64,000 bases of DNA from Prosopocoilus inquinatus. Taxonomy: Eukaryota; Arthropoda; Insecta; Coleoptera; Lucanidae. Under the pieces are notes generated by a model. That model made no database searches, had not been told where the DNA came from, and saw only the letters and a program-made list of their open reading frames with translations. Positions 1-64,000 of this stretch are shown in pieces; within the stretch, counting starts at the first letter, position 1; every line of letters begins with the position of its first letter. Position numbers and translations under genes: made by a program. The stretch is taken from assembly GCA_036172665.1 (NCBI GenBank), contig CM069877.1, positions 13,536,501-13,600,500 on the forward strand. Reading direction: 5' to 3'.

Positions 1-241
1 GATACATTTGCAAAACGAAAACAATTTTTTCAATGTCAGAATCAGAAGCTGAGAATGTATTATCGAAGTCAACGATAAACAAAGACACATTTCTCTATTA
101 TAACATCCAGTAGCATGCTAAGTTTTAAGTTCAGAGTTAACAAATAAACGAATACATGTAGGGTATATTATAAATAAAGTTATTGCATAATATAAAACAA
201 ATACAATTCGACTGAACACTTACTTTTCAACAGAAATATTG
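1..241. other. 3' flank of the LYSMD1-like gene
   Basis: AT-rich non-coding DNA downstream of the minus-strand LysM gene. It probably holds that gene's 3' UTR. I see no other gene or structured repeat in it. Confidence 0.4.
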
Positions 242-974
242 CTACAATTCAAACAACTCGTCCTGTTGCCTTTCGTACCTCTTCATCGACGTTTTAATTT
301 TATTACCTTGTGTCATCACGATGGTCTGGGGAGCACTAAACGGGTCGGACGTGTTATTATTCATGCTTTTCTTCATCCTAGAAGTGGCCGGCTTTTTTCG
401 CTCTCGCTCCACCAAATAATTTAAATTTTCTGTAAAACTAAAAACAGGGTAATCGCTGATTTTCCTGGGTTTACCAACATACACTTACTCACTATTGCCT
501 TGTGCTTTTCGAACTTCCTCCTTTGTGCTAGCGATTGACGCATCGATTTTCTCAAGGAAATCGTTTGCATCTTCCTCAAAACTATCTGAGTTAGTTACTT
601 GCGATGTGGAAGGAGTGGTCGGGGTAGTAACCACGTCCTTATTCAATGGGGTTGCCTGAGCGTCTCCTGAAGGTATTAACAAATGTTCTCTAAGAAATAA
701 GCTATCAGACGCCCATAATCGATTCGCCCTTCGAATTTGTTCCATCTGAAACAACCCGTTTAATTTCAAATAACTTATAAGATGTAGTTGTACTAACAGT
801 GACACCATATCTTAAAGCGATGCCCTGTAAAGTGTCTGAACTAGTTACGCTGTGCCTAATGTAATTTTCATTGCGCATCACATGACGATTGGTACTCCCA
901 TATTTCTTGAGCGCCTTAGCCGAGTCTCTTATCGACAGTTTCTCGTAGGTATTTCTGTTTTCCATAGCGAACAT
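242..974 (-). CDS. LYSMD1: LysM domain protein, LYSMD1/LYSMD2 type
   Basis: Three coding exons on the minus strand: 974-798, 745-493 and 429-242, giving about 205 residues. The first junction joins GVT to MEQIRRANRLW exactly inside the LysM fold, as in vertebrate LYSMD1/2. The second uses donor GTGAGT, because the overlapping GTAAGT would break the frame. Visible parts: a KYGST motif near residue 25, one LysM domain at about residues 37-85 (core DTLQGIALRYGVT), an acidic linker, a short DFLEKIDASI helix typical of the family, and a C-terminus DELFEL like the DEIFKL end of human LYSMD1. No signal peptide or membrane segment is seen, so an intracellular protein is expected. The family's function is poorly known. 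The start could be the ATG at 974 or the in-frame ATG at 965. Confidence 0.86.
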
Positions 975-1570
975 GAACTGAGCTGCATCGAAGGAGGAAA
1001 GGAAATTGGAAGAACATGCGGTTTTCTTTCACGCGAGGAAAACCGCTGAGACTGCGTTCATTCTTATCGGCGACGTGACTCTTTTCGAGTAAATTCCATA
1101 ATCTCGTAGATAAAGTGCTAATTAAAGGCTCTTTTACGTAAATATCGGTTGGGTCGACAGCACTTTCACAACTGTCAAAAGTTCAGTCACATGAACGATG
1201 TTTACACACGTGTAAACTAAACTGATCTTATCAGTTTGTTATGTATTAGAAGATTGAAGGATGTGATTAGTTATTAAATTGGGTGATCGGATTAAGTAAC
1301 GATAAGATAAAAATTAAGGAGGATTTTTAAAACTGTTGGGGTGCGTTCAGAAATAACACATCCCGGGAAACAGTCAAGGGGCTCGTTCGGGAACTGGGAA
1401 GAGCGCGCTCTGGATAATATTCTTTCTCTCTTGTGTAAAAAGATTTTATTTGAAAGTAGGTAAAAATACGATAATTTAGATTTTTTTTTTTCGTAAATGA
1501 ATATTAAAGCCGTAAAGTATTAAAGAAATATGAATTAATTAAATTCCCGCCAAAACGCACATTCTGACCG
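975..1570. other. intergenic, likely LYSMD1 promoter side
   Basis: Non-coding, AT-rich DNA upstream of the LysM gene. No recognisable gene or strong repeat was seen. Confidence 0.3.
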
Positions 1571-1966
1571 TGTGACGTCAATGTTCATATGCTGTCAAAT
1601 CGTAATAAGTGAATATCAATACCAACACATAAAACTTATTACAATAAATAGTAAAACATATTATCAGTATTGTGCTGTGCTATAACGTAAAAATACCTGT
1701 GCAAGAACTCCGAATAAATTATTTCATACAAAATTTAGTGTTACCAACCTTACTTCTCAATGGCGAAAAGTTCCCGTTTCCACCACAAATTTCTCACCAA
1801 CATAGTAACAAAATATAATAATTTCTTTAAGACATTCACTTCGTAATTGTTGCTTAAATTAAAACTGTATTTTTCAACACATATTAAGAGCAAACATTCA
1901 AACTATTTGACAAGGGTCTGCATACAACATAAACGTCAAGGACAATGTATGAACATTGACGTCACA
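1571..1966. mobile_element. MITE with 19-bp terminal inverted repeats
   Basis: The stretch starts TGTGACGTCAATGTTCATA and ends with its exact reverse complement, about 0.4 kb apart, with no coding capacity between. The outer part of each arm contains TGACGTCA, a CRE/ATF-type site. Short non-autonomous DNA transposons have this form. I could not define a target duplication. Confidence 0.5.
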
Positions 1967-2267
1967 ACGAATGAGAAGCCTTTCGAAACCACGTGATTTA
2001 TATTTGAATATTTTCGATTTTATTTATTAATTTAAGAGAATAATAAATAGAAACAGCGTACAAATTTGGTGTTTTCGCGTACGTTATTGACTATAGTCTC
2101 GATTAGAGAGCTTTAATTAATAATTTTATATTATTGTCATGTACCCTATTACCAATTTTGTCCGGAAATACAGGATGTAACTAAAATAAAAGCCGCTACT
2201 TCACGAACGCATTCTACAGATCAAAATAAAGAAGAAAGTTCATGTAAAGATGTATACAGAGAATTCA

Positions 2268-2665
2268 CGGGAAGCAGCATAACAGTTAACTCTCTTATTT
2301 GAATTTTTACGAAGTAACTTATATTGGAAATGTTTCAGGATCTGTCCTGACCAATTTCATGGAAATATCAGAAAAATAAACGACTGTCAGGTTTTTGAAA
2401 TTTTCAATTGTTTTTAACTTTTTCTAATAAAACATATTTTTTTATCATCACATCGCGTTCAGAACGTCATATTAATTATGTCTCTAAAATATTTTCTAAG
2501 CCTAATATTTTTTTATTATTTGGCAAGTAAATCTTGATGATCAAGAAAAATGTCTATAACAGCTAACTTTTTTATTTGAAAATTTATGAGGTAACTTAAA
2601 ATAGGAAAGTTCTAGAACCTTTTCCGCTAGATTTTATGGCAATATATCAAAATCAATAAAAGGTA
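2268..2665. repeat. diverged tandem duplication
   Basis: Two related stretches lie about 280 bp apart (about 2270-2385 and 2550-2660). Both read roughly 'ataacag-taact-cttatttgaa-tttacga-gtaactta-a-taggaaa' and both end with an 'atatca-aa-aataaa' segment. This is an old partial tandem duplication with no coding content. Confidence 0.4.
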
Positions 2666-2790
2666 ACTATGGTAACTTAAAAATATGCTAAGGATTACAG
2701 ATTACTGTAAATGGAGTGCCATCACTGCCATCCCAGCGACCTGGGGGGAATTATAATTGCGTTTAAAACTCTGGCAATAAATATAAAGGG
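2655..2790. repeat. dispersed repeat, copy A
   Basis: A segment containing CCCAGCGACCTGGGGGGAAT, preceded by the sequence around the GTAACTATGGTAACTT motif. It recurs in reverse orientation at about 25768-25910. The two copies share the order of motifs over more than 120 bp, so this is a dispersed repeat of unknown class. Confidence 0.5.
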
Positions 2791-3031
2791 GCAGTACCAT
2801 TTTCATTCTTATTTTAAAGCGAGAATGGTTTAAACATTTCAAAAATTGCTGAATGCGTTATGTTTTATTCCGAAAATTAGAATGATACGACTTTTAAACA
2901 AAAAATACGATACGAAATTTGAAAGGTTGGTGACATTCATTCCATTTAGGTTGTTAGCACTTGTAGCGTCAGTTTTTAGGTTAATTCATTTACTTATCTC
3001 TGTCGTAAAATTGAGAAAAATATATTTAATT

Positions 3032-3483
3032 ATGTCTTACCAACTCTATCGCAATACAACCCTCGGCCACACCCTTCAAGAAAGTCTGGACGAGTTAATT
3101 CAGGTACCCTTCCAACCAAATATTAGGGGACCCAACTTTTCCTAAATGATTTTGTTGTAGTACGGGCAAATTACGCCGCAGTTAGCATGCAAAGTCCTCC
3201 TGCAATTCGATAAGTCCATCAACCAAACCCTAGCCACAAGAGTAAAGTCTCGGTTGACTTTTAAGGCCAACAAGCTCAACACGTACCGGTTTTGCGATAA
3301 CGTGTGGACTTTCATGTTGAACGACGTGGAATTCAGAGAGGTGCAGGAAATTACCAGGATTGATAAAGTTAAAATTGTTGCATGTGATGGAAAAAGTAAG
3401 TAAAAAGTTAGAGAGTGATCTTGGATAATAAATTGAGCTTTTCTTTTGCAGATGTAGCTGAAGAAGGTGGTTCTAAAAAGTAA
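3032..3483 (+). CDS. TfIIA-S: transcription initiation factor IIA, gamma (small) subunit
   Basis: Three exons, 3032-3103, 3161-3395 and 3452-3483, give 112 residues, the usual size for this subunit (human GTF2A2 is about 109). The first exon encodes [20 protein letters not shown]. The second carries the four-helix and beta-barrel regions with [18 protein letters not shown] and the hallmark [19 protein letters not shown], then [12 protein letters not shown]. The last exon supplies the short tail VAEEGGSKK. Introns are 57 and 56 nt. The protein pairs with TFIIA-L and stabilises TBP on TATA DNA in the nucleus. Near-complete match to the family makes this call secure. It converges with the C1orf43 homologue downstream. 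Confidence 0.97.
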
Positions 3484-3489
3484 TTTTGT

Positions 3490-3515
3490 GTGTATGTGTG
3501 TGTGTGTGTGTGTGG
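3490..3515. repeat. (TG)n microsatellite
   Basis: An interrupted TG run begins a few bases after the TfIIA-S stop codon and so lies in its 3' UTR. Confidence 0.8.
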
Positions 3516-4304
3516 TGGAGTTCAATTATGTACAGTGTTATTCTAATTTTAAAGTAGGTTTGTAGGGTCAGTTTTATACATGTTGGTTTGTATTAGAGAT
3601 AGAATCTCAAAATAGAATGATGTATCAGGCAATTTAATTTAAACTCATCCTCGGATGACTATGGAAAAGAATCTTGTAAAAAGAAAGAGAAAGAGAGACA
3701 ACAAACATTCATCAGTTGATTCAATACTTTTCTTTTGCTGTGTGCAAAATTTTGTATAAAATCTAAAACATCAATTTCCAAACTGGGAGGTACACCTCTC
3801 CGAGGAGGCACAAACTAGTACAAAGGGAGGTAATAGAAATGTAATCTTCATAGCAAAGTATGTCAACAATTATATGTATTATTTGATGAAATAAAGGGAG
3901 GGAGGGGCGCCAAGACTAAATATTTTTGAGAGGGAGGTGCAGTAATTATGTTTGGAAACCACTTCTGATGAGGGTGAGAAAAATGAATCACTTGATACAT
4001 CAACGGTTCTTTCTTTCTTTAATTTTGATTCAGTTTTATTATATTCATCATTAAACCAAGTAATTCAAGGGGTGTATTTATTTATAAATATGTATATTCA
4101 GGTATGCAGAACATTCTTAAATGAAAATATATTTACTCGATGTAACAGACATGTATCTATCGATTCAAATTAAGCAAATTATAAAAATGAAAAGTACGAT
4201 TAATATTTTACTTACTATCTTTGTACATAAAAAAAATCACAGTTAAAAATTAAAACATAAAACAAAATAAGCTATCTAACTGGTTCCGCCTTAACTAAGA
4301 TAAT
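3516..4304. other. convergent intergenic gap between TfIIA-S and C1orf43 homologue
   Basis: Non-coding, AT-rich; expected to hold the two 3' UTRs. It contains a purine-rich stretch around 3780-3940 with repeated GGGAGG motifs. No further gene seen. Confidence 0.4.
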
Positions 4305-5282
4305 TCAAACAGAAGTCTCATTATCGGCCAAAGTTAAATTAACGGCCAGCGACGTTGGCCTCGAATCACTCCTATCTGAAACACATAAAATTTCATCCTC
4401 CGGAGGAATGAGAATGCCCGGCGGCGGTCTTAACTTGGAAGGGTCAAGCAAATTGCGGTTTTTTTCTTTGTGCTTCTGCGGCGTCTTGCTCGGCGAAGAC
4501 TTCCTGCTGTTGTAGGATTTTAATAACTTAGCACTGCAACATGGCAAACCTTTTTTTCTTTAAGCAATATTCTGATGTCAGTGACTTACGCGTCTACCAA
4601 CTTTAAAAGCAGTCGATTGTACGCCTGGTATTCCTCATCCCCAAAATGACTCGGGTCATGTCTGGCATGTTCGTATAAGTCACAAAACTGGTGCACGAGT
4701 CTTTGTCCGCTTCCATTGAGCGTTGCGGCTAAAGTTGATAGTAAATAGGCCCTTAAGTTTTCACTCGGGTGACGGATTAATTCTTTATCTTGTTTAGTTA
4801 TTTCTTTCTCTGAACGCATAAGGGTCTTAATTGTAAAAATAAATTAATTTAATCGAGGGAAATACACACCTAATATTTTGATGTCATCGACCGCTTTCAG
4901 TCTGTAATAATGAGCTGGGATTTGTTGCCCCGGACAAACAATATACCGCGAGTCCGTCATATTCAAAAGCTGCGGCTCACACATTATTTTCGGTATAAGA
5001 TCTATACGTTGTTCGATTTCCTTTTTTAATGCCTGAAACGAGCAAAGAATATTACTGCAAAAAAAAAAAAGATGCAACCGAATATACTTTTGAGGTGTCA
5101 TGACCGATTGGAATGTGGGGCCCCCTTCTAGACCTCAAGGCGAATCGCATGATCTGTCTTTTAGCAAATATGAAAAGCAGCACTACAGTCAGGGCCCCCA
5201 AACCTATTATAATGACCACGGTAACACCCGATAATTCTTCCGACATTCTTGGTCTCTTAATGGATTCTACAGTAACACTCAT
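4305..5282 (-). CDS. C1orf43: C1orf43 / NICE-3 family membrane protein
   Basis: Four exons on the minus strand: 5282-5088, 5032-4870, 4809-4590 and 4533-4305, giving about 268 residues (human C1orf43 is about 253). A single membrane segment lies near residues 20-40 (VVIIIGLGALTVVLLFIFAK), followed directly by the family signature RQIMRFALRSRRGPHIPIGH. The cytosolic part has the EPQLL and YRLKAVDDI motifs. For exon 3 I chose the acceptor at TTCAG|AG, because with donor G|GTGTGT it restores the same residue spacing as the human protein; a second frame-compatible pair (GGT|GTGTAT with AAG|ACC) is possible. The family is conserved in animals; its human member has been linked to Golgi integrity and phagocytosis, but its mechanism is unclear. 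The start is the ATG at 5282; an in-frame ATG also lies just before SEELSG. Confidence 0.88.
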
Positions 5283-5638
5283 TTGTAACAAACTTATATA
5301 ATTCTTATGAAATAGGATGGAGTTTAATAAATATTATTATTTACAATACATTTCTTTGACATTGACATTTGCTAATTCCCCATTTTATAAAGTCAGTTCA
5401 GGGTTACCAATCCACAAAAGTGATGAACGAGCAGTATTTCCAGGTGTAAAATATATCTTTCCTCACCTGGACCTTAAAATCGTGCTAACTGAGACGATAA
5501 AATCCCTACAAGAATTTAGATTGTAGTATATAGCTGTTTTCTTTCGCTTAAAAATTTAAATCGTGATTCGAATAGTTTAGATGGTTTGGATCTGAATTCC
5601 GTAGTTATTGCGACAGAACACTTCAGATTTGAATTATT

Positions 5639-5754
5639 GGGCGCGTTCAGCGGCTGAGTTGCTTACTCAGCAATCGATTGTGATTGGCTCACATGAAGGT
5701 AATAGCCAATCACAAACGACTGCTGAGTAAGCAACGCATCCGCTGAACGCGCCC
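5639..5754. mobile_element. fold-back MITE (GGGCGCGTTCAGCGG arms)
   Basis: A 15-bp perfect terminal palindrome GGGCGCGTTCAGCGG / CCGCTGAACGCGCCC, with a further inner inverted pair around GCTGAGTAAGCAAC. A related copy lies at 27452-27554. Confidence 0.6.
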
Positions 5755-5821
5755 ATTGATTGATAATTATTTACCTGTTCTGTATAATTTCTGTAAACTG
5801 TAAACTCTCAACATCTATTTC

Positions 5822-6333
5822 TAGTGTTGTGAGTCGATAATATTACCACGTTACCTTACGGTAAATGTCCAATGTTACCGGTAAGGTAACATTCATTTGT
5901 TACCATTAGTTACCGTTTGTTATCTCTGTTGTCAACATATTGCAATTTCGAGTTGCATATTTGCAAATACAAACCAATGAAACAAATGGCCTTAGAATAT
6001 TTTTAGTTAGTTAGAAAAAATGTAAATACTAAAAGAAGAATATAAATTAATACTTCATAACCCAAAAAATATTTTCCTTCATATATGAAATTATTTAGTG
6101 GAAATACATAATATTAAGTATTGAAAACCTTATTTTTTAATAAAAGGCAAAAACGTAATGAGTATCCGATGTCAAATTAATCAGAAAATTGAATAAATAT
6201 CACCTTTTTAGTTAAAGCGCAATTAGTAACTCCGGCGCAAGATGTCGCCACCTGAGCTGTAATCGGTAATGTTACGGTAATATTACCGGTAAGGTAACAT
6301 TAAAAATAAATTACCGGTAATTTAACAACACTA
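5822..6333. mobile_element. hAT-like MITE rich in GTTACC/GGTAAC, copy 1
   Basis: Termini TAGTGTTGT and ACAACACTA are inverted repeats of hAT type. Both ends carry clusters of GTTACCGGTAAC-like palindromes. Partial relatives occur at 6334-6609 (reverse), 6607-7892 (right part), 15340-15660 (reverse) and 26395-26480. No coding capacity. Confidence 0.55.
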
Positions 6334-6609
6334 GTATTTCCACTAAATAAATTCATGTGTAAACAAAGATCATTTTAGGTTATAAAATATTTATTTCATT
6401 TTCTTAGTTTTTATGTTTTTCCTGAATAATCAGACATATTCTCTGACCATTTCTCTCATTGGTTTAGTTGAATTTTGCAAGTGTGTAACTCGAAATTACG
6501 TTACCTTGACGACAGAGGTAACATACGGTAACAAATGAATGTTAGCTTACCGGTAACATTGGAAATTTACCGTAAGGTAACGTGGAAATTTTAGCGACAC
6601 CCAACACTA
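6334..6609. mobile_element. GTTACC-rich MITE, inverted partial copy 2
   Basis: This is the reverse complement of the left half of copy 1, ending in CCAACACTAG. It directly abuts copy 1. Confidence 0.5.
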
Positions 6610-7329
6610 GTGGAAATATATAATATTTAATTTTGGAAACCTTATTATTAACAAAAAACAAAAATGTAATATGTATCCAATATCAAATTAATTAGAAAAA
6701 TGAGTAAATATCACATTTTTTTAGTTAAAAGTGTAATTGGTAACTTCGACGCGAGATGTCGCCACTTGAGCTGTTATTGATAATACAATAAAGTCCGGTT
6801 ATAACGAACCCGCTTGTAACGAACTTCCGGCTATAATGTCCCATATTTCAAGCAACGAAAATTTTTCCATAAGCTCAATGTATTTTTTTTTCTGGTTATA
6901 GCGAACTCGCTTATAACGAACTCTCGGATACAGTGAACCAGATATGACTTAAAATGTGATACAATTTTCCTTTCATAACGAAGTTTGGACGGGTTTCCCC
7001 GATTTACGCGCTATTCTCCGATTATTTGTTAAGAGCGACGTGCATTTATAGCCTTTATAACAGCCGAGTCTTGATTTTTTTTTTTTTTGGAGTAGGACAT
7101 TATATCCAACGTACTGAATGAATTTAATTTTGAAGAATATGTAAAGGTTAATAATGACAGCAACAAGAGAAGTGTTAACAGATTATTGAAACAGTGACTG
7201 CAAACAATTTAACCACTGACTTAGTCAAATGGTTCAAAAAATGGCAGAAACCCGCAATTTTTTAGTCACAAATTCCAGGACATGTTTGGAACAGTTTCTG
7301 CGTCCTTTAAAACTATGTAAATAACAGAG

Positions 7330-7458
7330 AATATGAAACAAATAAAAATTTTTTTTAAAACGAGCTAAAAGAGTAATTTATTGACTTACTTGACGTTTCG
7401 CAAATATAATTATTTGCTTTTTAACTCGTTTTAAAAAGTTTTTTATTTGTTTCATATT
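7330..7458. repeat. nested fold-back hairpin
   Basis: Arms AATATGAAACAAATAAAAA and its complement TTTTTATTTGTTTCATATT, with an inner AAAACGAGCTAAAAG / CTTTTTAACTCGTTTT pair. Probably a small MITE inserted into the pogo-like remnant. Confidence 0.5.
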
Positions 7459-7630
7459 CCCTGCAATTCTCACGAGCAAGAACTACCTAAAAATTAACTA
7501 TGTAAATAACATAAACTTTTCGAATATTTACAAATGATTCATGTTATTTTTTTACTTATTTCATGTAAAATAAAAAAAGTAAAAGTAATCTTGCATTGCT
7601 GATTGTAGATTTTATTTAATACATTTGATA

Positions 7631-7680
7631 TGCTCTGTCTTTTCTACAATTATAATTAAAATTGTAGAAAAGACCGAGCA
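7631..7680. repeat. short hairpin
   Basis: Arms TGCTCTGTCTTTTCTACAAT and ATTGTAGAAAAGACCGAGCA, one mismatch, 10-nt spacer. Confidence 0.55.
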
Positions 7681-8142
7681 TTTCAACTGTATTAAAAAAG
7701 TAACTATTAAAATACACTTTGTTTTAATATTATAGCGAACTTTGGATATAACAAATTTATTTTGATACAATGTCAGAGTTCGTTATAACCGTTGGGGTGA
7801 TCGGTGGTTATAACTGTACACTACTGCGTATTACAATAACATTACTGGTATGGTAACATTAAAAATAAATTACCGGTAATTTAACAACACTATTTGTTTC
7901 ATTCGCTGCTACAACAAAAACACCAAAAATCACTTTGCAACGCGTTTGTGAATGCAGTGTCCTTGTTTTGGTCCCAACTGGTAACAGTTTTCGCCCATGC
8001 GTTGGATATGACGTGCGCCATCCTCTCTCTTTCCTTATCTAGGTTGACACAACGTGACATAACCTAGAAAAATGAACTTTGCGGACTTTACCTAACCTAA
8101 CTTTGTATTAAAGATAATTTATATTGGGGAAAATTACTCGAA

Positions 8143-11100
8143 ATGGAGGAATACGACTATAAATTAAAAACAGACAACCCGGCGTTTATCGCCAGAACTA
8201 TATCTGCTTTGGTACAGGCGATTAAAGACAAAATGCAACCTCCAGAGAGCCCCGAATCAATCAGCTTCAAACATGAAGTCACGGAATTTAAGTATTTAAA
8301 AGAAAAATGTATTTGTACGGATCCTCTCATCTCCACCACTGCATCCCTCGGCCTAATAGAGCTCGTAAAGTCGAATACGATACACATTTCACGCACAATG
8401 TCCGATATAGTTGCGATGATTCCGCTTGCAAAGTAAGTTAAAGACATCGTTGATTAATTCCCGTTAGTGCAACCTTCTTCAGGAATTACAGTGGTATAAT
8501 TATGTCGGTCACGGAACTGTTGATCATGGATTTGGAAGCAAAATTCTCAAGTAACGAGTACGAATCTCCCTTTAATTTAATAGCTCCACAGCATCCGCTG
8601 ATTTCGGTTCTGTTACAAGACCCGAATGTATGGGAAGATGTTTTGAATTGTATAGCATCAAACTACTATAACGTAAAGGACAAGGCGTAATAAGTGCAAG
8701 TAACCAGTCATCGTTTGTGATCATCACAGAAAGTTTTAGGATCGTCGTTCATCTTAATAAGTTATTCAAGCCTCTATACCTGTATGTATTATGTGATCCG
8801 TTCCTCAAGTTGCCGCAGTTGTGTCGGACTAAATTTTTCAACTTCCTCGTCACTTATGAGCCGTGCAATTTAAATTTGCTCTTGAATATCATTGGCTGGT
8901 TGCAGGTGCATATGTCAATATTGTTTTTTATATCGTCTCTCATGCAAGTGTTCCAGATTTCATCAAACGGAGCTCTTCCATACACCAGCACAGTCATAAT
9001 TGACTTGGTGAAATCGCCATGTGCAAGGCTAAACACGGATTTTCAAGAGTTTTTACTGCTGTGGTTAACATCCGTTTTATACGAGCTTTGTTTAAATAAG
9101 CAGAACATTGTAGAAGTCGTCCCTTGTATTTCCAACAAGATCGACGAGTTAAAACTCGGATGCGCCAGCGTTCTACTCTTAATGCTGGCAAACTGCATCC
9201 GAATAATATCCGCAGCCCATTTAGAAGAATTGTTAATATTAAGTGAGTGTGTGTTTGATTAGGGATGTGAACTAACGTTGTAATTGCAGGCTTGAAACTA
9301 TTAAAAAATAATTCTGTCAACGTGTTTGCTTCGCTGTCTTTAAAAGCGAGCCTCTTAAACTGGTCGATTAATCCGTCTTTCATAACAGAATGCTCAGCCG
9401 GATTAATGCAAGCACTTTACAACTGCATACAAGATAATGATAATGATGATGACGAGGTCGAAACTGGAATGTTCAAGAAAAACAAGTACATTTCCCTTTA
9501 CCAAAACACTAATCAAAGCGTGCACCTTGCCACTGAACTGTGTGCACTCGCTGACTCATGGAGAAAGAGTGATGATTTCATTTTAAACTGGTTGTTGTAT
9601 ATTCCTCTTCCTCATCCTCATCAACCCACGATCAAATTTCTACAGACCTTTCTGTTAGGCATATTTTTGTACGAGCAGAGTGAGAAAGTCGCATTGACTT
9701 CTTTGGATTTACTAATAAAACATGCCGAAGGTAACAAAAATTTAACCAGCGATATTCTAACGTTGGTATTGCATCGACTGTCAAATCCGATGGCCAGCCC
9801 GAAATTCCAGCTGCGCTTGCTGAAAGCGCTGCCGAAGATGGGAGCATTGAAGGAAAACCTGCAGCTAATCATTTCAACCTTGAAGGCAATTTCCAGGAGC
9901 TCCATGGTATCGAGGACGCTTGCACTGGGTCTGTTTTATGAGCTGTGGCTCACCGAGTCGAGGTGTTACCCTTACTTGCAAAGCTTGCTGACGGAAGGCG
10001 GCAAAGTACAAGACGAGGAATTTAACATTGTGAAAGCTCGCATATTAAAAGAACTCTGCATCAAACGGTAATAAAAGATTTAGTTGGAAACCTTTTGGTT
10101 TTCCCCTTTTTATCAATATTATGTTCCCCAATTTTCCAGTTTCAGTTTCAGTCTTATGTCAAACAAGAAAGCATTTGATAAGTTAGAAAACAATTGATGA
10201 CAAAAGGGGGAAAACCAAAAGAGAAAGACTGTAATACTTTCTTTTTCTTAAAAGTGACAGCAATTAAATAAAATCTCGTCTTGTTTTGTGCACAGGCCTG
10301 AATTATACGGGACTGAGATTGCGGTTCATTTATCGAAAATTCTAAATCAGTGCAAGAACGACAGTGGTTTGGCGTCGGCGTTGGCACTCGAAGGGCTTAA
10401 ATATTTGTGTATCAAGGGTGTTATCGATATAGTCACAGCGTGGGATTCCCTTGCTAGCACTTTCAACAACGAAAAGAGAACCGTTGTTATAATAAGGTAA
10501 TTTAATTCCACCTGTATTAATGGATAAAATTATTGAATACTTTTAAAAATAACAAGCAATTAATATCAATAACTTACAAGTGTGTGTAAAAATAAATAAA
10601 TTAGATTTTCCCAGCAAATAAAAAGCTTTCGTGTAGGCAAACCGATGAACGCAGCGGTTTGTACGGTTGCCTACACTACATGCGTTATATTGCTTTTTTT
10701 GTGAAAAAACTTCACAATTTGCTGAGACTATGCAACTTTCTTATTTTTTAAACAATTTGTCATTATTTTAGCTTTCAAAAAAGAAATAATAGCGTACAAA
10801 AATTAATTTAATTTTATATTTATTGTATTAGTTTAGCTTAGTTTAATTTCCACCTTATTAATGGATTTAAATTATTGATTACCTTTAAAAAGAATTAATA
10901 ATTTTCAAGAGTGTCTAAAAATAACTTGAATTTTCCCAAAAATTATGAAGCCTAAGTAGCTAAGTGTAGCCAAACTGACGAACATAGCAGTTTTCATGGT
11001 TGCCTATATTAAACACTCCGATTTTTTTTTCTTTTTAATATGATAAAACTTATGCAAATATTCACAATAATTGATTGAAACTGTGCAACTTTCTTGATTT

Positions 11101-13586
11101 TTAAACGTTAAAACAGTTTGCTATTCTTTTTTATTTGAAAAAATCGAAATAATAATAGGTGTAAAAAAATATAATTTTTTTAAGTTAGTGTATTAACGGA
11201 TTTAATTTAATTTTTACAAGTTTAAACATTTTTCTCTGATTTTAGAACAGAAATAATAATTAGATGTACGAGTCATTAATGGCGGAAATTATAGAATTAC
11301 TTTTCAAAATCATAAAAAAATAATTATAATAAGACGTCTGCTCGTTTAAAAAAATATATTTTTTTTTATATTTAAAAAAAATAAGTCTTAATTTAGGTAA
11401 CCCAATGTACAGAGTTGTTTGTAAGGTTGCCTATACTGAAGGCCTTAATAACGGTTTCTTTTTTACTTTACCACAATTCACTGAAATTCTGTCACTTACA
11501 AATAACAGCTTGAAACAATGTAGTCCAAATTAAAAAAAAGTAATTAAAAACAAATAGAAACAGTAACATTTGCCCCCTAATTAAAATAAGCTGCTCTGAG
11601 CTCTGCCTTTGCCTTTTATATTTATGAGTGCCTTTTGCAGTTTCTGTGATTTAATGAGCGAAGTACCCAACCTAACCATGGAGTCCACAAAGTACCAGCA
11701 AACCGTGGGGGAAGTCGTCAACAAACTATGGTGGTACACAACCAACTGTGCCGACCTCGATATCATCGAGAGCGCGTACAAGTCACTGAGTGCTTTCTCA
11801 CTCGCTGATTTATCAGCAGAATTCCCCGACATATATCAGGGGGCGCAACCAAAAAACGAGAAAGTTTCAGTCTTCACAAATTACGAATTAATTCCAGGTA
11901 TTAATTACATTTTCCCGATTGTGCGCAGACACTTTTTTTTTTGTAAAAGGAAAATGGTGGTTGGTAGTCTTGCAAAACGGTAACCGAGCTGCGATCTCCC
12001 ACGCAGCTGACTTAATCATCAGCCTGGCTTCAAAAGAAGTCTCCGAGTATGGTCGAGGAATGTACACAGTGCCTGCCAACCGCAGAGAACCCCATAATTA
12101 CAACATGCTACCCGAAAGTAGCATAATCCGTGCTGTAACGACTTACATCAAGCAGCAGGTCGGATTTAATTTTAAACAAATCCCCGGAATCTAATAACCA
12201 AAGTTTTAGACGCGAGAGTTCAACAGTGATGTGGATGTCATGTGCTTGAAAATACTTTCACACGAGTATGCTAAGCCACTGCCCCCTCACGACTGGTGTT
12301 TCTTACAAGAACTAGTTCACGAGCCTCATTTTAGAAGTTACTGCATTACGCTCGCCTCCAAGCAGGTGGTCTTATCTGGCACAGCGAGGCGCTTCATAGA
12401 AAATTTTATTATGGCGGTCACGCACAGTGCAAGCAATGTAAGCCCATTGTTTAAAACATTTTTTGGTTACTTACTCTGAGTGATGGTTTCCTCAGCTTGA
12501 AGACGTTGCTTGCGTTGTAAGGAACTTGAAGCACTTGTGTAATAGCATTCAGCCGTCGATTATGAAGCCACTGATTGAAAATTCATTTCGGTATGCTCTG
12601 TCATTTATTGAAAACCAAGGTGATTGTGCATTCTTTGATGAACTCACATTTCAAGTTAAGGACGTCTTGAAGAAGGAAGACCTACAGGAGGCCAACAGGA
12701 CCGTCTTGGCCCAAATAATAGTGAAGAATTTACAAAATTCTGATGAATCAACTCCGGTATGATTCATCCTTAATCCAGTCTATTAAGTTAACAAACGCAA
12801 GTCTTGCAGGTCTTCAAAAAATTATTGGAGTGTATGCCTCTTTTGCCAGAGAGATATATTAAAGAGTGTATTTCTCTGATGAAGCAATGGCCTGATGGAA
12901 ACTTCAAGATCATCAAAATATATTGTTCAGTCGCCAAACATTGTACTAAGTCACCATTAGTGTGGTTGAATGATGTCATAGATTCCATCCAGGTTTTTGA
13001 AACGTAAGCCAAATCAACCCTGTATGATTTTGAAGTTGCTTGTAAGTAAAATTTGCATGCAGAGACTTGAGGCACATCTGGCTTGAAATCATCGACGTCT
13101 TCATCACCCTCAAGGACCACAGCAAGGCCCCAGACTGTTGGATCCTCGAACTTATAGGCCAGATTCAAATTAATCTCGCTGACTTGCAAGTGTTCAAAGG
13201 CCGCATCGCATTCATGTGCGATGTCCTGATGCTAGCAGTCACTGTGCTTTCAGGCCATCATGTCCTATTGAAAACAAAGCAAAATTTAACGGAGCACAAA
13301 ACAATCATGTTCTTGTTTCCGCAAGCGCTGAGGTTTCTATTAATGCAGGATAACTGGCAGAACCACGTTTTGCAGGTAACTATTATTTTTCAAGTCAGAA
13401 ACTCATTTTTCAGTTCAAAATAAATTGCAGATGTTAGAGTGGTTGTACCACTTGATTAATTTGGAGATTCCCGAGGAATACGAAGTCGCTTTCTATCAAG
13501 CTTTGGTCGCCCTGAGACACCAAGTGGCTTTTAAAGAATCTTTGAAGTGGATGAAGTTTGTCGGTTGTCAAAGAAAACACGAATAA
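8143..13586 (+). CDS. FOCAD: focadhesin homologue (HEAT-like repeat protein)
   Basis: Twelve or thirteen exons: 8143-8432, 8483-8686, 8740-9242, 9290-10067, 10296-10496, 11641-11897, 11950-12158, 12210-12437, 12496-12756, 12810-13003, 13063-13375 and 13431-13586. All junctions keep the frame. The third exon may hold a 51-nt intron at 8905-8955 (CAG|GTGCAT to TTCCAG), which makes the product about 1180 rather than 1197 residues. The N-terminus aligns with human FOCAD through the order LKEKC, EL, HPLISVLLQDPNVW and VHLNKLFKPLYLYVLCDPF; later the IPG and GRGMY segments also match. The protein is all-helical, leucine-rich and HEAT/ARM-like, without membrane segments. Human FOCAD (about 1800 residues) stabilises the cytoplasmic SKI RNA-decay complex and was first linked to focal adhesions. 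This version is shorter, so exons may be missing from my model, mainly near 10.5-11.6 kb. Confidence 0.85.
10092..10221. mobile_element. fold-back MITE in a FOCAD intron
   Basis: Arms CTTTTGGTTTTCCCC and GGGGAAAACCAAAAG form a terminal inverted repeat that fills most of the intron between 10067 and 10296. Confidence 0.55.
10500..11560. repeat. triplicated, diverged ~340-bp repeat filling FOCAD intron 5
   Basis: Three degenerate units each contain a hairpin of the type GGCAAACCG ... CGGTTTG ... GGTTGCC (10637-10678, 10969-11010, 11396-11440), followed by a T-rich run and an 'attaatgg-taaattat' block. They form an old tandem array inside the longest FOCAD intron. No exon was recognised inside. 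Confidence 0.5.
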
Positions 13587-13587
13587 A
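13582..13587 (+). terminator. AATAAA poly(A) signal overlapping the FOCAD stop codon
   Basis: The hexamer AATAAA includes the FOCAD TAA. If it is used, cleavage would fall inside the opposite-strand PPP2R3C coding region. Whether it is used is unknown. Confidence 0.45.
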
Positions 13588-13596
13588 ATGAATTGT

Positions 13597-14956
13597 TTAA
13601 TCTTGTGATGGTTCTGCAGCGACGGCCTCTCGGTTTTCATATGCCCAAAACCCGTGGAACTCGATTAAAATGCTAACAAACGTATCACCTTGCCCGCACG
13701 CTAATAAATCGGACAGCATAATTCTTTCAGGGTCCTTCGGCCTCACCATGTCAAACAATTCGTCCTTAACATCCTGGAAACTGACCGGCTCAGCCCCGTG
13801 CGCTTTCATTTGCTCTTGAATCGCTCTGAAGAAGTAATTCAAAGTGAATGCGTCTAGATACCCCTGATTCTTAATGTCTAAGATGCGAAAAAGAAACGCG
13901 AGAGCTTGTGGCTCACTCCGATTTTCCAAAGCAAGAACCAAGTCCAGGTAGGTTTTATAATCCATTTCGCCACTGTACGTTAAACAAGTTTGGAAGACAC
14001 GTTCCAGAAACGGTTGCGTTAAAGTGCCGGAGCCGTACCCGGCCAATTCAGACTGGTTTAACATTCCGTTGTGATCACGATCTAAATTCAGATAATGACC
14101 ATACACTCTAAGTGCAGACGGGGCACTAAACCAATTCTGCTCCTGCACTTCCTTGCTGAGCTCCTCATCGCGTAACTCTAACAAATCGTCCAGAAATGAG
14201 CAGGCCAAAACGTCTAAAATTCGAACCCGCCCTGCTCTTAAACCGTCGAGGAAAAACAGAAACTTGCGTACTGCCGTGCAGATGTAAAAACTGTGGAACG
14301 ATTTCTCAAGGCCCTCCAATTGCGGAAGCGTCGGCAATAATTCGGAAATGTAATTCTCCAAATCGGCTTCGCGCAAATACCCTTGCCCAGCGGCATCGTA
14401 CAGGGATAATCCGACTCGTGTTTGCTGCAACCACACTTTGCGCATGACATAATTAAAAATCGACATTATCGAAACTCGCCCCTGTGGGTCTCCTTGTTGT
14501 AGCTTTGCGAAAATATTAACGGAAAAATACGGCTTGACTTTCGGCCCGGCCAGAGACGCGACCTTCTTGAAATCCGTGTAATTTATCAGCTGTTCATCAG
14601 GACACGTCTGATGCTGATCTAAAAGAACCCAGAGTGCTTTGAGTTCGTTGTTGTCGAGCAACTGTCGGCTCTTCTTCTGCAGGAAATTTGAACGAGTTTC
14701 TTCACGCAGCTTCTGCCTCAAGTGTTCATCTTCGCGGGGTAAACGCCAGAAGAACTTTGGGATGTTCTTGGTAACTGTTTCGGTGGGCTTTGCTTCTAAA
14801 TCCTTCAGACATTTCTGGAAGTGTTCATCTTCTATTTTCTCATTTGGTACAGTCACTTCTACAAAACTTCAGTTAATTGTCAATTAAATATTGTTGTGCT
14901 GTTTGCTTACCTTTACGATTTTCTAATTTCTTTTTTAATATAGATTTAAGATCCAT
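13597..14956 (-). CDS. PPP2R3C: PP2A regulatory subunit B'' gamma (G5PR)
   Basis: Two exons on the minus strand, 14956-14911 (MDLKSILKKKLENRK) and 14858-13597, give 435 residues (human about 453). The 52-nt intron has standard GT-AG ends. The protein has the B''-type EF-hand scaffold. One canonical calcium loop, DRDHNGMLNQSE, lies at residues 275-286; weaker EF-like segments are DAAGQGYLREADLE near 170 and DIKNQGYLDAF near 340. The conserved IPKFFWRLP segment near residue 50 is typical of the family. It directs PP2A to its targets; the human protein also binds GANP/MCM3AP and affects centrosomes and cell survival. Its stop codon lies 10 bp from the FOCAD stop on the other strand, so the 3' UTRs must overlap. 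Confidence 0.95.
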
Positions 14957-15198
14957 GTTTTTAATTAGACAATGCAAATTTCTCGTTAAATATAAACAGC
15001 GTTACTGACATTTGAACATTTAGGTTAGAAAATTTTATTTTTGTTTTTTTTTTCTCACGCGGACCTTAATCGTACCAACTGAGAAGATAAAATCCCCACT
15101 ATTGGCGATTCAAATTAATTTTTCCCGCCATTGGTAACCATGGAAACAAGAGTATGCGGCTCATCAAATTTATTTTGAAGTCGATTTCATTATATGTT

Positions 15199-15323
15199 TT
15201 TAGAAAAATTTTCATTATGCTTTGACAGCAAGCATGGCTGCCTTGCGTGGGGGACTTATTAGGAGCAAATCCCGCTTCAAGTTGTCTATCCTACTGCAAT
15301 GTCAGGTCAAAAAGCGATAGTAA
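15199..15323 (+). repeat. partial copy of the 63-kb hammerhead-bearing element (ribozyme part absent)
   Basis: It shares the stretch from TTATGCTTTGACAGCAAGC through the GGGGGAC and ATTAGGAGCAAATC blocks to AAAAAGCGATAGTAAG with 63431-63542. The match stops before the hammerhead segment. Confidence 0.65.
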
Positions 15324-15339
15324 GATACACGTGATATTT

Positions 15340-15660
15340 TTGTCTTTTGTTTAATAATCAGGTTTTCAATATTTAATGTTATGTATTTCCACTAAATAAA
15401 TTCACGTGTGAGCAAAAGTCATTTTAGGTTATGAATGACTTTTTTCTAGTATTTATATTTTTTTTAAGTAATCAAAAATATTCCTTGACCATTTGTTTCG
15501 TAGTTTACTTGCGTTTTGCAAGTGTGCAACTCGAAATTATCTCATGTTAACAACTGAGATAACAAACGGTAACATACGGTAACAAATGAATGTTACCTTA
15601 CCGGTAACATTGGAAATTTACCGGAAGGTAACGTGGAAATATTACCGACTCACAGCAATA
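15340..15660. mobile_element. GTTACC-rich MITE, reverse partial copy
   Basis: It shares the TATTTCCACTAAATAAATTCA start, the AACTCGAAATTA block and the GTTACCTTACCGGTAACATT cluster with the element at 5822-6609. Confidence 0.5.
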
Positions 15661-15993
15661 CTTGCAACTATACAATGACAATGAATCGGACTTATTTGAC
15701 CATTGTTTGACAACGAGCATACGCAGCCTTAGTGCGCACTTTTGATCGCAGCCACCTGCCAGCCTACATTCCTGAACGCATCCACGCAACGCGCAACCAA
15801 TAACCGCAAAGTTGAAGAAACGTCTGATTGGCTGATGTATCTTTTTTTGAAATAACGAATTTTCATTAACGTTGGAAAGGTGTGTGTCAGTGAACGTTTT
15901 TTTTTCCAAAGATTTTCTTTCAAATTAGAAATATTTAGGTAAGAAAAAACATTTTTACTCTGTTTGATCTCTTATTTTGGTTACTTTTAAAGC

Positions 15994-18108
15994 ATGAGCA
16001 GTCACATACCCAAGCCGGCATCGTCTAAACTGCCGACGAAACTTCCCAGCACGCGTCCTCTTCCTGCTCCTCGAAGGAGGTCTAATTCATTTGGCGAGAT
16101 GAACGAGAAACATTTAAAATCGACTTCGAGCACGCGTCTCAGGGATATACAGAACTTCAAGCAACCCGTACGTCCAATTCGGGAAGGGTTAAGAAGGTCT
16201 AAATCATACGGAGACTTAAGAGCTATGCAGAGGGCCCCGTTAAAAACTACTGGTTTAGTAGCTAGAGGGCTTAAAAGACAAAATGCATTAAACCTGGAAA
16301 CCTCAGTAAAAAAGAGCAAAGTTAGCCCTGTCAAACCAACAACCAAAGATAAAGTGCCTAAACCTGTAAAGCCTGCCCCATACGATTACAAGGCACGATT
16401 CAATCTTCTGCTGGAAAAGCACAAGACAGTTAAGGAAGCTGCAACGGAAACGCAACGGCTTTTAAGCGAGCGAACTGGCAGTAAGTACACTCTGGGAAAG
16501 AATTATTGTTGCAGAAAATTTTTTTGTTAAACATATTTTTCTTTTTGCGGAGTGTAATAGACATAATTAATTTTATTGTCGATGTAGTCTAATTAACGTT
16601 TTTAATTCTGCTAGATTTAGAAGAAGCAAACGCATGCATTAAATGTCAGGCATCCGAGTTAGAGACGTCCAAAACGAAAATCAATAAATTACAATTGGAG
16701 TTGGCCGTAAAAAGCAAAAACCTGGAACAAGTGATCGAGGAAAACAAACGTTTTAAGACTTCACTGGAAGTCCTGCAGGTGGAAAAAGAAAACTTAGAAC
16801 GCGTTTGTTCCGCACAAAGCGCGGAGTTGACTCTGTTAAAAACTACCATGCAGGAGCAATCGATTGAGTTGGAAACTTGCAAAAGTGAACGTCAGAGACT
16901 CAATGCCCGAATTTGTGAATACTCTAAAGCAGAGCTTTCCTACAAGGATTCTTTGCAGAAGGCAGAACATACACGTAGATATATGCATAATTTAATTCAA
17001 GAACTCAAGGGGAACATCCGTGTGTTCTGCCGGGTCAGGCCTGCAGATTCCGAGAGACCAGAATGTGACATAAACTATTTGAATGAGAATACCCTGGAAA
17101 TTAGGAAATCTAAGGAAAGTTTTAGTGCTACAAGCATGAAAATGGGCGAATTAAAAGCAGAGTTTAGTTTCGATCATATCTATCCCCCTCAGGCCCAACA
17201 GAAAGAGATCTTTGACGAGCTGTCTCAACTTGTCCAGTCTGCGATCGATGGTTATCATGTGTGTGTCTTTGCCTACGGGCAGACGGGCTCGGGAAAGACT
17301 TACACAATGCAGGGTACTCCTGATGAAGAAGGTAAATGACTATATAGTTACTTTATTCTCAGATTAATGAATATAATTGTTTTCAGGCATGATTCCAAGA
17401 TCTATTAGTTTATTATTTGAAATCATGAACCAACTGAAGCAAACCGATTCAAAATTCCAAATCCATGCCAGTTTCTTGGAAATTTACAATGAAACTCTCC
17501 ACGACCTTCTGAAACCGAGCAGCACAGACAAGCTCTGTATTCAGTACAATGAAGGCAAAGGTGTGACCGTAAGTAATTTAACGATTGCACCGGTGAAAAC
17601 TGCAAAGGAACTGACGACGCTCATGAATTTGGCTAACACTAATAGAGCAGTAGCCTCCACAGACTTCAACGAACACTCCTCGAGGTCGCACGCCGTAACA
17701 AAAATCTACATCAAATCCATCGACAAGTCAACTCAAACCATTCTGGAGGGCTCCCTGAATTTCGTTGATTTAGCTGGGTCCGAGAGTGCGAAGACTAGTT
17801 CCTGTGAAAGGCTGTGCGAGACCAAAAATATTAATAAAAGCCTGAGCGCGCTGGGAACGGTTATGTTGGCCTTGCACAACAAGAATGGGCACATTCCTTA
17901 CAGGAATTCAAAGCTGACTTACCTCCTGCAGTCCTGTCTCGGGGGCAACTCTAAAACCTTAATGATTTTAAACATATCACCTTTCGAGGATTGTTACGGC
18001 GAGACTTTAAATTCGCTCAGATTCGCCACCAAAGTAAAGAATGTGAAGACTGAATGCCGAAAAAATAAAATGTACGCTTCTTTGTGCAACCTTAATCAGG
18101 GAGATTAA
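15994..18108 (+). CDS. ncd: kinesin-14, C-terminal motor (Ncd/KIFC1 type)
   Basis: Three exons, 15994-16480, 16615-17331 and 17387-18108, give 641 residues. Residues 1-160 form a basic, Ser/Pro/Lys-rich tail with two RRS(N/K)S(F/Y)G motifs, expected to bind microtubules. Residues about 163-290 are a heptad-rich coiled coil. The motor begins at about residue 296 (NIRVFCRVRP) and reaches near the C-terminus. It has the P-loop GQTGSGKT at 384-391, switch I NEHSSRSHAV and switch II FVDLAGSE. The neck precedes the motor, which marks a minus-end-directed kinesin-14. In flies Ncd bundles and focuses spindle microtubules in meiosis and mitosis. Human KIFC1 is about 673 residues and fly Ncd about 700, so the length fits. 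The motor is intact. Confidence 0.96.
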
Positions 18109-18243
18109 TCGTATTATTATTATTTTTTAATTGTAAATAGGATATTTTACCTTTCTTTTTAAATTTTAGTGTAGTTTAATTAATTAACTTAAAAGTGTAT
18201 TTTAAATTTTGTGAGTCAAGTAAATGTGCGTACTTGAAACATA

Positions 18244-18370
18244 ATAGGTCTGTTTCTTATGCTGAATTAGTGCACACTCAAAGTATCTTCATCTTGTATT
18301 AATATATGAGGTTTCAGCAAGACACAAATGCTTTAGTGTACACTAGAGCAGGATAACAAACAGACCTAAT
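18244..18370. mobile_element. fold-back MITE
   Basis: Imperfect arms beginning ATAGGTCTGTTTCTTATGCT and ending CAAACAGACCTAAT, with AGTGCACAC / GTGTACACT inside. Confidence 0.5.
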
Positions 18371-18531
18371 ATGTAAGTTTGAATTTATTTTGTACTGTTT
18401 AACTGTTAATTAAGTACAAGGACTATTTATCAGCTTCCCCTTTCTTAATGTAGTAAATTGTTGCAGTGCAATAAGTTTCCATCAAATTATGAGCCTTCAC
18501 TGTTATTACAATTGAGATTAATGGCATCATA

Positions 18532-18671
18532 AGCAGTGTTTGGATAATCAGTTCCGTGCACTCTATTCACTCTTTTTGCACTGTCGGTTTCTCTTTTCCT
18601 GTAAGTGAAAGTGAGACAAAAATACGAAAGGAGTAAATAGAGTGCACGGAACTGAATATCCAAACACAGCT
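18532..18671. mobile_element. fold-back MITE with long arms
   Basis: The left arm runs AGCAGTGTTTGGATAATCAG then TTCCGTGCACTCTATT; the right arm is its near-complement ending CAAACACAGCT. About 40 bp of arm is paired. Confidence 0.6.
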
Positions 18672-21400
18672 ATGAAAAACTATAGCACGAATAAATGTTA
18701 CCGAGAGTGTAATGATTTTTATTTTCAGACTAATAAATTAACATTTTTTTAATTGATTTATATCATTTAATTGCTAGATTGCTTTAAACACGACCTACTA
18801 GATTTCACAAGATAGTGTCTCTTATCCGGCCTGCCCAATTTGTTTATTTAGTGGGAATTTTGTCCGTTTTGGCGCTAGTTACCCAAATTGAAGTTTTCTG
18901 ACACTTAAACGTTACAAACGTCAAATAATGCATATTTATGACAGTGCGAATTTAATTAAAACTACTTTGTTATTAGTAAGTGATTTTTATTGAAAAGAAA
19001 AACGTAATTGAGCACGAAATTACATTATAAAGCTTCGCAAGCCAGGAAAAAAGTGTCGTTTGAATATATCAGACTTGGCTCATGTTCTAACGATATTTTT
19101 CAACAGGGCGTAAGTAATTTTCTAAAGAATTAATGAGTTACATTATACTGTAGAGTTCCTCTTTGTGGCGCAACAAACAAAGAAGAAAGAAGACTAAAGA
19201 AGCAATTGAAGTAAGGAAAATTAAGAAAACTATTGTTTTAGGAAAATTAAGAAAGAAAAGGATTGTTTTAGCATATACCCCAGTGTAAAATTTCCCCGTA
19301 AATTAAGATTCGGCCGTAATTAAATCGTTTGTAGATACTGTCTACCAATACCGACAGAAAACTATACTTGAGCCAATCTGAGCAAAGAAACACAACTTTA
19401 TTGAGCATGTACGCGAAACTATCAAAAGCCGCGGAAGCTGACATCAGTTAAAAATGACATCCCGGATATACATCCGTTTCCGGTTTTTTGGGTAAGTGGC
19501 GCCAACAGAGAAACACTTGTACTAGTACATTGCCCAGGCCGTATAGAGACGTCGTCTCGTGAAATCCAGTAGGTTGTGACCCAAGGTAATAAAATGTTAC
19601 CTAGGGAATTTGTTCAAAAATCCATTTGGATATTACCCAAGAGTGATTTTTTTCAACCCATTACGATAGTGCGGGAAAGGTTACCCGGCATGTGCAATTG
19701 CATTGTTTAGGTATTTACTATTCACATTCACGTGCAATTTATGTATTAGCTGTTTTCCCGTTACACAATTTGTGCACCTAAACGAGCTCAAAAGCGCAAA
19801 ACAACACGAAGCGCACTTTCCAGTTAGGCAACTTTCTATAAGTTTATACATGAAAGTCATGCGCTCGAAACGCAAAATTCAGAGCTAACGAGAAAACGCC
19901 TATTGATTCGAGAAAGCCACGAAATGACTGACATCTAGCGAAAGTTTTGCAAAGGTCCCCATAACAAGGAAAACATGTTGTTAACCTATGAAAAACATTA
20001 AATTGAAATGTTTGTTTGTGAATTTTGTGATACTTCCATAGTTTTAGCATAACATACTTATAATAATAAAACTAACAAAAAGCATTGATAGATCGAATAT
20101 AATAAGTTATACAAGTTATAGGAATAACATTAATGACAGCTGTTTGTTTTCCTTATTAGAAACGCCATCTGTTGGTTACTGAACTTCGCGAATTAGTTAT
20201 TGTCAACGCTGCCTGGATTAATACAATACGTTGTGTTTAATACAATACGTTGTGTTGCTACATCGCCTTTGAAAAGAAACCTGTTCCATGAAATTTATCG
20301 TTATTATAGTGTGGCTCTCTCTGGACAATTTTGGGATTAAACATGTGCTGTTGCCATAGTTACCACGTTTATTATGACAATTACAAATTCGAATTTGTAG
20401 TTTTCTCAATTTACATCATAAATATTATTGCGTTTTACCATCTAATTGTATGTGAAAGTGTTGCGTAATTGTTTGCAATTCAAAAGACATTTGTCTCTTA
20501 TCACTGTTTGCCCTCAGATTGATTTAAATTCGAAATGGGATAGATTTTAAATATGTAGATAGGTGTAAAACTTTGTATTTGCAAATTGACTAAAATAAAG
20601 CTTTTCGTCTGAACCTTTGAAAAAAGAAAAGTCCTAAAGTTAGAATAATTTTTAAAGGTTTACTTATTGTGTTTTATTTTATTCTATTTTTTATTTATTT
20701 ATTATTTATTTTACTTACTGTGTTTTATTATATTTGTAGTTTCGGTTGTCATGTAGACAAAAACGTTTAATTTCAAAATATTGTGACATTTTTCTATTTT
20801 AATAGGAGTGTTATATATCTATGATTATTGATTGAGAGTTGATAATTTTCAATTATTATAACATAAAACCGTATCTTGCTTGACGTTTGTGATTCAAGTT
20901 AATCTTCGAGTCTTTGACAGATAACAGTAGTGTGGCTCCATCTTCGGGACGGGCAAATTGCTCTGAACTAATAACGCGACGTGCCGTATGAAGCAAAGCT
21001 TCTGTGCTTTATTAATGTAGGAGGCTATAATTATTGTACACGAATTTTGGAGCGCCTAACGTTTAACCTAAAGTCGGAAATATAACTGCATATGATATAA
21101 ACACAGATATAAATATGAAACGTTTTAAGTAAATGACTGTACTCGGCCTGGGATAAATAAAAATGTAAAATATTAAACACGATGAAGACGAGCCTGCCAT
21201 TAATAATAACATTTGCATTACCAATAAAAATAAAATGTGATTTCTATTGTACTTCTGGGGCTCATTTAGAAAATAGCGGGCTCTAGGTAATGTTCTTTCG
21301 CTCTCCTGTAAGTGACTTTGTATATTTTGCTTTTCGTTTTAAATGCCTGAAGTGCTCTCTCGCTCCAGTTTAGAACGCAACCCTGCTCTTTGTAAAAGTG

Positions 21401-21547
21401 GATTAATTGCTAGGCGATTTTTCATCGCCGCTTTACGGGATAGCTATTTGATTGGTTTGTTTAATTAAACAAATTATATACTTCTAAATTGGGCCAATAG
21501 AATCGCGTAGAATTTTAACGCCAACGCAAAACGCCTAGCAATTAATC
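21401..21547. mobile_element. MITE with 16-bp perfect TIRs
   Basis: Ends GATTAATTGCTAGGCG and CGCCTAGCAATTAATC are exact inverted repeats. A diverged copy without clean ends lies at 30985-31107. Confidence 0.6.
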
Positions 21548-21785
21548 TACCGTTCAAAAACGTTTTCCGCCTATCACCTTACTCTCACTCCCGGGTAAAG
21601 TTTCTGAACGCGTTCCGGTACTTTAATTACCTAGGGACTTTAGCGTAAGTGTGTTGATTCAGTCAGAGATCTATTTGCTTTCGGCAATGTGTAAAGGTTA
21701 TGTTAGGGATTAAGAGGTGAGGTTTCTGCGTATAAATCGACATAAATACACAATTTATAGTTTTAAAATCAAACAGAACATAAAA

Positions 21786-22684
21786 ATGACAATAATGGAC
21801 ACGCAGAAAAAAACCAACGTTGAAACAGCAGGTATTTTCATTAAAGAAAACTCCAATTCTCCCGAATCTAACCTCCAAAATTCTTGTACGCTCAGAGACG
21901 GATGAAAGCAACCTTGAAGAAAACTCCTCAGGCAAAGAAAGAACCAGCTCGGATGAAGTTGATTCAGATTCGAGCAACTCCAGCAACAATCAAACCATCA
22001 CAAAAGCCGGCAACGAAGGTTGGGTGGATTCGATTGCCAAAATTTTAAAGACGAATAAACCCAAGGGTAAAAAAACGTTGGTCCTATCTAGAGCAAAGAA
22101 GTTAAACGACGTCTGTACGACCAAGCCCAAACCAGTAGGGTTCGAAGTTGCTTCCGAAGACGGGCAGGTAAAACAGGTTGCTTTGGAAAATGAAAGCGAA
22201 CAGAAACCTGAAGAACCATTACCTAAACGAGTAAGTACAACATACCTTTTAATGTAACTCACGCTTTTTAATTTATTATTATTATTAGCAAAAGCGAGAA
22301 TTACCAAATTTGCGTGTTAAACCCAATATATTGGAGAAGGATTGCGAGAGGACTTTAGCGAAGATTGCAACGAAAGGCGTGGTGCAGTTGTTCAATGCCG
22401 TGAGGGGACAGCAAAAAAACATTGACGTGAAGTTAAAAGAAGCCGGTTCCTTAGACACGAAGAGAGAGAAAGTCTTGAAGAACATAGACAAGAGGGCATT
22501 TTTAGATGTGTTGATGGGTGAAAAAAGTGTAAATGCACCGAGTAAATCGGGGAATGAAAATAAACAGACGTGGAGCGTGTTGAGGGAGGACTTCATGATG
22601 GGCGCTAAGCTAAAAGATTGGGACAAAGAACTGGAAGAGGAGGAAAGGGAAGACGAAAACGAAACTAATATTGAAATTGAGTAA
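21786..22684 (+). CDS. RRP15: ribosomal RNA-processing protein 15
   Basis: Three exons, 21786-21831, 21896-22230 and 22289-22684, give 258 residues. The 64-nt first intron joins ..VETA to ETDESNLEE. A second in-frame ATG lies at 21795. The N-terminus is acidic and serine-rich. GNEGWVDSIAKIL near residue 55 matches the conserved family block. The RRP15 domain runs from about residue 135 (RVKPNILEKDCERTLAKIAT) through GVVQLFNAV to WSVLREDFMMGAKLKDWDKE near the C-terminus. Yeast Rrp15 is needed for pre-60S rRNA processing in the nucleolus; human RRP15 does the same and links to nucleolar stress. An AATAAA at 22696-22701 is a likely poly(A) signal. The gene converges on ANKLE1, 113 bp away. Confidence 0.95.
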
Positions 22685-22797
22685 GTTGTATTTAAAATAA
22701 AAATTTATAAAATATATATTTTTTTACATCCTAAATTGCTGGTCAAATATTGTGATGTTGTAATACTATAATTGCAGATATTTAATTTTGCTATGCT

Positions 22798-25700
22798 TTA
22801 GTCGACGTCTTGTGGGCTGAGCTGTCGTTCGCCTTCGTTAAGAAAAATTTTCATGGCCTTGTAAAGTAAATACACGCCTAACAAATTCCTTTGGTGTTTC
22901 GTCCACGTTGCGGCAACACCGTAAAAGTCGCCTGCTTTTATGTTGGTTAAGTTTTCAGTTTGCAAAGCGCTTATCATCGCTGCCTCACGCGTGTAAGCCT
23001 CCACGGGGATCACGTTTTGAAAGATGTGCAGGCAAATCACTCCTTGATTCTCCTGCCAGATCTCCAGGATGTATTTTAATTTATCGTTCTCCACATCGCA
23101 GCAGTCTTTTCGCTTGTTGAAGAAAGTGATTGCTTCGTACAGGTGTGAATAAGGCCGAGTTCGTTTGCCCTTGCCCACATAGAAGATCGAAGACAGGAAT
23201 GTCTCCCACAACTCACTTTGAGTCATACTGTCAGCCCTGCATGGCAGATTCTTGGTTATCCGAGGGTCTAACAGCAAGTACGTAAATGATGATTTGTTAA
23301 GGCCTTCACGCCATCTCCTGGTAGTTAGGCGGGGGTCTGAGAAATCCTTGGTTAAGTCTGCCTCTAATTTGCACATTACTCTTAAATCGTCTGCCCAATT
23401 TGGTTCACGTAGGGTCCTCTCTAATTGACTCGAATAAACTGAAATGAGCATGCATTTAACAATGATTTTTAAATAAGGGGATTCATACACTTTAAATTTG
23501 AATTAAAATAACAAAAAAGTCGTTTTGTGCAAGGCAACGACATAACACTGACTCGTAGAGTATTGTCAAAGTGAAAAAGTGAAATCAATTTACCTTTTTT
23601 GCAAATGTCGTTTGCTTTCGGTGGTGTAATAATAATGTCGGGGTGTTTCTTAAGGTGGTAGAGCTTGCGTAGGTACACTCGTTTGGTAGATTTGGTTATG
23701 GGGCCGGGGTCATAGCCTAAATGAGTGAGTTCTTTCCTTAGCGAGTCTGTGTCGTAGTCGAAGCTCCTAGGCAGCGATGACAGTTTCGAAGATTTCGTTA
23801 AGTTAGTCCCCCCACTGTCGTTTTGATTGCTACTGGAATCGGAATAACACATCAGTACCACATTTTTCTTGTTTAGGTTTGTGAGTTTGACTTACTTGAT
23901 GGAAGGAGGCACCAGCGATCTCTTCTCAAATAAAACCACCCCCTGTTCAGCATCGGTGTACTTGTAGATTTCAGAAATGCTGACGCAGTTGACCTTCGAG
24001 TTAGTCTCCAAAGAGCAACTGCTCTTGCCCGAAGAACTCAAAGATGAGATTTCATAGACGTTTTGCTCGAGCATATTCGCATCCTCTGACACATCAGTGC
24101 ATGTGTAATAGTCGCTGCTGGCGTCTTTAGTTTTAGTAGAGATTATTTTTTTCTTCGTTTCACAGTCGCATGGGTCTTCGATGCTGACATCGCTGTCTGT
24201 CGTCAGTAAGACATAGCCATTGAGGATTTTGTCATCGGATAAAGAACCGGGTAATGTGGCAATCCCACTCTCACGGGAGGTCTCCCGATGATAGCAAATG
24301 TTCTCCCCGATTAAACCAACTCGTTTCATGCAGTTGATGTTCGCAGCGTTTACCCTCTTCTCAGTAAACGATTTCTGTGAGCAACTTAGGGTGGAATTTT
24401 CATAGGAACTGCTGAGTGAGGAAGATTCATCTGTGTACAGTTCCCCTCGAGATGCAATTTGGCTGTTGCACCAGTTCAATACGTATTCGTTGCTGTCAGT
24501 TTGCGGCAGCTTGTTTAAATCTTCAACAACGATTACGTTGTTGGCGTCACATTCTTTCACTGCCTCGTATTCCCCAATTAATCCAGCGTTGTTAACGACA
24601 ATTTTATCTGAAAATGGTTTTGATTAATTAATTCAATCATTCATTCATTCATTCATTCATTCATTCAGCCTTGAGGGTGTTGTTAAATTTAACCGCTATT
24701 TTTATCTCGCGATGTGTTTTCTAAAATTCAATTAATCATAATTATTTGCACATAATTTTTTGCATGTTGTTTTTTTCAACGCTGTTGCCAACAACATAAT
24801 CCAAGAGTGTTCCGGTTGGAGAGTGATCCAGGGGGGAAGGTTCATCTACAAGCTCCTGTAGACTTGATTTTGATAGTTTTGTCTTCTTCGATGACATGAA
24901 TTTTGATAAAGCAAATGAAACTTTGTTGCGTGTGATTAATATTAATTGCGCATTATATAATTAATGCATCTCTATTCTTTTTATTTGTTGCAAGCGATAT
25001 AATACTTGATGAGAGTTGTGACCCACATTTATTCTACGAGTAGTAGTAATCGCTTGAAAAGGTCAAGTTTGCCAAATCTTCCTAATTTGTAAGTAGATAT
25101 CCCTTGTATAATAAATATTCATTTATAACATCTGGTTTATGAGTTTTTTTTTTTTTTTGGTTCGTACGTGACGAGACATGTTACTTCATATCTCTAATTA
25201 TAAAAGTTAGATGTACTAGTGTGCAAAAAAAAAAAATATCGAAGCGTGTTTACTTGCTCATTAGTTGTAAAACTTAAAAACAGGACATTATGTCAACTTT
25301 CACGCACGGAACGTTGTCAATGAGTTTGAACCTTTGTTAGAACACTCGTCGACGATAAGAATATTTTGATAATTTCTCTGCAGTATTTTTTTTTCGTTTT
25401 CTTTTAGAGAAATTCAAAAATATATACTCCTATCTTTTAATTAGAACGATTTTTCTTTAATTATAATATTTAACAGATATTTAATTGAAATAAGTAAAGT
25501 GTCATTTGTTGCCAATAAATTAAACTAAAATCCGGCTGCCCGGAAAAAATTCAATAAATAATTAAGGAATTTTATTTTTTAAATTGTGTATTGAAATATG
25601 AACCACATTTCTTGCAACTTAAATAATTTTCAAATTCATTCTCATTGAAATGAAAACTGATTTTTCTGAGTGTTGAAGAAAGTGTCAAAACTAATGATTT

Positions 25701-28700
25701 AATGGAAACTTTCTTCTTCTTCTAAAAAACAACGACACCTATCGAAAGTAAACTAAACTACAGGGGTTTATGTCTGTTACCATGGTTTTAAACGCAATTA
25801 TAATTCCCCCCAGGTCGCTGGGATGACAGTGATGGCACTGTATTTACAGTAATCTGTAATTCCTGGCATATTTTTTAAGTTACCATGGTTACCTTTTTAT
25901 TGATTTTGATAAGTTTGAAATCGGTTGTCAGAATCCAAAGTATTAATTCGATTTCTTCTTTAATTAAACGTTTCAATTTCGTTTGCGACCATTCCAGGCG
26001 AACGAATAGGACAATTTGCGATAAAAATAAGGTAAGAGAGAATGATAAGCGAAAAGTGCACTTTTTCGGCTACCACGGCCGCACGGCCTTATTAGGCGCT
26101 GGAGCGGAAAACGATCCGAGCAAAGTCGTAATTGGTCGTAATTTATAGAAAGAAAATCACAAGTCACATTGTTCGTTCATTCTTCAGGAATAGCCCTAAA
26201 CCAGTATCTGGGCAAGAATGCAGCTCAATGTATTAGATTGTTTAATTTGCTGAACAAAATTTAACTGTTTACGCAGAAATATTTTTAAGTTACGCGCCTT
26301 TTTTTATTTTAATTCCCCCCAGGCCGCGTGAGGCGCGCATGTTGATGCTCCACATATACAACGTTGGGTTTGACATCTAATATATCTTTTATCTATGGCT
26401 ATAATTGGTAATATTACGGTAACATCCATAATGTAAGATAACATTAAAAATAATTTACCGGTAAAATTAAATAACAGCATTAGTAAACGCAAAAGGAAAA
26501 TCATTTAAATACGTATACAAGATATTCACGGACCGTTTCATAATTAGACTTTAAGGAAGCTTTAATTTAAAGTCACTTTAAGAATAGGGAACCAAATGTT
26601 TTTTCTTAGGTTAAAGTAACTTTAAACTTATGCCCGTTTGCACCACTTTCACTTAAAACTTTAACTTCCACTTAAATGGTTAAGTGACACTTTTTCAATA
26701 ATAGAAAGTGTCACTTAACCATTTAAGTAGGGCTTAAAATGTAAGTGAAAGTGGTGCAAACGACCCTTAAAGTCCTATTATTAGATCGCCCTTAATAAGA
26801 TTTTAAAACTTTCAAGATTTTATTGAAAAAGAAAGAATGAAAACAGTTTTCGATGCTCCTCTTGCAAATTACATTTCCTAAAATGTTAAACTAATGATTT
26901 AATGGAAACTAGAGACCCTCTAGTTAGAGCCTGGCAGAGTCAGCCATTTTTCAGTAAAAAAAAGTCTCGTCAGTGTCAAATTGACAATACTTTCTAATCT
27001 CTTTCAAAGTCAAAGCCGTTTTTTGGCGATGCACAATCTTGAAATTATTTCGTATATTTCAAAACGTTCATTTTTTAACGTTGAAACAATGACGTCATGT
27101 TTTGAAACAGGTGCATACATAATACAAAACGCTTAGAGAATTTTATTTGAAATTATTTAATTGTGGAGAGGGGTTAAAGGTAGCCTAAAAGGTCAAATTC
27201 AAATTTGGCGCCAAACTGCACTGCCATTGTTTCATTAGATTGGCTGAAGTACAGTTTGCTGAAATATGGCGGAACCAATAAAAAATGTACTCCATTCTGT
27301 CAGACTCTTACTAGAGGGTCTCTAATGGAAACTTTTTTCTTCTTCTCGTAGTAGCAGCATCATCTATGGACAGAAAATAGAGAACTAAATCAAAGGTCAC
27401 GGCCATCTGAATTGATATGGCTTATACGGCCAGTCCAATTCGCCTAAAAATGGGCGTGTTCAGGAACGCTCATCGGCTGAGTTGCTTACTCAGCAGTCGT
27501 TTGTGACTGGCTATTACCTTACTTAATGTGAGCCAATCACAAGCGAACGCGCCTAATGTGTTCCAATAAAGCGAGCCACGGAGTGTGTCAACTAACGCTC
27601 TCTAACACTCATTAATTAAGTGTTACTATGGCTACGACACCGACACTTATTTTGACAAGTTAATAATCAACACGAATAGACATTTCTCATAACCAAAAAT
27701 GTCAAAATGTCAGTAATTTTGACACTAGTTTTGAACTTGAGGGACCCACTTGACACACTCTCTTCCAAAAACATTTTTTAATGCTCTTTGCACTGGCTGC
27801 ATATGACATGTCAATTCAACTGACTGTGCTAAAGTCATGTTAAGGTACAGGGCCAGTTGTACCAAGCGAGTTCAAGGGAATGTTCAATTGAATAAGGTTC
27901 AAAGTAAACAAATTCGCATAGGATTAAATAAAAATAAAATTCGATGCGATTTTGTTCACCTTGAACCTAGTTCAGTTGAACGTCTCTTTGGGAGTCTCTA
28001 GATTTGATTGACGTTTATCTTACTTGACAGGGTTCACAACCATTTTATAAGATTTGTAATTTTTTTTTGTTTAAGACTGCACAGTCTAATGACGAACAAC
28101 TTTCGAAAATATATTTTCCATTCCAAAATAATTTTTAATATTCCTTTTGTTTTGTTTTTCAATACTTTTAATATTAAAATTTTAAACAAACTGTTTAACC
28201 GGCGATAAATTCAACCAGAAGCAGCGTTTCCACACATCGAATTTATAATCCCTTTGTTTAACAACCATTACGGAAATTATATCAAGATATTTTAATTTAA
28301 TTTTTATCTGGACTATAGTACTGTGGTATTTTATTAATTGTATAAAGCGTATTTTACTGTGATCGATAATTCCATTAGTACGTGCGCTTATGCTGTGGCT
28401 GATGTACATTTCAAGATTCAAATGTCGTGGCTGAGGTACATTTCAAGATGCGAATGTCGTGGCCAAGGTACATTTCAAGATGCGGATGTTTAGACGTTAT
28501 TAGACTTGGCATATTTCAGTAGGGTTATCAACTTCTAAATTTCGTATATCGGAATGTTATCTTTGTTATCAGTCGTCAGTGTTGCCAGACAATAAAAGAA
28601 GTTTTCGCCAAGTATTTTGATATGAAGCAGCAAATTACGAGTGATGCTGGGTTTCCACATCTCCGGTACACGGCATCCGCCATTCAGAATCACTTTCGTG

Positions 28701-31700
28701 ATTGGTTGATTTAAAATTTCTGAATATTTCAACGTTCAGAAATTTTAAATCAACTAATCACGAATAGGGTCCCGGATGCAACGTGCTTTCTTTCGCTCAC
28801 AAAATCGTGATCCAAACGTATTTTGATTCAAAAATAGACATTATTTTCTTTGAATTTCTCTCTTTTTAAGACTTGGTTTGGATTGAATTATGGTTATTTA
28901 CAAATGAACTGTCAATCAAAAATTCAAGTCAGGTGTTTTGTTGCAACAACTACGAAATTTAGATCCAAACTATTCGAAACACGATTCAAACTTTTAAGCG
29001 AAAGAAAGCACCTACAGCATGCTGAAGATGTGGAAACCCAGCATGATTTTCAATACGTTTCCGTGGCAACCAGGCCGGTGATTCCCACCTGACGTGCATC
29101 GTGACCGCAGTCAACGTAACAATATATATATATCAAGCGTCGCAAATTATCTCGTACATGTTGTGTTAAAAATGCAATCTATTCTTATCTTGTGTATAAA
29201 ACAAGCGCCGTCCAAATTACTTAATTACTCTTCAGAAGCAAGAACATTAATCATAACAAAGATAAGCGCAGGAAAAAAAAGTCACCACACTACGACACGC
29301 CGATTTTCGTTTATTTGGATTAGACGCCTCCTGGCGCCGCTCTAAAAACTCGCTGATAAAGAGAAGACTTTTTCCTGCGCGATAAGGAGCTTGGATGATT
29401 TTTTCGTCTCTCTTTTGATTGACATTATGTTGACGTTACATTTGTTTTCTTTTTTTTTGACTTTGACTTTACGAAAATCGACACAGAAAGACGCACTTAA
29501 CACTAAATAATACACATTGTGTTACGTAGTTAATTCTAAGAAGCAATTTTGAAATTGTAATTTTCGTGATTTATTGAATCAGTTTGGGGCGTAAAGACTT
29601 GTATAATACTTGTCACTTTGATAACAACTCAAAGGTTACGTATAGGAAAAAAAATCTTATCTCGCGAAATTATTATTTAACGCTCGCGAACTTAATGGGA
29701 ATGTTGAACTTATTTTTTCACCAAACAACATGGATAAGCCCGATTATTAATAATAATTAAACAAATTCATTATAATTACCTAGCGCTAATTTACATTGGA
29801 CTTTGTCCTCCTCCCAGTAATCGGCCAGTTCAGAAACGCACAGTCCTTTAATGAATTCCAGAATGGTTTTGGTCACCTCCTGGTGGTCCTCCCGTTCCGC
29901 ATAGTACAAAGCGTTCTTGTAACAGTTGTCGGTGATCTCCGGGTTTCCCCCGCAGTTTAGGAGCAACCGCAGTATTTCCGTGCGATTCCAAGCGGCGGCT
30001 ATGTGCAAGGGCGTCAGCCCTTCGTCCGATTGAATGTTCGGATCGCCTCCATTCTGGAGGATCAGCAAAGTGACTTTAAGGGCGAAATCCGGGGGGTCGA
30101 TGCCTATGGCCAAGTGGAAGGGAGAAATCCCTTTCTTCGGCAAAATTATATTCGGGTCGGAGTTTTTTACCGTCAGCAAGTTTACGATGGCACTGAAAGA
30201 AAACAATCACTTTTAATTATTTATACCAACTTATCAATTAAACTTGTAATTATTAGAGCAGAGAGTGGTTTGAAAAATTTGCGCAGTTGGTCACACTGTT
30301 TCATGTATGTTGAGTTGTGAAAATTTGACAGTTCTCAACTGCAGATTAAATCTAACCTCAAATTGAAAAGTTGTTTTGTTTGTTTTAATGCAAATCACGG
30401 CCTACTCCAATTAGAAATTTAATAATTGATACCTAAAAAGTACAGTATTCATTATTATTGAATATTTTGAATTGATTCTTCGTGAAAAATAACAAAACAC
30501 GGCCACGATGCCAATGGGAGGGTTCAAAAGTATTCTTTTTCCATTTATGCTTCTTATCAAAAACAAAACACAATCAACTGTCAAAGAAATTGTAAAATAA
30601 TCGTCGTTTTTTTTTCTTAACGCAGAGAAAAAAATTAAAGATAGAAAGTTTTTAAATGTTTTTTAGGGGGTTCGTATAGGTTATCAGCAGGGAACGGAAT
30701 TATATATTTTGTTCGATTATATACAAACGAAGCGGCAAACGTATAACGCTGTAGCGACGTGTCAATGCATACACACTCGTTGCCGCCTCGTTAAAAATAA
30801 ATTGAACAAAATATATAATTCCGTCCTCTAATTATCAGTGACTTTTTGCATTTTGCCAAAAACAACGACCTTCTGTAAAAATACAAAGTGATCACACTGA
30901 TTACGTACGACCGTTTGAGATGACAATACACTTAAAATCATTTTCTTATTTAACTATTTGCAACACTGCAACCGGATGTTTATAGCTGCGTTACGGGATA
31001 GCTATTTGATTGGTTCGTTTAATTAAACAAATTATGTATTTTTAAATTAGGGCAATAGAATCGCGTAGAATTTTAACGCCAACACAAAACGCTTAGCAAT
31101 GAATCTAGCTTTAATCGAGTTATTTTAATATATTCGGTATTTTTTTTTGTTACCTAAATGTCAGGAAATCTCAAAAGTTTCAATTTATCTTCTGCAGTTT
31201 CTGTCAAATTCTGACAAATTCAAAATTAAAGTTAAAATGAAAAAAAAGTTGCTCTAAATTGTTTGTTTAATTTAATTTTAATGTATAAAATATTATTTAT
31301 AACCTCCAACAATATGTCACTAACACGTTACCAACCAAAAATCACCTGGCTGGCCAACGTGAACTTCGTTTAGGAATAAAAAAGCCTCAGAATTTTGATA
31401 TTGAGAGGTATTATACAAAGTGGTCAAGATCTACTATTTGAGTTGGCACTATTAGCAGTGCTAAATATTTTATTTTTAAATGGTACAACTTGAATAACTT
31501 CTGGTTGTTGACAACCGTCACGCCGCAGAAGCACTTCAAGTACAAGGCTGCGGTAAGTGAACGGTCGAAGCGGTCAGACCAAACCACGTGATCACTTTTC
31601 TCAATTGGTGATTGGTCAGAAGGTTTAGTCGGACCGCTGACTTGACGATTTTGTGCAATTTGACCATTCACTTAACTCGGCCCAAATTAAAATGCCGGAT

Positions 31701-34700
31701 ATAACCTACAATCTGGTCGCTGTTAATGTTACGTCAACAAACAACATCCGGTTGCAGTGATGCAAATAGCAAATAGTCGAATAAGGAAATGCTCTTAATT
31801 GTATTGCCAACTCAAACAGTTCTTCTTAACCCCTTTGTAGAAACAAAATCAAATGTTAAAATTTGAAATCTATAGTTGCCTTTGTCAACATTGACGTTAT
31901 CAGTGTCAATAGGTATATTCGTTTTAGATGACTTGGGTTGCCGCAAGTCACCTGCGTCAACGAAATGTGTATTCGTTTTAGATTTTCGGCATACTGTATT
32001 TGACATTGGCATATTCGTTTTAATTGCCACTGCGGCAACGCTGGTGTTGACACAATGTGCACCTACTCCAGAGTAGGGTTTAGTTGCGTCAACACCAAAG
32101 TATTGTTTACTTAACCTTAATTTAATTATTTTTCAGTAAGGTCGGTGTTCATCACACAGAAAAATCTTTGTTTGAATACAGTCGATGCATTTATTTATTT
32201 GAATGATGCACACTTTACATTAAATCAAGCAATTTCTTGTTGATTCAAACATTTTTTACTTGAATAAAATACATAACGGTTTTTCTTTTCTCTGTGTACC
32301 AACTTGCCTGTCACAAACTATTCGTTTTAGATCAATTTCTGATGCAACCCTAACTTGACCTAGATGGGCATCAGCTACTTGACGATGACGCTATTGTGGC
32401 AAACCCAGCATTTCTAAAACGAATATACCTAATATCAAGCTGTCAGAAACCGGAAGTTACTCCAGTTGCACCATTTGAAAATAAAATTCGGCATTGCCAA
32501 CTCAAACAGTCTTTGTATTACATGTAGAGATGGGATTCCACCCGGTGCAAACACGGAATGCACCCACAATGCACGGTGCATTGGACGCTTTGCCCGGTTG
32601 CCTACATTTACATAAGACATAAAAAATGCTTCAAAATGACACCAAATATAATATATTTTGTACGGACTATCGCTAGACAATTATTTTGTATTGTTAATTT
32701 CAAAAAATTAATCATTTTGTTCAGATTTTAAGCTACAAAGCTTCCGGTTAAACTTAAAAGTTTACTATTCAGCTATTCACCATACACCATGAAACATTAA
32801 ACCTGTAAACCACCTGCAAACAATTAAATAACATTGAGAAAATATTATTTCTCGTTCGATTTGCGCGGGAAATTTAAATTTTTGAATGCACCCGGTACAT
32901 TCATGTATGAACCCTGGTGAATGCACCCATGTGGGTGCTTTCAATGCACCAGGTTCATTCCCTGGCCCATCTCTAATTTCATGTATTGTTGATAGGTAGG
33001 GTCCCTAGATTTGATTGACATTTAACGTGTCGGAGAGGGTTCAGAAACATAACGTCAGATCCGTCAGATAATAATCAAGCAATAAGGTATTTTCTTGTAA
33101 TTATTATTTCCTGAAATATTTTTATAAGTACGATATTTGAATCATCTAGAAAAATATTTATATTTCAGTATGGAGTGCAGAAATTTTAAAATCAATATTC
33201 GTTCGGCATTTCTCGTAGCTCTTTCGGTTGTGTTGGTTAGACTTTAGTAGGGTCCCTAGATTTGATTGACATTTAACATGTCGGAGAGGGTTCGGAAGAA
33301 CAACGTCAAATCCGCCATCCGTATCGTCTACGGAATAGCAATACTGTGTTCTATTGTTTCTAATACGTGGGACAATCATATCAAGTTAGGTCAGCCAACT
33401 ATAAAATCTGAACATATAAATCAAAAACGATTTGCACAAAATTTTTATAAAATCTGACAAACAAAAATGACGTTGTGTTTCCGAATCCTCTCTCACATGT
33501 TACATGTCAATCAAATCTAGGGACCCTATTGGTAGGTACAGAAGAATCCGAATTTTATGGTTGGCAAGCAGTGTTGTCAACTTTTTCTCTCTAAATGAAG
33601 AAGTAATTTTATATTTTTAAGAGAGAAAATGGAAATCGTAATTAAAGATTATTATGTTCTTGTGTCGTGAATGATACAACTTTTGTAAAATATTTGTTTA
33701 TTTTAAACGCGCAGTTGATTAGCAATACCTGGCGAACATTTTTTAATGATAGATAGACATCAGTACAAAAGGACAGAGATAGAAGCTATTGAGACAATTG
33801 TTTAGTTTATAAAGCCTGAGACTTTGGTTACAATTATTTTCGAACGAAATCACTAGATTTCTCACTACACTAAACCGATCGTGAATTCACTAAATTTTCT
33901 ATATGCAAAAATACTAATTTCATTTTTCTTCCATCGAAAACCTTATTTTTAAAAATTATATAAGTAGAGTTGTATTTTATTCCGTTTCCTTAACACTTTT
34001 ACTTATGCATTGTGTTCCAGGCTTTAAAAATTTTGAAAGCTTTCAGATTTGACAGGCTTTAGGTTTTTGTAAAATCTGGGAAGTCGTATTTAAACAAATC
34101 TGCAAAAACTGGACTTTTCACTCTTCTTAGTAAACACATCACGATCGAAAACATATTATTTAGACGTGCGTATGTTAAAACAAATCAAGAGGAAGAAATA
34201 ACAAAATATTTTGCTAAGTCAAGGTTGGTAGAGCTGGACTGTGTATTAGAAGCAACTGGAGTGATCGGTGATTAGAAGGTTGCCTCGATCAGGGAAGGGT
34301 GCAGAGGGCACGTAACTCGTTACGTCACGCACGTGAAAAATTCCATTGAGCATATTAACCAGATTTTTGCATTATATGACCAATAGGGCCAGAGAATTGA
34401 TTCAATTTTTAGTGAATTAGATTAAGCTTTAGGAAGCAGATTAAAACTCACTCTATTTACTTCACTGTGACGGATGGAAGTTTCTTGTGATGTCATGAGA
34501 TACTTTTGCGGGGAGGAAATTTTAAACTACAGATTTAAATGGGACCAAGACAACCTGCTAGATACAATATCAGTGTTACCAACCTTGCACTATTCCTATT
34601 TTTTGTGAACCCCTCATATTTCTGGAAAAAGTTAAATTATGAGGGTTACTAAGTCAGCTGAGTAACAGCATTGATGATGTGACTGACGTCGCTAACACGA

Positions 34701-35210
34701 GAAAAAAGAAGAAATGAAAAGGTTAGGCTGGGACAAGGTAACACAAACAAAAGCAGAAGAAAGAGCGCTATCTACGTTTACGAGGGTATATCGAAAACTC
34801 GAGGAAAAATTTCCATTTGTGATTTAAGTTCCAGTCGTGAATGAAAAGAAAAAAAAACACGAAATAAATACATGAAACTTCATTTTAGGTATCAGATCGA
34901 GGAGGACAATCTTTGACTCGACGAACGTCACAGGATGTGTATCAAAGACACCAGACGCCACCAGCTTATCGTCAATTCTAGATTACAACCAGTTTTTGGC
35001 GGAGATTTGCTTTATTATTGCAAAGCTGAGGAATCGATTACTATTTTATAATCACCTTCATTCAATGAAAAGATTTGTTTACGTTTCATACATTGTTACA
35101 ACTCGAGTACGGAATTACTTGCTTATCTCCTCCGTTTATTATAGTAATCAATCACGGAAATTATCTCGAAAGCAGTCGCTCTTCTTATGTAACCCCAGAA
35201 CAGGAAAGAG

Positions 35211-35249
<39 letters not shown>

Positions 35250-37923
35250 AACTCATCATCCATTGAGTGTTTTAATAAAATGCGGATGTGTACGATGGTT
35301 TAATGTGCAATAAATTAATCAAATGGCCGACAGTTATGTTAAGCGCACGCACAAATTAAATTTGTTTTTTGCTGCGGAATTCTGCGTCACGGATTTTTTT
35401 CTGAAAATATTTTGCACTTCTACAATTCTCGGTGGCACGTGGAAAATTTATGTGCAAATTGAAAGCCACAAAAAATGTAAATACGCATAAGACTATGATG
35501 ACTACATTATGAAATACATTTGGGTTTCATAAAATACACAAGTTCATTAAAGCGTCTCGAAATTTTACTTAATTAAATTGGCGACACTTCAAATTCATTC
35601 TGAAGAGGTTACGAAAATCCACTTCTTAATCTTTATAGTATTTAAGATTTAAAGTTGTAAAGCATATACAACAAAAGCGCTCAAAATTCATCGTTAAAAA
35701 AATGTTCCATTTCTGAACGGTTTTGAATGCACATGCACATTGTCTGTGTTATTTCTGAGCGAACCCGGTTTTCATTGCACGTTGCACTGGAAAGTGGAAA
35801 TCGGATTGCGATGCTTTTTTTTTAAACGTTTAAATCGTGATTTTAATAGTTTGGATCTGTATTCCATAGACGTTAAATTTGAATTGATTGACAGTTCCCT
35901 GCAAATAACTGCAGTTCAATCCAAACGAGTCAAATAACGTTTTCGATTGGGATGCACTTTGTGCACTCATTGTATCGTCATCTCGTTTTAACCTCATGAA
36001 ACAAAATGAGATGAAAATGTACTGAATGCACAAAGTGCGTCCCAATCGAAAACGCTATTAAAAATAGGAATTTTCAAAGGCGAAAGGGGATTACCAACCA
36101 GGATGAAAATTTTACAGGGAGTGTGAATTAATCCGTTTGCAAAATAATCTAAACGCGTTTGGATCACGATTTAGATTTGGAAAACGTTTAAGAAATAATC
36201 AGTCGACAGATGGTGGCACATTAACTGACGGCAGCAAAAAAAAAGTAGACAAATTACAGTTTCCTATAATTATTCTTTCTGAAAATGTTCCAAGACGAGT
36301 TCACAGATAACATTTAAAAGGTTTCAAAATTAACAAGTTTAAAACTTTGGTAAAATCTGTGAATTCATCTTTACTCTATGGAATTTTGAGGAAGAATAAT
36401 TACAGGAAACTATAATTTGTCTACTTTTTTTTTACTTTCAACTGTAGGTACAGTTGCGGCCCTTGAAAACTGGTACACCGAGAATTGATATCATTGTAAA
36501 AAATTCGTAATTTTGTAAAACAAACTTTCATCTATAACTTTGAGTCAGTGTCAAATTTGACAAAACCATAGTATGATTTAGAGTGATTTAAGTGACGTTC
36601 AGAAACTTCAAATTTAGGATCAGTTTACACCACCAAAAAATGTACCAGTTTTCAAAGTCCGCAACTGTACATTAACTTATACATATCTACATATTATAAT
36701 AGTCTCCTGTTACTTTACTTATTTTCATTATGTGTACAATTGCGGCCCTTTAAAACTCGTAGGTACAGTCGCGAGCATTAAATTTGTGTCGTGACTGTCA
36801 GTTTTAATTCCAATAGTTAAAAATTTTCAAATAAACATCTTAGCGTGCACTAAAAAAGGGTCGAAAACAACTTGAATTTTGAAGAAATTATTCGCAGTAT
36901 TCAATATTAAGACGTTAATCTCCTTACTTTACTTTTAGTAAAAACAAAAACAAGTCAGGCACCAATCTTTGACAATCAATGACGACCTAAATTTATTGCT
37001 CACGACTGTACATTGTGAACTGACGTAATTGTATAAAAAAATCGAAGTCATGTAAGGTAAGGCAAATTCAAATTCAATACCACAGTCAATAGTTGTCTTT
37101 TATTTGCACGTCAGATCAGTTCACTTTTACCCTGGATCACTTATTCAAAAATTTGTGTGTTTTATTTGGCTACATGATCTAACCCAAAGTGATCCAAAAC
37201 ACTTCCCGCTTTGCTATTACTACACCTCGAAAATTCTAGATCAGTTTGGATCAGTTGGTTCACTTGTAGAGGGGATGTTATTTCAACTGTTTGTCAAATT
37301 ACATTACTCGTCCAAACAAACTTTTGTATTTGCTTGACTCACTGTAAAGTGATGCAAAAATAATATCTTCATCTGAAGATTAAAATACAGCAATCACATC
37401 TCGCATGTTTTATTTACTATTAAATCGATCACTTAAGATCAGTTCACTTTGGGTTAAACTGAACTGACCTGAACTAACCTGCGTTGCAAATAAAAGACAA
37501 CTAATGAGTAGTGTACATTCGTCGCCCGCGTATTACGTAGCCATGGCAACATCCAAAACCTCCGAAGTATAGTTATAAGAAAAACAAAATTTAATGTTTC
37601 TCCTTTTTCTTGTTCCAGCCCGGAATTTTAATATTTGGAAATAACTCGCCTGTCCTAACCTATTGCCTATTGTATCAAGTTAATAAAATAACACTTAAAT
37701 AACGAATAAATTAATTAAATAACGAAATGATACTGTATTATAATTATCTGCATAATTTTGCTTTTCCTGTCGTACTTGTGTTTTTATTTACTACGAAAGT
37801 TTTTTTTTATGACATGTTTCGGTTGAAAAAGTTCGTTTACCTGTAATCATGATCGTCGATGGCGTCATACAAAGCGGAAGCCAAATAAACTTCGGTGTTG
37901 GTCCGGCCTCTGTATATACTCAT
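22798..37923 (-). CDS. ANKLE1: ANKLE1 homologue: ankyrin repeats, LEM domain, GIY-YIG endonuclease
   Basis: Five coding exons on the minus strand: 37923-37841, 30192-29780, 24607-23896, 23832-23594 and 23438-22798. All junctions are in frame and give 695 residues. Ankyrin repeats occupy about residues 30-150 (GGDPNIQSDEGLTPLHIAAA, then NRTEILRLLLNCGGNPEI). A low-complexity acidic/serine linker runs to about 400. The LEM domain is at about 430-466 (LRKELTHLGYDPGPIT). The GIY-YIG nuclease fills 530-660, with TYLLLDPR, then FYVGKGKRTRPYSHLYEA and VEAYTREAAMISAL, which supplies the conserved glutamate. Human ANKLE1 and worm LEM-3 cut branched DNA and chromatin bridges at the midbody. The two largest introns, 7.6 kb and 5.2 kb, hold many repeats. 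Extra exons in these introns cannot be excluded, but none is needed for frame. Confidence 0.9.
24635..24668. repeat. (ATTC)n microsatellite
   Basis: About seven uninterrupted ATTC units 30 bp upstream (in gene sense) of the ANKLE1 exon 3 acceptor. Confidence 0.85.
25768..25910. repeat. dispersed repeat, copy B (inverted relative to 2.7 kb)
   Basis: It contains ATTCCCCCCAGGTCGCTGGG and the flanking motifs of the 2655-2790 repeat in reverse order. Confidence 0.5.
26641..26766. mobile_element. fold-back MITE with near-perfect long arms
   Basis: Arms start GCCCGTTTGCACCACTTTCA and end in the complement; the inner segment AAGTGTCACTTAACCATTTA pairs with its partner across a spacer of about 10 nt. 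It folds over most of its length. Confidence 0.65.
26911..27323. mobile_element. TIR element with 10-bp target duplication (MULE-like)
   Basis: Ends AGAGACCCTCTAGT / ACTAGAGGGTCTCT are inverted repeats. AATGGAAACT flanks both sides (26901-26910 and 27324-27333). An unoccupied relative of the target, CTAATGATTTAATGGAAACT followed directly by TTCTTCTT, exists at 25691. The 10-bp duplication points to Mutator-like elements. Confidence 0.65.
27452..27554. mobile_element. fold-back MITE related to 5639-5754
   Basis: It shares the GGCTGAGTTGCTTACTCAGC core and CGCGCC termini with the copy at 5639; the arms are more degraded. Confidence 0.5.
27581..27768. mobile_element. small TIR element
   Basis: GAGTGTGTCAA at the left and TTGACACACTC at the right, about 190 bp apart, with an internal AACACT...AGTGTT palindrome. 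No coding content. Confidence 0.4.
28395..28490. repeat. tandem repeat, 3 x 32 bp
   Basis: Units start GTGGCTGAGGTACATTTCAA at 28395, 28427 and 28459. The same motif forms one arm of hairpins at 60572-60640, 61846-61910 and 62146-62215. Confidence 0.75.
28642..29046. mobile_element. nested TIR elements
   Basis: The outer arms GATGCTGGGTTTCCACATCT / AGATGTGGAAACCCAGCAT enclose a palindrome around ATTTTAAATCAACCAATCAC (28690-28765). They also enclose a second TIR pair GTGCTTTCTTTCGCT / AGCGAAAGAAAGCAC (about 28781-29012). Relatives of the inner element occur near 5530, 35815 and 36150. Confidence 0.5.
30694..30834. mobile_element. fold-back MITE
   Basis: Arms ACGGAATTATATATTTTGTT and AACAAAATATATAATTCCGT, with inner CGAAGCGGCAAACG / CGTTGCCGCCTCG pairing. 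Confidence 0.6.
30985..31107. mobile_element. diverged copy of the 21401-21547 MITE
   Basis: It shares GCGTTACGGGATAGCTATTT and the GAATCGCGTAGAATTTTAAC block with the 21.4-kb copy, but lacks its clean left terminus. Confidence 0.6.
31905..32430. repeat. repeats of ATTCGTTTTAGAT
   Basis: At least four direct copies of (T)ATTCGTTTTA(GAT) at about 31917, 31970, 32007 and 32320, and one reverse copy TCTAAAACGAATATACC at about 32413. Possibly a broken TIR element. Confidence 0.35.
32525..32975. mobile_element. hAT-type MITE with 8-bp target duplication
   Basis: Termini TAGAGATGGG and CCCATCTCTA are hAT-like. The flanks are ATTACATG (32517-32524) and ATTTCATG (32976-32983), an 8-bp duplication with one mismatch. 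It contains inner CACCCGGTGCA / TGCACCAGG palindromes. This copy is uninterrupted and serves as the empty site for the Penelope-like insertion in the second copy at 52699. Confidence 0.75.
32999..33058. repeat. solo arm of the 33249 MITE
   Basis: GGGTCCCTAGATTTGATTGA and the following 40 bp match the left arm of the element at 33249. Confidence 0.6.
33249..33527. mobile_element. MITE with ~60-bp TIRs
   Basis: The left end AGGGTCCCTAGATTTGATTG and right end CAATCAAATCTAGGGACCCT belong to arms of about 60 bp. A degraded relative sits near 27990. Confidence 0.7.
35206..35246. repeat. (GA)n microsatellite
   Basis: A GA dinucleotide run, interrupted by one GC. It produces spurious Arg/Glu ORFs in several frames. 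Confidence 0.9.
35932..36061. mobile_element. fold-back MITE
   Basis: Ends AATAACGTTTTCGATTGGGA / TCCCAATCGAAAACGCTATT. The outer AATARCGTTTTC is shared with the element at 48401-48525, which suggests one family with variable interiors. Confidence 0.6.
36230..36436. mobile_element. MITE (AGTAGACAAATTACAGTTTC family), copy 1
   Basis: The arms start AAAGTAGACAAATTACAGTT and include TATAATTATTCTTTCTGAAA; the right arm is the complement. Copy 2 is at 41846-42062. Confidence 0.65.
36448..36671. mobile_element. MITE with TACAGTTGCGG termini
   Basis: GTACAGTTGCGGCCCTTGAA at the left and TTCAAAGTCCGCAACTGTAC at the right form inverted arms, continued by AACTGGTACA / TGTACCAGTT. A solo-like GTACAATTGCGGCCCTTTAA follows at 36733. 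Confidence 0.6.
36772..37011. mobile_element. MITE with TACAGTCGCGAGCATTAAAT termini, copy 1
   Basis: Left end TACAGTCGCGAGCATTAAAT and right end ATTTATTGCTCACGACTGTA. Copy 2 lies at 61135-61334 and shares GGCGCCAATCTTTGACAATC (here with one difference). Confidence 0.65.
37091..37502. mobile_element. TIR element, about 0.4 kb
   Basis: AGTTGTCTTTTATTTGCA and TGCAAATAAAAGACAACT form the termini. The interior repeats GATCAGTTCACTTT-like motifs in both orientations. Confidence 0.6.
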
Positions 37924-38575
37924 TGCAAGGTATTTCTGTTATTTAATTGAAACAACGTCGAACCCACGTGCAAATTCACACCACTCTACAACTTTCTTAC
38001 CAACCTCAACTACACCACACGCATGACTGCATGAATGTTTGACTGGTACTGGTAAGTGACGCAAGCGCAAAACTGATTTTTAGAATAATAGAATAAACAC
38101 TATTGTATTTACTATCTAAAACACTTTTTTTAAGATAATATTTAGTTCGTCAAAAGTAGAAATCGTGGGTAGCTACAAAAAGAAAAAGAAACGGTTATGT
38201 TAGTTTTCATTGGTGCGCCCGTGTGCGATGGTATTTCAAAACCGCGATGAATTATTATTTACTTAGAAAAGGAAAACAATGGTTCTTCAAGTTTTTGCTT
38301 ATCCAATGTTAAGCGAAAATTAAAGCAAAAGGAAATTCCCAAAATTCGTTATGCGTGGAGCCATCTTCATGTTACTAAGCGAACTATCATCAATGCGAAA
38401 TAAATAAATACAGAAATTTGTAATCATTTTTTTCTACGACCTTTGACAAAAAGACATTTCTCGCCACCGAATACTTCAACGAGAGATTGATTTCCGACAT
38501 TAGCGAAGAAAATCTCATAACATTAACTTTCGTCACTAGACGCAAAAGTTACCTATTAATTTTCAACTTCGTCTA
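37924..38575. other. ANKLE1 upstream flank
   Basis: It should contain the ANKLE1 5' UTR and promoter. AT-rich; no specific element was recognised. Confidence 0.3.
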
Positions 38576-41299
38576 TACTCTGTTCACGTTAAGAATATAG
38601 TAGTTAGCGCTCGCGTCGGCGTACGTATTACATAGGAGCAATAAGGAAAGAGCGGTAAATTCAAAATTTTTATATTTAGAAAAACAGCAAACTAAAGGAG
38701 AATTTAATTTGTTGCATGAATACACAAACCAAACGATTAATTTAATTTACAATTAAATTAATCTTAGTAGTGATTTTAATTTGTTGTGCATAAATTCACC
38801 ACAGAGTCTGAATTTTGTTGCAAGTTTTATTCTTTTAGAGATAATTTAAAATTAAAAGCCCATGTTATTTAATAATGCCTTTATTTGCCTTATTGGTCAA
38901 CATGTAAACACATAGAAAAATAAAACGTACTTGAGGTTCAGAAAAGCAATAAAAAAATTGCTATCTATTTCAAAACCTAACCTTAACCTAATATATCTAT
39001 TTTTTCTATGTATTCTAACACTGATTCTACTCCAAGCTTTCCTCTAATATCTGCACTTTTTATTCTATCATTCAATGTAACTTCTATGGCTGTACGGAAG
39101 TATTCCATTTGTGTACTTCTATTTTTCTTTTCAGGCTACTCGTTTGTATCCATGATTCACAGCCGGAAGTTAATATGGATCTGAACATTGTTTTAATCTG
39201 ACCCTAAAACTAAATCAAAGTAAACTTGATAAAACTGATCACTGTCAGTTAATTGATAGCTATAAAAACATGTTACACGAGACACAAAAATCAAAATGAC
39301 AAAATACACAGAATAATTTAATAATTGCTGGCACAGCAAGAACAATCATGTTATAACAAACAATGTGAATTTATAAATCGAAAACAACCTGCTCTGATAA
39401 GTAGGGAAATTTGACTTAATCACTTGTTCACTGGGATGACAGATATTAATAACAAAAGTGTAGATAATGTGAATTCAGAATTTCTCACAAGATTAATTAT
39501 TATTTACTTTCGTTAATTTATTCACTTGTAAAATCTAAATCTGAGTCAGGTGGCGATTCTAATGATGAGTCAGTATTTGCTGTTATAATTAATTCCTCCA
39601 CCATATCTTCCACAATATTATCAAGTTGGTACATTTTGTTTTCTTCTGCAATAGCATGTTTAACGCAATTTTCCCAATGTTCAGCATTTACAAGATCTAA
39701 TCCCTCGAGCAGCAATGTTTTGACCTCGGGCAACTTGAATGTTTTATTATTAGCAGCTACATGATGTTTTACTTGAGCCCAAACAAGTTCTATTGGATTT
39801 AAATTGTAATGATAAGGGGGCAATCTTAATATTGTACGGCCAGTTTCTGTTACCATTTCATCTATAACGTAACTCACTGGATTATCACTTACATATTTTT
39901 TTGTTATATCAAGAAGTTGAACTTTTAATAAAGTGTTGTCTGTTACAATTCCTTTCAATGTAAGCCATTCAATTATTGCGCCTTTCTTCCATGAAGAATT
40001 AGGAATTTTATCCGTCTTGACTGAGTGATAAGGCGCATTGTCCATTACAATTACACATCCAGGTTCAAGATTTGGTAATATATTTTTCATCCACTCCGTA
40101 AAAACTTGACTGTTCATATCTTCATGACAGTCACCAGTTTTTTTTGATTCAAACAGTAGCAATCCGTTATCAACAAAACCAGTTTCACTACCAATGTGAA
40201 GCACAATCAGACGTTTTCCTTTTCCAGAAGGATTTTGTAAACCAAGTGACAATCCATCTACAAATGCTTGTCGAGCAGTAGTCACTGTTGTATCTTTCCA
40301 CACTTTTGGCTTTGTGTGACCGGCATTCACCCACGTCTCATCCAAGAAATATATTTTCTTTCCCATTGTACGAAATTTTCTAATGGAGTTTAAATAATTA
40401 CGTCTCCACAAGACAATACCTTGACGTTCGATTAAAATACAATTTCTGCTTCGTTCCTCCCATTTAAATCCCAATTTTCTCAAAATTTTCCACAATGTTG
40501 TACGATGAATTACAGGTAAAGTATCATCTGTTTGTAGAACCTATAAATTTTTTTACTTAGTTTCAAAATAATAGTAATAAATGTAAATGTATTTACCGTT
40601 AAAATTTTTGAGCAAGTAGGTAATTCATTCTTAAGATAAAAAGAATGCACATGTCTTCTAATAGATTTTTCATGAGCTTCATCGAGTTTATTGAAAATTG
40701 TATCACGGTTTCGCTTCTTGCTAGGAGATCGTAGAATTCCCGTGCTTTCCTTTTCTTTTACGATAGCCCACATTGTTGCCTCTCCAATGCCAACCATCTT
40801 TGAAGCCAATTTTATTGAAGCTGACTTGGAATTATCATGGTGGTATTGAACAAAAGCATTATATGCCATAACTCTTTGGTCACTTCGAATATGCTTCCCT
40901 TGAGGGTTTCTCGAGGAGCCAGCTTCCTCTCGTACGTCCATATTAGCACTGTAATATATCATAATAAATTCTCATGAAAATAAACATTATTAATAAAATA
41001 TTTACCTGTTAATTGCAATTACAGCCGTAGAGCTCTAAAAAGAACAATTTTTTAAACGATTTTAAATAACAATAAGCACACAAACCAAACACCAACACCA
41101 AACCAAAATGACATAAATACAACTGACGTTCACAATTCTAGTTATATTTCGCTCTATCCAACATAAAATTAATTCGCGGGAACGAGCGCCGGAATGTCAA
41201 CTTTAACCATTGTAAACTTGCCTCGAATTTCAACCAATCACAAGCCGGAAAATATTGCCCTATCCTTTCCAACGCTATATTCTTAACGTGAACAGAGTA
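38576..41299 (-). mobile_element. complete Tc1/mariner-superfamily DNA transposon
   Basis: Perfect inverted termini of at least 25 bp begin TACTCTGTTCACGTTAAGAA at both ends. Each end is flanked by TA (38574-38575 and 41300-41301), the target duplication of this superfamily. The 2724-bp body encodes one two-exon transposase. About 0.9 kb of non-coding DNA lies beyond its stop codon. Perfect termini and an open transposase imply a young copy. Confidence 0.9.
39518..40941 (-). CDS. DDE transposase, IS630-Tc1-mariner superfamily, long D-E spacing
   Basis: Two exons on the minus strand, 40941-40597 and 40540-39518, give 455 residues with no stop or frameshift. The start is MDVREE; the intron splices ..SKILT to VLQTDDTLP. 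A probable 5' UTR intron (CAG|GTAAAT to TTACAG) lies just upstream of the ATG. Residues about 20-110 form a helix-turn-helix-like region (IKLASKMVGIGEATMWAIVK). The catalytic core shows FLDETWV (first D), VIVMDNAPYH (second D) and LNPIELVWAQVK (E). I count 83 residues between the second D and the E, much longer than the 34 of Tc1 and mariner; the extra segment sits after the NAPYHS motif. The acidic C-terminus ends DSDLDFTSE. It probably belongs to a long-spacing group such as the published DD82E type, but I could not test this. Confidence 0.9.
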
Positions 41300-41845
41300 T
41301 AGTTGCCTGTATCGCTGTATCGAGTCATTATTAAATGTAAGTGTGTGTGCGCTGTTTATTATGATTTCTGATTCAGAAAGTGATTTCGATCTTCCCGGTA
41401 CGCCACCATAAATGGTAAATCGGGTCGCAGTAAAAGTATAACGTTTAAGTCATCGAAATCATTTTCTTAAAGCTCGCGAACATTACCATACTTTTCGAAA
41501 TTGGGGAGAAACTAACTTTCCCGGAAAACAGAGTTCCTACTTCATCGGGAAACAGCTTAGAAACGTAAATTTTAGAAAATTTGTTATTGGACGCGTTCAG
41601 ATGACCGAGTTGCTACTCGACATATTTAAAAAGTCAGCGGTTCGTTTGCCTGAACGGGAAATTTAACGTAATATGTAAATACCATTTCGATTGAAATTTA
41701 ACTCAGTACTGAGAATGCCTGTGTTCCGCTAAAGATAGCGCATACAATCCGCTATTGCTACGCAGCGGAGCGCTAACTTGCAGCGCATGTATATAACTAA
41801 TCGATAACTGGCTGAACGAGTTTAATATTCTTGATGTTATTGTCG

Positions 41846-42062
41846 GAAGCAAAAGAAAGTAGACATCTTACAGTTCCCTGTAATTATTCTTTCTGAAAAT
41901 GGTAGTGATTAAAGACACAGATAACATTTAAAAAATGTAAAAACTTTCAAAATTAACAAGTCTAGATCTTCAGTAAAATCTGTGAATTCGTTTATAATCT
42001 ACGCCATTTTGAGAAAGAATAATTACAGGAAACTGTAACTTGTTTACTATTTTTTGCTTTCA
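41846..42062. mobile_element. MITE (AGTAGACAAATTACAGTTTC family), copy 2
   Basis: Same arms and middle (AACATTTAAAA, TTCAAAATTAACAAG, AAATCTGTGAATTC) as 36230-36436, with scattered substitutions. Confidence 0.65.
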
Positions 42063-42078
42063 ATTGTACTTTCATAAT

Positions 42079-42301
42079 AGGCGTGTTCTTTTTGCCACAA
42101 ATCTCATCTCAACTCAGATAAACGTTATTTCTGTTGGCATGAACAAGTGAGTTTGAACTGTGATTTCGATCTCTCCCCTTGTCACTCGTGCACTCCTATT
42201 GGTTGCCAGATTGAAATACACATTCAAACTTACTTGTTCGCGCGAACGGAAATGACGTTTATCTGAGCTGAAGTGAGTTTTGCGGTAAATAGAACACACC
42301 C
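42079..42301. mobile_element. MITE with long TIRs
   Basis: The left end TAGGCGTGTTCTTTTTGCCA and right end TAAATAGAACACACCCA belong to imperfect arms of about 80 bp that include CAGATAAACGT and AACTTACTTGTTCGCGCGAA-type sequence. Confidence 0.6.
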
Positions 42302-43173
42302 ATTATGTCCAAATTTTCAGATAAACACCAATCTACGCCATTTGACCTAGAATTTCAATTTGTACAGGTTATTTCTTAACTAATTCGATTTTATAATTGA
42401 TCTAATGATAAATTAACATTAATGTCACTTTTCACCTGTTTCACACCGCTACTGGTAACGCTAGCGAAGAAGCGTTTTTAAAAAGCCAGGCTGAACGCAG
42501 GCATACAGTCGAGACAACTCAACCGCTCAATTATCTAAAGGCGACCATTTGCGTGTTTTCTAGTGTATACTAATTAATTTAAATATTCTGCTTGTTTATT
42601 GAAATCACATATTTATTAAGTAGGAAAGGAAGGCCTTCTTTAATTGTTGAAACTAAGTTAATTGTAAATAAACAATAAAAGTAAAAGTCGCAAGAGTCGC
42701 GTTTATATGCTGCCATCTTTGGATGAATAATTGAACTTTTATTGACTTATTACTTACAGAAGTCTATAATTATTTTGCATTAAAAACTCAAAAAAATAGA
42801 AAAAAATTCTGTTTATTTGGCACTTAAAGTATAAATATTTGCGATTTCATTAATTTGCTTTTTTACAAGAACTAATTCTTCCTTCAAATCCTAAATTATG
42901 AGAGTGCGTCGATGATTAACCGAGAATCAAAATATGTATTCTTCATATTACAAAAAAAAAAATAATTAATTTTAAATTTTAAATAATTTTTTGTACATTC
43001 TATCAGGATAGTGCTCTATGTGTGGTTAATTTTTACTTTTCTATCAGTCAACTGAATTTAAAATTAAACAAAATTTGCACAGTTAATAAAGTCTTATTTA
43101 AATACACGTCTCCATTTTTGTACATAAATTTTGTTATTAAAATTTAAAAATAGAATTAAAAAAAAAGTTACTG

Positions 43174-45238
43174 TCAGTCTAGTTCCGGAAAAATATCTTC
43201 GCTGGTTGACTTCAACTGCTCATAACGCTGTTGGGTCTTGGTCCAAACATTTTTCTTTGATTTTGCTCCGCTTGCAACCTCGACATTCACTGGAGTGCTA
43301 CCCATTCCGGATGTTCCCGGATTAGACACCAATTTGATCTAAAACAGATGGATTTTAATAAAAACAACAATAAAATAGAGGTTTGTAATACATACCGGTT
43401 CTAACAAGCCGACGCCATCTTTACCAAGCGCTTGGCCTTCTGCCCAGCCCATTTTTGATAATAATTTAAATCCTTTGTTTTCAGAACTTATAGATCTGGT
43501 TTCATAAAAATTGATTAGTCGGCAGCAATATTAAAGTAAAATGTTACTTACTGATCTAGCGAAGCGACTTGCGTCTTCTCATGTTCGTTTTGGCTACCGA
43601 CCATTTCTCTGCGCGCCTGTGCCCGATCTGTATACCCCGTAGCTAAATTGGCGCCGGAGTAATCGTTTTGGATCACACCAAATTTCTTTCGTAGGTTTTT
43701 CAGTTGCAATTTGTGTTGCTGGATTTTAGTCATCGGTTTCGCAACATCTTTTGCATCTTCTTTAGTCTGGATTAAGCCTGGTTCACACAGGCCGCAAGTT
43801 TGATTGCCGGAATGTACATGGCAAAGAAGAACGCTTGCACCTATTTGTATCCGACTTCCATGCACAACTTCTAGTGCCTCGCTTTCTTGCTTAGAGGCCG
43901 CCATTCTTTTTCCATTCAACAGAGTCCCGTTCCTCGAACCCAAATCAACAGCCAGGTATTTACCGGCCTCGTTGTCAAAAACAAACTTCAAATGGTGCTT
44001 GCTTACATTTATATCACGGATTAGGATATCATGGTCACCTTCTCGTCCAATCGTTGCACCTTTAAATGTTACGATGTATAAGGAACCAACTTTTAAGTTG
44101 GGAATGGTTGTTTCCTCGACTATTATTCGCATGCAAGGGGGCCAATGTTTCGATATATCTGTAAGTAATGGGGCATAATTAATTTAAGCAAAAATTAGAA
44201 GAGTTGTGTGCAAAAAGAAAAATGCAAATATACCAGATGACTCATCAAAATCGTCATCGGAACTTCCAGACTTAAACCTTAGCCTGCTACAACTGCTGTC
44301 AGAGCATTCACCTTCTTCCAGGTCCAATTCACACTCGGACTTCCTTTTCACCCGCTTGTTTTCCTGGAAACAACATTCAATTACTGTCTGTTACGTACCG
44401 AGGGCTTGTTTTTGTAGTGATTTTATGTTCAATTGATTGAACGACTGCGCAAGATTCTCCATAGTAGAAGAAGTGATTACCTGCAAGAGCAAAAATAAAT
44501 TCAACTTTTTTTCACAAACGCACGTCTTACTTGTTGCTTTCCTTGATCTTTTTTCCGCTTTTGTTTCTTGGGATACTCTTTCAAAACTTCTACTTTTGAA
44601 TGAAACTCGTAAGTTTGCTTTTCGGCATTGTATGTCAGGTAGGTTCCTGTATTTCCATCATAATACAGTCCGTATTCCTGCAAAACCGTCTGTAAACAAC
44701 AATTTAATCGCCCCGGAGTTAGACTTACGGCATTGTAATAATAACCCGATTGATAATCATAATACAACCCGGATGTCTCTTCATATACGAAACCTGTGTT
44801 TCGCATGGCTAGCTCTGCTGCTTCCTTTATTTCCTCTGATATGTTTTTCGGTGAAGTTATATCTTCAATCATTGTTTGTGTGCTTTCACATTTCGTCAAT
44901 CTTTTCTGCAAAAAAAAATCTGCATTAATTTAAAACCATATCTTGTCAACTATGGAGAAGTAGAAGAGAGTGAGCCATCAAAGAAAATGTTACTAGGTAC
45001 TAACCTTCAATTTCTGTTTTAATTTCTTAATCTTCTTCCGCTGGCGTTCCACACACGTCTGCAGTTTCACTATGAACTCCAACACGTCTGGCATTTCTAG
45101 CAATTTGGTTTTTAACAAGCTGGATAACTCGTACCTTTGTGTGGAGCTGTGCTCGCTGTCGCTACTCGTAATTTTATTGACCTCTACATTTTCACTTTCT
45201 TTTTCTTTAGAAACTGTAATGACACCATCTTTATCCAT
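43174..45238 (-). CDS. AGGF1: AGGF1 homologue: OCRE, FHA and G-patch protein
   Basis: Seven exons on the minus strand: 45238-45005, 44905-44729, 44689-44531, 44363-44234, 44158-43552, 43495-43396 and 43338-43174. All junctions keep the frame; the product is 523 residues (human about 714). The N-terminus is charged with a short coiled coil. An OCRE-type tyrosine-rich region lies at about 110-165 (YEETSGLYYDYQSGYYYN, then YGLYYDGNTGTYL). The EEGE acidic block follows. WPPCMRIIVEET opens the FHA region (about 240-340) with GREGDHDI and DLGSRNGTLLNGK. The G-patch is at about 440-470 (KMGWAEGQALGKDGVGL). Human AGGF1 is an angiogenic factor but is also found with spliceosomal proteins; the OCRE, FHA and G-patch domains suggest a nuclear RNA role here, which is inference. 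Confidence 0.93.
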
Positions 45239-45676
45239 GTAAAGCGAAAAAATGATAGAAACTTCGATTTTAATCAAGAAATTATTGTACACACGTCGCC
45301 GTCAATCGCTGTCAACCTAACCTCACTTGTCAAAAATCAGTGCCACCAACCACAGTTTGGCTTTAGAGTAACCAGATGATATTTTGAAAATCCCTAGCCT
45401 TAAGGTAGGCAACTTATAAATCACCAAAGCCGGGCGAAAAAGAACATGTCATGTAATTTTTATTTATTTATTTTATTATTTATTGTACGAATATTTAACA
45501 AAAAATAGTAAAAATTTTTTGCAAATTGTTTTTATCCTGTTGTAATCGAAAAAGCGATCGTAGGATGTCGCTGTTTAAGCTATAAAAAAAATATGATTAT
45601 CAAAAACATAATTATTTTAAATGGTAAAAAAAATAGTTTTTAAACTTTGAAACGGTGACTGTAAAATCGTAAGGAA

Positions 45677-45752
45677 CACTACGCTCCGTTTCGCTATCGC
45701 TTGTTAGTTTCGGGAGGTATGAAACTATCAAGAGAAAGCGAAACGTAGAGTA
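45677..45752. repeat. short fold-back element
   Basis: CACTACGCTCCGTTTCGCT pairs with AGCGAAACGTAGAGT across about 40 nt. Confidence 0.45.
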
Positions 45753-48400
45753 TTATTATGCAATATTATCGGCTGAGAACCTCTGTAGTAGCGGCCTACA
45801 ATATCGAAAGTCATGTTAATACCAGCGTCATTTAACAGATGGCGCTTCTTATTTCAAAAATACCGGGTATTCCATATTACCCTGTCTTTTCCATATATGC
45901 CAACTTTACTCTAATTATTTTATGTGTAAAGTCCGCTCCAGGTCCGCTCGCGCGGGCGCGGATCTTAAATATTTTTTAGTCTCCATGCTAGCCTGGAGCT
46001 AGACGAGACCTTTATTTATTCTAATTCTCACGGATTACCCAATAAAGAAGAAACTGAAAGAATGCCACAATGTTTGTGCTGTCATCTGAAGTTGACGCAT
46101 GACAATGCATTTAGAAATGCTCACGGCGGGAAAATTGAATTTGTAACCTCCATTAGATTTGATTTTAATTCAATTCAATTATTAAAAAAGCAACACATCT
46201 GAAATTTATTTTATTAAATAATGTGAGAGAATAATATTCATTATACATAAATAACTTCCCATTTTAAACTTTTTCGTCATTACAGCGTTCCAGCCACCGG
46301 ATCCTTTCGTAAAAACTCCGTGTCTACAATAATCGATCAAAATTAGTGAATAACTTTAATTAAATTGAACAGTGTGTACTTACTTAGGAACATCATAGTT
46401 TGATACACAACAAGATCTCATTTAAAAACACAACCAAATGCGTGTAAATAAATTAGGAAGTAAACAGTACATGTGGTTACAGATTTCTACTTTAGAGTTA
46501 ATGTGTAAACGAGGTGGCCTTTCCATGCGTCAACTACAGATGTTGAAAATCGTTAAGTTTCCACCACGGGGTGCGATCTTCAATGTACACATCCGGTTTA
46601 TAAATTTAGTTTTTACTCCAGTCGCAAGAGGCGCTAAGATCATTTCCTGTAGTTCGTTGCCAAGTGACGCTTGTTTTGAAAATGTCAGAATCGGTGAAAA
46701 TGTTACCCTTAAAAAGTTTTATTTGCGGAATTTCTGTAAAACTTCGGTTTCTAGCGCTAGAAATAGCGCTTTAAACAAATGGACGATTATTCTTTCGAAA
46801 AATGCATTTTTAATACTTTTCTGGAATAATTACAAATGTCAGTGTCAGTCATATCTGTAAGTGCCTCATGTAATTATTTTTTAATACATTTTTTTTTAAA
46901 TAATTTTCTATTTCTTTATTGCGCTTGTTTAGCTATGTTTTTGTGAAAATATACGTACTTTAAACACTTTTACCATGCAAAAGTTTAAAAATAAAATAAA
47001 ATTAAATCGGAAAAATATTAAGTAGTGATCAAGTAGTCATTTATTCCCTTAATTTTGACTCCAGTCGCAAGGCGGTGCTCTAACGCTTTGCTCATTTATT
47101 TTTCAAAGACATTCCGATCTATATACTAATTATATTTCTCTTATCTATGGTTTCCACTCCCGCTAATTCTAACCTTAAGGCTGTTTGCTCGGCCCCAAAA
47201 TCGTTTTTCCCATTTCCTGGGCTTATTTTTCATTAAAATCGTACCAATTTTTCGCGAAAAATTTTTAAATAGATTCTGTTAGGCGGCTAAAGGCTCGTTT
47301 TTCGAGAATTGCCAAAAAGGCCTTAAAAAAAAATTAAAATTAAAAAAATTCGAAAATGTAAGCCTTTAGCCGAAATTTCGCAGTATTCAATAATAATAAA
47401 CCGTTTAGTTTTATTTTTTATTTTTAAAAATAAGGTCAGGAAATGGGAAACAAATTTAAAATTTTCGGAATGAAATCGCTGAAATCAAATGTGGTATGTG
47501 ATACACGCTAGCTCCGCCTTCGGGCCTAGTGCAAGAGGGGCGAATTCGCACATTCATTCTCCCGATTTAGTGACAGATGAAGAGTATGAGTGAGAGCGAA
47601 TGCGTTTCAGTGCGTGTATGAGTGAAACACAGAATACACGCACCGTAAACACACGAACGCTACCGAGCGCTGCCAGAAAATAATTCTACAAAGATTTCTC
47701 TTTTCAGAGTCGTGCTTTTTGGTAAATTTTTTTACGGTACATTGAAAGAAACATTTTTGTCATAATAAACTTCTGCAAATCTGGTAGTCATGCACTTAAT
47801 TAGTTTTAAAAAGGGGATGTTCAATATTTTGCTCAATATTTTGTTATTTATTTGTGTACACATTTACCTTGACATCATTAAAAATGCCTGTTAATGCATG
47901 TAATTAATATTATGTGATAACACAGGAATAAACAATAAGTAAAATGGGTCGGTGATGTAACATTTTGAATATCAAGTTCACCCAAATAGTGAAACGGAAC
48001 TGCGTCAAATAATTTTTGTTTCTACACAACTAATTGAATAAAATATAAATATTTGATGAATACGAGGATTCAGATCTCATCAACTGTAACCTAATCTACA
48101 ACCACGGTTTCAAATTTGTAAGTGCATCTGCATTATACGATATTTTTAAACATTCGTCAAGCATCTCAAAAAAAAAATTAAAAGCTTGTTTTTGATCCTG
48201 TTAATATTAACGTTCTGGTGATAATAGTGCGGCCATTTTGAATCATATTGTACTACACACTAAAAGAATCTGGAACACGTAATACGTTCTGTTGTAAATA
48301 CGAGGAGTTAATTATTGTTGCTATCATGTATTCGTCCGTTTGTTTATTTCCGTGTTTTTTAAGTTTCTCTAGAAACAAGTTTAAAGTTGCATTCAAACTA

Positions 48401-48525
48401 ATAGCGTTTTCCACTGGCTGCACTAGTGCGCACTGAGTGTATTTCCAACTCGTTTCAGCTTTATGTAATAAAACGAGATGGAGATACACTCAGTGCATAC
48501 CGGTGCAGCCAGCAGAAAACGCTAT
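48401..48525. mobile_element. fold-back MITE
   Basis: Ends ATAGCGTTTTCCACTGGCTG and CAGCCAGCAGAAAACGCTAT pair, with CACTGAGTGTAT / ATACACTCAGTG inside. Same outer motif as 35932-36061. Confidence 0.65.
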
Positions 48526-49079
48526 AATAAAATAACTCAAATATGTATGCACAACAATTGTCTCAATTTTTTTTTAGTTGACATAGTACAGTTAGATATT
48601 ATATGGCATTATATAATATGGAATCTTGCAGAGCAGATTTCAAATACAGATCTATTTCAGAATTGTCACCAGATTATCAGAAAGAGGTTTCAACTGTCCA
48701 GATCGATCAGGATCGTTATTTTAATTTTCTTTTAAAGCCAGTATAGGCAGCATATGTTCTAAATGAAAATATTTTAACTTCGGCTTCATTTTATGCCAAA
48801 AATTGTCATCTTTTTTAATCTGAAAAAGAAAACGTATTACAGGTGTGTTGTAAATGTAAATTGCTTGTTATTTTTTCTAAAATCGTCTATAATTTCTATT
48901 TTATACACTAGTCTTCAAAACCAAATCGGTTTTACTTATTTTATTGTCAAAATTATAGCTTTCGTGTGCTTAAAAGTTGAAACTATTACAAAAATAATCT
49001 TATAAGATTTCAGAAAAAAATAATGTATTATGATGAATTCAGAACTTTCTTGATGTTTATGTAAATAACATTACTTGTT

Positions 49080-49690
49080 CACATATCATTCCCAAAGGTG
49101 TCCATACAACGAATACAACTATTCGTTAAAGCCAACTGCCCTTGAATCCGATAATAGTAGATATGTGTTTTCTTCAGTTTCACAGTATTGCCATCCAAAA
49201 AGAAATAGGGCATAACTTTCATCTTTGCTGCTTCCTGAGGCGTTATTTTGAACTTCGCTAACTTATAGAGACACTTGATCTCAATTATAGCATCCTCACC
49301 AACTAGTCCATCAGGACTAGCTCCAAGATTTCTTTAGATATAAATAATCCGCCGTTCAACTTTATGTCCAAATTCCTGTGAAAATTGTTTTCTCGCAATT
49401 TCTTCATGGTTACGGCACCAATTTGTAACTATACTTTCGAAAAATTAGAGGAAATTAATTTTTACGCCAATTTTTTGGTATCAGTTGTTTGACGTCTTTT
49501 ACAGACAATACCAAATTTCGTTACTGTTAGTCTTCGCTCTTTATGCCATTTCACTTTGGTGTTTTGGCCAACAGTGTTTCCCTCTAACGATTCTAACTCT
49601 ACCTGGGTCCTGCTCAAGTAGTTCATTAAAGATGATTTATTTTCTTCTAAGTTTTTAAGAGGGATCACCTCTTCTATTAGTCCGTAGTCA
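49080..49690 (-). pseudogene. decayed YqaJ-type exonuclease gene
   Basis: Reading the minus strand gives a broken protein. First a block with KWHKERRLTVTKFGIVCKRR (49668-49462, ended by a stop). Then TNWCRNHEEIARKQFSQEFG (about 49440-49340), an in-frame TAA at 49336-49334, then LGASPDGLVGEDAIIEIKC and IQGQLALTNSCIRCMDTFGN down to about 49085. The order ASPDG...EIKC...QGQ is the nuclease signature of YqaJ/lambda-exonuclease-like proteins, which are common in multicopy insect genes of mobile or viral origin. With at least two stops and no intact start it is not functional. Confidence 0.75.
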
Positions 49691-49774
49691 CCCTCAGCTT
49701 CGGCTGCCTGTTTTCTTTTCTACCTTGCCCAAGAAATAGTCGTGCTCTGCATTTTCGGTAAAAACGTCTCCTAC

Positions 49775-51560
49775 GCAACTTTGACGTATACAGTGTACCC
49801 GGATAGAAAGATGATTAAATTAGCAAAAGGTGCAGGTTCGAGAGCTTATTAAGAATCCATTTTCAAATATTACTTGTCATGGCCAACTTGATTATATTGA
49901 GATGCGGTTTGAACTAGTTTGCACGATAATTTAAGTACTTTTATGGGCACTTAATAAAACTAATCCCATTTTTACAAATTTTCAATAATCTAACCTAACC
50001 TTAAAATTTTAAATTGGTGATTTTGTTGGCCCTATTAAGAGAGACTTTTTTTCTAAATGCAATGATGTATCACATGATATGGAAACTTCTTCAAAATTTT
50101 GGGAAACAGAACTTATTCTTTTTATGAATAGAAATCGCTAGTGCCATGATCACAAAACTTTGTTATCGAGACTGTTGCAAGCTAACCGGGCCCTTGTTAA
50201 CGTTGGTAATAAACGGGCGTTTACATTACATACATATTTGTATTATACATGTGTCCTACATATTGTTTGACAAGTCTGGAATGAATCTGAAATTTGTCTC
50301 ATACTACTATTACATTTTTCATGTATTTGACATGTATCCGACATGTTTTACCAGACAGATTTGTATTCCAAATTAATGGAAAACACAGCGATCGCAGACC
50401 ATACAAAGGTACTTTACGCACGTGCAGAATAGTTAGCTGTTTTAAACTATTAAGCGATCTGATGGTTTGTGACGATGGAGTGATCCAAAAAGAGCATAGT
50501 AATATTATGCTGCCGCGGGCAAAAACAAGAATTGATTGTTATCTTTCACGAGCGATACTTTTTCTTATTATTAAATACTAGATATGTAGCGAACAGGTCA
50601 CATAGTGTAAACGATGTCCTGTGCTAGTATTTGTCGAAGACTTGTGCTAAAGATTCATCAGGATTTGTATGCGACAAGTCGACAGTTTTGTAAAGATTTG
50701 TTTTTGAATTTATTGAAGACATGTATGTAATATAAGCACTCCTTAAGGATTGCAGAACTTTAAATAGGTCTCGATTCACTTGATTGCGACTATACGTATA
50801 CCAAGTGCTACAAGAACGTAGAACTTACTCGTGAAATATACGAAGCTCAGTATCCAGAAAAGGCTACACAGATGAAGCTGCAGTGCCACTGATCGTTCGT
50901 GGACAATCGTGTACAAGCGATTAAAATTTTAGACCAATGAATTTCTTATCTTTTTGGCACATCATACCCCTAGCTGATGTGATATTGGTTTAAAATTTTA
51001 ATGGCTCGCTCACCATTGGCTGCAATCGATCAGTGCCACTGCAGAATAACTTGATAAACAAAAAGCAAAATTTCTGTGATCATGGCACTAGCGATTTCTG
51101 TTCGTAAAAAGAATAAGTTCGGTTTTTCAAAATTTTGAAGAAGTCTCCATATCGTGTACTACATCATTGCATTCAGAAATAAATTTTCTCTTATAAAGGT
51201 CAAGAAAATTAGGGAGTACCAATTTAAAATTTTAAGGTTAGGTTAGATTATTGAAAATTTGCAAAAATGAGATTAGTTTTATTAAGTGCCCATAAAAGTA
51301 ATTAAATTATCATGCAAACTAGTTCAAACCGCATCTCAATATCTTAAATAACAAAAAAGTTACGGCAAATAAAAGAAATGAGGAGATATTGGTTTTAGTA
51401 AAATTTTAACCAAGTTGGCCATGACAAGTAAGTTTGAAAATGGATTCTTAATGAGCTCTCGAACCTGCATCTTTTTGCTACTTTAATCATCTCTCTATCT
51501 CTTCAAAGACAGAAGTTACCCATGCTGTCCCTACGTATCCGGGCACACTGTATACTTTGG
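49775..51560. repeat. long inverted repeat, ~380-bp arms
   Basis: The left arm (about 49775-50160) and right arm (about 51070-51560) are reverse complements with scattered changes. Shared blocks include GAAATCGCTAGTGCCATGAT, AAGTGCCCATAAAAGTA, CATTTTCAAA and TATCCGGG(T/C)ACACTGTATAC. The loop of about 900 bp has a second inverted pair around GCAGTGCCACTGATCG (50885 and 51030). It may be a fold-back transposon, perhaps the one that carried the adjacent YqaJ remnant. Confidence 0.6.
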
Positions 51561-52698
51561 TATATTTGCCTGGACTTTTCCCGATCATTCTCTTATAAAT
51601 GCGGTGGTGATATTGCTCACTGAAATTTTAAGAAAGGCTCGCAGCGTTGCATTTCACTTCGTAGCTATTTTTCAAAGAGAAGTTAACTCTTTTTCCACCA
51701 ACAAATTTTGAAACAATTGAAATGTACGTCTCCGCTGCATTAATGTTCATATTTAAAAGTAAACTGTGCATTATGCGTCAAATGATTGCAGCAAGCAATA
51801 ATATCATGAAGTCATCCACATTCTACTAAGTCTGGAACTAAATTAATCTCATTATCTTTGAACCCGGTGCAAAAATAAACGTCACAATCAGAATGATCGC
51901 CGATTACGTGCTTAGGGCAATGAATTATCCTCCTTTTTTAACGCATTAACTTGCTCTATGAGCGTCGGTACATTAGAGCAGTATTAATTCCTATTCCAAT
52001 AATCATAAGCACAATTATTCTGTATAATGTATATTTTTTCTTTACGTCCACTTTAAACCGCAATACTTCATTGTGCCTAATTTTAGTGCAGGATCTAGTC
52101 TAGTGTAGTCCAGATAAAAAAGCAACCCACGTAAAATTAAAAAAAAAAAAACAATTTTATAGGGGTAATAATAACGGTAATGAAACAACAAAATGACGTT
52201 ATTGATTTACAGAGGAACATGCTATGCGTTTTTTTTGTGTCGTTTCAATTCTGATAAACTTTCACTTTCCGACAGACGTAGTTTTATTTTCCGAGTTTTA
52301 CATAGTTTCTGTGTTAGATCAGGTCGCCGTTTTTATTTACATCACTTTTACATAAAAAAATTTACTCATCTGAGTGTGCGCTCGACCTTAGAATTTGCAG
52401 GAGGCCGCGGGCGGTAGCCATGTGAATGAGGCCTTATCGGAATATTCTCTTGTGGGTGTGTCAAACTGACACGTAAACCAATCAAAAATAAAGATCAGTG
52501 ACAGCAGAGTCATAAATTACAAGGAAAATGTTTAGGTGGTAATTCTGTTCTCTGTTCTTTTCGTTTGTGTGTAAAAATGCAGGAACACATGTTGAACGTA
52601 TGTTTCTTCTAAATATATGCGAAAAATAGTGATACGCCCATTTGAAATCGAGTTCAGCTGTAAGCGAGCATACAGCCTTAATTATTTTTGATATCAAC
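51561..52698. other. intergenic, no gene recognised
   Basis: AT-rich non-coding DNA between the inverted repeat and the hAT-type MITE. No feature supported. Confidence 0.3.
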
Positions 52699-53049
52699 TA
52701 GAGATGGGATTCCACCCGGTGCAATCGTTTGCATCGGTGGAATCACGGAATGGATCCACAATGCACCCGGTACATTGGATGCTTTGTCTGGTTGCCTACA
52801 TTTACATAAGATATAAAAAATGCTTCAAAATGACACCAAATACCCGATACTTTGTACGGACTATCACTAGACAATTATTTTGTAACGTTAATTTCAAAAA
52901 CTTACTCATTTTGTTCAGATTTTAGGCTACAAAGCTTCCGGTGAAACTTAACAGTTTACTATTCAGCTATTCACCATACACTATGAAACATTAAACCTGT
53001 AAACCACCTAAATAGTGAGAAAACCCCTCGACCACATTAATTCACTGAA

Positions 53050-53092
53050 AGCGAATACGTATTTCGGTAACGAAGTTACCATCTTCAGCGCT
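53050..53092 (-). ncRNA. hammerhead ribozyme motif in Penelope-like copy 1
   Basis: Exact complement of the motif at 56497-56539; see that entry for the fold. It lies about 115 bp downstream of the copy 1 stop codon. Confidence 0.68.
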
Positions 53093-53208
53093 AAACTGAT
53101 ATTAAACTTTAAAACAACAAATAAACTAAACTAGACTAGCCGCACTCCCCCCCTCACTTTCTTTGTACCGTATTATGCATGCAAAGCAAACCGGGATTCT
53201 TCGAAAAT

Positions 53209-54891
53209 CTAAAGGTCGAAGAGGCAAGAAGCGGTCGGCCCGGACTTCTCAAAATTCATTAATCTATTCCTATTTTTGTGAATCTCCAAGCTTTCGAAAG
53301 AATCTAGGTTTGTTTTGTTATTAATTTGTTTGATTAAATCTATTTTATTTACCGAATGATTGTTTTCAAGCATGTGTAAGGCAACACTGGATTTATCAAA
53401 GCGTTTGTATTTTAAATGAGCCAAGTGTTCTTTGAATCTAATTTTTAAGGATCTTTTTGTTTGCCCTACATAAATTTGATCACAATTTTTACAACTAATT
53501 TTATATATACCTGATTTATCCTCCGAATCTACTTTATCTTTTAGATTTCCCAGCAACGATTTTAAGCTGTTATTGTTGGTGTAAACTATTCTTAAACCTA
53601 ATTTTTTAAAAATTGTATTCAACCCTTTAGTATATTGAGGATAAAACGGCATTTTTACAATTTTCTTATAATCTACCTCACCTATTTTGTCAGATTTTAG
53701 TGTGGTTATTTTATTAATCTCTAATTTTTGTTTTTGTTTTCTAATAATGTTATAGATTACATCGGGTTGGTAACCATTGTACGTGGCGATTTTAATAATT
53801 TCTTGAAGTTCTTTACTATAATTAACAGTTGATAAAGGGAATGTCAGCATCCTATGCACTAAGAAATTTAAGGCCGCTAATTTATATTGTTTGCAATGAT
53901 TTGAATCCGCGGGAATGAATCTATTAACATTAGTAGATTTCCTATAAACGTTAAATTCTAATTTATTACTATTTCTAGTTACTAATGTGTCTAAAAAGGG
54001 TAGTTTATTGTTAGTTTCAATTTCATAGGTAAATTTGATGGTGGTGAATTTAGAGTTTAAACTTTTAAGGAATTCCTCTATTGAACATTTACTTTGGTCA
54101 AAAACACAAAATATATCATCGACGTATCTCACCCAGATTTTAGGGAAATAATCTAAAGAGGCTTTAAGTTCCGTTTCAAATTTACCCATAAACAGATTTG
54201 CCATAAACGGTGACAAGCTATTTCCCATGGCTGCCCCTTCCAATTGTTGGTAAAACTCGTTGTTAAATTTAAAGAAATTTTGATTCATGCATAAACTAGT
54301 GAGTTTTATTAATTCATCCACTTCCTCCTTATCGAAGCTATTCTTTGATAAAAGTTCTTTCAGGTAATCTAAGGTGGTTTTTACAGGTATACTAGGAAAT
54401 AACGAAGTGACATCGAAGGATACTAAAATTTCGTTTGGTTTTATTTCTAGATTTTTTAATTTTTCAATAAATTCTAATGAATTTTTAACAGAAAAATCGG
54501 GTAATTTAACTGGAAGGTTATTAAATTTATCACTTAACCACCTCGATAATGAAGAAGTCGGTGAATTTATACAGGATACAATGGGTCTCATGCTGTTACC
54601 TGGTTTGTGTATTTTTGGTAAACAATACAATCTAGGGATTATTGGGTTAGATGTTGTTAATTTGTAACGTAAAGCGTTCGTAATCGCTTTACTGCAGTCT
54701 AACATGGTTTTTTTGGTCTCCGTAATCATTTTAGGTAAAGGATCTTTTTTAACTTTCTGGTATTGACCTTGATTAAGCATGCCATTTACTCTGTCGAAAT
54801 AATCTTCTTTATCTAAAATGACCACAGTATTGCCTTTGTCCGCCTTGAGATAAAAACAATCTTTTTCTCTAAGTGTTTTAATGATTTTCAA
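53209..54891 (-). CDS. Penelope-like reverse transcriptase with GIY-YIG endonuclease, N-truncated (copy 1)
   Basis: An open frame of about 560 residues without stops. It begins inside the element at KIIKTLREKDCFYLKADKGN, so the N-terminal part of a usual 700-850-residue protein is missing, and the first Met is incidental. RT blocks seen: ADKGNTVVILDKEDY, YCLPKIHKPG, SFDVTSLFPSIP, GAAMGNSLSPFMANLFM and the catalytic YVDDIF. After a linker, a GIY-YIG nuclease starts GIYKISCKNCDQIYVGQTKR and has RFKEHLAHL and a late LESLEIHKNRN. This RT plus GIY-YIG order defines Penelope-like elements. The product would copy its RNA from a nicked chromosomal end. Intact catalytic motifs suggest recent activity of the parent element. 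Confidence 0.93.
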   Translation of the reverse strand: MKIIKTLREKDCFYLKADKGNTVVILDKEDYFDRVNGMLNQGQYQKVKKDPLPKMITETKKTMLDCSKAITNALRYKLTTSNPIIPRLYCLPKIHKPGNSMRPIVSCINSPTSSLSRWLSDKFNNLPVKLPDFSVKNSLEFIEKLKNLEIKPNEILVSFDVTSLFPSIPVKTTLDYLKELLSKNSFDKEEVDELIKLTSLCMNQNFFKFNNEFYQQLEGAAMGNSLSPFMANLFMGKFETELKASLDYFPKIWVRYVDDIFCVFDQSKCSIEEFLKSLNSKFTTIKFTYEIETNNKLPFLDTLVTRNSNKLEFNVYRKSTNVNRFIPADSNHCKQYKLAALNFLVHRMLTFPLSTVNYSKELQEIIKIATYNGYQPDVIYNIIRKQKQKLEINKITTLKSDKIGEVDYKKIVKMPFYPQYTKGLNTIFKKLGLRIVYTNNNSLKSLLGNLKDKVDSEDKSGIYKISCKNCDQIYVGQTKRSLKIRFKEHLAHLKYKRFDKSSVALHMLENNHSVNKIDLIKQINNKTNLDSFESLEIHKNRNRLMNFEKSGPTASCLFDL

Positions 54892-54936
54892 ATTTTTAAG
54901 ATAAAAATTTGAAAATCATTAAAACACTTACAACAT
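54878..54936. repeat. palindromic junction of the two Penelope-like copies
   Basis: Perfect 26-bp arms, AAGTGTTTTAATGATTTTCA continuing to AAATTT and its complement, with a spacer of about 7 bp (around TAAGATA). This marks the fusion point of the inverted copies. Confidence 0.8.
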
Positions 54937-56380
54937 TTTTAAGATAAAAATTCCTAGATTGTATTGTTTACCAAAAATACACAAACCAGGTAACAGCATG
55001 AGACCCATTGTATCCTGTATAAATTCACCGACTTCTTCATTATCGAGGTGGTTAAGTGATAAATTTAATAACCTTCCAGTTAAATTACCCGATTTTTCTG
55101 TTAAAAATTCATTAGAATTTATTGAAAAATTAAAAAATCTAGAAATAAAACCAAACGAAATTTTAGTATCCTTCGATGTCACTTCGTTATTTCCTAGTAT
55201 ACCTGTAAAAACCACCTTAGATTACCTGAAAGAACTTTTATCAAAGAATAGCTTCGATAAGGAGGAAGTGGATGAATTAATAAAACTCACTAGTTTATGC
55301 ATGAATCAAAATTTCTTTAAATTTAACAACGAGTTTTACCAACAATTGGAAGGGGCAGCCATGGGAAATAGCTTGTCACCGTTTATGGCAAATCTGTTTA
55401 TGGGTAAATTTGAAACGGAACTTAAAGCCTCTTTAGATTATTTCCCTAAAATCTGGGTGAGATACGTCGATGATATATTTTGTGTTTTTGACCAAAGTAA
55501 ATGTTCAATAGAGGAATTCCTTAAAAGTTTAAACTCTAAATTCACCACCATCAAATTTACCTATGAAATTGAAACTAACAATAAACTACCCTTTTTAGAC
55601 ACATTAGTAACTAGAAATAGTAATAAATTAGAATTTAACGTTTATAGGAAATCTACTAATGTTAATAGATTCATTCCCGCGGATTCAAATCATTGCAAAC
55701 AATATAAATTAGCGGCCTTAAATTTCTTAGTGCATAGGATGCTGACATTCCCTTTATCAACTGTTAATTATAGTAAAGAACTTCAAGAAATTATTAAAAT
55801 CGCCACGTACAATGGTTACCAACCCGATGTAATCTATAACATTATTAGAAAACAAAAACAAAAATTAGAGATTAATAAAATAACCACACTAAAATCTGAC
55901 AAAATAGGTGAGGTAGATTATAAGAAAATTGTAAAAATGCCGTTTTATCCTCAATATACTAAAGGGTTGAATACAATTTTTAAAAAATTAGGTTTAAGAA
56001 TAGTTTACACCAACAATAACAGCTTAAAATCGTTGCTGGGAAATCTAAAAGATAAAGTAGATTCGGAGGATAAATCAGGTATATATAAAATTAGTTGTAA
56101 AAATTGTGATCAAATTTATGTAGGGCAAACAAAAAGATCCTTAAAAATTAGATTCAAAGAACACTTGGCTCATTTAAAATACAAACGCTTTGATAAATCC
56201 AGTGTTGCCTTACACATGCTTGAAAACAATCATTCGGTAAATAAAATAGATTTAATCAAACAAATTAATAACAAAACAAACCTAGATTCTTTCGAAAGCT
56301 TGGAGATTCACAAAAATAGGAATAGATTAATGAATTTTGAGAAGTCCGGGCCGACCGCTTCTTGCCTCTTCGACCTTTAG
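54909..56380 (+). CDS. Penelope-like RT/GIY-YIG ORF, internally deleted (copy 2)
   Basis: From YCLPKIHKPGN (about 54960) to the stop at 56380 it encodes the same residues as copy 1, as far as I can compare by eye (about 470 residues). Upstream it repeats only the first ~26 bp of copy 1, then jumps over roughly 280 bp to the YCLPKIH block, with about 20 bp of filler resembling the junction sequence. RT motif YVDDIF and the whole GIY-YIG domain are present, but the missing N-terminal RT block makes it defective. Confidence 0.9.
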
Positions 56381-56496
56381 ATTTTCGAAGAATCCCGGTT
56401 TGCTTTGCATGCATAATACGGTACAAAGAAAGTGAGGGGGGGAGTGCGGCTAGTCTAGTTTAGTTTATTTGTTGTTTTAAAGTTTAATATCAGTTT

Positions 56497-56539
56497 AGCG
56501 CTGAAGATGGTAACTTCGTTACCGAAATACGTATTCGCT
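56497..56539 (+). ncRNA. hammerhead ribozyme motif in Penelope-like copy 2
   Basis: In order: stem I strand AGCG, core CTGAAGA (fits CUGANGA), stem II GGTAAC-TTC-GTTACC, core GAAA, stem III TAC/GTA extended by an A-U pair, cleavage dinucleotide TT, then CGCT closing stem I. One unpaired T separates the first core from stem II, which may lower activity. Hammerheads are known from Penelope-like elements, where they lie in the terminal repeats as here. Confidence 0.7.
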
Positions 56540-56745
56540 TTCAGTGAATTAATGTGGTCGAGGGGTTTTCTCACTATTTATTTGGATTACAGCCACAGGT
56601 TTTGTGTTGCTTTGTGATTACTGTAAACCACCTGCAAACAATTAAATAGCATCAAGAAAAGATTATTTCTCGTTCGATTTGCGCGGGAAATTTAAATTTT
56701 TGAATGCACCCGGTACATTCATGTATGCACATCTATCATGCACCT

Positions 56746-58080
56746 ATGATTTTACATATTGCGCATATCGGGCGAAATTCACTTCGCTCCTGACCGGGGA
56801 CTTGGGAGCGCTCACCGAGCGCTACACCCTTGCGATTTTAGAACGCTTCAAGGGCGAGGTGCGTCTAGTTTGAAATTAAATTTATGAGCGGTTTTAGTGC
56901 ACCCCGGTATAATTCTCACCAGTTCGGGAGTCATTTATGAACGCACCCCAGGGTCCGGTCTTCAATGCCATTGTCATACGGCAACGTCGCGGCAGTGAAT
57001 ATACAGGTACCTATATACTCACTGGTCGTGGCTACGGATAGTCCCTGGTATAATAAATGCTTGTAGTGTATACAATGCAGTACGACTGGTTGCCTATTTA
57101 GAAGGCGTCTTGTTATGGAAATTACCTAATCTATTGATAGATGTCACCAGCAAGGTATCGATAAGATTAATAATCATATTGATAACATAAATTAGATAAC
57201 ACTTTCCTAAATGAATCATTTAATTTTTTTTCCTGAATTTAATTAAATGTTTCGATAAAAATGACCTTCCTAGGAATTTGCTTTTTTATGATAAGCATAA
57301 AATTTTAGTTTTCTTATTTTATTCACTATTTTTAAGTCAACGCGAAGTGTATAATAGGTAATTCTATATTGTCTCTGAAACGACACACTTCAAGGTCTCG
57401 GTCATAGATTAAACGTTTTTTTTTATCGTAACCTTGACGCTTTCCTGAAGAATTTTACGGACGCGGCCAAATGATTACTATGCGGCTACCATCGACGAAA
57501 CAGTTAAATCCGGCACTGATTATGCATACAGAGATGTCGGCACCGAGGAGTGATAATCGTGCAAGACATGCACAGGTGCTTCGGCCTCCCTTTGCCGATT
57601 CCGCACAGAACGCTCGCGGTCTTTGCGTCTCCCAGTGTCGGTTTAGAAAGTGCGCGAGTTGTACCTGTGCCGTGCTGTGTTCTGCTTCTCCAGTGATTTT
57701 CAAGATTTCACTTATCGGATATTCCTTCCTTCGGCGCAAAAGGTGAGCCGAAACATCTGTTGTTAGTTTTTGGGGGCCCTTCCCTCTCGTCGCTTGAATT
57801 ATTTTGAAGAAAATTGCCAAGTATCATGCTCAAGTCGAAATCTAAGTACCTAATACAATTTGCTTCATGTGTGTTGGTAGAGAATGTTAAAAAATTCGAC
57901 TGCGAACACTAATTTATTGGGTGGGGGGAGGAGGGCTTTCCCACTCGACATTATTGAATAATTATTTTCAAGAAAACCTAATTAATTGTTGTATGTTGCG
58001 CAATTAAACGGGAGAAAAGGCTGAAAAGTTCCAGGAATTGAGAGATCTTAACGCTGGATGCGAATACCAACCCAATGCAG
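56746..58080. other. intergenic, no gene recognised
   Basis: Moderately GC-richer patches near 56.8 and 57.5 kb yield short ORFs with no recognised domain. Confidence 0.3.
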
Positions 58081-58085
58081 GACTA

Positions 58086-58258
58086 CGGACTTTAATTACC
58101 TCGATAATTTTGAAGTTCTTAAAGTCCATAGAATGCTTAATCCACGGACTTTAGTAACGCGATAATTTTAGAGTTGTTAAAGTCCATAGAGTCGGTAATC
58201 TATGGACATTATTAACTTGATAATTTCAGAGTTGCTAAAGTCCATGGAGTGTTAAGCA
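58086..58258. repeat. tandem repeat, 3 x ~59 bp
   Basis: Units start at 58086, 58145 and 58203. Each carries GGACTTTA...CGATAATTTT..AGTT.TTAAAGTCCAT, so every unit can fold through GGACTTTA / TAAAGTCC. Confidence 0.7.
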
Positions 58259-58260
58259 AT

Positions 58261-58879
58261 AATAATTAACGTTGCACTGTAAAATGCATTTACTTCGTTA
58301 AACAGATTGTGAAATGCTGTTTTTACAACGCAAATAAAAAAAAAAATGTACTCGTAAGGAAGGTATAATTCTACAGTATTATCTGTGCTATTGCAACAAT
58401 TACCTACAAATTAGCAATTCAATTGTCTTCGGCGTTTTCATGTTTTCTTCTCCTTCTTCTTCTTTTACTTATCAATTAATTAACGAGATTTGGTAGTCGT
58501 GTTACTGCATACATAGATGGACGGAGGTGCTCGTGTAAAATTTATTACACGATTTATTCTGTATTGAGACCAATCAGATTCAAAATTTGAATACAATGGC
58601 GAAAGCAACGCTCGCCGCTAATTTGTTCACGCTTGTGAGCCGTCGAAAATCAGGTTTAAGCCGAAAAAAATTCGCAGATCCGATTGCGATGTACCCCCGA
58701 GAAGTCAAGTGGAATTCCCAAACGTGTCGACAATCGACTGTCTTCGCGCTTCATTAAGACCGGATTAACCAACAAACACCGCCTGCCTGGGAGCTAGTAT
58801 TTTGCAATTCACAAGCAACGTTTGCAATAAGTTTCCATAAATTCTAGATTTGATGATTTGATTTTTTTAAGTTGTTACA
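58261..58879. other. intergenic, no feature recognised
   Basis: AT-rich with short simple runs; nothing supported. Confidence 0.3.
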
Positions 58880-59760
58880 ATGCAATAAAAAATTGTGCCG
58901 AAGAAGTTTCAGTCTTGACAAAGAGATGGCGGACGTGTTGGTTGAGTGTATTCTATAGAATTTTGGAGCAAAGCTTCGACAGATTTTCCAAGCGGATGGA
59001 AATTATTTTAAAAATTCAATAAAACGTGGGAAGAAATATTCGGTCTTGACATGCAGATGGTTTTGTGTTCGTTAAATGTATTGTTTTCTTTTGTAGAATT
59101 GGAGCAAAACCTAAGCTTGGAATGGAAATTATTTTGGAAGCACAATAAAATTGCGACAAATAGTTTACGTTCTTGATCTAGAGATGGCGTTCGTGTTCGT
59201 TATAGAATTTCTTTCCCAAGATAAGAAAAAAATAACTTTAAAATTCAATAAAATCGTAGCGAAGAATTTTTGGTCTTGATCTACAAGTGGCGTTTGTGCG
59301 TTTCTTTGAACGTATGTTCTCTGTAGAATTTTGGAACAAAATTCAAGCTAATGGAGATTATTTTTGAAATACTATAAAATTAGTGGTAAATAACTTGCGC
59401 TCTAGATCTAGAAATGCCACTGGCGTTCATTGAGGGTTTTCTGTGGAATCTTGGAGCAAATTTTCCAAGATGATATATTTTTTTTAATTCGCTAGAGTTC
59501 AAAGAACTTTCGGTCTTAATCTAGAGATGGCGTTTCTGCGTTTGAGTTTTATGTAGAATTTGGGAGCAAATGTAAATCTTGCGCTAAATATTACGGATTT
59601 GATATTAAATTGTTTAAATTATTTAAATTCACTAGAGGTCAAGGAACTTTCGGTGTTGATCTAGAGATGGCGTTCGTGCGTTTGGGTTTTATGTAGAATT
59701 TTGGAGCAAATGTAAATCTTGCGCTAAATATTCCGAGTTTTATATTAAATTGTCACCTGT
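58880..59760. repeat. diverged tandem (satellite-like) repeat, ~7 units of 100-140 bp
   Basis: Units recur at about 58923, 59052, 59181, 59284, 59411, 59523 and 59661. The consensus order is GGTCTTGATCTAGAGATGGCG, TGTAGAATTTTGGAGCAAA, GGAAATTATTTT, then AATTCAATAAAAT. Units vary in length and sequence, so the array is old. Confidence 0.7.
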
Positions 59761-60560
59761 ACGTGAACGAAAGTTATGAGATAGAAAGCGTACTAAAAAA
59801 AATGTAGGTCAATCAGACGTGCCCATCGAAGGAGACCACCACCCAACCAAAGCTTACCCATGCAGACGGTGCCGCTTGAATAGTATAATAAAGGCCGCGA
59901 TTATCTCGGTGCCGTAATGGCCGTTTAACATAACTTTATGCACACGATTATGTGTTACGCAATTAGCAATATGGGAACGCGCGTGAATAATTTATAACGA
60001 TCGAGAATAAATAAATGTGTAAATTTCCCATCAACAATGCGAGGTCTTTCGAAGGTAGCAGCAGTCGAATCATAAATAGTAAAGGAAGGTCAACCGGTCA
60101 GCGTTTACTCTTTCTTACCACATTCCGCTTGATCGCCATTATCGCATTGTTTACCACTGCGTCATACCACGGCAAACCACGTCGTCATGCTGCAACGAGC
60201 TTCTTCATCCAAAACTGAAACAGCTCGTCTTCGTCATCATCATCATCATCTGCCCTCATCAGTGTGCGTGTGCATTTATGCCAAGGATAAAATGCACGCT
60301 TGCTTTGAAACGCAGAAAATTGAACGTCCTTTGATGATAACATCAATGCTATTTACTTATTAATTGCCAATTGGTGCCAAGTGTTCTTGTATATCTCTCG
60401 CTTTAAAATACATGTGTGATCCAAATTAAGAAAATTGTGGGAATTTTTTTTTTGTTATATTGTATGTCAAGAGATGCGTCTCACAGTTATTTAAAACATT
60501 CGTAATATAGTATTAACATTTTTCAAAAAAAAAAAAAAAATGAAATACCAAACCAATTTA
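59761..60560. other. intergenic, no gene recognised
   Basis: Non-coding apart from a short (CAT)n run at 60235-60250 and a poly-A tract near 60525-60540. Confidence 0.3.
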
Positions 60561-60571
60561 ATGGAGCTTAT

Positions 60572-60640
60572 GTTTGACTGAGGTACATAACAAGATTTGC
60601 AACTAAACAGGCGAATCTTGAAGTGTACCTGGGCCATAAC
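60572..60640. repeat. hairpin of the CTGAGGTACA family
   Basis: TGAGGTACATAACAAGATT pairs with AATCTTGAAGTGTACCT. Same family as 28395, 61846 and 62146. Confidence 0.55.
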
Positions 60641-61134
60641 AGAAGCGTCGCTTTTGGATGCACTTCTGTCATCGAGGTTAAGTATATGGAGGACGCTTTG
60701 CCGTTTAAAGACAGATTGCCATGAGATGAGAGCTGCATAGCGATAAGGTTAGTTATAGTCCCCGTCACGAAACAAGCATAATGCGTCACAGCCAGTAACG
60801 ACGTCGAAATAGAGCGATGTTGCCACAAGTACTGACATCTGGCGTACAAACAGAAATTTAAACGAAACGTCATTCAGTAAAAACGGCAAAACGTTCATTT
60901 ATTTAGTTTCTCAATAATTTCTTTCTCGAATTGCTGGAATGAAATTTCGAAATAATTGATCTCATAGTATGTACGACTCAGTTTACAGTCAACATAACTA
61001 CATTGAAATGCGCGACTTAAGATGCTATCACTTCCCTTCACTTCACGTCCCAGCACAACGGTTTAGGCATTTGTTAGTTTCCAAAGAAATTATTATTGTA
61101 AAACCTTAAACTCGTAAATCTGATTCGGACGTAT

Positions 61135-61334
61135 GTACGGTTGCCAGCATTAAATCTTGGTCGTCACTGTCAATTAAAACGTCAGTTTCAATTCCAAAAA
61201 TTAATTTTTTTTAGATTAAAATCTCGTCGTCTACTAAAACGGTGGCGAAAATAACTTAAATTTTTAGTTAAATACAAGTCGGGCGCCAATCTTTGACAAT
61301 CAATGACGACCAAAATTTATTGCTCGCGACTGTA
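61135..61334. mobile_element. MITE with TAC(A/G)GT termini, copy 2 of 36772
   Basis: It shares GCCAATCTTTGACAATCAAT and TTTATTGCTCGCGACTGTA with the 36.8-kb element; the left end is more degraded. Confidence 0.6.
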
Positions 61335-61639
61335 TACAACTGTCAGACACACGAAACACGGTTAATAAATTATTGAGGTTATTTGCCAATATTTATGTTT
61401 ATACTTGACAACATGGCGATATATTGCCAACTTAATTCTCATTCGCCTACGGCATTTTACATGTTTCTTTAGTACTTCAAGATGTTACGAGTTTTCGTCA
61501 TTAATGGCGTATTATTCGTGATTCGTAAAGTGGTGCATCGGCCTTAACGTGTACTACTGAAAACCGGTCCGGCCGTTGGCCTTTAGTATGGCAAAACGAA
61601 CGGACAGTTACTTAACCTCCATGAGTTCTGCAGACCAAT

Positions 61640-62215
61640 CACAGTCGCATCCATGGATCGCATCTGTCAGATATTTAACATTCAAATCACTAATTGTCGT
61701 CGTAGTTTTTTTAATAATAGATTTTCGCTGTCTTTTTAGAAATATCGCAGGAAGAAGTTATGGAAATCATTATAGGTATAGGAATGCGCCTTCAAATCTA
61801 AATTTGTACCACGAGCAGGGAGGTCGAAGGCGTAGCTTAGGCTATGGCTGAGGTACAAGTCAAGATTCGCGATCAAACAAGCGAATCTTGAAATCTAATT
61901 CAGCTACGGCATACATTCCGCCTTTGGCTTTGTTTTTATAGACTAATAGAAGTCGCATCTGTCAGACAACATGTAAATTATTGCTGATTGTCATTGTAGT
62001 TTTTTTTATCATAGATTTTCGCTGCCTTTTTAGAAATGTCATAAGTGGAAGTTATGTAAGTCATTATATGCAAATGCTAAACCGATTTTGTGCCTTCAAA
62101 TTTTGGTTTGAACCTCGCGGAGGGAAGCCGAACGCGAAGACTTATGCTGTGGCTGAGGTACATCTCAAGATTCGCGTGTTTGCTCGCGAATCCTGAAATA
62201 TATTTCAGCCACGGC
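61640..62215. repeat. diverged tandem duplication, ~300-bp period, ending in hairpins
   Basis: Two units share GCATCTGTCAGA, a GTAGTTTTTTT run, ATAGATTTTCGCTG.CTTTTTAGAAAT and GGAAGTTATG. Each unit then runs into a GGCTGAGGTACA hairpin (61846-61910 and 62146-62215). Confidence 0.6.
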
Positions 62216-63040
62216 ATACGAAGCTTCTCATAAACTTTTCAACTCGCTTTTATAATTTATCAAAAGAGGTATCAGCGTGGGAAAATACAGAATACTGGGA
62301 CAAGCAAACATTTAATTGATTAAAGTGGACTTTCATTAACGACGTTTTCCTGTCAAAATTTGTAAATACTTCAAAGACACCCTGTTCATCCGAAGAACAA
62401 GAAGTAGTTGCTACCAACTATTTAAATTACGACATCATTATACGAACAATTTCCGATGAATTAACAATAATTAAAATATGACAAGAATCTTCATTCTTAC
62501 TTGGTTTTAAGCCATAACATTTTGCTTAATTTCCGTTAAAAATGGCAACTGCCTTAATATTTTCTGCAATATTACTTTCTCTGTCAAATGTGCACGGCGT
62601 CCTTATGGAAAAGTAAAAATTATTATTCTTATTATTTATTAATACTTCTGTTTTCGAATGCTTTAGTGGTTGGTGGAATGCATTTCTAGCCACTTAATAA
62701 AATTAAAAAAATTGCGATAAACTTCAAACATTTCGCAAAATGATTGTTGTAATTGTATTTTCGCTTTAATTTTGAGTTTATTCAATACAAAACAACAATA
62801 GTAATTGTTGTTTTGCAATACAAAAACCATTCGCGAAATTTTAGGTTAGATTGCGGATAAAATTATGACTTTTAAATGTAGATTTAGGGAATTATTTTTT
62901 TTTTGGATACTGGCAATTTTGTTTGTGACTAGTGTCATTCATTCTGTCAACTGTCGAATCAGGTTCGTTCAGTTTACGTTCTTGGTTTCATATAAAAATA
63001 ATTTCTTTTCAGGATCCAATTATGTTCAACGTTAAATTTA
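62216..63040. other. intergenic, no feature recognised
   Basis: AT-rich, with a short inverted AATACAAAACAACAATA / TTGTTGTTTTGTATT pair near 62785-62825. Confidence 0.3.
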
Positions 63041-63110
63041 ATGGACTGTTGCTATGGTAACAACCATTCATAAAGCTTTATGAATGGTTGTTACCATAGC
63101 AACAGTCCAT
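63041..63110. repeat. 70-bp perfect palindrome carrying two X-box motifs
   Basis: The sequence from ATGGACTGTTGCTATGGTAA to its exact complement has no spacer. Each half carries GTTACCATAGCAAC. Confidence 0.85.
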
Positions 63111-63206
63111 AAAGCTTTATGATTGGCTGTTACCATAGCAACAGTCCCTTAATCATAAAACTTTATAAAAATTTTGTGCGAATCGTTTTTGATTGCAGTG
63201 AGAACC

Positions 63207-63271
63207 TCGAGCAGCCTCTGGACAGCTGTTTCAGCCCTGCTTGGGGCTTCTTCAGCAGAAACGTAGCTCGA
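63207..63271 (-). ncRNA. hammerhead ribozyme, minus-strand monomer
   Basis: Exact complement of 63626-63690, with the same fold. Confidence 0.78.
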
Positions 63272-63625
63272 CATTCCCACTGCAGACCAAAAACGACTTG
63301 CCCAATTTATTCGCAAATGCGATGTAAGAATGATGAACATATAAAATAGCGACACTTACTATCGCTTTTTGACGTCCCCCATGCAAGGCGGCCATGCTTG
63401 CTGTCAAAGCATAATGAAAGATTTTAGAAAAATTATGCTTTGACAGCAAGCATGGCCGCCTTGCATGGGGGACTCATTAGGAGCAAATCCCGCTTCAATT
63501 TGTCTCTCCTACTGCAATGTTAGGTCAAAAAGCGATAGTAAGTGTCGCTATTTTATATGTTCATCATTCTTACATCGCATTTGCGAATAAATTGGGCAAG
63601 TCGTTTTTGGTCTGCAGTGGGAATG

Positions 63626-63690
63626 TCGAGCTACGTTTCTGCTGAAGAAGCCCCAAGCAGGGCTGAAACAGCTGTCCAGAGGCTGCTCGA
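63626..63690 (+). ncRNA. hammerhead ribozyme (type I), plus-strand unit
   Basis: Outer stem I TCGAGC/GCTCGA (63626-63631 with 63685-63690); an internal loop; inner stem I TTTCTG/CAGAGG (63636-63641 with 63677-63682); core CTGAAGA (63642-63648); stem II AGCCC-CAAGCA-GGGCT; core GAAA (63665-63668); stem III CAG/CTG closed by an A-U pair; cleavage dinucleotide TC at 63675-63676. All core positions fit the consensus. The stem I internal loop and stem II loop are where natural hammerheads make their stabilising contact. Confidence 0.8.
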
Positions 63691-64000
63691 GGTTCTCACT
63701 GCAATCAAAAACGATTCGCACAAAATTTTTCTAAAATCTTTCATTATGCTTTGACAGCAAGCATGGCCGCCTTGCATGGGGGACTCATTAGGAGCAAATC
63801 TCGCTTCAATTTATCTATCCTACTGCAATGTTAGGTCAAAAAGCGATAGTAATTTGTCGCTATTTTATATGTTCATAAAACTTTATGTTGGTTGTTACCA
63901 TAGCAACAGATCTATAAATTTAACGTACTCGATACAGAATAGGCCCTAATAGAGGCTATTCAAAAGGCTTTATAATTGGTTGTTACCATAGCAACAATCC

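Follow-up and report, generated by a model that had tools for sequence, protein, structure and literature searches.

The 707-bp insertion and its surroundings

The 64,000-nucleotide stretch of Prosopocoilus inquinatus DNA analyzed here (the window) carries close to its right-hand end a 707-bp insertion (63167-63872), in which a 311-nt unit is arranged as one inverted and one direct arm meeting head-to-head, and, about 7 kb away, a Penelope-like element (PLE) that is likewise built of two head-to-head arms. The coordinates of both elements and of their parts are collected in Table 1. The unit, which has a GC content of 44%, is numbered from the predicted cleavage point of its hammerhead motif, with nt 1 at window position 63677 and nt 311 at 63676. 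A repeat search within the window recovered the direct copies 63432-63541 and 63743-63852 (311-nt spacing, 97% identity) together with the inverted copies 63157-63373 and 63524-63740 (99%) and 63374-63437 and 63721-63784 (98%). The initial annotation had described one full and one partial direct unit of 311 bp and one inverted monomer; this repeat layout holds, but the inverted arm exceeds one unit and yet lacks 50 nt, namely the unit positions of 63474-63523. The direct arm contains sequence of two differing units (four substitutions and an indel). No frame of 120 amino acids lies within the 707-bp element, and the reverse transcriptase (RT) and GIY-YIG reading frame present in the neighboring PLE is absent from it. 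Collection scans gave no exact match.

Table 1. Features of the candidate retrozyme and of the neighboring PLE in the window
Feature	Position	Strand	Basis or remarks
Target-site duplication, left copy	63153..63166		TCATAAAACTTTAT (14 nt)
Inverted arm	63167..63437	-	One unit plus ~10 nt, lacking 50 nt internally; RNA site A (~nt 60) at its outer end
Second, identical hammerhead motif, on inverted arm	63214..63262	-	Descriptor
Direct arm	63432..63872	+	1.42 units of 311 nt; RNA site B (~nt 197) at its outer end
One complete 311-nt unit	63432..63742	+	
Long hairpin (extended stem I), ribozyme at the tip	63601..63723	+	Fold
Type I hammerhead motif	63635..63683	+	Descriptor, Rfam alignment
Hairpin domain separating start sites A and B	63737..63872	+	Fold; proposed analogue of the PLE 'tail'
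Target-site duplication, right copy	63873..63886		TCATAAAACTTTAT; next comes GTT, complementary to AAC, the enriched outer motif
Unit fragment without ribozyme	15205..15323	+	93%
34-bp remnant insertion	33412..33445	-	A and B termini only; 12-bp duplication 33400-33411 / 33446-33457
PLE, two head-to-head arms	53010..56620		Palindrome near 54900; 13-bp duplication 52997-53009 / 56621-56633
PLE open frame, RVT_1 and GIY-YIG, minus arm	53209..54915	-	
PLE open frame, RVT_1 and GIY-YIG, plus arm	54923..56380	+	Shorter 5' end
PLE minimal hammerhead-like motif	56501..56538	+	By eye; second copy 53051-53088 (-)

The insertion itself had been recognized from the outset, whereas the duplication of 13 bp reported with it measures 14 nt by sequence. 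The retrozyme inserted into a host repeat of 39-bp period, which contains GGTTGTTACCATAGCAACAG and occupies 63038-64000. When the flanks are joined without the insertion, the host repeat runs on across the join, and the duplication is therefore very probably a real target-site duplication; a 7-nt spacing difference to the neighboring host repeat lies elsewhere in the alignment than the join, and the host repeat itself contains words similar to the duplication. The remnant at 33400-33457 has the form of an extreme case, with two very short arms.

The junction of the two PLE arms is marked by a 61-nt palindrome (54870-54930), and palindromes at inverted junctions are also reported, in the portion of the paper available, for other PLEs (PMC3846280). 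The target repeat of the PLE has a relative at 32.5-32.9 kb that shows the empty site. Its protein has its closest named relatives in insects, e.g. Tribolium castaneum (51%). Because at least 40 genome copies are identical to its 371-bp 3' region (among the best 40 of 768 candidates scored), the family is young. The minimal hammerhead-like motif of the PLE gave no Rfam hammerhead match. Elsewhere in the window, two overlapping frames at 39518-40971 (-) resemble, by eye, a broken Tc1/mariner-like transposase, and the host gene for PP2A B'' gamma has its best named relatives in the scarab beetles Holotrichia oblita (87%) and Trypoxylus dichotomus (85%).

The hammerhead domain

The plus-strand motif has a stem I of seven pairs (63635-63641 with 63677-63683) that continues through an internal loop into a long outer hairpin, a CUGAAGA core, a stem II of five pairs (AGCCC-GGGCU) followed by GAAA, and a stem III of two pairs (AC-GU) closed by an AGCU loop. 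The predicted cleavage site is GUC, and cleavage after 63676 would agree with the hammerhead consensus. A generic type I descriptor, composed after the sequence had been seen, matched only the two motifs of Table 1 in the whole window and nothing in 200 Markov-1 resampled windows. At the Rfam gathering threshold the whole window gave no match, and a scan of 1101 bases gave only HH9 (14.5 bits, E 3.1). In a focused scan of 111 bases, RF00163 (Hammerhead_1) aligned from end to end (model positions 1-45), the residues of the core being matched; the score was 23.8 bits (E 4.4e-4), below the model's cut-off of 34. The original description of both units as carrying a hammerhead with correct core, three stems and an extended stem I is thus borne out by a descriptor-specific motif on each arm and by the core alignment to RF00163, while the covariance-model check proposed with it came out on both sides, the focused scan being better than chance but short of the Rfam cut-off. 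Many miRNA-like Rfam hits at low threshold, mostly on palindromes, were set aside.

Folding of 63590-63726 gave a z-score of -8.1 against shuffles, and the 311-nt unit folded as a circle gave -6.6. The minimum-energy fold does not contain the active hammerhead, the letters of stem III being paired to letters of the core. Among the family copies, covariation analysis counted 50 one-sided consistent cells, no two-sided ones and 66 broken ones, of 3010, and variation rates were similar at core, paired, and other positions. The copies of the ribozyme domain vary neutrally, and covariation gives no support for selection on the fold. The core is kept in 188 of 200 complete domains, in loci chosen by similarity or by an intact core. 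In seven arms of the similarity-picked set the letter at unit nt 311 (63676 in the window) is A and not C; under the NUH rule, A too permits hammerhead cleavage. The genome also contains at least seven hammerheads above the RF00163 cut-off, among 74 of 83,220 candidates scored (C4:54091586, C1:52807350, C7:10364934, C7:51475900, C5:39948034, C5:48362892, and C1:39300356; best score, 42.6 bits), which possibly form another, more canonical ribozyme family.

Insertion ends, target sites, and templates across the genome

The exact 35-nt ribozyme core occurs 11,198 times (5552 + 5646) in the assembly searched (650 Mb, 173 contigs), and the reversed control gave no match. An initial similarity search returned 247 matches, with 40 of 1525 candidates scored. 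Two samples of loci were read, of which the similarity-picked one comprises 39 loci with 2-kb flanks plus the window copy and is biased toward the query, and the other comprises the first 20 consecutive clusters of ribozyme matches on contig C1, selected by the exact core and not by arrangement. The search for further copies that had been proposed at the outset therefore found them in abundance, including copies with target duplications and tandem arrays; the latter consist of uniform 311-nt units (311-312-bp spacing), run to at least 14 units and contain no open reading frame. Three pairs of loci (L010 and L046, L020 and L021, L031 and L032) have flanks in common and represent duplicated regions, L010 and L046 showing the same single insertion with arrays of differing length. 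L046 was dropped from the end-position and target-site lists, and L021, L032, and L046 were dropped from the comparison of subfamily variants.

In the loci read, each arm corresponds to reverse transcription from an RNA start site toward the RNA 5' end, and the ends of 55 head-to-head pairs with readable flanks fall into 44 A+B, 3 A+A, 1 B+B, and 7 other combinations, under windows for A and B that were set after the data had been seen. The 38 similarity-picked pairs (windows nt 50-72 and 188-207), from which L034 is excluded for an unreadable right flank, comprise 16 A+B, 12 B+A, 3 A+A, 1 B+B, and 6 with an end elsewhere. One of these ends lies at nt 310 (L018), in a pair outside the A+B set that has no clear duplication. 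All 26 similarity-picked pairs whose exact duplication reaches 9 bp or more (25 without the duplicated locus) are A+B or B+A, with no A+A and no B+B among them, and the 10 of 38 pairs with other ends all have duplications shorter than 9 bp, the A+A and B+B pairs having no clear duplication. The 20-locus set contains a head-to-head pair in 17 loci and single arms only in 3; 16 of the 17 pairs are A+B, including L063, whose end at nt 49 counts as A only under a wider window, and one (L059) ends at nt 61 and 104, so that 33 of the 34 ends lie at A or B. Over 41 A+B insertions (25 + 16), site A falls at nt 59.6 (sd 3.7) and site B at nt 197.4 (sd 3.2), in a list using the wider windows of nt 45-72 and 185-207, likewise set after the data had been seen; L059 and the single arms are left out of its 82 arms, and that every one of the 82 ends falls at A or B follows from this selection. 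Around the first 100 ribozyme places of C1, opposite-strand neighbors within 2 kb were head-to-head in 19 cases and tail-to-tail in none, with nine same-strand neighbors.

Duplications of at least 9 bp flank 26 of the 38 similarity-picked pairs and 15 of the 17 pairs of the 20-locus set (that of L063 being poorly placed), whereas mismatched flanks used as a control gave 3-8 bp in 1963 and at least 9 bp in 37 of 2000 draws. The target-site list is restricted to duplications of at least 9 bp and leaves out L059, L061, L063, and the single arms; its 39 insertions have duplications of 12 bp in 22 cases and 13 bp in 6 (range 9-15). AA[CT] stands immediately outside the duplication, with its complement on the other side, on 35 of 78 sides against a background of 5.7%, and AAC alone on 20 of 78 against 1.9%, a background drawn from stretches of sequence in the window copy and the 39 similarity-picked loci. 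Since AA[CT] on one side is matched by its complement on the other, the target is roughly symmetric (AAY-N12-RTT), as would be expected of two strand cuts by one kind of endonuclease. Some insertion ends have up to 8 nt in common with the target.

At 11 subfamily-informative columns, pairs of units differ in 84 of 3534 comparisons within an arm (2.4%) and in 51 of 1438 between the two arms (3.5%), against 24.4% for random pairs, and private variants are common to both arms in some insertions, e.g. three in L028. Both arms therefore seem to derive from one RNA or one source locus. Among the 82 arms of the 41 A+B insertions, 65 run across the cleavage junction and 41 are longer than one unit; the cut shows no excess of inner ends (2 against 2.9 expected), and no outer end lies there in these arms, which were selected for A/B ends. 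Because most arms cross the junction, half exceed one unit and inner ends are unenriched at the cut, the template was probably a circle or a multimer rather than a linear monomer left by cleavage. One monomer circle alone cannot explain all insertions, since the direct arm of the window copy has two unlike units and heterogeneity is seen in 17 of 57 multi-unit arms; another possible cause of this heterogeneity is exchange inside the arrays at a later time. A deletion in the inner units of both arms of L010 was considered as proof of a mixed RNA multimer and dropped, L010 and L046 sharing flanks and duplication.

The PLE of the window has a comparable anatomy. Its ribozyme-like motif has 729 exact genome copies, and around the first 100 of these places opposite-strand neighbors within 6 kb were head-to-head in 36 cases and tail-to-tail in none. 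Of 10 PLE loci selected because their direct 3' end is complete, 5 have an inverted arm within 1.5 kb, which in all 5 ends 36-40 nt earlier; the stretch between the two PLE ends folds as a hairpin. These five insertions and the window element have duplications of 11-14 bp (median 12.5, n = 6, against 12 for the 39 insertions of the retrozyme list), and AA[CT] stands on 5 of their 12 sides (p 4e-4), against the 35 of 78 given above. Head-to-head arms, two ends, similar duplications, and AA[CT] are therefore common to both elements, and the likeness first remarked upon between the inverted arm and duplication of the insertion and those of the PLE is upheld; the distance between the two start sites differs, at about 136 nt from A to B in the retrozyme and 36-40 nt in the PLE. 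No sequence similarity between the unit and the window PLE was found, and a similar-looking start-site motif, the best of four comparisons, was matched by 4.6% of random stretches and is not significant. In L028, the retrozyme (2004-2932 within 983-3563) splits the RT frame of a PLE; this PLE is 34-38% identical to that of the window, so that the genome has at least two PLE families.

Mobilization of the family

Taken together, we consider it likely that the element is a non-autonomous animal retrozyme whose two-arm A/B insertions were made by a PLE-type reverse transcriptase with a GIY-YIG endonuclease, the PLE part of which we infer from the shared anatomy. The retrozyme reading proposed in the initial annotation is supported by the 311-nt units, their GC content, the type I motif, the lack of a 120-amino acid frame, the tandem arrays, and the number of exact cores, and its further proposal of mobilization by a Penelope-like RT gains the anatomy shared with the PLE; this anatomy suggests PLE mobilization but does not prove it. 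With endonuclease-bearing PLEs, as described in the available parts of two papers (PMC3846280, PMC11167929), the retrozyme has in common inverted and direct arms, a duplication, an extra length ('tail') on one arm, two internal RT starts, extension of both strands, an AT-rich ATT target, and a hammerhead upstream of the start sites. It differs from them in lacking an open reading frame and any detected similarity of sequence, in its fuller ribozyme and in its starts, which lie about 136 nt apart instead of about 30-40. In Arkhipova et al. (2013), such PLEs carry inverted and direct pLTRs and duplications of 8-10 bp, the tail is optional and stands on one inverted pLTR, and a host gene mobilized in trans is found between pLTRs (PMC3846280). 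For a purified lizard (Anolis) PLE, the excerpted text of Frangieh et al. (2024) reports that both strands are cut and extended with a preference for ATT, that two internal RNA start sites account for the PLE 'tail', that ribozyme cleavage is not needed in vitro, and that the start site is alike on both strands and the start not homologous to the cut DNA (PMC11167929). In contrast to these findings, each beetle retrozyme insertion pairs one A with one B, and some ends share words with the target.

The insertions could be explained as follows. A PLE-type reverse transcriptase with a GIY-YIG endonuclease would make a staggered cut, about 12 bp apart; each 3' end of the cut would prime synthesis on a circle or multimer of the retrozyme RNA, with site A serving one end and site B the other, and the two cDNAs would then be joined. 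The hammerhead would most likely shape the RNA, with multimers cut into units and units re-closed, and synthesis would start elsewhere than at ribozyme-cut ends. Because synthesis apparently does not start at these ends, there is a limit to what the hammerhead can be for. The helper would be a PLE, perhaps of the young family in the window, but it could be another PLE family, since no sequence common to the unit and the window PLE was found. A more specific version of this explanation, which may equally well turn out right or wrong, holds that PLEs trans-mobilize animal retrozymes by paired, two-sided target-primed synthesis, with A used on one strand end of the 12-bp staggered cut and B on the other and never the same site twice, a single RNA templating both, and the A-B hairpin mimicking the PLE 'tail'. 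Within this version, the A+B rule and the near-identity of the arms are the grounds for a single RNA molecule templating both strands.

Another origin, which we regard as unlikely, would derive the element from an unseen PLE family that is itself autonomous, with the 311-nt unit as its pLTR; the window copy would have lost the open reading frame and kept the pLTR only. The PLE layout of an inverted pLTR and direct pLTRs with a duplication (PMC3846280) fits such an origin, and retrozymes are suggested, in the part of a review available, to have arisen by reduction of PLEs (PMC11722881). However, no PLE RT was found inside the elements by tblastn with the in-window PLE protein at 40 of the 60 loci, a search that could miss a very divergent RT, the 4 loci matched being matched outside the insertions, and at L028 the PLE match is interrupted by the retrozyme insertion. 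The uniform arrays of at least 14 ORF-less units and the excess of retrozyme cores over PLE motifs (11,198 against 729) speak against it as well, as does the unit's ribozyme, whose 2-bp stem III with a loop and looped stem I are unlike the minimal motif of the window PLE. Mobilization by a LINE, with the inverted arms as products of ordinary twin priming, is very improbable. Twin priming likewise yields an inverted arm and a duplication, and the words of up to 8 nt shared with the target at some ends would suit it, but inversions are a minority among LINE insertions, whereas here the head-to-head arrangement is the usual one (17 of 20 loci). Both arms moreover start at fixed RNA sites, no poly-A end is seen at the 26 junctions printed, and duplication length, the two ends, and the target motif match the PLE. 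The idea that recombination spread the family as transcribed satellite DNA, the ribozyme being a passenger, would correspond to the 311-312-bp arrays and the common sub-patterns of neighboring units in some of them. It is largely refuted, and hardly any weight is left to it, because copies are dispersed and have exact target duplications, their termini are fixed, and an empty site is restored.

Animal retrozymes were defined by Cervera & de la Pena (2020), who called PLEs 'a strong candidate' on the basis of shared ribozymes, tandem copies, and coexistence (PMC7229834), and a similar argument for PLEs as their mobilizers is made in PMC7761336, both as far as their available text goes. PLE-driven mobilization, argued there from coexistence and shared ribozymes, thereby gains anatomical support. 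The beetle family resembles the non-LTR retrozymes of that definition (PMC7229834, in excerpt) in its non-coding tandem units (170-400 nt there), low GC, duplications longer than 4 bp, type I hammerhead (one axolotl class having a 2-bp stem III with a tetraloop, 'similar to invertebrate HHRs'), and coexistence with PLEs carrying minimal ribozymes. It differs from them in its head-to-head pairs, in which the two arms begin at different, fixed start sites; the main text of that paper, as available, does not use the word 'inverted'. In the titles, abstract openings, and passages of the open-licence literature that were covered, we found no description of head-to-head or two-site retrozyme ends.

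The fixed anatomy of the sampled loci (two starts, one per arm, a 12-bp stagger, and AA[CT]), common to the retrozyme and the neighboring PLE, makes the hypothesis directly testable in vitro. The family also offers a large natural collection of insertions for studying how PLEs integrate, a process whose later steps await validation according to the available text of PMC11167929. If the paired two-site reading is true, retrozyme insertions would form a readable record of PLE integration, with thousands of events per genome. Two hammerhead repeats are likened to the family by description, each from excerpted text. pDo500 of Dolichopoda cave crickets (PMC2837043) is another insect repeat with a hammerhead, one that self-cleaves in vitro; it is a satellite of about 500 bp, and the passages covered give no description of its insertion ends. 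Newt satellite 2 and the axolotl retrozymes (per PMC7229834) differ in host and are alike in their units of about 330-350 bp and short stem III, and their dimers cleave better.
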